From contig WFYJ01000072.1 in assembly GCA_015490175.1 (NCBI GenBank), forward strand, positions 1 to 34,024: 34,024 bases of DNA. The letters are read 5' to 3'. The position numbers were made by a program, and so were the translations under genes. The stretch comes from Saprospiraceae bacterium (GTDB lineage: Bacteria > Bacteroidota > Bacteroidia > Chitinophagales > Saprospiraceae). The notes beneath the pieces were generated by a model, which did not search any database, was not told where the DNA came from, and was given only the letters and a program-made list of their open reading frames with translations. Positions 1 through 34,024 of this stretch are shown piece after piece (within the stretch, counting starts at the first letter, position 1; each line of letters opens with the position of its first letter).

Positions 1-1391
1 AAGGTGCCCCCCGCCGGCGGCAACACGTTCAGCGGCTCTTCCGACTTGAAGCGATAGTAGGCGCGCATCTCCACGATCGACAGGCCCGAGGCCGGATTCA
101 GCGCCACGCGCACCGGCCGCTGCTGCTGGAAGTACAGATGCGTCGTGGCCCCCTGTTCGTCGTCGAAGCTCAGATCCTGGTAGTACAGCCGAATGCGGTC
201 CACCAGCCCGATCACGCCCAGCGGATTGTTGTAGATCAGTTGCGGCGCATCGGGTTGGTCGCCCGGTGAGGGAGCGTACAGATCGGCCAGAGTGCCCGTA
301 CCCGAAACAAGGCCGTTGCCCTCGAAAGACATGGCGGCATTGAACTCCAGAGGCCTGGGCACCCCGCTCGTGCCGCCGCCCGAAAACAGGTCGATCAGGA
401 AAGCCACTTCCCCGATATACGGAATAGCCTGTTGCAACCAGTCCGGAAAAATAAAGTTGCTTGCATCTCCCAAGAGACCATCAAAAAGGTCGTCATAGTG
501 AGCCACGAGGCTTTCCAGATCCTTGTAGTGTTTGGCACCCTTGCTCAGGTTGCTCAATGCAGTATTGATGTGGTGCGCCACCGAAGGTATGAAACCGCCT
601 GGCTGCGTACCCTCATTGGTAGTTGAAGAGAACACCTGCACCACCTGGCCGTTGCCTGTCAACCGGAGCACCAGTTCGGCCTGATGCTGCAACAGCGAAT
701 GGAAACTCAGCGCACTGAAATACTGACAATTGCAGGGGTCGTAATTGGTCAGGGTCTGGCTGAGGATCCAGAATCCGTTTGTAGCCGTGGGTACCTGAAT
801 GGCAATGTCGTTGGGCGTGCTGATTGCATTGTTTCGATCTGCGTAGTTTTCGATCGGGCGCGACGGCAAAACGCCCCCTTCAAGCGTGGCATCCACAAAT
901 GCAGCCTGTCCGTATTTGATGGCGAACTCGATCCCGGAATACGTGTCGCTCTGAGGAATGTTGCTCACGTAAACGAGGCTGCGCAACAAACCCGTAAAGC
1001 GGTTGTAGAGCACGAGGAGCGGAAAACGCGTACCACGATCCGGGGTGCCGAAATCGGCCACGACCACTTCCCAGCCGTCTTCCGGTTGAAAATCGGGCGG
1101 ACCTGGCGTCCCCGCCTGGGCAGGCGAGAGCATCCACGTATTCACACCTGTGTTCAGCGTTTGTACATTGCCGTAAAAGGGCGAAGGGATCACTGCTTCC
1201 TGTGTCGTTCCTGTGTAAACGTTCTCGATCCAGGCTGTAAACGTCTCGGTCCTCCAGTCGAATTCGTTCACGGTAGGGATGGTGGTGTACAGCGGGCAGT
1301 ACTGACCGAACGCAGCCGGCGCGGCCAAAAGCAACATCGCCCCGAAAACCACCCGGTGCAGCGTCGCAAGGGGTAACATGGAGGTTTTCAT
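1..1391 (-). CDS. secreted protein of unknown function, 3' end outside window
   Basis: An open frame runs without a stop from an ATG at 1391 to the left edge, about 463 codons, so the C-terminus is missing. The start gives a short basic N-terminus (MKTSMLPLATLHR), a hydrophobic stretch (VVFGAMLLLAAPAAFG) and a plausible signal-peptidase site before QYCPLY, so export from the cytoplasm is likely; a second in-frame ATG lies at 1379. The visible chain is mixed beta-like sequence with no recognisable catalytic motif. I do not recognise the family. Many proteins of this kind in Bacteroidota end in a T9SS sorting domain, but that part is off the window, so this is inference only. No clear Shine-Dalgarno is seen, as is usual in the phylum. 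The opposite strand also has open frames here, which are shadows of this GC-rich gene. Confidence 0.7.
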   Translation of the reverse strand, partial: MKTSMLPLATLHRVVFGAMLLLAAPAAFGQYCPLYTTIPTVNEFDWRTETFTAWIENVYTGTTQEAVIPSPFYGNVQTLNTGVNTWMLSPAQAGTPGPPDFQPEDGWEVVVADFGTPDRGTRFPLLVLYNRFTGLLRSLVYVSNIPQSDTYSGIEFAIKYGQAAFVDATLEGGVLPSRPIENYADRNNAISTPNDIAIQVPTATNGFWILSQTLTNYDPCNCQYFSALSFHSLLQHQAELVLRLTGNGQVVQVFSSTTNEGTQPGGFIPSVAHHINTALSNLSKGAKHYKDLESLVAHYDDLFDGLLGDASNFIFPDWLQQAIPYIGEVAFLIDLFSGGGTSGVPRPLEFNAAMSFEGNGLVSGTGTLADLYAPSPGDQPDAPQLIYNNPLGVIGLVDRIRLYYQDLSFDDEQGATTHLYFQQQRPVRVALNPASGLSIVEMRAYYRFKSEEPLNVLPPAGGT

Positions 1392-1565
1392 AGGCGCGAA
1401 CGGGTTTGGTGTAAACAATATACTGTCAGTTGCTAAAAAAAAATCAATTTTGACCAAACCCGTCTTTTCCAAACACAATTATTTGCCAGATATACGACAA
1501 AAAAAATTCGCGTTGGGCATGGCTTGCACCACGGCTTTCCCCATTTCCCCCAATCCACCCGCCAT

Positions 1566-4500
1566 TCAGCGCCCCCGACGCAGCACGACGGGCGTATCGT
1601 CGTTGCGCACGATCAGCCAGCGGCCGTCCAGTGGCAGGATGCGCCGCATCTCCCCCGGGATGAGCACGCCGGACTCGGCCGGCCAAAGCGGCCGGAAATG
1701 TCCGTTTCCATCGCCGAGCAGGAGCAGGCCGTAGCCCGAGCGCTGCCCGCCAACCTGAGGCTTGGCGCGCTCGTTGTTGCCGCCCACCAGCAGGTCGAGG
1801 TGGCCGTCGCCGTTGAAGTCGTCGGCGCAGAGGGCGTAGAGCGAAGTGATCTGTGCCATGCGCGGCAGCGGCTCGAAGCGCCAGGTGGTGCCTTCGTTCC
1901 AGAGGACGCCGGAAGCCAGCGTGCGCACCTCGTGCACGATGGAGCCTTCGAGCTGATCGGGTGTGAAGAGCTGCTCCATGGTCACCTCGGCGTAGTCGGC
2001 GTATTTGAGGAATCGCTTTTTGAGCACGGGCATCTGACCGACGATCTCGTCGCGCAGGGCCAGGGGCCGCTCGCCGCCGTCGCGCCACATGGTGACGAGC
2101 TGCTCGGGCGAGCCGTTGTGGTCGAAGTCGTTGATGTAGAGTCGTAACGGGTGCAAGCTGTCGGCCTTCAGTCGGCTGTTGAGGCCGTGGTTGCCCAGCA
2201 CCAGGTCGAGGTCGCCGTCGCCGTCGAGGTCGGCAGGCTGCACGGCGCGCCACAGGCCCGTGAGGCCGGGTACGGGTTCGGCTTTCGCCAAATGCTGCCC
2301 TTCGTTCCGGAACAGCAGCACGCTGCCCCACTCCTGCACCACCGCGAGGTCGGCATCGCCGTCGGCGTCGAGGTCGGCGGCGGCCGCATCGGTCACCATG
2401 CCCAGCTCGGCCAGCCCGGGCGCCAGCGCCTGGGTGCGCTCCTGCCACGAGCCGTCGGACTGCTGCACCAGCAGGTGGCCGCCTGCCGGCAAACCATAGG
2501 CAAAGGGCTTGAGCCGCTGCCCGACGAACAGGTCGGTACGGCCGTCGCCCGTGAAGTCGGCCGCCACGACGGCGCCCGTGCTCTCGAAGGCAAACAGGGG
2601 CGGGCGTTCGGCCTTCGCGAGCTTGCCCTTTCCGTCGTTCAGGTAAAGCCTGTCGACGAGAGCCGACGAGCTGGCCGGCAGCTCGACGCCGCCGCCGGCC
2701 ACGTACAGGTCGAGATCGCCGTCGCCGTCGGCATCGAAGAAGGTGCAAGCGACGTCCTCTGCCGCCCGGTCGGCATCGAAGAGGGCGGGCTGCATTTGGC
2801 GAAAGCCGCCAGAGGGCGTCTGGAAGAACAGGGCGCCCGGCTGGTCTTTGGCGCCGCCGAGGTACAGTTCGTCCCGTCCGTCGCCGTCGAGGTCGCCCTT
2901 GCAGGCGCAGGGCCCTTCGGTGCTGTGCATGTACAACAACAGCGGGTCGCGGTCGAAGTCGCTGAACGCATTTTCGCGATGGCGCCAGGCGATGCGGGCA
3001 GCCTTGTCGGGCACGAGCAGCGGCTGCACATTTGGCAGTGCCCGGGGCGTGCGGCTGTACCCGCGGGCTTCATTTTGCGAAAGCAAAAGAAGAGTATCCA
3101 CGGGCGGCTGTCTCAGCGTCTGCATGCGCCCATCGGGCCACCAGATCTGCAGCGAGTCGAGGCGATCGGTGGGGCCAAGGCCGAAGTGCAGCAGGTAATC
3201 AACCGATGACTCGAAGCCGCGCATGGGCTGCAGCTCCTGATACCACTGCCGCCTTCCGGCAAAAAGGGTGACCTGCGCGCCGATGCCGAAGCGGTTGGCG
3301 CCCTCGCCACGCAGCCGTATTTGCAGGTAATGCCGCTCGGGCATGAGCTGGCGCACGCGGCTGCGGTACAGGAAGGGCGGCATGTTGACGTTGTTGACCA
3401 CGAGGTCGAGGTCGCCGTCGCCGTCGAGGTCGCCCCAGGCCGAGCCGTTGGAGAAGCCCGGCCGCCCCAGCCCCCACTCGGCCGCGCGATTGGTGAAACG
3501 CAGTCCGCCCTCGTTGGCGAAGAGGAAGTTGGGCAGCGGCTGGCTGGGCACGTCGTCGAGCATTCTGGTGATGAAGCCTTCTTCGCGATTGACGATGCGC
3601 CGGATGGTGTTGGGGTCGGAGTAGAAGTTGACGTAGTCGAGGTCGGTCAGGTCCTTGAAGATGCCGTTGGCCACGAACAGGTCGCGCAGGCCGTCGTTGT
3701 CGAAGTCGGCGATGAGGGCGCCCCAGCTCCAGTCGGTGGCCTCGACGCCGGCCAGGCGGCCCACCTCGCTGAAGTACACCTCGGGCCGGGGTCGGTGCGG
3801 TGCCGGTCCGAGGTTGAGTTGCAGCACGTTGCGCGGGTACTGGTAGTGGTAGCCGGCGCGCGTGTTGGCGCGGTGCTTGTCCCAGTCTTCGAACACGGTT
3901 TTGGCCTTGAGCCGCCGCTCCTGCCAGGGCAGCATTTCGGTGACGAATATTTCGGGCCAGCCGTCGTTGTTGAGGTCGGCCATGTCGGCGCCCATGCTGC
4001 CCAGGCTGGTCTCGCGCACGTACGCGTCGAGGGCCTCGCGGAAGGTGCCGTCGCCGTTGTTGAGGTACAGGTAGTCGCGCTCGAAGAAGTCGTTGGATAC
4101 GTAGATGTCGGGCCAGCCGTCGCGGTTGACATCGCCGATGGTGACGCCCAAGCCGAAGCCGATATTGCTTCCGTAAATGCCGGCCTGCGCGCTGACGTCG
4201 GTGAAGTGGTCGCCCTCGTTGCGGTAGAGCTTGTTGCCGCCGAGCGTGTCGCGGATTTCGCGCTGGCCGGGCCGCAGGTCGTAGCCGCCCACCGAACGGA
4301 TCGAGTTGTTGAGCAGGTACATGTCCAGGTCGCCGTCGCGGTCGTAGTCGAAGAAAGCGGCATGGGTGCTCAGGCCCAGGTCGGCGATGCCCCACTGGCG
4401 GGCCTGCTCGCTGAAGGTGCCGTCGCCGTTGTTGATGAACAGCTCGTTGTGGCGATGCTCGCCGCCCGGGCTGCCCGACTTGCACACGTAGATGTCGAGC

Positions 4501-4880
4501 CAGCCGTCGCCGTTGACGTCGGCCATGGCCACGCCGGCCGACCACACGCCCGTGCTGGCCACGCCGGCGCGCTCGGTCACGTCTTCGAACTGCCAGTCGC
4601 CTTTGTTCAGGTAGAGGCGATTGTCCACCAGGTTGCCGCAGAAGAATAGATCGGGCAGGCCGTCGTTGTTCACGTCGCCGATGCCCACGCCGCCGCCGTT
4701 GTAGAAGTTGCGGTAGGTATAGGCATTGAATGCTTCGGTATAGCGCACTTCGTTGACGAAATCGATGCCGACAGCGGCAGGATCCAATTCTTCAAAAAGG
4801 ACGTCTGTTGTCGGTTCGTCGCCGCAACCGGCGAGCACCAAGCCCAGTCCCCACATGGAGGCCACTTTCCAAATACGCAT
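1566..4880 (-). CDS. VCBS/FG-GAP repeat lipoprotein with ASPIC/UnbV domain (CRTAC1-like)
   Basis: The protein has 1104 residues from the chosen start. An upstream in-frame ATG at 5102 was rejected because only the ATG at 4880 gives a lipoprotein signal (MRIWKVASMWGLGLVLAGC, lipobox LAGC, lipidated Cys19). The body is a long series of FG-GAP/VCBS blades carrying the calcium-binding pattern D-x-N/D-x-DG-x-x-D (GDVNNDGLPDL, ADVNGDGWLDI, GDLDGDGDLDL and others), which suggests two beta-propellers. An ASPIC/UnbV module lies between them at about residues 510-590 (HYLQIRLRG...GIGAQV...HFGLG). The protein probably sits on the outer membrane, facing outward. It lies 250 bp downstream of susD on the same strand, behind a terminator, so it may have its own promoter. 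Proteins of this family often neighbour SusCD pairs in Bacteroidota. The ligand is unknown, and an adhesive or substrate-binding role is inferred. Confidence 0.9.
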   Translation of the reverse strand: MRIWKVASMWGLGLVLAGCGDEPTTDVLFEELDPAAVGIDFVNEVRYTEAFNAYTYRNFYNGGGVGIGDVNNDGLPDLFFCGNLVDNRLYLNKGDWQFEDVTERAGVASTGVWSAGVAMADVNGDGWLDIYVCKSGSPGGEHRHNELFINNGDGTFSEQARQWGIADLGLSTHAAFFDYDRDGDLDMYLLNNSIRSVGGYDLRPGQREIRDTLGGNKLYRNEGDHFTDVSAQAGIYGSNIGFGLGVTIGDVNRDGWPDIYVSNDFFERDYLYLNNGDGTFREALDAYVRETSLGSMGADMADLNNDGWPEIFVTEMLPWQERRLKAKTVFEDWDKHRANTRAGYHYQYPRNVLQLNLGPAPHRPRPEVYFSEVGRLAGVEATDWSWGALIADFDNDGLRDLFVANGIFKDLTDLDYVNFYSDPNTIRRIVNREEGFITRMLDDVPSQPLPNFLFANEGGLRFTNRAAEWGLGRPGFSNGSAWGDLDGDGDLDLVVNNVNMPPFLYRSRVRQLMPERHYLQIRLRGEGANRFGIGAQVTLFAGRRQWYQELQPMRGFESSVDYLLHFGLGPTDRLDSLQIWWPDGRMQTLRQPPVDTLLLLSQNEARGYSRTPRALPNVQPLLVPDKAARIAWRHRENAFSDFDRDPLLLYMHSTEGPCACKGDLDGDGRDELYLGGAKDQPGALFFQTPSGGFRQMQPALFDADRAAEDVACTFFDADGDGDLDLYVAGGGVELPASSSALVDRLYLNDGKGKLAKAERPPLFAFESTGAVVAADFTGDGRTDLFVGQRLKPFAYGLPAGGHLLVQQSDGSWQERTQALAPGLAELGMVTDAAAADLDADGDADLAVVQEWGSVLLFRNEGQHLAKAEPVPGLTGLWRAVQPADLDGDGDLDLVLGNHGLNSRLKADSLHPLRLYINDFDHNGSPEQLVTMWRDGGERPLALRDEIVGQMPVLKKRFLKYADYAEVTMEQLFTPDQLEGSIVHEVRTLASGVLWNEGTTWRFEPLPRMAQITSLYALCADDFNGDGHLDLLVGGNNERAKPQVGGQRSGYGLLLLGDGNGHFRPLWPAESGVLIPGEMRRILPLDGRWLIVRNDDTPVVLRRGR
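2280..2292 (-). repeat. mini-hairpin motif, TTTGGC-GAAA-GCC
   Basis: Exact 13-mer in sense orientation inside the VCBS lipoprotein gene. Confidence 0.55.
2795..2807 (+). repeat. mini-hairpin motif, TTTGGC-GAAA-GCC
   Basis: Exact 13-mer in antisense orientation inside the VCBS gene, so the coding strand shows the reverse complement, unlike the copy at 2280. Confidence 0.55.
3073..3088 (+). repeat. mini-hairpin motif, TTTTGC-GAAA-GCAAAA
   Basis: Antisense in the VCBS gene. Here both flanks complete the dyad, giving a perfect 6-bp stem over the GAAA loop. Confidence 0.55.
3251..3265 (-). repeat. mini-hairpin motif, TTTTTGCC-GGAA-GGC
   Basis: GGAA-loop variant with the GCC/GGC stem, sense orientation in the VCBS gene near the ASPIC/UnbV module. 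Confidence 0.45.
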
Positions 4881-4893
4881 GAATCTCCCTGTT

Positions 4894-4905
4894 TTTTGCG
4901 TAAGC
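4894..4905 (+). repeat. mini-hairpin motif, TTTTGC-GTAA-GC
   Basis: Loop variant GTAA of the TTT/GNRA hairpin family. It lies in the untranslated leader of the VCBS lipoprotein gene, 14 bp upstream of its start codon, on the strand opposite the gene. Confidence 0.45.
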
Positions 4906-4930
4906 GAAACTACACGCACTTCCACGCAGT
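4905..4930 (-). promoter_or_regulatory. possible promoter of the VCBS lipoprotein gene
   Basis: On the minus strand, TAGTTTCG (4905-4912) differs by one base from the Bacteroidota -7 consensus TAnnTTTG. A TTTCG lies about 19 bp upstream of it. The box is 25 bp before the lipoprotein start codon. This is a weak prediction, but it agrees with the terminator seen after susD. Confidence 0.3.
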
Positions 4931-5036
4931 TCGAAATTTTTTCTGAAATCGGGGGAATCGGAATAACCGGCAGAATGCCCGTCCACTTCATCCTGACAGT
5001 CCATTCCCGCCGTTCCCCCATCACCCTCACCAGGCA

Positions 5037-5070
5037 CAAAATGCGCATTTCCCGAAAGGAAAAGTGCGCA
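5037..5070 (-). terminator. terminator after susD
   Basis: On the minus strand a TGCGCA/TGCGCA outer stem and a TTTCC/GGAAA inner stem enclose a short loop, followed by TTTTGTG. The hairpin starts 61 bp after the susD stop, so it should end the susCD transcript before the VCBS gene. Confidence 0.65.
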
Positions 5071-5130
5071 CCCCCGCGAACAGGGCTGCGCACTCGTTGC
5101 ATCCAGACGATGCATCAGACAATCAGATGA

Positions 5131-6696
5131 TCAATAACCCGGGTTCTGCACCAGATTCGGGTTGGCGTTGAGCTGGGCCGAGGGGATGGGCCACAGCTTG
5201 CGGTTTTCGCAGTCTTGCGTGACGGGTTTGAAATCCCACTCGTCGCAGAACTTGTCGAAGCGGATGAGGTCCTGACGACGCCATGCCTCGTAGAACATCT
5301 CGCGTGCGCGCTCGTTGAGCAGCTCCTCTGCCGTCAGCTCGGTGAGCAGCGGGCAGTTGTTCGGGTCGATGCAGGCGCGCTGGCGCACCTGGTTGACCAG
5401 CGCGAGGGCTTCGGCATCGTTGGGGTTCTTGCGCCACAAGGCCTCGGCCTTGGTCAGCAGGATGTCGGCATAGCGGAAGATGGGGAAGTCGTTGCTCAGG
5501 TTGGGCGTGGCCCCCAGTTTGAACTCGAACTTGCCCACGCGTACGCCGGCCTGACGCAGACAGTTGGGGAAGTGCTCGTTGATCTCGGGGGTGAAGTTCA
5601 CCTGCGGGCCGTCGGGATCCTCGGGCTCGACGCCCGGGTCGAGGATGGGCGTCACGCCGTCGGAAGCGAACTGCGGGCCCTCGATGAAGCTGCGCTTGCG
5701 CACATCCCAATCTTCGAACTTGTTGTAGAACTCCTGCAGCGAGCAGTAGCCGTTCCAGGGCTGTGCCTGAAGGTTGTAGGTGGCCTGGCTGCCGTAGTGC
5801 AGGGTCATCTGTGCGAGGAAGAAGCCGCCGGCGAACACCTCGTCGTAGGGAATGACGAAGATGTTCTCCTTCGAGTTGCCGTTCTCGGTCTTGAAGTTGT
5901 CGAAGAAGTTGTTTTCGAGCGAGTAGGCGCCCGAGTTGATGATTTCGTTGCAAGCAGCGATGCAGTCGTCCCAGCGGGCCGTGCCCGTGTACACCTCGGC
6001 GTTGAGGTACAGCTTGGCGAGGATGGCCTGGCCTACGTAGTAGTGCATGCGGCCGTAGGTGGTCTGATCGACGGCCTTGCTCAGCTTGGGCACGTTTTCG
6101 AGCAGCTCCTGCTCCACCCATGCGAACACCTCGGCGCGCGAGCTCTGCGTCGGCGCGAAGTCGGCCGGCACGTCGAAGCGATCCACGATGGGCACGTTGC
6201 CGAAGGTGTCGAGCAGCCAGAAGTAGAAGAGCGCGCGCAGCGTCTTCAGCTCGGCGATGAAGGCGTCGGCTGCCTCCTGCGATACCGAGCCATCCGCTAC
6301 CAACGACTCGAACTGGAAGATCAGGCGGTTGCAGGTGTTGATGCCACCGTAGAGGTTGTTCCATGCATTGCCGATACCTTCTTCAGCAGCATTCTGCTCG
6401 TGCCGATGCGTGCGCAGCCACTGGCCGCCGTCGTACCAGTCGCCGCCGCGCTGCGGAATCACGATCTCGTCCGACATCACTTCCTGTACCGACATGTACG
6501 AGTTGTGACCTCCGAAGAAATAGAGGCTCGTGTAGGCAGCACCGAGGGCTGCGATGAACTCCTCGTCGGTCTTGAAGAACTTGTCCGGCGTGATGTCCGA
6601 ATAAACTTCTTCGTCGAGGTTGGTACACGACTGGTTGAACACAGCCAGGAACATGCCGACGAGAAGGATATTGGTTACAAGAATATTTCTTCTCAT
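5131..6696 (-). CDS. susD: RagB/SusD family nutrient-uptake lipoprotein
   Basis: 521 residues, a normal length for the family. The N-terminus is basic and then hydrophobic, with a Cys at position 24 (AVFNQSC). This is a loose lipobox, but Cys is the expected lipidation site for an outer-leaflet SusD. The segment after it (DEEVYSDITPDKFFKTDEEF, then AALGAAYTSL) is the typical SusD start, and the C-terminus (REMFYEAWRRQDLIRFDKF, KLWPIPSAQLNANPNLVQNPGY) is the typical SusD_RagB ending. The protein should act as the ligand-binding lid of the SusC channel encoded 73 bp upstream on the same strand, forming one operon. No glycosidase, peptidase or sulfatase accompanies the pair in this window, so the substrate cannot be inferred. 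The symbol is the family name only. Confidence 0.95.
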   Translation of the reverse strand: MRRNILVTNILLVGMFLAVFNQSCTNLDEEVYSDITPDKFFKTDEEFIAALGAAYTSLYFFGGHNSYMSVQEVMSDEIVIPQRGGDWYDGGQWLRTHRHEQNAAEEGIGNAWNNLYGGINTCNRLIFQFESLVADGSVSQEAADAFIAELKTLRALFYFWLLDTFGNVPIVDRFDVPADFAPTQSSRAEVFAWVEQELLENVPKLSKAVDQTTYGRMHYYVGQAILAKLYLNAEVYTGTARWDDCIAACNEIINSGAYSLENNFFDNFKTENGNSKENIFVIPYDEVFAGGFFLAQMTLHYGSQATYNLQAQPWNGYCSLQEFYNKFEDWDVRKRSFIEGPQFASDGVTPILDPGVEPEDPDGPQVNFTPEINEHFPNCLRQAGVRVGKFEFKLGATPNLSNDFPIFRYADILLTKAEALWRKNPNDAEALALVNQVRQRACIDPNNCPLLTELTAEELLNERAREMFYEAWRRQDLIRFDKFCDEWDFKPVTQDCENRKLWPIPSAQLNANPNLVQNPGY

Positions 6697-6746
6697 GATT
6701 TGATTTTGATGATTTTCAAAAAATGCGGTTCAAGCTTCGAATGGCG

Positions 6747-6758
6747 TTTTGCGGAAGC
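6747..6758 (+). repeat. mini-hairpin motif, TTTTGC-GGAA-GC
   Basis: GGAA-loop variant of the hairpin family. It lies in the 73-bp gap between susC and susD, outside any gene. Confidence 0.4.
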
Positions 6759-6769
6759 TCAAACGGCAA

Positions 6770-9760
6770 TCAGAAGCCCAGATTCACGCCGAAGGTGATG
6801 GTGCGGGCCAGGAAGTACGTGTTGCGGCGGTCGATGCCAGGTGCGAGCGGGTCGGCCTGGTTCGAGCGGCCGCCGTTGTCCACCGAACCCGTATCCACGA
6901 AGCGCACTTCGGGATCGACGCCGGTATAGCCCGTGATGGTCAGCAGGTTCTGGCCCGAAACGTAGAAACGCACCTTCGAGAAAGCGCTGCCTTCGGGCAA
7001 GTCGAAGTTGTAGCCCAGCGTGGCGTTGTCGAGCTTGACGAAGGAGGCATCCTCCACTTGGTAGCTCGAGAACTTGTTGGGCGCCGTGAGGTTTTCGTTG
7101 AAGTACTTGGTCTTGACGCGGTTCCAGGTACCGATGCCCGAGGGATCGAGCGTCTCGTAGAACACGCGGAACATGTTCACCAGGCTGTGGCCAAAGGCGC
7201 CGCGGAAGAAGAAGTTCAGATCCCAGTTGCCGAAGGTGAAGGTGTTGTTCCAGCCCAGCTCGAAGTCGGGCAGGCCATTGCCGATGACGGTGTTGTCGTC
7301 GTCCTCGAAACCTTCCACTTCAATGGTGCCGTCGCCGTCCACATCCTTGAAGATCCAGTTGCCCGAATCGTCAATGCCCTCGAACACGGGTCCCCAGATC
7401 TGACCGAGCTCCTCGCCTTCCTTCACGCGCACCATCATGATGTTGTTCAGGCCCGGTGCACCTACGTTGGCGATGTAGCGCACTTCGCCGAACTGCAGCT
7501 CTTCGTTCGACAGCGACACCAGCGTGGTGTTGAAGGTGGCGAAGGTCAGCCCCGACTCCCAGTTCATGTTGTCGTTCTGAACGAGCTGTGCATTCAGAGC
7601 CAGCTCCAGACCCTTCGACTGCAGCTCTCCGATGTTCACCCAGGTGAAGGGATAGAGGTTGGGCGGTACGGGCACGGGGAAGTACAGCAGCAGATCCTTG
7701 GTCGTGCGGTTGTAGTAGTCGATGCTACCCGTCAGTTTGTAGTCCATCAGGGCGAAGTCCAGACCTGCGTCGAACTCGCTCTTGGTTTCCCACTTCAGGT
7801 CGGGGTTGGCGTTGGAGGCCGGGCCGTAGCTGGGCACGTAGGCGCCGTTGAAGAAGAACTTCGAACCGGGCGCCAGGCGCAGCAATGACAGGTAGCTCTC
7901 GCCGGGGATCGAACCGGTCACGCCGTAGCCCACGCGCAGCTTGAGGTTGTCCACGCCGCCGATGTCGGTCAGGTTCGTGATGTTCACACCGGCCGACACA
8001 GCGGGGAAGTTGCCCCACTTGTTGTTGGCACCGAAGCGCGAGGATCCTTCGCGGCGCAGGGTCAGGTCGAGGTAATAGGTATCGTCAATGTTGAAGCTGG
8101 CGCGACCGAAGAAGGCGATCAGCCTGTGGCTGTTCTTGTAGCTCCACACGTTGCCCAGGCCGTTGGGGAAGTCCAGGCCCGAGCCGATGTTGTTGTAGGT
8201 GGTCACGTCCGAAAGGAAGTTACCCCCTTCGATACCGAAGCCTTCCGTGACGAAGTCCTGGTACGAGTAGCCGCCCAGCAGCTTCATCTCCGTGTTGCCA
8301 AAGTTGGTGGTGTAGTTCACCGTGGTTTCGAAGAGCTGCGAGGTGCGGTCTTCGGTGGCGCGGCGCGCCAGACCGTTGCGGTCCTTGCCGCGGAAGAACG
8401 AGTTTTTGTCGTAGTACTCGCCGTAAATGTCGCTCTCGCGCTGGATGCTGTAGAAAGCGCCGGCCGTCAGGCCCTCGGCAAGGGTCAGGTCGGCACGTGC
8501 ACTACCGATGAGGCGCTTGAACTTGCCCTCGTTGAGGTTCTGCTCGATGATGGCCACAGGGTTGAAGTAGTCGAACAACACTTCCTGGAAGTAGCCGTCG
8601 TACTGCTCGAACTCGGGATCACTGCTGGTGATGGGTGCGGTGGGCTTGTACACCGTGGCATAGCGGAAGGCCTCCGTAAAGCCGAACTCCGAGTTGCGGC
8701 TGGTCGCCGTAAGGTTGATCGACATGTTCAGCCGCTCGTTGAGGGCCTTCTGGTTCAGGTTCAGACGACCGTTGATCTGGTCGAAGCCGTTGAAGCGGGC
8801 AATGCCATCCACGCTGCGGTAGTTGAACGAAGCGCGATACGAGGTCAGTGCCGAGCCACCCGACAGCGAGAGGTTGTGCACCTGCGCAATGCCCGTGCGC
8901 GAGATGGCATCGTACCAGTCGGTATTGGTGTTGGGATCGCCATCGGCGTCCGGGCCACCAAACTGCTGGTACTCCGAGGCGGTCATGACCGGTACCTGAC
9001 GGGCCATGCTCGAAGTAGCCAACTGCCCGTTGTACTCGGCCTTGACGCGGCCGCGCTCACCCGACTTGGTGGTGATGAGGATCACCCCGGCCGAAGCACG
9101 CGTACCGTAGATGGCGGCAGCCGAACCGTCCTTCAACACGTCAATGGTGGCAATATCGGTGGGATCCACACTTTGCAGCGAAGCCCCCAGCACCCCGTCA
9201 ATGATCACCAGCGGCTGCTGGTTCTGACTTACGGTGGAAAGGCCGCGCAGGCGCATCGTAAAGCCGGCGTTGGGGTCCGAACCCGGGCGCGAGATCGTCA
9301 GACCGGCCACCTTGCCTTGCAACAACTGCACCGGATCGTTGACGTTGCCCTTGTTGAAGTCCTCGGCCTTCACGCTGGCCACCGAGCTGGTCACCTCCTT
9401 GGCCTTCTTGGTGCCGTAGCCCACGACCACAATCTCGTCAAGCGCGGTGCCTGGCTGCAAAGCGACGTCGTACACATTGGAAGCGCCCAGCTCTACGCGT
9501 GCAGTCTGATAACCCGTGTAGGAAATTTCCAGCGCGGTGGCACCTTCCGGCACCTCCAAGCTGAAAGAGCCATCGAGGTCGGTGATCGTACCCGTGGAAG
9601 TGCCTTCCACCAGCACGTTGGCCCCGATGAGCGGCTCGCCCGTCTCGGCATCGGTCACCGTACCCCGTACGGTCCGTTGCGCCAGGGCGAAGTTACCCAG
9701 TGACAGCGCCAAAAGGAGCAGCACCAGGTGCCTGGAGAAATAGTCGAATCCAAGTTTCAT
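6770..9760 (-). CDS. susC: SusC/RagA family TonB-linked outer membrane channel
   Basis: 996 residues from the ATG at 9760, chosen because it opens a signal peptide (MKLGFDYFSRHLVLLLLALS...ALA, cleavage near residue 27); the earlier in-frame ATG at 9829 adds only an unlikely extension. Residues 29-105 are the carboxypeptidase-regulatory-like domain (VRGTVTDAETGEPLIGANV, DLDGSFSL). DEIVVVGYGTKK at about 108-119 is the conserved SusC junction, followed by the plug (VQLLQGKVAGL, LRGLSTV, PLVIIDGV, IDVLKDGSAAAIYGTRASAGVILITTKSG split over residues 143-234). The rest is a 22-strand TonB-dependent barrel ending in an aromatic residue (ITFGVNLGF). There is no STN signalling domain before the plug, so direct FecR/sigma signalling is not expected. 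It imports a substrate captured by the downstream SusD partner. Confidence 0.96.
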   Translation of the reverse strand: MKLGFDYFSRHLVLLLLALSLGNFALAQRTVRGTVTDAETGEPLIGANVLVEGTSTGTITDLDGSFSLEVPEGATALEISYTGYQTARVELGASNVYDVALQPGTALDEIVVVGYGTKKAKEVTSSVASVKAEDFNKGNVNDPVQLLQGKVAGLTISRPGSDPNAGFTMRLRGLSTVSQNQQPLVIIDGVLGASLQSVDPTDIATIDVLKDGSAAAIYGTRASAGVILITTKSGERGRVKAEYNGQLATSSMARQVPVMTASEYQQFGGPDADGDPNTNTDWYDAISRTGIAQVHNLSLSGGSALTSYRASFNYRSVDGIARFNGFDQINGRLNLNQKALNERLNMSINLTATSRNSEFGFTEAFRYATVYKPTAPITSSDPEFEQYDGYFQEVLFDYFNPVAIIEQNLNEGKFKRLIGSARADLTLAEGLTAGAFYSIQRESDIYGEYYDKNSFFRGKDRNGLARRATEDRTSQLFETTVNYTTNFGNTEMKLLGGYSYQDFVTEGFGIEGGNFLSDVTTYNNIGSGLDFPNGLGNVWSYKNSHRLIAFFGRASFNIDDTYYLDLTLRREGSSRFGANNKWGNFPAVSAGVNITNLTDIGGVDNLKLRVGYGVTGSIPGESYLSLLRLAPGSKFFFNGAYVPSYGPASNANPDLKWETKSEFDAGLDFALMDYKLTGSIDYYNRTTKDLLLYFPVPVPPNLYPFTWVNIGELQSKGLELALNAQLVQNDNMNWESGLTFATFNTTLVSLSNEELQFGEVRYIANVGAPGLNNIMMVRVKEGEELGQIWGPVFEGIDDSGNWIFKDVDGDGTIEVEGFEDDDNTVIGNGLPDFELGWNNTFTFGNWDLNFFFRGAFGHSLVNMFRVFYETLDPSGIGTWNRVKTKYFNENLTAPNKFSSYQVEDASFVKLDNATLGYNFDLPEGSAFSKVRFYVSGQNLLTITGYTGVDPEVRFVDTGSVDNGGRSNQADPLAPGIDRRNTYFLARTITFGVNLGF

Positions 9761-10214
9761 ACACTCGAAGGTTTGATTAGAAAATGAAAGCGATTGATGA
9801 CAAGACTGGAAAACGGGCAAGGCCGGCACATCGGCCCATCCAAATTGCCTTAATTACACTAAGGCACCTGGCTCACGCCCCCTCTGATTATCAAACACTC
9901 CTGACCACGATGCCCGATTTCGGCTCCGGTTTCTTGTAGGGTAAACACTAAGGATTGCTTGGCAAAAGTGATAAACAGAAATTATTTTACCAAAATTTGA
10001 GAGTTAATTTTTTGGCATCCTCAAGGTGCAAAATTTTGTTTTCGGGCACATCAGAGGCCTGAGCATTGAAAACCAATCGACCGAAATGGCCAATCAGGGC
10101 GAGGTGCGGACATCCTTTCCCGAAATCATATTGTTCAAACATGTAAAAATTAAAAATCAAAAACACATCCAACCGCAGTGCCGTACCTTTTCTCGATCAA
10201 ATCTTAAGTGTGGA
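9761..10214. other. divergent intergenic region, susC / aspartic protease
   Basis: 454 bp between two divergent genes, more AT-rich toward the protease side. It holds a perfect inverted repeat, GCCTTA-N7-TAAGGC, at 9847-9865, about 90 bp before the susC start. I could not find a good TAnnTTTG box for either gene. No small ORF is convincing. Confidence 0.6.
9847..9865. promoter_or_regulatory. inverted repeat in the susC leader
   Basis: Perfect 6-bp arms GCCTTA/TAAGGC around a 7-base spacer (ATTACAC). Its place upstream of susC fits either an operator or a leader hairpin. No T tract follows on either strand, so it is not a terminator. Confidence 0.35.
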
Positions 10215-11477
10215 ATGAGGAAAATGAAGCGAGTGATCCGAAAGTCGTGCCTCGTAGCCGCAGCCCTGTGTGCCGGCTGGATCACTGCGCTGTCCGGACA
10301 GATTCTGGATCCCAACCAGAAGATCAAGGATTTCTCCCGGATCGATCTTCCATTTCAGTACGTCAACAACCTCATCGTAGTGGATGTGGTATTCAACCGC
10401 GCGGTGCCGTTGCGCTTTATTTTCGACACGGGCGCCGAGCACACCATTCTGACCAAGCGCGAGATCACCGACCTGCTCCGGCTGCCCTACGAGCGCGTCA
10501 TCCGCATCCGGGGCGCCGACATGAGTCAGGACCTGTTCGCCTACCTCGTCACCGGCGTGCATCTGGAAATCGAAGACCGCCTCAATGCGGCCAACCAGGC
10601 CATCCTCGTGCTCGATGACGACTACTTTCGCTTCGACGAGCTGACCGGTATGCAGATCCACGGCATCCTCGGCGCCGACGTGTTCAAGCACTTCGTGGTG
10701 CGCATCAACTACAGCCGGCAGGTGATCACCCTGTTCCGGGTGGCCACCTTCAGGCCGCCCCGACACAACTTCCGAACCATTGATATCGAAATCTACAAGA
10801 ACAAGCCCTACCTGTTCGTCAGGGCCAAACTGCCCCATTCCGACACCACCCTGCGCCTCAAACTCCTGATTGATACAGGCGCAGGGCTGCCCCTGCTGCT
10901 CAACGTGGACACCCACCCGCGGCTGGCCCTGCCACCCAATGTCGTGCCGGGCAACATCGGCGCAGGACTCGGCGGTTTTTTGCAGGGATACGTGGGCCGC
11001 ATCGCCGAACTGCATATTGATGGATTCACCCTCCGCGATGTAGTGACCAATTTCCAGGAGCTGCACCCGGAAGCGGACACCTCGTTTCTCAACGGCCGCC
11101 ACGGCATCATCGGCAATCAGTTGCTCAGTCGTTTCATCGTCTATCTGGACTACAGCAAGGGCAAGCTGTACCTGCAACCCACTCACGATTTCGACGATCC
11201 GTTCGAATTCGATCGCAGCGGCATGCTCATCATCGCTTCCGGCCCCCTGCTCTCGCAGTACACGGTCCACTACATCGTGCCCGGCTCCCCTGCACACCTT
11301 GCCGGCATCCAGAAGGGCGACGAGCTGGTGCGCATCGGCATCTGGCCGGCCGATCTGCTGAGCCTTCACGGCATCAACAGGATGTTGCGCAAAAAGCCCG
11401 GAAAAAAGGTGCGGATCGTGTACCGTCGGAACGGACGAAAGTACCACGCGATACTGACGCTGCGCGACCTGATTTGA
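10215..11477 (+). CDS. retropepsin-like aspartic protease with C-terminal PDZ domain
   Basis: 420 residues from ATG 10215 (alternative ATG 10224). The earlier in-frame ATG at 10026 is rejected because a signal peptide begins here (RVIRKSCLVAAALCAGWITALSG). Two clan AA aspartyl-protease repeats follow. The first has the catalytic triad DTG at residues 71-73 within FIFDTGAEHTIL, and the second has DTG at 220-222 within LLIDTGAGLPLLL. Glycine-rich flap-like segments (GILGADVF, GIIGNQLL) follow each. Residues 340-417 form a PDZ domain (VPGSPAHLAGIQKGDELVRI). Both aspartates are present, so one chain can build a complete pseudo-dimeric active site. It is probably periplasmic or surface-bound. Bacteroidota encode many such proteins, mostly of unknown substrate. 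It is divergent from susC and followed by a separate RNA gene. Confidence 0.88.
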   Translation: MRKMKRVIRKSCLVAAALCAGWITALSGQILDPNQKIKDFSRIDLPFQYVNNLIVVDVVFNRAVPLRFIFDTGAEHTILTKREITDLLRLPYERVIRIRGADMSQDLFAYLVTGVHLEIEDRLNAANQAILVLDDDYFRFDELTGMQIHGILGADVFKHFVVRINYSRQVITLFRVATFRPPRHNFRTIDIEIYKNKPYLFVRAKLPHSDTTLRLKLLIDTGAGLPLLLNVDTHPRLALPPNVVPGNIGAGLGGFLQGYVGRIAELHIDGFTLRDVVTNFQELHPEADTSFLNGRHGIIGNQLLSRFIVYLDYSKGKLYLQPTHDFDDPFEFDRSGMLIIASGPLLSQYTVHYIVPGSPAHLAGIQKGDELVRIGIWPADLLSLHGINRMLRKKPGKKVRIVYRRNGRKYHAILTLRDLI

Positions 11478-11529
11478 CCGCTCAATCAAAAAACCATACC
11501 GCTCATTTGAAATTTCCGACCACTCGTTG

Positions 11530-11560
11530 TTGAAAATGTAAACCTTCCTCCCTATTTTCG
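11530..11560 (+). promoter_or_regulatory. promoter of the 11562-11755 RNA
   Basis: TTG at 11530-11532 and TATTTTCG at 11553-11560 are separated by 20 bp. The second box differs from TAnnTTTG by one base. Transcription from it would start at about 11565, where the structured RNA begins. Confidence 0.45.
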
Positions 11561-11561
11561 G

Positions 11562-11755
11562 GCCGCGGGTATTTCGCTACAGCGCACCAAACATACCGTG
11601 AGAAAACGCACTGTACACCTGCTGGTGGGTAAGGACGTGTTTCGGGATATTGCCTCCTGAATTTCCATCATTCGGCAGTCCTCCGCCTGCAAAATCCTCA
11701 AATCCCGGGAGGGAAAAGCGAAAATGCCCGTGGCGCCCAATGGGCGCCTTTTTTG
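11562..11755 (+). ncRNA. structured RNA with terminal helix and terminator, 6S RNA candidate
   Basis: About 190 nt between a promoter and a terminator, with no ORF. The two ends pair over some 17 bp: 11562-11578 (core GGGTATTTCGCT) with 11717-11734 (core AGCGAAAATGCCC), with two G-U pairs and one bulged A. Inside, CGGGAT (11643-11648) pairs with ATCCCG (11702-11707) and TTGC with GCAA (11689-11692), leaving large unpaired regions between. A long rod closed by a terminal stem with an internal bubble, of about 190 nt, is the architecture of 6S RNA, which binds RNA polymerase in stationary phase. The outer helix overlaps the terminator stem, so the two structures compete. Identity as 6S is inferred from size and fold; no primary-sequence match was made. 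Confidence 0.55.
11732..11755 (+). terminator. rho-independent terminator of the RNA gene
   Basis: GGCGCCC-AAT-GGGCGCC, a perfect 7-bp stem (11732-11748), is followed directly by TTTTTTG. The T tract exists only on the plus strand. Confidence 0.8.
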
Positions 11756-11814
11756 TCTGGTGGCGAGGGTATATGCTCAAATCAAAGTGGTTTGGGAAGT
11801 CCTGTTGCAATGGT

Positions 11815-11850
11815 TGAGGGTGTAGCGTTGAGGGTTTAGCGTTCAGGGTT
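11815..11850. repeat. 14-bp tandem repeat
   Basis: TGAGGGTGTAGCGT, TGAGGGTTTAGCGT and a partial TCAGGGTT follow one another without spacer. No gene overlaps it. Such GTTTAGCGTTGAGGGTT-like tracts are familiar intergenic filler in Bacteroidota genomes. Confidence 0.7.
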
Positions 11851-11853
11851 CAC

Positions 11854-11901
11854 AACTCTGTGAAGATCAGTGAGTGCTCAGTGGCGCTCTGTGTAACTGA
11901 A
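11854..11901 (+). repeat. dispersed intergenic repeat, copy 1
   Basis: 48 bp starting AACTCTGTGAA and ending CTCTGTGTAACTGAA. The same element is present in inverse orientation at 25012-25060 with identical ends and about 41 of 48 positions matching. CACAGAG/CTCTGTG-rich elements of this kind occur in many environmental genomes. Confidence 0.7.
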
Positions 11902-11935
11902 TGATCTTTCAGCCTTTTTCAGCAGGCTCTTCCCT

Positions 11936-11998
11936 CCTTCCCTCCTTCGCTCATTCGCTCATTCACTCGCTCACTCCGTCGCTCCATCTCTCCATCTC
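11936..11998. repeat. CGCTCATT-type low-complexity tract
   Basis: Degenerate short repeats of CTC-based octamers (CGCTCATT, CACTCGCT, CGCTCCAT) and CCTTCCCTCC units between the dispersed repeat and the tlpA-like gene. It has strong strand asymmetry (pyrimidine-rich on plus) and no coding potential. Confidence 0.6.
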
Positions 11999-12068
11999 AA
12001 AATGACTCTCGTCAAAAATTCCCAAACCGAATTGCGTTGAGTATATTGCCAAATCGGCCGGGCGAGGC

Positions 12069-12611
12069 CTAATCCTGCTTCAGCTTGCGATTCAGGAGCC
12101 GCTCCACCTCGGCAAGCGGCAGATCCACGCCCATGATGTAGCCATTGGGATTGATGAGGAAGGTGGTGGGCGTCTGCTTCACGCCGTAGATGCCGGCGAT
12201 GGGCGAATCGAAGAAGTGCAGGCTGGTGGCCCGGTCGAGGATGTGCCAGGGCCAATGGAGGTTGTCCTTCTCGATGGCGGCAGCCCAGCGCGCACTGTCG
12301 CGCTCGATGCCGATGGACACGATCACGAAACCTTCGGCATCCTCGAAGTCGGCATGGGCAAAGCGGTCGTAGAGCCGCACCAGATCGGGATTCTGCCGGC
12401 GGCACGGCGGACACCAACTGCCCCAGAAATCGAGCAGGACATAGTGGCCGCGATAGGCGCTCAAGCGGAATGGCGTGCCGTCTTTCAACACCGCTTCGAA
12501 ATCGGGGGCTGCTTCGCCTGCCCCGTGGGCCGGCCGGAAATAGAAGTAGCGCCCGATCAGCACGCCCACAACGACCACCAACAATGTCAAAAGGAATCTC
12601 ACGAATCGCAT
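12069..12611 (-). CDS. TlpA/ResA-like membrane-anchored thioredoxin
   Basis: 180 residues from ATG 12611; the ATG at 12650 is rejected because it precedes the promoter box. Residues 1-24 form an uncleaved-looking membrane anchor (RFVRFLLTLLVVVVGVLIGRYFYF). A thioredoxin fold of the AhpC/TSA-redoxin type follows, with GEAAPDFEAVLKDG, the active site WCPPC (residues 66-70) and the cis-proline segment QTPTTFLI. It should act in the periplasm as a thiol reductant or isomerase, for example in cytochrome c maturation or disulfide repair. It lies downstream of the Cys-rich adhesin gene on the same strand. A functional link (reshuffling adhesin cysteines) is possible but purely inferential. A perfect -7 box sits just upstream, so it can be transcribed independently. 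Confidence 0.9.
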   Translation of the reverse strand: MRFVRFLLTLLVVVVGVLIGRYFYFRPAHGAGEAAPDFEAVLKDGTPFRLSAYRGHYVLLDFWGSWCPPCRRQNPDLVRLYDRFAHADFEDAEGFVIVSIGIERDSARWAAAIEKDNLHWPWHILDRATSLHFFDSPIAGIYGVKQTPTTFLINPNGYIMGVDLPLAEVERLLNRKLKQD

Positions 12612-12628
12612 CACTCGACAGTTTGAGG

Positions 12629-12636
12629 CAAAGATA
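12629..12636 (-). promoter_or_regulatory. -7 box of the tlpA-like gene
   Basis: TATCTTTG on the minus strand matches TAnnTTTG exactly and lies 17 bp before the start codon, which implies a very short leader. No convincing -33 TTTG is seen, because that position falls in the hairpin that follows the adhesin gene. Confidence 0.45.
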
Positions 12637-12637
12637 C

Positions 12638-12670
12638 ACGGCCCCGCCACAGTACCTGCAGCGGGGTCGT
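12638..12670 (-). terminator. hairpin after the adhesin gene
   Basis: ACGACCCCGC and GCGGGGCCGT form a 10-bp stem (one G-U pair) around a 13-base loop, 19 bp after the adhesin stop. The bases after it (GTATCTTTG) are only weakly T-rich, so termination may be partial. Confidence 0.45.
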
Positions 12671-12689
12671 CAGCGCGCGGACAGGCCCA

Positions 12690-15600
12690 TCAGCGCCTGA
12701 GCTGCACGTACCCCGACAGCACCTTGCCGTCGCCATATTCGAGCAGATAGAAGTAGGTGCCATCGGGCAGGTCCAGATTCTTGAACGTGCCGTCCCAGTC
12801 GTTGTGGTAGGGCGATGCATGAAAGACCTCTTCGCCCCAGCGATTGAAAATGCTGAGCGAGTGGTGGGGCCACCACTCTATGCCTTCGATGACGAAGTAA
12901 TCGTTGATGCCATCGCCGTTTGGCGAAAAGCCGGTATAGGGCTGTGGCTCCGGGCAATACACGACGATCGTCACTTCGGCCGTATCGCAGCCGTTGGCGT
13001 CGCACAGTTCATAGCGCAACCGCTCGGTACCGCACCAGGCTTCGGGGACGGCATAGGCCACCACATTGCCCGCCGCATGCGCACTGCCTTTCAGCTCCGT
13101 TTCAGGGGGCAGCACCGTCAGACTGACGAGCGGATCGGTCCACGAATCATTGGCCAGCACCTCCAGCTCGACGCGCCGGCCGGGCCGCACCGTGTCGGCA
13201 TCGGCCTGCGCCACCGGCACGGGTCGCTTGTCGCTGCGCACGTGGACGAGGTAGTGGGTCGAATCGGTGCCGCCCCACGCGTCCCGGGCCACCAGCAGAT
13301 AGTGATCGGTGCCCGGGCTGAGGCCGCGCACTTGCTGGCAGTACGCTTCGAGCGGCGTGCGCGCCGTGTGGTTGCCTTCCAGGCGCGTGATGTCGAATTG
13401 CACGACCGGACCGGCCAACTGGAACTCAGGACAAAAAACGGTCGCTTCGTCCACGTCGAGGGTATCGCTGATCCATTCCGTTTCGGCACAGACCACTTCC
13501 ACCTGCAGCGTGTCGCTGCATCCAGAGGCCGCCGACTGCCACACGAGCTGATGCACTCCCGGCTCCACGACCAGCCGCACGGCATTTGCCGAAAGGCGCA
13601 CATTGGGCTCGATCACCAACACCGTCATGGTGGGCAAATGGGTCAGCGCCAGGGCACTGACACCGGAAGGTGAGCGATGCCCTTCGAATATGGCTTCCGA
13701 TGCATGCCAGACCCATCCCCCGCTCGGATCTGCTGCCTGGATGTACTGCACCAGCTCTTCGATGGTGGCAAACTGGCCCGAGACGGTCATGCCCTGGATC
13801 TGCCAGCCTTCGAGCAGCCACGGTCCACTGCCCGTGTGGACCGCACTTGCGAGGCTGAATGCCAGCGAGGTGTCGAAAGCACAGCCTTCCTGCATGCCCG
13901 GCACGGGTTGGCCGTCGAGCAGCCATGCGTCATTCGGTCCCCCGCTTTCGGGCAGTGGCACGCACAGCTCGGCACCCGCCGCACAGTCGGTGGTCGTGGC
14001 AGCGAGGAAGGCCGACGCTATCGGATCGTCGGGACAGGGATCCGTCAAGGGGCAATCGAGCGGTACGCTCAGCGAGTCGAGCACGCGCACGCAACCGGCG
14101 CCATCCGTGATGGTTGCGGAAAAGACCGTGGCGGCACTCACGCCCGACACGCTGTTCGAAGTGGAAAGCCCCGGCTCCCAATCGAAACTCAGAGGGCCGG
14201 TGGCACCGCTCACCATCAGGCTGATGCTGCCATCGTTGCCCGTGCAGGTCTCAGGCTGCACCGCCACTTCGACGCTCCAAGGTTCGGGGGCCGCAAGGGT
14301 GACCCACAGGCTGTCGGCACAGACGGCATCGGCGGGCAACAACAGGTAGTCGCCTGCCGGCAAACCTTCGAGCGGGGTCAGGCCCAGCCACTGCCCCTCG
14401 CGCCACACCTCCGCCTGCAGACCACCCGCAAGGGCGATGCGACCGTCGGTGCCGTCGGGGCAGGAAACGTCCTTCAGCTCGAGCGCATCGGGTGCGATGG
14501 CGGTATGCGGGGGTGCTTCGAGCACGAAAGTGGCTGAAGCCATGCAGCCCGTCGCCTGATCAACCACCGTCACGCCATATGCGCCTGCCGGCAAATGCTG
14601 CGCCTCGGGTCCATCGGCCACGGCCGGGCTCCACAGCCACTGGGCCGGGCCGATGAGATTGGCCGCCGCCACACTGATGGTGCCGTCGTCATTGCTGCAG
14701 CCGGGATGTTGCAGCTGAGCTTCGAGCTGGAGCATGCCGCAGTCCACCGCGGGCGCGGTCACCTGCACCTGCACGATGGTCGTGTCGCAGCCCTGTGCGA
14801 AGCAGTGCACCACACAGAGCGTCTCCATGCCGGCAAAGTCGGCATTTGCGGCAAGCGCAAAACAGGTGCCGCTCAGGTCACTGACCAGCACTGTCTCGTT
14901 GTCGCCGCTGTCGCAAAATGCCGCCGACAGGATGGCGCCCTCGAAGTCGAGCAGGCCGGCATCGTCGAGGCAGACCAAGGCGCTGGCGCCCGCTTCGAGC
15001 GACCACAACAGGGTATCGGTACAACCCGTCTGCGGCACACTGAACTCGATTTTCTGATGACAGTCGTCGAGCCAGGGCAGGGTGGCGATGAGGACGTAAT
15101 CGCCGGCGGGCAATCCGCTCAGCACCCCGTCGTTCCAGGTGCCAAAAGCGGGCAGCCAGCTCAGGGAAAGGGCTTCCTCGGGCAGCGCGAGGGCAAAGGT
15201 GGCTTGCCCGTCGCTCTGCCCACAGGAGGCGGCCTTTATCTCAACGAGTTGCAGGAGCGTATCCGGGCAAGCGCACAGATCGTCCACTTCGATGTGTTGT
15301 TGCACCTGGGTACTGTTGCCGCAATCATCGGTGGCCGTCCAGGTGCGGGTGAGCACGTAGTCGCAGCCATTGGCAAGGAAGGTGGTATCTTCGACAAAGA
15401 CAACCTCGGGTGCACTGTCGCAGGCGTCATTTGCCGAAAGGCCGGCCGGCGGCGGCACCTGCTCGCCCGCCCACAGCAGGATGCTCGTGTCGGGCGGGGC
15501 GGCTTCGAGGGCGGGCGCCTCATCGTCCACCACGCGCACCACGATGCAGAATTCGCTGGTATTGCCACAGGCATCGGTCGCCGTCCAGCAACACCGCAGC

Positions 15601-18600
15601 CGGATCAGGTAGCCGTCGCTGCAGTCGCCTACGGTGACGTCTTCGGTAAACGTCAGCGCTGCGTCGCTGCAAGCATCGGCAGCCAGCACGTCGTCGGCGC
15701 CCAGAACGATGGGTGCCGCACAGGACACCTCGATGCTGTCGCCGTGTTGCAGCCCTTGCAGCGCCGGATGAATGGGCGTCAGCACGGGCGGCACGTCGTC
15801 CACCACCGTGATGAGCTGCTGGGCGCTGGTGCTGTGGCCGCAGTCGTCGGTGGCCGTCCAGGTGCGAATGATCTTTTCCGTGCAGGCATCCGAAACGACG
15901 ACTTCCTCCATCACTACCTCCACCTGATCGTCGCAGCCATCGGTGGCCTGCACGTCGGGCGGGGTCGGCACGTCGGTGCACGATACCGTCAGGTCGGCAG
16001 GTACCCCCGTCAGCACGGGAGCGGCTTCATCCACGCCACGCACTTCGACCTCTGCCGTAGCTGCGTTGCCGCAGGGGTCGGTGAGGGTCCAGCGCCAGCG
16101 TTGCCGCCACAGGAAACCATCGTCGGTGCAGTTGCCGGCCTCGTCGAGTACCAGCTCGACCTGCACGTCCACTGCGTCGGCGCAGTCGTCCCATCCCGAC
16201 ACGGCATCGGCGCCAAAATCGGGCACCTGATCACAGGGCACTTCGATGAGGCCTCCGCCTTGCGGCAAATCCTGCAACAGAGGATCTTCCCAGTGCACGG
16301 TGGGCGGCACGGTATCGAGCAAGGTCAGCTTCTGCAGGCCGATGCGGCTGTTGCCGCAATCGTCGGTAGCCACATAGGTGCGCAACACCAGGCGCGGGCA
16401 GCCGTCGTCGAGCACCTCGTCGGTCCAGGTGAGCTCGGGCGACAGGTCGCAGTCGTCGGCCACCTTGATGTTTTCGGTCACCTCAGTGCCGCAGTCCACC
16501 GTCAGGTCGGGGATGTTCAGGATGAACGGTGCGAGGTTGTCGCCGGTGGTGATGGTCTGCGTCCAGGTGGTCGCAAGGCCACACTGGTCGGTAGCCGTCC
16601 AGGTGCGCAGGATGGTGAGGCCGCCGGCGCAGCCTCCCGTGCCGCTGCCGCTGGTCGTCTCTTCGAAGGTGATGTCCACGGGGCCAAGGTTGTCGGTGGC
16701 CGTCAGCACGGGTGGATCAGCGATCTGCGGGTCGGTGCAACCCACCGTCTCGTCGGGCGGCAGTTGGTCGAACTGGGGCGGCTCGGCATCGTACAGTCCG
16801 GCATCGAACGCGTAGGTGCCGCCCCCGCCCGCCACAAAGGCGCCCGTGCGGCCCGTGGCGGGATCGGCATCGCTGTCGAGGGCGTCGTTGCCCGCGTTTT
16901 GAGGCGAAAAGGCCAGCCCGGTGGGGGAGGCCGGTGCCGAGAACGTCACCTCGTAAGTGCCGGCGGGCAAATCGACGAAATGATAGTTGCCGGCAGCATC
17001 GGTGGTGCCCGACAGGCTCAGGTCGGTGCCGTCGAGCGCCGTCCCGACGAGGGTGACGGGCACCCCGGGCAGGCCATCTTCGCCCGTATCTTGCAGGCCG
17101 TCGGCATCGCAATCGAGCCAGACACGGCCCATCACCTGTGCATAGGGCAACACATAGCCGGCGTCCATATGCTCGAGGTCGCCGGCCACCGGATCGAAGT
17201 CGAAAAGGGAAGTCTGCTGCGTCTGCGGATCGATGTCGCTGTCCAGCGCATCGTCGCCGGCATCGGGGATGGTGGCCTCGTAGTCGGCAATGCCGGCGGC
17301 GTTGGTGCTCACGTCGAAGGCGAGGTAATAGGTACCCGCCAGCACGCCCTCGAACAGGTACGCGCCGCTGGCATCGGTCATGGCCGTGCCCACGAGGTCG
17401 TGGCTTTCGCCAAAAAGGCGCACCGTCACGCCCCGGATGCCCGGCTCACCGGCATCCTGCAGGCCGTCCTGGTCGTTGTCCTGCCACACGCGCCCCCTCA
17501 CGGCTGCCGTCGGCTCCACGAGCCCTGCATCCAGATCGAGGTCTCCGTCGAGGGGATCGAAGATCACCAGAGCGGTATTTCCCGTAAGGGGATCCACGTC
17601 GCTGTCCAGGGCGTCGTCGCCGGCATCCTGTGGCGCAAACTGGTAATTGGGCACGCCGGCCGTATTGGTCGAGGGGTCGAAATGGAGGTAGTAGCTACCC
17701 AGCAACACGCCCTCGAAGAAGTAGTTGCCCAAGGCATCGGTGAGCACCGACGCCAGCAGGGTGCCGTCGGCGTCGAACAACTGCACCGTCACGCCTGCCA
17801 CGCCGGCCTCGCCTGCGTCCTGCAAGCCGTTGCCATTGGCATCGGCCCAGGCGCGACCGCCGATTCCCGCCGCCGGCTCCACGAGGCCGGCGTCCAGATC
17901 CAGGTCTCCGTCGAGCGGATCGAAGGCCACGAGGGCGGTATTTCCCGTAAGGGGATCCACATCGCTGTCCAGCGCATCGTCGCCGGCATCCTGCGGCGCG
18001 AATTGATAGTTGGGCACGCCGGCAGCGTTGGTCGAGGGGTCGAAGGCGAGGTAGTACTGCCCGGCAGGCAGCTCGTCGAAGGCATAGGTGCCGTCGGCAG
18101 CCGAAGTGACCGTGGCCAGCAGGTTGTCGTCGGCATCGTAGAGGCGCACGGTCACGCCGGCCACCCCGCCCTCGCCGGCATCCTGCAGGCCGTCGCCGTC
18201 GGTATCGGCCCAGACGGTGCCCGTGATTGTGCCTTTCGGCAAATAGAACCCGGCATCCACGTCCAGATCGCCCTCGGACGGATCGAAGCTGAAGTCCGGC
18301 GTGCGGCCCGTATCGGGATCGACATCGGAATCGTTGGCTCCGTTGCCCTGCCCCATCGGCGAAAAGACCAGTCCGGCGAGCCCTGCACTGTTGCCGGCGG
18401 GATCGAACGCGAGGTAGTAGGTTCCTGCCTCGACGTTGGGGAAGAAATAGGTGCCATCGGCCTGGCTGGCGAGCTGGGCCACGAGGGTGCCATCGGCGCG
18501 ATACAAGCCGATCTGCACGCCGCCCAGGCCTCCTTCGCCCGGGTCCTGGATGCCGTCACCATCGTCATCGAGCCAGACAAAGCCGCCGATGCCGGCAATG

Positions 18601-20930
18601 GGGTTGGCATTGTCGGATCCGAAGCCGAAGTCGAGGTCGTAATCCACGAATCCGGCACCGTCCGGGGTGAACGCAATGAACGGCATGGCCGCAAAGGCGC
18701 CGCCGGCCTGCAAGCCGGCAGGCAGGGCGTCGGAGTCGTTCTTGTCGGGATGGGGCGCCATGCCGGTATTGGCCTGCGTGATGTAGAACGCTCCGTTGAG
18801 CAAGCCCGTAGCCGGATCGAACTGGCCGCCCGTGCCGGCCACGAGGTAGTATTCGTTTTGCGAAAGCGAATCGAACAGGAAGCTGTAGCGCCCGAGGGCG
18901 TCGGTCTGTGTGGTGGCCAGCACATTGCCGGCGGCGTCGTAAAGCGCGACGTTGACGCCTTCCAACGGCGGCTCGCACGGATCCTGTACGCCGTCGTTGT
19001 TCAGGTCGCGCCACACGGTGCCGCCGGCCGCCACGGGCGGCGTGCCCGTGAGCAGCTCCTCGATGGCGCCCAGGCCATTGGCTTTGGAAAAGGTCGAAAT
19101 GGTCGAGGTGGAGCTGCGATAGAGCACGTATCCGGGCAGTTGCACCTCGCCGGTCAGGTTGTCCATCCAGTTGACGCCGCCCGAGTTGAAGAGCGTGCTG
19201 TAGGGGTCGAGGGCCGTCGTGGCCACCTTGCCGGCTCCGGGCCAGAAGGCCAGGTCGCCCTGGGCCGTCTCGGCATGCGGCGGCGTGGGGATGTTGTCGG
19301 CAGGGCCTTTGAAGATGTCCTCGAAGTAGTATTCGCCACCGCCCGGCCCCTGGCCGTTGTCGGCGCCACCCGTGGTGATGTCGCCGGCGGTGCCGTTGTT
19401 TTCGAGTACCCACTCGCCATCCTGATAGTCGAGCCGCAGCAGGTCGCCGCCGGAGATGTTGGACATGAGGGGCGAGGTGCCCACAGGAGGCCAGTTTTTA
19501 TTGCCCAACTGGTGGCCGGCCCGATCCATGAAGCCGAGCAGCATCGAGCCGTCCACGTCGAAAGCGATGTCGGACAATACCGGCTGGGGATAGACGTAGG
19601 TGGCGCCGGCATCGCAGGTGGGAGGCGTGGTGTCGGACCAAGGGTACCATCCCGGAAAGTTTTCGCAATTGTTGGCATTGGCGGCATAGCCCTTGGGATA
19701 GCTCAGGTCGAACCGCACCACTTGCTCGAAGGTGCCATTTGCCGAAAGGCGAAAAACAATGGCTTCCAGATCGGCGGTGTCCTGGCTTATGGCTGCATCG
19801 CACACGCCACCGACGTACACCTGACCGCGCCAGACCTTCACGGCAAAGGGTCGGAAGGTGCCGCCCGAGCAGTCGGCATCGGGCAGCGTCCAGGCCGTAA
19901 GGTCGGCCTCGGTGGGCGGAGTGGCCGGATCGCCGTCGCTGTCGGGATGAAGGCTGTAGAGCTTGCCGTCGTAGAGGTTGACCAGCCAGAGCAAGCCCGT
20001 GGCGGGGTCGTAGTCGAGACCGCCCAGCCCCTGTTTGCCCACGGCACCATAGGCTTCCGGATCGTTGCTCGGCCCATCGAGCGTGAGGGGCAGGCCACGG
20101 CCGCTGTTCGAGGGCAAGGTGCCGCAAGCGATGCCCAGGGCCTCGAGATCTGCGAGCGGCTGCGTGACGGGATTGGCCGGATCGCCCAGATCGATGCGGT
20201 AGATGCCCCCCAGACCGAGCGGACCCAAGCCCACGTGGCGCTTCACGAATGCCGAAGTGTAGAGCTGATGGCCGTTGCGGTCCCAAGCCAGGCCGTAGCA
20301 GGCGCCGATCTCGCCCGCTGCGGCGATGTGGTCGGGTGGCACGCTGTTGCCCGTCGAGGTCCAGTTGAACAGCACGAGCACGTCCATGTCGCGGGCTTCG
20401 GAGTTTTGCGGCAGCGGGTCGCCATTGACGAAGCAGGTGGCGGCCAGATCCGGATCGGGTTCGGCATAGTCGTCGGGATGCGTGAAGGCCGCATTGGCAT
20501 CGCAGCTCGGAGCGGTCACCGTTTGCACAGCCCCGCCATGGTCGGCCCCGGCCGGAGCATCAATATAACCCAGCCCTGGCGGCGGTGAAAACTCGAGGCG
20601 GTAGGCCGCGCCGTCCGTCAATCCGCTGAAGAAGTACCGGCCCAGACCGTCCGTCGTGGTCGAATCGAGCAGCACGCTCGCCCCGTCGGCATCACAACCG
20701 AACAGATACACCCTGACATCGGGCAGAGGCGAGACCTGGTCGTCGAGGCCATTGTAGTTGAAATCGCCAAAGACCTTGCCTCCGATCACACCCGGCCCAC
20801 CCGGACACGGAGCCGGCGTCATCTGCCAGCCTTCTTCGTATGCATACTCGGAAGTGAATGCAAAAGCGGTCCATAGCCAGACGAATACTGCCAGCAGTAC
20901 CGGCAACAGGGGTAGTTTTCTCATGGTCAT
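12690..20930 (-). CDS. giant modular adhesin: SdrD-B, HYR-like and SprB-like repeats, T9SS type B sorting domain
   Basis: 2746 residues from ATG 20930 (alternative 20924); both open a signal peptide (MRKLPLLPVLLAVFVWLWTA). By rough residue position: one SdrD B-like/Cna-B module (50-125); a long beta-rich domain (145-615); six tandem SdrD B-like modules (635-1380) starting G-x-V/A-W-x-D-x-(D/N)-x-DG-x-QD; six Cys-paired HYR-like repeats (1380-1900) marked by WTATDDCGNS; SprB-like repeats (1900-2290) marked by LPAG(A/D)Y and VTD..TGC; a VLANDS Ig/cadherin-like module (2560-2660); and the CHU_C/gliding-motility C-terminal domain (2660-2746: GFSPNGDGINDYF, IFNRWGEEVF, W, GTYFYLLEY). That ending directs export through T9SS to the cell surface. 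Many D-x-D-x-DG loops suggest Ca2+ binding. Function as adhesin or gliding component is inferred from architecture. The antisense strand carries an accidental open frame of almost 2000 codons. Confidence 0.93.
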   Translation of the reverse strand: MTMRKLPLLPVLLAVFVWLWTAFAFTSEYAYEEGWQMTPAPCPGGPGVIGGKVFGDFNYNGLDDQVSPLPDVRVYLFGCDADGASVLLDSTTTDGLGRYFFSGLTDGAAYRLEFSPPPGLGYIDAPAGADHGGAVQTVTAPSCDANAAFTHPDDYAEPDPDLAATCFVNGDPLPQNSEARDMDVLVLFNWTSTGNSVPPDHIAAAGEIGACYGLAWDRNGHQLYTSAFVKRHVGLGPLGLGGIYRIDLGDPANPVTQPLADLEALGIACGTLPSNSGRGLPLTLDGPSNDPEAYGAVGKQGLGGLDYDPATGLLWLVNLYDGKLYSLHPDSDGDPATPPTEADLTAWTLPDADCSGGTFRPFAVKVWRGQVYVGGVCDAAISQDTADLEAIVFRLSANGTFEQVVRFDLSYPKGYAANANNCENFPGWYPWSDTTPPTCDAGATYVYPQPVLSDIAFDVDGSMLLGFMDRAGHQLGNKNWPPVGTSPLMSNISGGDLLRLDYQDGEWVLENNGTAGDITTGGADNGQGPGGGEYYFEDIFKGPADNIPTPPHAETAQGDLAFWPGAGKVATTALDPYSTLFNSGGVNWMDNLTGEVQLPGYVLYRSSTSTISTFSKANGLGAIEELLTGTPPVAAGGTVWRDLNNDGVQDPCEPPLEGVNVALYDAAGNVLATTQTDALGRYSFLFDSLSQNEYYLVAGTGGQFDPATGLLNGAFYITQANTGMAPHPDKNDSDALPAGLQAGGAFAAMPFIAFTPDGAGFVDYDLDFGFGSDNANPIAGIGGFVWLDDDGDGIQDPGEGGLGGVQIGLYRADGTLVAQLASQADGTYFFPNVEAGTYYLAFDPAGNSAGLAGLVFSPMGQGNGANDSDVDPDTGRTPDFSFDPSEGDLDVDAGFYLPKGTITGTVWADTDGDGLQDAGEGGVAGVTVRLYDADDNLLATVTSAADGTYAFDELPAGQYYLAFDPSTNAAGVPNYQFAPQDAGDDALDSDVDPLTGNTALVAFDPLDGDLDLDAGLVEPAAGIGGRAWADANGNGLQDAGEAGVAGVTVQLFDADGTLLASVLTDALGNYFFEGVLLGSYYLHFDPSTNTAGVPNYQFAPQDAGDDALDSDVDPLTGNTALVIFDPLDGDLDLDAGLVEPTAAVRGRVWQDNDQDGLQDAGEPGIRGVTVRLFGESHDLVGTAMTDASGAYLFEGVLAGTYYLAFDVSTNAAGIADYEATIPDAGDDALDSDIDPQTQQTSLFDFDPVAGDLEHMDAGYVLPYAQVMGRVWLDCDADGLQDTGEDGLPGVPVTLVGTALDGTDLSLSGTTDAAGNYHFVDLPAGTYEVTFSAPASPTGLAFSPQNAGNDALDSDADPATGRTGAFVAGGGGTYAFDAGLYDAEPPQFDQLPPDETVGCTDPQIADPPVLTATDNLGPVDITFEETTSGSGTGGCAGGLTILRTWTATDQCGLATTWTQTITTGDNLAPFILNIPDLTVDCGTEVTENIKVADDCDLSPELTWTDEVLDDGCPRLVLRTYVATDDCGNSRIGLQKLTLLDTVPPTVHWEDPLLQDLPQGGGLIEVPCDQVPDFGADAVSGWDDCADAVDVQVELVLDEAGNCTDDGFLWRQRWRWTLTDPCGNAATAEVEVRGVDEAAPVLTGVPADLTVSCTDVPTPPDVQATDGCDDQVEVVMEEVVVSDACTEKIIRTWTATDDCGHSTSAQQLITVVDDVPPVLTPIHPALQGLQHGDSIEVSCAAPIVLGADDVLAADACSDAALTFTEDVTVGDCSDGYLIRLRCCWTATDACGNTSEFCIVVRVVDDEAPALEAAPPDTSILLWAGEQVPPPAGLSANDACDSAPEVVFVEDTTFLANGCDYVLTRTWTATDDCGNSTQVQQHIEVDDLCACPDTLLQLVEIKAASCGQSDGQATFALALPEEALSLSWLPAFGTWNDGVLSGLPAGDYVLIATLPWLDDCHQKIEFSVPQTGCTDTLLWSLEAGASALVCLDDAGLLDFEGAILSAAFCDSGDNETVLVSDLSGTCFALAANADFAGMETLCVVHCFAQGCDTTIVQVQVTAPAVDCGMLQLEAQLQHPGCSNDDGTISVAAANLIGPAQWLWSPAVADGPEAQHLPAGAYGVTVVDQATGCMASATFVLEAPPHTAIAPDALELKDVSCPDGTDGRIALAGGLQAEVWREGQWLGLTPLEGLPAGDYLLLPADAVCADSLWVTLAAPEPWSVEVAVQPETCTGNDGSISLMVSGATGPLSFDWEPGLSTSNSVSGVSAATVFSATITDGAGCVRVLDSLSVPLDCPLTDPCPDDPIASAFLAATTTDCAAGAELCVPLPESGGPNDAWLLDGQPVPGMQEGCAFDTSLAFSLASAVHTGSGPWLLEGWQIQGMTVSGQFATIEELVQYIQAADPSGGWVWHASEAIFEGHRSPSGVSALALTHLPTMTVLVIEPNVRLSANAVRLVVEPGVHQLVWQSAASGCSDTLQVEVVCAETEWISDTLDVDEATVFCPEFQLAGPVVQFDITRLEGNHTARTPLEAYCQQVRGLSPGTDHYLLVARDAWGGTDSTHYLVHVRSDKRPVPVAQADADTVRPGRRVELEVLANDSWTDPLVSLTVLPPETELKGSAHAAGNVVAYAVPEAWCGTERLRYELCDANGCDTAEVTIVVYCPEPQPYTGFSPNGDGINDYFVIEGIEWWPHHSLSIFNRWGEEVFHASPYHNDWDGTFKNLDLPDGTYFYLLEYGDGKVLSGYVQLRR
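12919..12932 (+). repeat. mini-hairpin motif, pentaloop variant TTTGGC-GAAAA-GCC
   Basis: Falls on the codons for FSPNG of the CHU_C domain, so protein constraint may explain it. Listed as a doubtful member. Confidence 0.25.
13585..13597 (+). repeat. mini-hairpin motif, TTTGCC-GAAA-GGC
   Basis: Exact 13-mer, antisense within the adhesin gene, in a region coding for a non-repeated part of the protein. Confidence 0.55.
15430..15442 (+). repeat. mini-hairpin motif, TTTGCC-GAAA-GGC
   Basis: Exact 13-mer, antisense within the HYR-like part of the adhesin gene (codons for LSAND). Confidence 0.55.
17402..17414 (-). repeat. mini-hairpin motif, TTTGGC-GAAA-GCC
   Basis: Exact 13-mer in the sense orientation of the adhesin gene, extended to TTTTTGGC (to 17416). 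It encodes LFGES, and the corresponding positions of sister SdrD modules do not carry it. Confidence 0.55.
17578..17590 (+). repeat. mini-hairpin motif, TTTCCC-GTAA-GGG
   Basis: GTAA loop with a CCC/GGG stem, inside the first copy of the 363-bp repeat. It recurs at 17941-17953 by duplication, so the two count as one event. Confidence 0.4.
17941..17953 (+). repeat. mini-hairpin motif, TTTCCC-GTAA-GGG (duplicate)
   Basis: Second copy, in the neighbouring 363-bp module. It is kept unchanged although adjacent codons have diverged. Confidence 0.4.
18231..18243 (-). repeat. mini-hairpin motif, TTTGCC-GAAA-GGC
   Basis: Exact 13-mer in sense orientation at the linker between two SdrD modules (codons for LPKG). 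Confidence 0.55.
18856..18867 (+). repeat. mini-hairpin motif, TTTTGC-GAAA-GC
   Basis: Antisense within the first of the tandem SdrD modules (codons for LSQN). The flanks TTCG/CGAA extend the dyad symmetry. Confidence 0.5.
19738..19750 (+). repeat. mini-hairpin motif, TTTGCC-GAAA-GGC
   Basis: Exact 13-mer, antisense in the propeller-like region of the adhesin gene (codons for RLSAN). Confidence 0.55.
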
Positions 20931-21215
20931 CAGATTACGGGCAGTGTTCGGAATTGCCCCGAAGGGCCTTGCAATGGGGGGCAAATGCATTACAGTTGCC
21001 ACATGCCGAAACGTTGTGCTTCCGACAGGAGCACACAGCATTCTTGCATGTGGACATACCGGCTAATGGGAAGAGGGGGGATTGTCAGGGGCATCGTTTC
21101 GTGCAGACACACGAATACCGTTGCATGGATTGCATGCAAAAACTGTGACAAGCTGAGAAAAACGGAATTTCAACAATTGATATTCAGGAAAAGACGCTGT
21201 ATCCCATGGTACAAA
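20931..21215. other. intergenic region upstream of the adhesin gene
   Basis: 285 bp without a credible gene. A stem GCCC-CGAA-GGGC flanked by ATTG/CAAT lies near 20953-20976, in what should be the adhesin leader. No TAnnTTTG box was found on the minus strand, so the adhesin promoter is not identified. Confidence 0.5.
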
Positions 21216-21250
21216 CAAAAAACCCGGGTGTCCATGCAGACTTACCCGGG
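21216..21250 (-). terminator. rho-independent terminator of the 32-residue ORF transcript
   Basis: CCCGGGT and ACCCGGG form a perfect 7-bp stem around a 14-base loop, followed on the minus strand by TTTTTTG. It is 144 bp beyond the 21394-21492 stop codon. Confidence 0.85.
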
Positions 21251-21252
21251 AC

Positions 21253-21300
21253 TTGCCAGAAGTCATCGCCACGAGTGGCGGGGGGGTATGCCTCTGGCAA
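21253..21300 (-). other. nested hairpin next to the terminator
   Basis: TTGCCAGA (21253-21260) and TCTGGCAA (21293-21300) form a perfect 8-bp outer stem, and CGCCA/TGGCG forms an inner stem. On the minus strand it directly precedes the terminator, so the transcript's 3' tail is highly structured. It could be an RNA element with its own function or an mRNA stabiliser. Confidence 0.55.
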
Positions 21301-21393
21301 TGTGCTTTGTTCGCGGAATTTACCCTCGGTCCTTGCTGTCCTGACCGCCGGCCGCCTCATGACGTTCAGAGACGGCGCCTCGCGGCGTACAGC

Positions 21394-21492
21394 TCAGAAC
21401 CTGCGGTTGGCGCGTTCGATGGCCATCTCGGTCAACCAGATGGTGCCCCCACCCAGCAAGACGGCTCCCATGGCCACATACAGAATCAACAT
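21394..21492 (-). CDS. 32-residue hydrophobic small protein, paralogue of 22081-22164
   Basis: The frame starts MLILYVAMGAVLLGGG and ends with a polar basic tail (IERANRRF). It is a single predicted membrane helix of about 20 residues with the charge on the tail side. It aligns with the small ORF 600 bp upstream on the same strand (MLI-x-Y-x-AM-x-A-x-L-x-GG), and both have CGCT directly before the ATG. It is bracketed by a perfect -7 box (21670-21677) and a strong terminator (21216-21250), so it sits on its own transcript of about 445 nt with a 5' leader of about 165 nt. I do not recognise the family. It might be a small membrane-complex subunit or a type I toxin-like peptide; both ideas are inference. 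Confidence 0.6.
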   Translation of the reverse strand: MLILYVAMGAVLLGGGTIWLTEMAIERANRRF

Positions 21493-22040
21493 AGCGTAAT
21501 CGGTTTTCAGTTGAAAAAAATGCGAACGGTAAATGGTCTCTTTCCGGATGTGTCGAGCACAACCGAATGTTCATGGGATGGAAAAAAACGGCACCACGGA
21601 ATGCGGGCCGCTATGTTCGATGGGATAATAATTCGGGCAGGCGCAAGAGATAGTCGTCCCTGTACGGGTCAAATATAAAACATCTCACTTATTAGAAAAA
21701 TGGCAATTTCCTTGCCAGAATTGCAACGCGCCCTCCTCTTTCCGGCTTTTTCTCCGGAAAAAGTCAAAAATCAGGCACTTCCAAACAGATGGGAAACACA
21801 CCCGCTCCTCCACTGAAAACGGCAATCAAGTCCTTTTCCCGTGAGGCAACGGATACGTTTCTACCCTGAAAGATGATTGGCGCACCTCCCCTCGCAGCCA
21901 TTCGCTTTTTTTCCGCACAGGCAGAAAAGGCACTGCTCCTGCCAGGCAGCAGAAACAGCAAAGCGAACGGACAACAATGGTTTGTGGGGTTTCGGAGCGT
22001 TTTTCGGGGCAGATTCGGGGAAGGCTATGCTCTATGGGAT
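21493..22040. other. intergenic region between the two small ORFs
   Basis: It contains the leader of the 32-residue ORF up to 21660 and its -7 box. Beyond it lie an inverted repeat TTTCCGG/CCGGAAA at about 21740-21758 and CTGCT/AGCAG arms near 21940, neither with a T tract. No convincing additional ORF is seen on either strand. Confidence 0.5.
21670..21677 (-). promoter_or_regulatory. -7 box upstream of the 32-residue ORF
   Basis: TATATTTG on the minus strand is a perfect TAnnTTTG. A TTG lies about 26 bp further upstream, slightly longer than the usual spacing. Confidence 0.5.
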
Positions 22041-22063
22041 AAAGAATGGCTGTTGGGACAGCC
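22041..22063 (-). terminator. probable weak terminator after the 27-residue ORF
   Basis: GGCTGT-CCCA-ACAGCC, a perfect 6-bp stem 17 bp after the stop codon, is followed on the minus strand by ATTCTTTAT. The T tract is interrupted. Confidence 0.45.
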
Positions 22064-22080
22064 GGGCTCGAAGCGAAACA

Positions 22081-22164
22081 TCAACGCCGAGCGGTCTGGT
22101 TGGTAGCGACCACGACCAGCCCTCCGATCAGGAAGGCCGTCATCGCCAGATAAACAATGAGCAT
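22081..22164 (-). CDS. 27-residue hydrophobic small protein, paralogue of 21394-21492
   Basis: The frame starts MLIVYLAMTAFLIGG and ends TNQTARR: one membrane helix and a short basic tail. Residues 1-15 match the other small ORF at ten positions (M1, L2, I3, Y5, A7, M8, A10, L12, G14, G15), and the DNA match extends into the bases before the ATG (CGCT). Several third codon positions differ while residues are kept, which argues for coding. It lies 115 bp after the sulfatase stop on the same strand, so it may be the last gene of that operon or have its own promoter. The function is unknown. Confidence 0.55.
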   Translation of the reverse strand: MLIVYLAMTAFLIGGLVVVATNQTARR

Positions 22165-22279
22165 AGCGGTCTTCGTTTTGTGAATGAACAAATCATGCGT
22201 TTGCGCCCGCCAATTTTGCAAAAAATCGGCAATTGACAAAAATCAATCCCGAAAATTTGGCCCCCACCCTTTTGAAAAT

Positions 22280-24025
22280 TCATTTCGACTCCTGATCCGC
22301 CGCTGCTCCCACAGATGGTGCGCCCAAAAGGACCGATTCCAGCCACAGGGCCAGGGTATCGTGCCGCCACAGGGGCGCCTGGTGTGCACCTCTGTTCAGG
22401 CCGGGCAAAAAACCCTGCTGCACGAGGCGTTGCACCAGTTGCCTATTGCGCGTGAAGACGTGGAGCGGCGTGGCATGGGCATCCACGATGTGGTAGGTGT
22501 GGTCAATGCCGGGCGGCTGATGATCTCCCACCACGATGAGCAGGTCTTCTTCGTCGAGATGCCTTTCGGCAAAGGCCGCCAGCATGCCCAACTGGTACTC
22601 CACCGCAAGCCGATAGCGGCGCATCATGCCCTTGGGCAGGGCCCACCACGCACCATTCGGACTGTGGCGCACGGTGTCGAGCAGGCGCCAGTCGTCGGGC
22701 AAGGGCGGGGGCAGGTACCAGGGAGCATGCGAATTGGTCGTGATGAAAAACAGGAAATCGGGTCGTGGATCGGGGCGAGCCACCTGTTCGTAGCAATATT
22801 CGAGGCTGTATTGGTCGGGAATGCCGCCAAACGGATTGTAGGGATAGCCTTTGTAGGGAATGTCGCCCCAGCGCAGCCACGTCTCGAAGCCGAAAAAGCC
22901 GTTAATGCGCTCGAGTGGAATGAGCGAGTCGATTTCCCCGGTGGCCTTCATGGTGGAAATGCGCGCGGTGTGGTAGCCGTGCTTCGAAAAGAAGGTCACG
23001 AGGTGTGGGTAAATCCCTTTGTAGTCGAGCAGGCGGTCGTAGGCCAGATGGCTGTCGAGCCACAGGCCCGTCATGGCCGAGGTGAAGGCCAGCCACGACC
23101 GTCCGCCGATGACCGGCGAACGCGAGTAGATGGTCGCCGTATGGATGCCTTCTCTTTCCAGCTTCCGGGTCAGGCTGTCGGTAAAGAGCCGGAAGCTGTC
23201 GCGCGTGTAGGGGCTCACCACCACCGTGGAACCATAGGCCTCGACGAACACGAGGAACACATCGGGCTTGCGCGGCAAGGGTTTGAGCAGGTTGGCCTGC
23301 AGTTTTTTGAAAAAAGGCCCTTGCGCCAGGGAATCCGTTGCAGGCGGCTGCAGCGACTCGACCATGCGCGGCGCGAACCACTGCACCGACTGCCAGATGC
23401 CGGGAAAGGTGCCTTTTCGGTATTTCCACGTGCCTGCCGCCACGAACAAGCCGATGAAGAGCCAGATGCCGAGCATCAGCCGATCGGGTCGTGCCCGGGC
23501 AGTCGCCCGCATCCATCGGGCAAAGGCCCAGCCCGCCAGGGCAAGGACGACGCTCAATCCCCCCACTCCAATCACAAGCTGCATCCAGCCCCCTACCCCG
23601 GCTCCTCGCAGAAAAACGGGCAACACTTCTCTGGCCAGCAGATAGTCGTCGGCAAAATGGGGGTGCGTGCCATAGATGCGCTGGTAGAACACCCAATAGG
23701 TATTGTAGGCAAGGAGCAGGACATACAGGCCGGCCCCGAGCCAGGCGGCGATCCGCCACGTGCGGCCGGGCCGCCATCCCCACCACAGCAAAAAAGAAAG
23801 GACGACCCACTCGCCACACAGGCGAAACACGTCCTGGTTGTTGCGGAGGAAGAGGATACGCAAGGGGCCCAGCGTTTCCCCGCCCTCGAGGGTAGTGCTC
23901 GGCCAGAGCGTCGCTTGTTGGTAGTAGAACAGGAAGTTGGGCAGAAAAAGCAAAAAACCCAACGCGGCCCACCATCCCCAGAACCGGAGATACTGCTTCC
24001 TGCTCGAACCTGCCTGTGGTTTCAT
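22280..24025 (-). CDS. LTA synthase-type sulfatase/phosphoglycerol transferase family membrane protein
   Basis: 581 residues from ATG 24025. The start is fixed by the TGATG overlap with the upstream gene's stop; a longer frame to 24295 is only the antisense of that gene. Residues 15-200 hold about five membrane helices, and the periplasmic catalytic domain starts near 250. Sulfatase-fold metal ligands are visible: E262 in FVEAYGS, D501 and H502 in VVGDHQPPG, and H433 in TTNSHAPW. The nucleophile is probably S310 (VIGGRSWLAF), where related enzymes use Thr. Family members transfer phosphoglycerol or phosphoethanolamine head groups to surface polymers or lipids. In Gram-negative Bacteroidota the acceptor is not established. 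The coupling to a CDP-alcohol phosphatidyltransferase gene suggests that the product phospholipid is the donor, which is inference. Confidence 0.85.
   Translation of the reverse strand: MKPQAGSSRKQYLRFWGWWAALGFLLFLPNFLFYYQQATLWPSTTLEGGETLGPLRILFLRNNQDVFRLCGEWVVLSFLLWWGWRPGRTWRIAAWLGAGLYVLLLAYNTYWVFYQRIYGTHPHFADDYLLAREVLPVFLRGAGVGGWMQLVIGVGGLSVVLALAGWAFARWMRATARARPDRLMLGIWLFIGLFVAAGTWKYRKGTFPGIWQSVQWFAPRMVESLQPPATDSLAQGPFFKKLQANLLKPLPRKPDVFLVFVEAYGSTVVVSPYTRDSFRLFTDSLTRKLEREGIHTATIYSRSPVIGGRSWLAFTSAMTGLWLDSHLAYDRLLDYKGIYPHLVTFFSKHGYHTARISTMKATGEIDSLIPLERINGFFGFETWLRWGDIPYKGYPYNPFGGIPDQYSLEYCYEQVARPDPRPDFLFFITTNSHAPWYLPPPLPDDWRLLDTVRHSPNGAWWALPKGMMRRYRLAVEYQLGMLAAFAERHLDEEDLLIVVGDHQPPGIDHTYHIVDAHATPLHVFTRNRQLVQRLVQQGFLPGLNRGAHQAPLWRHDTLALWLESVLLGAPSVGAAADQESK
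22561..22573 (-). repeat. mini-hairpin motif, TTTGCC-GAAA-GGC
   Basis: Exact 13-mer in sense orientation inside the sulfatase gene (codons for FAERH), in a different reading frame from the copies in the adhesin gene. Confidence 0.55.
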
Positions 24026-24711
24026 CAGCGGGGAAAATTTCTGGATGCAACGAACAGCCGCCATGCACTCGCACCAAAGGAAAAAATGACGAGCAAGGAC
24101 ACGAGGCCGATGGCCGGACGATACAGCCACGGATCGAACAACAGCCCTGCAGGCAAAGTGCCCATCAGGATGCCCGCAATGACCTTCCCGAAGCGGAAGC
24201 GCGGCTCCGCCGGGCGGACCATCCGCCACGGCCAAATGGCAACGAAGTAAAGGTAGCGCAACAAACCCACACCGACGATCCACGGCGCCATGCACTCCGT
24301 ACTGGCCAGCAAAACGGTCAGCAGCAGCACGTACAGGGCATCCGTCTCCTTATCCAGCCACGCACCGAAATCGGATGCCGTGCCCCGACTGCGGGCCAGC
24401 CACCCGTCGAAACCATCGGCAATGAGCACCACCACTGCCAGAATAGCAACCCACTCGGGACCCATGCTCCGATACACCAGCAAAAAGAAAAGGACCGCAA
24501 TGAGGCGAAGGCTGGTCAACAGGTTGGCGGGTTCGCCCGCGAAGCGCCAGGTGCCGCGCAGCCGGTGCTCCAACCCGTACAATACGCCCATCGAAGGAAA
24601 AGCGCCCCACGCCACGATCTCGGGCTGGCGCAGCCCCAGGGCAAAGGCCGTCACGAGGATCATCCAGCCAGCGTGAAAGAGCATCCACTGGCTGTAAACG
24701 ACTTTGTTCAT
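24025..24711 (-). CDS. CDP-alcohol phosphatidyltransferase family protein
   Basis: 228 residues from ATG 24711, which overlaps the TGA of the preceding gene (ATGA). Residues 99-124 carry the complete family signature D-x2-DG-x2-AR-x8-G-x3-D-x3-D (DGFDGWLAR, then GAWLDKETD). About six hydrophobic segments surround it, as expected for this integral inner-membrane enzyme. It transfers a phosphatidyl group from a CDP-activated lipid to a small alcohol, such as glycerol-3-phosphate, serine or inositol; the acceptor cannot be read from the sequence. Its stop overlaps the sulfatase start by one base, so translation of the two is coupled and the products are expected in similar amounts. It is longer at the N-terminus than minimal PgsA, with two extra helices before the signature. 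Confidence 0.88.
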   Translation of the reverse strand: MNKVVYSQWMLFHAGWMILVTAFALGLRQPEIVAWGAFPSMGVLYGLEHRLRGTWRFAGEPANLLTSLRLIAVLFFLLVYRSMGPEWVAILAVVVLIADGFDGWLARSRGTASDFGAWLDKETDALYVLLLTVLLASTECMAPWIVGVGLLRYLYFVAIWPWRMVRPAEPRFRFGKVIAGILMGTLPAGLLFDPWLYRPAIGLVSLLVIFSFGASAWRLFVASRNFPR

Positions 24712-24923
24712 GCCTTGGCCTGCCCCGGTTCGGGCATCTGACATTCTTCCCCCGGTTTGCGACCGCAGACCGTGCACTCACCGATCTTGTTTTTCAACAT
24801 GGGGTTGTTGGTCGCGCACGTGCCGCGAAACTCTTGCCCGGTAACGAGGTGCCTGATGTTGATGAGCAGAAAAGACAGGCCGAAAACGGCGAAAATGATG
24901 GCGAAGACATAAAGGAATTCCAT
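24708..24923 (-). CDS. small membrane protein with cysteine cluster, possibly NqrM-like
   Basis: 71 residues: one N-terminal membrane helix (FLYVFAIIFAVFGLSFLLI), then RGTCA at about 34-38 and a C-x2-C-x6-C cluster (ECTVCGRKPGEEC). The combination of one helix with GTC and a short Cys cluster resembles NqrM, the factor that helps insert iron into Na+-translocating NADH:quinone reductase, but length and spacing differ from the proteobacterial form and no nqr genes are in view. A metal-binding membrane protein is the safe description. It heads the coupled three-gene operon and has a good promoter directly upstream. Confidence 0.65.
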   Translation of the reverse strand: MEFLYVFAIIFAVFGLSFLLINIRHLVTGQEFRGTCATNNPMLKNKIGECTVCGRKPGEECQMPEPGQAKA

Positions 24924-24945
24924 GACGATGCTTTTTGTGTTGTGG

Positions 24946-24972
24946 CAAAGGTATAACCCTCGTGCGGCTCAA
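24946..24972 (-). promoter_or_regulatory. promoter of the envelope operon
   Basis: TACCTTTG (24946-24953) is a perfect -7 box on the minus strand, with TTG (24970-24972) 16 bp upstream of it. The start codon follows 22 bp later. Confidence 0.6.
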
Positions 24973-25011
24973 GGGTTTATTTTTGAGGCCCCTGAAAAAG
25001 CCGAAAAATTG

Positions 25012-25060
25012 TTCAGTTACACAGAGCACCCACCGAGAATACACTGAGTTTCACAGAGTT
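25012..25060 (-). repeat. dispersed intergenic repeat, copy 2
   Basis: Inverse-oriented copy of the element at 11854-11901, sharing both terminal blocks exactly (AACTCTGTGAA and CTCTGTGTAACTGAA). Adjacent bases (GCGTCCATCTGCGGCTG) belong to a second repeat type that commonly accompanies it in other genomes. Confidence 0.7.
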
Positions 25061-25245
25061 GCAAAAACTGCGCGCAAACTGCGTCCATCTGCGGCTGAAA
25101 GCTGCGGTTCGTTCAAATTGATGCGCAAAAATATTTGATTTACAATGATTTAAGCAAAGCATCAGCTGTAAGACCATAAAGTTCAGGCTTCTCCATGGCA
25201 CCTTTTTTCAGTGTGCTCATCTTTGCAACCTCAAAAACGCAAAAT

Positions 25246-26034
25246 ATGTCACCGATGTCGGATCAGGAACAACGCATGCGCCGCCGTCTCGAGGCTTTCG
25301 CCCGCCTCTCCACGATCATGGACGAACTCCGGGAACAATGCCCCTGGGATCGCAAACAGACTTTTGAGAGCCTGCGCAGTCTGACCATAGAGGAAACCTA
25401 TGAACTGGCCGATGCCATCCTCAGCGGCGACCGCCAGGCGCTCAAAGAAGAGATCGGCGACCTCACCATGCACATGCTGTTTTACGCCCGCATCGCAGAA
25501 GAGGAAGGAGCTTTTGACATCGCCGATGCCCTCCAGGCCGTGTGTGACAAGCTGGTCAAGCGTCATCCGCACATCTATGGCGACGCAGAGGTGAACGACG
25601 AAGCGGACGTCAAGAAGAACTGGGAACAGCTCAAGCTGGCCGAAGGCAAAAAGTCGGTCCTTTCCGGGGTGCCCCGGAGCCTGCCCGCGCTGGTCAAGGC
25701 CTGGCGCCTGCAGGAAAAAACCGCACAGGTAGGCTTTGAATGGGAACAGGTCGAAGACGTGTGGAAGAAGGTGGAAGAAGAGCTTGGCGAGCTGCGCGAA
25801 GCCGTGCAGGCGGGCCAGGACAAGGCCCGCATCGAAGAAGAACTCGGCGATGTGTTTTTCGCGCTGGTCAACTACGCGCGCTTTCTCGGCATCGACCCCG
25901 AAACCGCCCTCGAAAAAGTCAACCGCAAGTTCAAGGAGCGCTTCGAGTACATCGAACGCCATGCCCCTCGCCCCCTTGCGGACATGAGCCTGGAAGAGAT
26001 GGATGCGCTGTGGAATGAAGCGAAAAAGGGCTGA
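25246..26034 (+). CDS. mazG: nucleoside triphosphate pyrophosphohydrolase MazG
   Basis: 262 residues from ATG 25246 (alternative 25255), essentially the length of E. coli MazG (263). Two MazG domains are visible: domain 1 with CPWDRKQT, EETYELADAI and EEIGDL (residues 32-72), and domain 2 with EEELGELREAV and EEELGDVFFALVNYAR (177-212). The acidic E-E-x-x-E and E-x-x-D residues that bind Mg2+ are present in both. It hydrolyses NTPs to NMP and PPi, cleaning the nucleotide pool and, in some bacteria, modulating (p)ppGpp. It is cytoplasmic. It converges with the ABC ATPase gene, the stops being 3 bp apart. Confidence 0.95.
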   Translation: MSPMSDQEQRMRRRLEAFARLSTIMDELREQCPWDRKQTFESLRSLTIEETYELADAILSGDRQALKEEIGDLTMHMLFYARIAEEEGAFDIADALQAVCDKLVKRHPHIYGDAEVNDEADVKKNWEQLKLAEGKKSVLSGVPRSLPALVKAWRLQEKTAQVGFEWEQVEDVWKKVEEELGELREAVQAGQDKARIEEELGDVFFALVNYARFLGIDPETALEKVNRKFKERFEYIERHAPRPLADMSLEEMDALWNEAKKG

Positions 26035-26037
26035 GGC

Positions 26038-26751
26038 TCAGGCCTCCTGCAACAGGCGGATGATCTCGTGGTTGGGCTCATCGCTTTCGATCAGGCCGTC
26101 GCGCAGCCGGATGATGCGATGGGCATGCCGCGAGATGTCGGGTTCGTGCGTCACCACGATGATGGTATTGCCTTCCGAGTGGATTTTCTCGAACAGCTCC
26201 ATGATCTCATAGCTCGTCTTCGAGTCGAGGTTACCCGTAGGCTCGTCGGCAAGGATGATGGAAGGGTTGTTGACCAGGGCCCGCGCCACGGCCACGCGCT
26301 GCCGCTGACCACCCGACAGCTCGTTGGGCTTGTGGTGCACGCGGTCGCCCAGCCCTACCAGCTCGAGCATGCGCGCTGCGCGCTCGAGCCGCTCCTCCTT
26401 CGACACGCCCGCATACACCAGCGGCAAGGCCACGTTTTCAAGCGCCGTGAGGCGCGGCAAAAGATTGAAGGTCTGAAAGACGAAACCGATTTCCTTGTTC
26501 CGGATCTCGGCCAGCTCGTCGTCGTCGAGCTCGCTGACGAGCTGCCCATTGAGGTAATATTCACCACTCGTAGGCGTGTCCAGGCAGCCCAGCAGGTTCA
26601 TCAGGGTGGATTTGCCCGAGCCGGAAGGCCCCATCAAGGCTACGTATTCGTTCTTGTGGATTTCCATACTGATGGACTTGAGCGCCTCTACGATGGTCGC
26701 TCCCATGTGGTAGATCTTGCGTAGCTCGCGGGTGACGATGATGGGTTCCAT
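26038..26751 (-). CDS. ABC transporter ATP-binding protein, LolD/MacB/FtsE type
   Basis: 237 residues from ATG 26751; an upstream in-frame ATG at 26868 lies inside the gatC gene and is rejected. Walker A is GPSGSGKST (41-49), the Q-loop is VFQTFNLL, the signature is LSGGQ (145-149), Walker B is [12 protein letters not shown] (165-176) and the switch is H202. [10 protein letters not shown] and THEPDI are typical of the LolD/MacB group, which drives lipoprotein release or efflux together with an FtsX-like permease. No permease gene is adjacent, so the partner must be elsewhere. It is probably co-transcribed with gatC, 52 bp upstream. Confidence 0.92.
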
Positions 26752-26772
26752 GCATTTGATTTTTTGCGTTCC

Positions 26773-26785
26773 GGCTTTCGCCAAA
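26773..26785 (-). repeat. mini-hairpin motif, TTTGGC-GAAA-GCC
   Basis: Exact 13-mer in the 52-bp gap between gatC and the ABC ATPase gene, extended to TTTTTGGC (to 26787). It is one of the non-coding copies. Confidence 0.6.
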
Positions 26786-26803
26786 AATGAGTGGTCGTAT
26801 GCG

Positions 26804-27103
26804 TCATTCCCCTTTGTCGGGCAACACCCTGGGCACCCTGAAAAAAACGCCGTCGGTGTCCGGGGCATTGCGCAAGGCCTCGGCGCGCGGCACCTGGCCT
26901 TTCACCTCGTCGGGGCGCCAGTTGTTTACCACCTCAGTGATGTGTGTCAGCGGAAGTACCCCGTCCAGGTTCAGCGTGCCCAGTTGATTGATCATTTCGA
27001 GGATGCGCGCCAGGTCCTTTTTGACGTGTGCGCGTTCTTCATCGCTCAACTGCAAGCGCGTCAACGTTTCGAGACGTGAAATTAGTTGGTCATCTATGTG
27101 CAT
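26804..27103 (-). CDS. gatC: aspartyl/glutamyl-tRNA amidotransferase subunit C
   Basis: 99 residues from ATG 27103, the normal GatC length. The sequence reads [16 protein letters not shown] near the N-terminus, then [31 protein letters not shown] and the C-terminal FFRVPRVL, which are the family landmarks. GatC is the small scaffold that holds GatA and GatB together in the complex converting Glu-tRNA(Gln) or Asp-tRNA(Asn) to the amide form. gatA and gatB are not in the window. A -7 box lies 24 bp upstream, divergent from the deoxynucleoside kinase promoter. Confidence 0.95.
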
Positions 27104-27126
27104 GGCTACATTTTGGATTTTCGACC

Positions 27127-27134
27127 CAAAAATA
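27127..27134 (-). promoter_or_regulatory. -7 box of gatC
   Basis: TATTTTTG on the minus strand fits TAnnTTTG. No good TTTG at the proper distance upstream. It lies back to back with the dNK promoter. Confidence 0.45.
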
Positions 27135-27150
27135 TAGCCCAACGTACACC

Positions 27151-27185
27151 TTTGGCCGGCACGCTGCCAAAATTGATTAGATTTG
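27151..27185 (+). promoter_or_regulatory. promoter of the deoxynucleoside kinase gene
   Basis: TTTG (27151-27154) and TAGATTTG (27178-27185) are 23 bp apart, within the Bacteroidota range. A TCCCC/GGGGA hairpin follows at 27185-27201 in the presumed leader. Confidence 0.6.
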
Positions 27186-27246
27186 TCCCCCCACATCGGG
27201 GACATTTTCCCAGAGGAACCCTGGAAACAGCACGTGTCCTTTCGTT

Positions 27247-27258
27247 TTTTGCGAAAGC
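27247..27258 (+). repeat. mini-hairpin motif, TTTTGC-GAAA-GC
   Basis: Non-coding copy in the leader of the deoxynucleoside kinase gene, preceded by further Ts and followed by A, giving a TGC/GCA stem. CTTTCG just before it forms a second dyad with CGAAAG. Confidence 0.55.
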
Positions 27259-27296
27259 AGGCCATTTTTTGCAAATACTCAAAGCATTTGTCCCTC

Positions 27297-27935
27297 ATGC
27301 ACAAGCCGAACGATATCAAGTACGTGGCCGTGGCGGGCAACATCGGTGCCGGCAAAACGACGCTCTGCACCATGCTCGGCAAATACTACGGCTGGGAGGT
27401 GTATTACGAATCTGCCGACGACAACCCATACCTCAACGACTTTTACTACGACATGAGGCGCTGGGCGTTCAACCTGCAGATCTATTTCCTGCACAGCCGC
27501 TACCAGCAAATCCTCAAAATCATCAATGGTGATCGCACCGTCATCCAGGATCGCACCATCTACGAAGATGCCTACATCTTTGCTCCGAACCTCTACGAAA
27601 AAGGGCTCATGAGCAAGCGCGATTTCGAAAGCTACCAGGCCCTCTTCCGCACGATGACTTCACAGGTGCAGCCGCCCGACCTGCTCATCTACCTGCGCGC
27701 CAGCATCCCTACCCTGGTCGCCCACATCCAGACGCGCGGCCGCGACTACGAAGGCAACATGAGCCTGGACTACCTCAAGGGCCTCAACCAACGCTACGAA
27801 AACTGGATCGCCAACTACAAGGAAGGCCCCCTGCTCATCCTCAACGCCGACGAGCTGGACTTCGAAAACAATCCGGAAGACTTGGGCAAAGTGATCGAAA
27901 TGGTGGACCGCGAGATTCACGGGCTGTTCGCCTGA
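27297..27935 (+). CDS. deoxynucleoside kinase (deoxyadenosine/deoxyguanosine kinase family)
   Basis: 212 residues from ATG 27297. The in-frame ATG at 27183 overlaps the promoter and adds an unlikely extension. The P-loop is GNIGAGKT (14-21). DRTIYED (85-91) is the DRS-type motif that positions the sugar and the catalytic base region, and RGRDYE (147-152) is the arginine-rich lid. The enzyme phosphorylates purine or pyrimidine deoxynucleosides for salvage in the cytoplasm; which base it prefers is not decided by what can be seen. The Smr-domain gene follows 82 bp downstream on the same strand and could be co-transcribed. Confidence 0.92.
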   Translation: MHKPNDIKYVAVAGNIGAGKTTLCTMLGKYYGWEVYYESADDNPYLNDFYYDMRRWAFNLQIYFLHSRYQQILKIINGDRTVIQDRTIYEDAYIFAPNLYEKGLMSKRDFESYQALFRTMTSQVQPPDLLIYLRASIPTLVAHIQTRGRDYEGNMSLDYLKGLNQRYENWIANYKEGPLLILNADELDFENNPEDLGKVIEMVDREIHGLFA

Positions 27936-28017
27936 ACGGGGCGAGGCGTGCATGTTTCGGGGAACAACCCGGGCTTGCGAACCGTTCGTTTTACTGAAAG
28001 CCTGAAATCTGCATGTC

Positions 28018-28989
28018 ATGACTTTTCCTGAAGGCAGTCGCGTCCTCGTGCGCGCCACGGGTGCCAGAGGCACCGTCACGGGACATGTGGCGCCGGGTAT
28101 TGCACGCGTGCGCCTCGACCAGGGAATGGAGATCCGGATCCAGGAATCGCAACTGGAATCGGCAGAAGCCACATCGGTGAGCCAGCCAAAAGGGACGGGC
28201 CTTTGGCTGGGGTTCGTGCCCGAGTTTGGCACTCAGGCATGGCCTGACTACTACGTGATGCACCTGATCAACGATACGGGCCAGGCGCTGGACTTCAGGA
28301 TTGTGCTGCTCATCGCAGGGGAAGAAGATACCGTTTGGGAAGATCGCGTGGATGCCTTCCGGACGCATCGCCTGGGCAAGCTTTACTACGACGAGCTCAA
28401 TGAAGGTCCGGCCTTTTCCTGTCGCTTCTGGCGCAGCACCACGGCCGGTCCCGAGGCTTCCCGTCCCCTTCAAATGAAGTTGCGTCCGTCCACTTTTTTC
28501 AAAAAAACGGGCACCCTGCCCCTCCTCCAACGCGAAGGACATGTGCTGGAGTTGCGGGTCGATTTTGGCGAAAGCCGGAAAGAAGACCTGCGCCAGTACA
28601 CGCGCCAGCATGCCCTGTCGCCGCGCCAGCGCCGGATCGCGGAAGAGCTGTACAGCGACTTCGAAACCGTACCCGACCCGCGCGATCTGGCCTTCTTCGA
28701 GCCCGAGATTGACCTGCACATCGAGAAGCTCACGCCCGACTACAAGAAGATGAGCAATGCCGAAATCCTGCGGCTACAACTGTCGCACATGGAAGCTTTT
28801 CTCGAAAAAGCCATCCGATTGGGCATAGAACGGGTTTTCCTCATCCATGGCGTAGGTAAAGGTCGCTTGCGCGACGAGATTGCCACCCGACTCATCCAGC
28901 ACCCACATGTGGTCACCTTTCGCAACGAGTACCACCCGCGCTATGGCATGGGGGCCACCGAGGTGATTCTCAAAAAAGAAGACGCTTGA
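28018..28989 (+). CDS. DUF2027/Smr-domain protein
   Basis: 323 residues. The N-terminus (residues 4-45) is a small beta module (GSRVLVRATGARGTVTGHV), and the middle is a beta-rich DUF2027-like domain (about 60-185). The C-terminal Smr domain spans about 229-319 with the motifs IDLHIEKL (231-238), LIHGVGKGRLRDEI (275-288) and EYHPRYGMGATEVIL. Smr domains act as nucleases or bind branched DNA or RNA, for example in MutS2 and in ribosome rescue. This protein has no MutS part. The fused DUF2027 is a Bacteroidota-specific arrangement of unknown role. It is cytoplasmic, with no signal peptide. Confidence 0.88.
   Translation: MTFPEGSRVLVRATGARGTVTGHVAPGIARVRLDQGMEIRIQESQLESAEATSVSQPKGTGLWLGFVPEFGTQAWPDYYVMHLINDTGQALDFRIVLLIAGEEDTVWEDRVDAFRTHRLGKLYYDELNEGPAFSCRFWRSTTAGPEASRPLQMKLRPSTFFKKTGTLPLLQREGHVLELRVDFGESRKEDLRQYTRQHALSPRQRRIAEELYSDFETVPDPRDLAFFEPEIDLHIEKLTPDYKKMSNAEILRLQLSHMEAFLEKAIRLGIERVFLIHGVGKGRLRDEIATRLIQHPHVVTFRNEYHPRYGMGATEVILKKEDA
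28564..28576 (+). repeat. mini-hairpin motif, TTTGGC-GAAA-GCC
   Basis: Exact 13-mer in sense orientation within the Smr-protein gene (codons for FGES). Confidence 0.55.
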
Positions 28990-29010
28990 CACCGCCGGTC
29001 AAGGGCGTCA

Positions 29011-29023
29011 TTTGGCGAAAGCC
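29011..29023 (+). repeat. mini-hairpin motif, TTTGGC-GAAA-GCC
   Basis: Exact 13-mer in non-coding DNA, 21 bp after the Smr gene stop. No T tract follows, so it is not a terminator. Confidence 0.6.
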
Positions 29024-29176
29024 GAAGGGTGGAATCGGTCGGATAGGTGTAAGTGGCCGAATGGGTAATACTTGCCATCACGCACTTTGCGCTCGGGCAT
29101 CCCTTCGCCCGGTCTTACTGCCACTCCATCCCTTGCAGGGAAAGTCCCAAACAGTTGGTAGGGAGAAGCCCCCACC

Positions 29177-31843
29177 CTACTGCTCGCGGCTGCGGAAACC
29201 GATGCGCTTGGGTGTGAAGACGGAATTGTCCTTGTTGGGTTCGAACTCCTGTACGTCTTCGAGGGTCAGCTCAACGCTCGAGACTTGCTCGCGCTCCTCG
29301 GGTGTGAGCTGGGCGAGCCGCAAGTTGTGCCGCTTGACGATCTCGTCGACGATGGTGCGCACCGTGCGGGCGTTGCCGAAGTACTTGTCGCGCACCTCAT
29401 ACAACCAGTTGAGATAGGTCGCGAGATGCTCCTTTGCCTGTGGCGAGAGGACGAGCCCCTGTTCCTCGATCATGCTGATGGCGATTTCCATCAACTCTGA
29501 GGGGGTGTAATCTTCGAATTGCAACACCTTGTCGAAGCGCGAGCTGAGGCCCGGGTTGGCCTTGAGGAAGGCGTCCATATTTTCGGGATAGCCGGCGACG
29601 AAGACGAAAAACTCGCCGCGGTGGTCTTCCATGCGCTTGAGAATGGTCTGGATGGCTTCGTCGCCGAAGTCATGACCCAGGCTGGAGCGGGCGGTCAGGG
29701 CATAAGCCTCGTCGATGAACAACACCCCACCCATGGCTTCGTCGAGCTTGTCGGCCGTTTTGATGGCTGTTTGCCCCACGTATCCGGCCACCAGGCCCTG
29801 CCGGTCGGTCTCTACCATGTGGCCGCGCTCGAGCAAACCCAGCGCCTTGTAAATTTTGGTGAGGATGCGGGCGACGGTCGTCTTGCCCGTACCCGGATTG
29901 CCCACGAACACGGTGTGTAGTGAGAAACTGTTGAGCACATCGCGGCCGCTGGCCCGGAAGTAGCGCACCAGATGCACCATCTCACGGATCTGCTCCTTGA
30001 CCTTGGTCAGGCCAACCAGGCGGTTCAACTCGTCGAGGGAGGCCTGCAGCAGCCCCTCGTCGATGGGGATGGCCGGCAGGGAGCGCTTCAACTTGATCTC
30101 GATGCGTTCGACGTCTTCGAGCCGGATGGTGGAGATGGTTTCCTCGTCCAGCTCCTCGTGGTTGTCCATCTCCATGATGCGCAGGCCCAGGTTGATCTTG
30201 GCCTTTTCGATAATGTCGAACACGAAACGCGCATTGCCAAACGAGCGATCCCTGTTGCGATAGGCTTCGAGGATGATTTCATCGATTTTGGCCTTGGCTT
30301 GGGGGGTGAGGCGTACCTGCATTTCGCGGCAGGCGTATTCTGCGATTTGCGAGAGCTCCTGCGGCAGATAATCCGAAAACTCGAACTTCAGCTTGAAGCG
30401 CGACTTGAGGCCCGGATTGGAATCGAGGAATTGTTGCATTTCCTTCGGATACCCGGCTACGATGACCGCAAGGTCGCCCTTGCCGTTGGACATTTCCTTG
30501 ACCAGGATCTCGATCACCTCACGGCCAAAATCCTTGGTGTCGTCCTGCGAACGCGCCAGTGAGTAGGCTTCGTCGATGAACAGCACGCCGCCGCGGGCCT
30601 TTTCGATGGCTTCCTTGACCTTGGGCGCCGTTTGTCCGATGTACTCGCCTACGAGGTCCACCCGATCCACTTCGTGTACGTGGCCACGAGACAACAGCCC
30701 CATCTTTTTGTAGAGGCGCCCCATCATTTTGGCCACGGTCGTCTTGCCGGTGCCCGGGTTGCCGATAAAGATCGAATGCACATTGGTAAAGTCCGGCTCC
30801 TGGATGCCCTTGCGGCGGCGCAACTGCAAAAAGCGGATGTACTGTGCGTGCTCGCGCACCTGTTTTTTGATGTCTTCAAGGCCAATGAGGGCCTCGAGCT
30901 CCTGCATGACTTCCTCGAAAGAGTGGTTGAGGTCTTTATGAACCTCGACAAAAGTACCGGGCTTGCGGCTCGGAATCCAGATTTCCGGCCTGCCCTGCTC
31001 GATGTTGTCGCCTACCTCAAAGGGAGCCACGGCGATGAGGTGGTCCATGAAAATCAGCTCGCAGGTGTACTTGCCCGGCCGCCAACTGCCCTTGGCATTC
31101 GAGCCCCAGCCGGCCGTCAGGTGGATGTATTCATCGTCCTGCTCCACTTCCACTACCTTGTTGACTTGCCCTTTCAGCTCGCGAGCTTCATTGAAAAACT
31201 TGATGACAAATTCCCCTTTCCACGGCCGCGTGGGCAGATTGTTCCTGAGCGTGACATCGGCATAGATGTACCGGGTCGATTCGGACTCGAAGGCCACACA
31301 ATGCACCGGCCCATCCAGCGCCTCGAATTCGCTGGCCTCCTCTTCCTCCTCTTCTTCCAGCGCCCCTTCGTACAGCAGGAATCGTTCGAGATCCACCAAC
31401 GTGAACAGAGGTTGGGCATCCTTACCAAAATCTTCTACGAAAAAGGGGCGCGTCCCCAACAGTTGCCCGTCGGCCCAAGCTTCCCAATAATAGGCGCCGC
31501 GTTGCCAGAAGCGCCCCGGTTCCTTGTTGCCCCAGCCTTCGCGCACATACAGTACCTGATCGCGGCCGCTCACCTTGCGGCGGATGTCCAGTGAGGCTAT
31601 TTCCTTGGGGCCTGCGGCCTCCTCCCTAAAACAACGGAGGAGCACCGGACATTCCCAGTCGGTTCGTTCGAAAAGCAGATTGTAGAGCGACAGTTCCGCG
31701 TAAATGAACGAAACATCCCACCTGTGAAATACCTGGCGGTATTTCTTCTTGTTTTCTGCCAACCAGTCGGTGCTGGCATACACCTTCAGATCTCGAAACC
31801 TGAAACGCGGCTTGTCGTGCTTGTTATTTTCTGTTGCTGCCAT
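29177..31843 (-). CDS. double CbxX/CfqX-type AAA ATPase with duplicated N-terminal beta domain
   Basis: 888 residues. Two AAA modules of the CbxX/CfqX (SpoVK-like) family are present: Walker A GNPGTGKTT at 361-369 and 648-656, Walker B LFIDEA at 421-426 and 708-713, sensor region IVAGYPKEM/FVAGYPENM, and arginine-finger segment GLKSRF/GLSSRF. Both look catalytically intact. Residues 46-138 and 192-280 are two related beta domains (FIYAELSLYN...GWGN...RPFFVED against YIYADVTLRN...GWGS...VAPFEVGD), separated by a run of acidic residues (EEEEEEE). I know no function for that duplicated part. It may select the protein substrate that the ATPase ring remodels. The protein is cytoplasmic. A weak hairpin overlaps the stop codon (29157-29181). 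It lies downstream of terC on the same strand. Confidence 0.9.
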   Translation of the reverse strand: MAATENNKHDKPRFRFRDLKVYASTDWLAENKKKYRQVFHRWDVSFIYAELSLYNLLFERTDWECPVLLRCFREEAAGPKEIASLDIRRKVSGRDQVLYVREGWGNKEPGRFWQRGAYYWEAWADGQLLGTRPFFVEDFGKDAQPLFTLVDLERFLLYEGALEEEEEEEASEFEALDGPVHCVAFESESTRYIYADVTLRNNLPTRPWKGEFVIKFFNEARELKGQVNKVVEVEQDDEYIHLTAGWGSNAKGSWRPGKYTCELIFMDHLIAVAPFEVGDNIEQGRPEIWIPSRKPGTFVEVHKDLNHSFEEVMQELEALIGLEDIKKQVREHAQYIRFLQLRRRKGIQEPDFTNVHSIFIGNPGTGKTTVAKMMGRLYKKMGLLSRGHVHEVDRVDLVGEYIGQTAPKVKEAIEKARGGVLFIDEAYSLARSQDDTKDFGREVIEILVKEMSNGKGDLAVIVAGYPKEMQQFLDSNPGLKSRFKLKFEFSDYLPQELSQIAEYACREMQVRLTPQAKAKIDEIILEAYRNRDRSFGNARFVFDIIEKAKINLGLRIMEMDNHEELDEETISTIRLEDVERIEIKLKRSLPAIPIDEGLLQASLDELNRLVGLTKVKEQIREMVHLVRYFRASGRDVLNSFSLHTVFVGNPGTGKTTVARILTKIYKALGLLERGHMVETDRQGLVAGYVGQTAIKTADKLDEAMGGVLFIDEAYALTARSSLGHDFGDEAIQTILKRMEDHRGEFFVFVAGYPENMDAFLKANPGLSSRFDKVLQFEDYTPSELMEIAISMIEEQGLVLSPQAKEHLATYLNWLYEVRDKYFGNARTVRTIVDEIVKRHNLRLAQLTPEEREQVSSVELTLEDVQEFEPNKDNSVFTPKRIGFRSREQ

Positions 31844-31862
31844 CCCGGCATTTTGGTCTGTT

Positions 31863-31874
31863 GCTTGCGCAAAA
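31863..31874 (-). repeat. mini-hairpin motif, TTTTGC-GCAA-GC
   Basis: GCAA-loop variant in the leader of the AAA ATPase gene, sense orientation, 20 bp before the start. The flanks CTG/CAG extend the stem. Confidence 0.45.
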
Positions 31875-31901
31875 CAGCGAATCGCATCCTATCGTTCGCC
31901 T

Positions 31902-31932
31902 GCAAAATAAGCCCACTTTACTTGCCTGTCAA
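31902..31932 (-). promoter_or_regulatory. possible promoter of the AAA ATPase gene
   Basis: TTG (as TTGACA) and TATTTTGC are 20 bp apart on the minus strand. The second box is close to TAnnTTTG with one base missing. It overlaps the terC stop codon. Confidence 0.35.
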
Positions 31933-32942
31933 TCCTCCTCGACCGTGGCTCTGGAAACTTCCACCGTTGACGCCTCGCCATCAATATTTTCAATGCCCTC
32001 TTTTTTCCTGACCCAAAGTGAAAGGCCAATCCCTATGGCCAGTACCCCCAGGACGATAGCCAGCGAAATCCAGTCGGGCAAAGCTACGTGATGGGAAATG
32101 AGCATTTTCACCCCTACCCAGCCCAAAACGACCACAAGACTCTGTTTCAAATACGCCAGGCGATCCATGAACGCTGCCAGCACGAAATAAAGGGATCGAA
32201 GCCCGAGGATCGCAAAGATGTTTGAAGAAAACACCAGGAAGGGATCCGTAGTGATTGCAAAGATGGCAGGTACCGAGTCGAAGGCGAACATCACATCCGT
32301 CGTTTCGATGACCATCAGTGCCACGAACAGCGGTGTGGCTGCCCACACGTGTCCTCTTTTTATGAAAAACTTTTCGCCGTGCAGCCTTCTGGTCACGGGC
32401 AACCACTTCCTTATTACCCGAATCACGGGGTTGTACTCCGGTGCTACCGACTCTTCATCGGACTTCCACATTTTCCAGGCCGACCACAGCAAGACCAACC
32501 CGAAGACGTACACCATGAACTGGAACTTGTGAATCAACCACACGCCTGCCCCGATGAACAATCCGCGAAATACGATAGCACCAAGAATACCCCAGAACAG
32601 TACCCGGTGCTGGTATCGCGGCGGAATGGCGAAGTAATTGAATATGACAGCAATGACAAACACATTGTCCAGACTCAACGACCACTCGATGAGGTAGCCG
32701 GTGAAATACTTGATCATGGCTTCCTTGCCGGTATGCGGTTCCCCCACGTGCAAACCGATGCCCTGAAAATGCGATTCGTAGGCCCAGTAGACGAAGCCGC
32801 CAAACGCCACCGACAATGCTACCCAGAACAAGGTCCACCGGATGGATTCCTTCAGGGTAATCTTGTGCGGTTCCCTGTTCAGAACGTACAAGTCCAACGC
32901 CAGAAGCAGGCATACGAAAACGATGAATCCCAACCAGATCAT
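31929..32942 (-). CDS. TerC/Alx family integral membrane protein
   Basis: 337 residues with about nine hydrophobic segments. The two conserved acidic motifs of the family are present: EWSLSLDNVFVIAVIF with D92, and ETTDVMFAFDSVPAIFAIT with D216 and D222. The length matches Alx-type members. Family proteins are linked to Mn2+ export, metal homeostasis and tellurite or alkaline stress; substrate transport by this copy is inferred. The C-terminal tail is acidic (ENIDGEASTVEV). It follows a terminated leader RNA (see 33004-33039), which would suit control by metal-dependent attenuation. Confidence 0.9.
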   Translation of the reverse strand: MIWLGFIVFVCLLLALDLYVLNREPHKITLKESIRWTLFWVALSVAFGGFVYWAYESHFQGIGLHVGEPHTGKEAMIKYFTGYLIEWSLSLDNVFVIAVIFNYFAIPPRYQHRVLFWGILGAIVFRGLFIGAGVWLIHKFQFMVYVFGLVLLWSAWKMWKSDEESVAPEYNPVIRVIRKWLPVTRRLHGEKFFIKRGHVWAATPLFVALMVIETTDVMFAFDSVPAIFAITTDPFLVFSSNIFAILGLRSLYFVLAAFMDRLAYLKQSLVVVLGWVGVKMLISHHVALPDWISLAIVLGVLAIGIGLSLWVRKKEGIENIDGEASTVEVSRATVEED

Positions 32943-33003
32943 TTCAATCGGATGAATGGTGCTGTGCTATAAACAACCAGAGAGGCTCAAAGGTCGGGCT
33001 TTC

Positions 33004-33039
33004 AAAAAAAACCCCCTCCCGATCTGCACCGGGAAGAGG
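33004..33039 (-). terminator. strong terminator in the terC upstream region
   Basis: CCTCTTCCCG and CGGGAGGGGG form a 10-bp stem (two G-U pairs) around an 8-base loop, followed on the minus strand by eight Ts. It lies 62 bp before the terC start codon, pointing toward terC, so it either attenuates terC or ends a separate small RNA. Confidence 0.85.
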
Positions 33040-33172
33040 CTATCCCAAAAACCGATTACATCTTTATGAAATGCACACAGGGTGCATTGGTTCAATTCAA
33101 TCGCGTAGCACTCACAGAATTCCCTGCCGGGAAAGACGGGTTTTCATGAGATAATAATTTGTCGCATACAAC
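33012..33172 (-). ncRNA. terminated leader or small RNA upstream of terC
   Basis: About 160 nt between the TACCTTTG box (33178-33185) and the 33004-33039 terminator. It contains hairpins TTCCC-GGCA-GGGAA (33120-33133) and ATGCAC-N5-GTGCAT (33071-33087) and no ORF of note. Its position suggests a riboswitch or attenuator for terC, but I do not see the conserved core of the yybP-ykoY Mn2+ riboswitch. A free small RNA is equally possible. Confidence 0.4.
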
Positions 33173-33177
33173 AATTG

Positions 33178-33185
33178 CAAAGGTA
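33178..33185 (-). promoter_or_regulatory. -7 box of the terC leader
   Basis: TACCTTTG on the minus strand, identical to the box of the envelope operon at 24946. No clear -33 element is seen at the expected distance. Confidence 0.45.
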
Positions 33186-33300
33186 ACTGTCGGAAGGTAG
33201 AATGTACATACCTGAAAACGGGTATTTTCCCTGCCCTGCACGGACTTTTTCCCCTTTTGTGACAACATCAATTTCCTTTTCATGCTGCCCCGCCAACAAG

Positions 33301-33334
33301 ATGCGGGCCCCTGACCGCAGTCGGGGGCCCGCAT
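33301..33334 (-). terminator. hairpin after the T9SS cargo gene
   Basis: A perfect 11-bp stem, ATGCGGGCCCC with GGGGCCCGCAT, around a 12-base loop, 19 bp after the stop. Only CTTGTT follows, so termination may be partial or the structure may protect the mRNA 3' end. Confidence 0.5.
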
Positions 33335-33353
33335 ACCCTGTGGTTTCATTCGA

Positions 33354-34024
33354 TCATTCTCCCAGTACGATCATTTTGCGCGATGCCGAGTGGGTCGGCG
33401 TTTCCAGTCGGTAGTACAGGACACCTGCAACAGGCAGATCGTGACGCGAGAGGATGATTTCGTTATACCCCTTCCGGAAATCGCCCTCGATCACCTGCAG
33501 CACCTTGCCCGTGACATCCGAGATGGTCAGAGTTGCATGTGCCGACTCGGGCAGTGTAAAGCCAATCACGGTACGGTCGCCAAAGGGGTTCGGCGTATTC
33601 TGGTACAATGCGAAGTCGGGGCCGCTGACCGCGGTGCCGAAGTCGATGGCTACATCGAGCAGGTTGCCCTCGGCGTCCCAGGCTTCGGCCGGCGTCAGTG
33701 CCGAGCTGAGCGAGAGGGCTTCGCTGAGCTTCACGGCCTTGCTGGCCCGTACCACGAGGGTGAAGAGCAGCTCGTCGTCGGCAAAGCGCTCGCTGCCGTT
33801 CCAGCTCGTGGTGATGAGCCCTTCATCGGCGTAGCGCATGCCGAAGTATTGCTCGCCCACGGCGCCGCCTTTCAGCTCGACCAGCTCGAGGGCCTCCTGA
33901 TCGAAGGCCAGCGTGAACTGGTAGCCGACAGCCGCAAAGTCACGGGCGCGGAAGGCCACTTCCACTGCGTCGCCGGCCTCGAGCTGCTGATCCTCGACCC
34001 GGAAGTAGAGCATGCCCGTCGAGC
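33354..34024 (-). CDS. T9SS-secreted protein with cohesin-like domain, 5' end outside window
   Basis: The frame is open to the right edge, so the N-terminus is missing; 223 codons are visible. The first part is a cohesin-like beta sandwich (LEAGDAVEVAFRARDF, VGYQFTLAFDQEALELVEL). From LYQNTPNPF onward it is a type A Por/T9SS C-terminal sorting domain (TVIGFTLPESAHATLTISD, GKVLQVIEGDF, GVLYYRLET, SRKMIVL). The protein should be carried across the outer membrane by T9SS, its tail cleaved and the rest anchored or released. The visible combination of cohesin-like and sorting domains is common at the end of large surface proteins of this phylum. What the missing part does is unknown. Confidence 0.88.
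   Translation of the reverse strand, partial: STGMLYFRVEDQQLEAGDAVEVAFRARDFAAVGYQFTLAFDQEALELVELKGGAVGEQYFGMRYADEGLITTSWNGSERFADDELLFTLVVRASKAVKLSEALSLSSALTPAEAWDAEGNLLDVAIDFGTAVSGPDFALYQNTPNPFGDRTVIGFTLPESAHATLTISDVTGKVLQVIEGDFRKGYNEIILSRHDLPVAGVLYYRLETPTHSASRKMIVLGE

Follow-up and report, generated by a model that had tools for sequence, protein, structure and literature searches.

A family of tiny, predicted single-helix membrane proteins with A and B paralogues in the Saprospiraceae

The locus and its two small genes

The window, a stretch of 34,024 nucleotides from the genome of a Saprospiraceae bacterium, includes a 1.24-kb gap with a sulfatase-like gene on one side and a repeat-protein gene on the other, in which two tiny ORFs are found on the minus strand (Table 1), where the original prediction had placed them. 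Each of them encodes a single uncharged hydrophobic stretch followed by a basic tail, in keeping with the one membrane helix expected of both, and the AlphaFold2 model of ORF1 is a single helix (residues 2-31, pLDDT 91). An in-frame TTG, if used as an alternative start, would yield a 52-aa product from ORF2. Hairpins had also been proposed after both ORFs, but a scan for terminator-like sites returned four, not above chance (1.8 ± 1.2 in shuffles), of which the one nearest to ORF2 follows it (22063-22048) and none is close to ORF1.

Table 1. Features of the ORF1/ORF2 locus, in window coordinates
Feature	Position	Strand	Sequence	Remarks
Repeat protein gene	12690-21041	minus		2783 residues
ORF1, type-B paralogue	21394..21492	minus	MLILYVAMGAVLLGGGTIWLTEMAIERANRRF	32 aa
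Element copy 3	21566..21577	minus	CCCATGAACATT	85 nt before the ORF1 start codon; form in the second species (G001), CCCATGGACATA
Element copy 2	21610..21626	minus	ATCCCATCGAACATAGC	in the long leader region of ORF1
Candidate -7 box for the ORF1 transcript	21670..21679	minus	TTTATATTTG	~175 nt upstream of the ATG
Element copy 1	22024..22040	minus	ATCCCATAGAGCATAGC	3' of ORF2; also in G001
ORF2, type-A-like paralogue	22081..22164	minus	MLIVYLAMTAFLIGGLVVVATNQTARR	27 aa from the ATG
Promoter-like sequence of ORF2	22210..22243	minus	TTTG, ~18-nt spacer, CAAAATTGG	G001 has CAAAATTAGC
Sulfatase-like membrane protein gene	22280-24295			671 aa

Two other reading frames of the region were noted. An 84-codon ORF (21320-21574, minus strand, beginning MNIRLCSTHP) starts at the third element copy, overlaps ORF1 out of frame, shows no conservation and probably arose by chance. 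The large repeat protein contains SdrD-B-like repeats (GxVWxDxDxDGxQDxGExGxxGVxVxL), HYR-like repeats and a C-terminal domain (FNRWGE...DWDG) of the gliding/T9SS type, and has an orthologue at the equivalent place in a second species of the genus (G001).

Compared directly, the two ORFs are weakly similar (tblastn within their own genome, E 0.7), and the case for their kinship therefore comes from relatives. A family profile matches ORF1 and ORF2 at E values of 2.4e-14 and 9.1e-13, both ORFs being in the seed of that profile, and independently trained profiles score both at 35 bits, which bears out the proposed paralogy. In G001 both ORFs are present in the same order and with the same spacing (71% and 78% identity), with dN/dS of ~0.11 for ORF1 and ~0.11 for ORF2. 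The intergenic DNA of the two species is poorly alignable except for the ORFs, the 30 nt that precede each start and the conserved elements. As for the bases said to be shared ahead of the two start codons, just CGCTATG is common to the pair, but an AAAAC-rich leader is found family-wide.

Selection, distribution and paralogues

The ORF1/ORF2 family consists of predicted single-helix proteins with the consensus MLILYIATGAFxxGGGxxxxSNxxxxxxxR, and was read as 116 ORFs of 25-39 residues from fetched loci. Positions M1, Y5, A10, F11, G14 and G15 are nearly invariant, residues 1-20 have a mean Kyte-Doolittle value of 2.2, a charge occurs within residues 1-19 in one of the 116 ORFs, and the tails have a mean charge of +2.7 in type A and are near neutral in type B. 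The codon for Tyr5 is TAC in 83 loci and TAT in 8, a bias that could reflect an additional mRNA constraint near the start.

In 32 close within-genus pairs of both types, synonymous differences far exceed nonsynonymous ones (pS 0.47 versus pN 0.09, omega ~0.1), which indicates translated, selected proteins. A lack of conservation, or frameshifts or stops in relatives, would have spoken against the original prediction; almost every homologue instead keeps an open frame, again with omega ~0.1. By this pattern of substitution, ORF1 and ORF2 are real protein-coding genes under strong purifying selection. The frames are very short and the pair alone is weakly similar, as chance ORFs or pseudogenes might be, but that explanation has next to no probability: it is refuted by the conservation of frame, start and stop and by the synonymous-biased substitution across more than 100 genomes.

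Searches of 61 related genomes with each peptide recovered stand-alone ORFs of matching start and length in ~15 genera. Of 298 sampled Saprospiraceae genomes, 187 match a profile built from 17 sequences at E ≤ 1 and ~115 (a manual count) do so at E ≤ 1e-3; some sampled Saprospiraceae genera yield no match. Among 84,980 named species genomes there are 53 matches, labelled Saprospirales or generically as Bacteroidota or bacterial, with one MAG labelled Chitinophagales; Phaeodactylibacter xiamenensis KD52 and P. luteus KCTC 42180 are included. When the order and the phylum were searched with a 66-sequence profile, all stand-alone matches were confined to Saprospiraceae; candidate homologues outside the family (E ~5e-4) sit within frames of 200-345 residues and were dismissed as chance. 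The family was not found in IMG/VR, phages or plasmids, Pfam and NCBIfam searched with 17 members gave no family above chance, and neither PHROGs nor the PDB sequences hold a relative. The tiny-peptide family is inherited vertically, restricted to this lineage and mostly present in one copy per genome.

The family was previously unnamed, and the sources searched describe no function, paralogue structure or cis element for it. As originally anticipated, ORFs of 25-39 residues are too short for ordinary gene callers. Global small-protein catalogues of the GMSC type probably contain unnamed entries of the family. The ORFs of the GMSC catalogues were predicted from metagenomes down to 30 nt (PMC11364881).

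A maximum-likelihood tree places ORF1 and its G001 orthologue inside a supported 13-row clade (97/87), designated type B, that also holds second copies from other genera, and places ORF2 outside it; the tree is resolved in part, because its 33 columns are few. With the window left out of training, ORF2 scores 35 bits with the A profile versus 23 bits with the B profile. For ORF1, profiles trained without window sequences (35.2 versus 37.5 bits) do not separate A from B, so its assignment to type B rests on the tree. Tandem pairs with the second copy downstream occur in seven genera (g1, g31, g60, g68, g78, g84 and g114), and the position of ORF1 inside the B clade and of ORF2 outside it suggests that the pair in the window is an ancient A/B pair. 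Because the second copies of g31 group in a clade of their own, some tandem pairs may be independent duplications. In g31 a gene for an RRM-type RNA-binding protein immediately precedes the tiny A/B pair (L098, L099, L059).

Promoter, transcript-start element and neighbouring genes

Alignment of 68 loci on TTAG yields a bipartite upstream motif, TTKG-N19-CAnnTTAGC, with A-tracts further up, to which 33 of the 116 loci have strict matches versus 0.9 in shuffles. Like the Bacteroidota primary-sigma promoter class (-33 TTTG, -7 TANNTTTG; PMC6847099), the family motif is bipartite with a spacer of ~19-21 nt; its -7 box differs from TANNTTTG at two positions. Many type-A genes have a predicted Bacteroidota-type promoter of their own. 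The promoter-like sequence of ORF2, read by eye and from the alignment with G001, fits the family motif. The candidate -7 box of ORF1, read from the sequence, resembles TANNTTTG (PMC6847099) but is weak and has no good -33 box.

Directly 3' of the promoter motif, at the predicted transcript start, many A genes have GCCCTCATGAACATA or a variant of it, and variants CCCATnGAnCAT flank the ORF pair of the window. Eight of ten genomes (5-11 Mb) contain the 13-mer GCCCTCATGAACA a single time, in each case 50-65 nt before a family gene, and the remaining two lack it; TCCCATNGANCATA has two sites in the whole 4.1-Mb window genome, both within the ORF1/ORF2 gap and one of them in element copy 1. At many loci an extra copy of the element lies 120-310 nt downstream of the start codon of the type-A gene, with or without a second ORF behind it. 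This element would control expression of the tiny-peptide gene alone. Two other explanations of the element were rejected: as a regulon site, because genome-wide searches found it at the tiny-peptide locus alone, and as an upstream ORF (ATGAACATA), because the ATG is not conserved.

Both in the window (22024-22040) and in other loci, the second CCC..TGAACA copy 3' of the type-A ORF is preceded by a TTATCTC-like sequence. Its distance from the type-A start is ~+291 in L050, +293 in L051, +285 in L048, +226 in L154 and +185 in L157.

Better conservation of the element than of the surrounding leader, its uniqueness to the locus and its repetition 3' of ORF A, also at loci that lack a second ORF, might be explained if the 5' element and the downstream copies formed a regulatory RNA with the peptide as a secondary product (a dual-function RNA). 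This is very unlikely, however, given that the sequence between the elements is not conserved and aligns poorly, that an Rfam search gave chance matches alone, and that selection is clearly on the protein.

The neighbours of the tiny-peptide gene vary by genus (anti-sigma/LepA, DAHP synthase, RRM protein, VWA protein, sulfatase), which indicates an independent gene, not a leader peptide. At the loci examined, the downstream gene is usually convergent and varies by genus, which is not the arrangement of a peptide-leader or attenuator uORF. No neighbour is conserved across genera and no partner was found by genetic linkage. At about one third of the examined loci, A lies directly 3' of a gene for an RskA-like anti-sigma factor, often preceded in turn by an ECF sigma gene, with a convergent LepA gene on the other side of A (the gene names here were assigned by inspecting the sequences rather than by a profile search). 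Such an arrangement would suit a stress-response regulator, a membrane peptide that modulates the neighbouring ECF sigma/anti-sigma pair or another membrane sensor in an envelope-stress pathway, but the neighbour differs in other genera, that of the window included, and the peptide carries its own promoter, which makes this role distinctly unlikely.

At the end of the convergent LepA gene is a strong hairpin whose tail, GGTTTTTCGTTTTG, is unusually conserved across genera (L154, L155, L050, L051, L096, L105). A conserved noncoding RNA downstream of A was considered and discarded: the conserved CAAAACGAAAAACCARC is the reverse reading of the T-tail at the terminator of the convergent LepA gene, and the remainder is not conserved.

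Proposed role and relation to known systems

The role favoured here, at roughly even confidence, is that of a small protein that packs against a helix of a larger inner-membrane complex, as its subunit or regulator. ORF2 and ORF1 would be an ancient A/B pair of lineage-specific, tiny single-span inner-membrane proteins of Saprospiraceae. The N-terminus of the inserted peptide would lie outside, and its C-terminal tail, which is basic and often ends in an aromatic residue, would lie in the cytoplasm; a conserved face of small residues (G9/A10-x-x-x-G14-G15-G16) together with Y5 and F11 would pack against another helix, and the peptide would thereby stabilise or regulate, as a small subunit, a larger protein or complex of the membrane. 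Where the genes are in tandem, A and B probably share a partner or have alternative ones. A docking subunit or regulator is in keeping with the strict small and aromatic residues along a single helix, with vertical inheritance and with the prevalence of single copies, and conservation is residue-specific, beyond mere hydrophobicity. Against this role, no partner was found and no neighbour is conserved, unlike the case of KdpF and CydX, some sampled genera of the bacterial family yield no match, and recurrent tandem duplication, an intergenic site and a conserved leader also occur in type I toxins.

A toxin-like role is the main rival: A and B would be membrane-damaging peptides whose silencing by RNA, either an antisense RNA or a leader in which the start codon is masked, is lifted under stress. 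The family members are small hydrophobic membrane peptides of the kind found in type I toxins (25-39 aa, predicted helix), and the hydrophobic helix of 27-39 aa, the basic tail, the intergenic position and the tandem copies in seven genera all agree with such a role. Each start region has an exact complement of 9 nt within the window, that of ORF2 lying in element copy 1; in the predicted fold this element (GAGCATAGC, conserved in G001) pairs with the ORF2 start region and hides the start codon, and pairing between element and start is also seen at a few other loci. ORF1 shows no such hiding, the fold of its leader is ordinary (z 0.31), and sequestration is not general across the family. Over 30 genera, pairing between matched element and start was no better than mismatched pairing (p 0.15) and weaker than that of the element with other CDS windows. 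A Hok-like fold-back as the general mechanism was accordingly rejected: most other loci lack the 9-nt complement, and the complementary stretch is a copy of the family-wide CCC..GAACAT element. For ORF2 itself a fold-back of this type may still apply.

Type I systems are defined by an antisense RNA (PMC7667032). Promoter scores on the antisense strand equal those of shuffles, and downstream RNA complementarity and duplex energy with the mRNA are no better than shuffles; by these sequence-based tests, no overlapping or adjacent antisense RNA gene was found, and thus not the defining RNA of type I systems. With mostly single copies, vertical inheritance, omega of 0.1 and mobile elements devoid of the family also against it, toxin-like action of the A/B peptides appears unlikely, and less likely than the subunit role. 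The likeness to type I toxin loci in the original prediction is not supported by these tests, and its other suggestion, small subunits of membrane complexes, appears to be the best remaining reading of the two. There is a small probability that the locus is an RNA-controlled membrane-peptide module of a previously undescribed kind, in which the dedicated, repeated start element controls an A/B pair that forms or gates a membrane assembly without an antisense RNA.

The gene family extends across an entire bacterial family that is abundant in the environment, yet standard annotation does not see it; the selection on it is as strong as is typical of an important protein. Through the dedicated 5' element, the control of such a short message becomes directly testable, and cultured members are available (P. 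xiamenensis and P. luteus).

The family resembles TisB, Hok, Ldr, Fst and TimP in length, the single hydrophobic helix, the basic tail, intergenic location and tandem copies, and in having, in the window's own genus, an element able to pair with the start codon. It differs from them in that no antisense promoter or complementary RNA was found, and in its strong residue conservation, mostly single copies and absence from mobile elements. KdpF, CydX, AcrZ and MgtS represent a class of single-helix membrane proteins, ~30 residues long, in which packing residues are conserved, inheritance is vertical and a single copy is present, and KdpF, CydX and many other tiny subunits are encoded in the operon of their partner. 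The ORF1/ORF2 family is unlike this class in having no Pfam, NCBIfam or PDB match and no operon shared with a candidate partner, and in possessing its own predicted promoter, a dedicated 5' element and A/B pairs. It is like these proteins, which belong among the tiny accessory subunits of membrane complexes recognised as a class (PMC7667032), in its length of ~30 residues, predicted single helix, packing residues, vertical inheritance and single copy.
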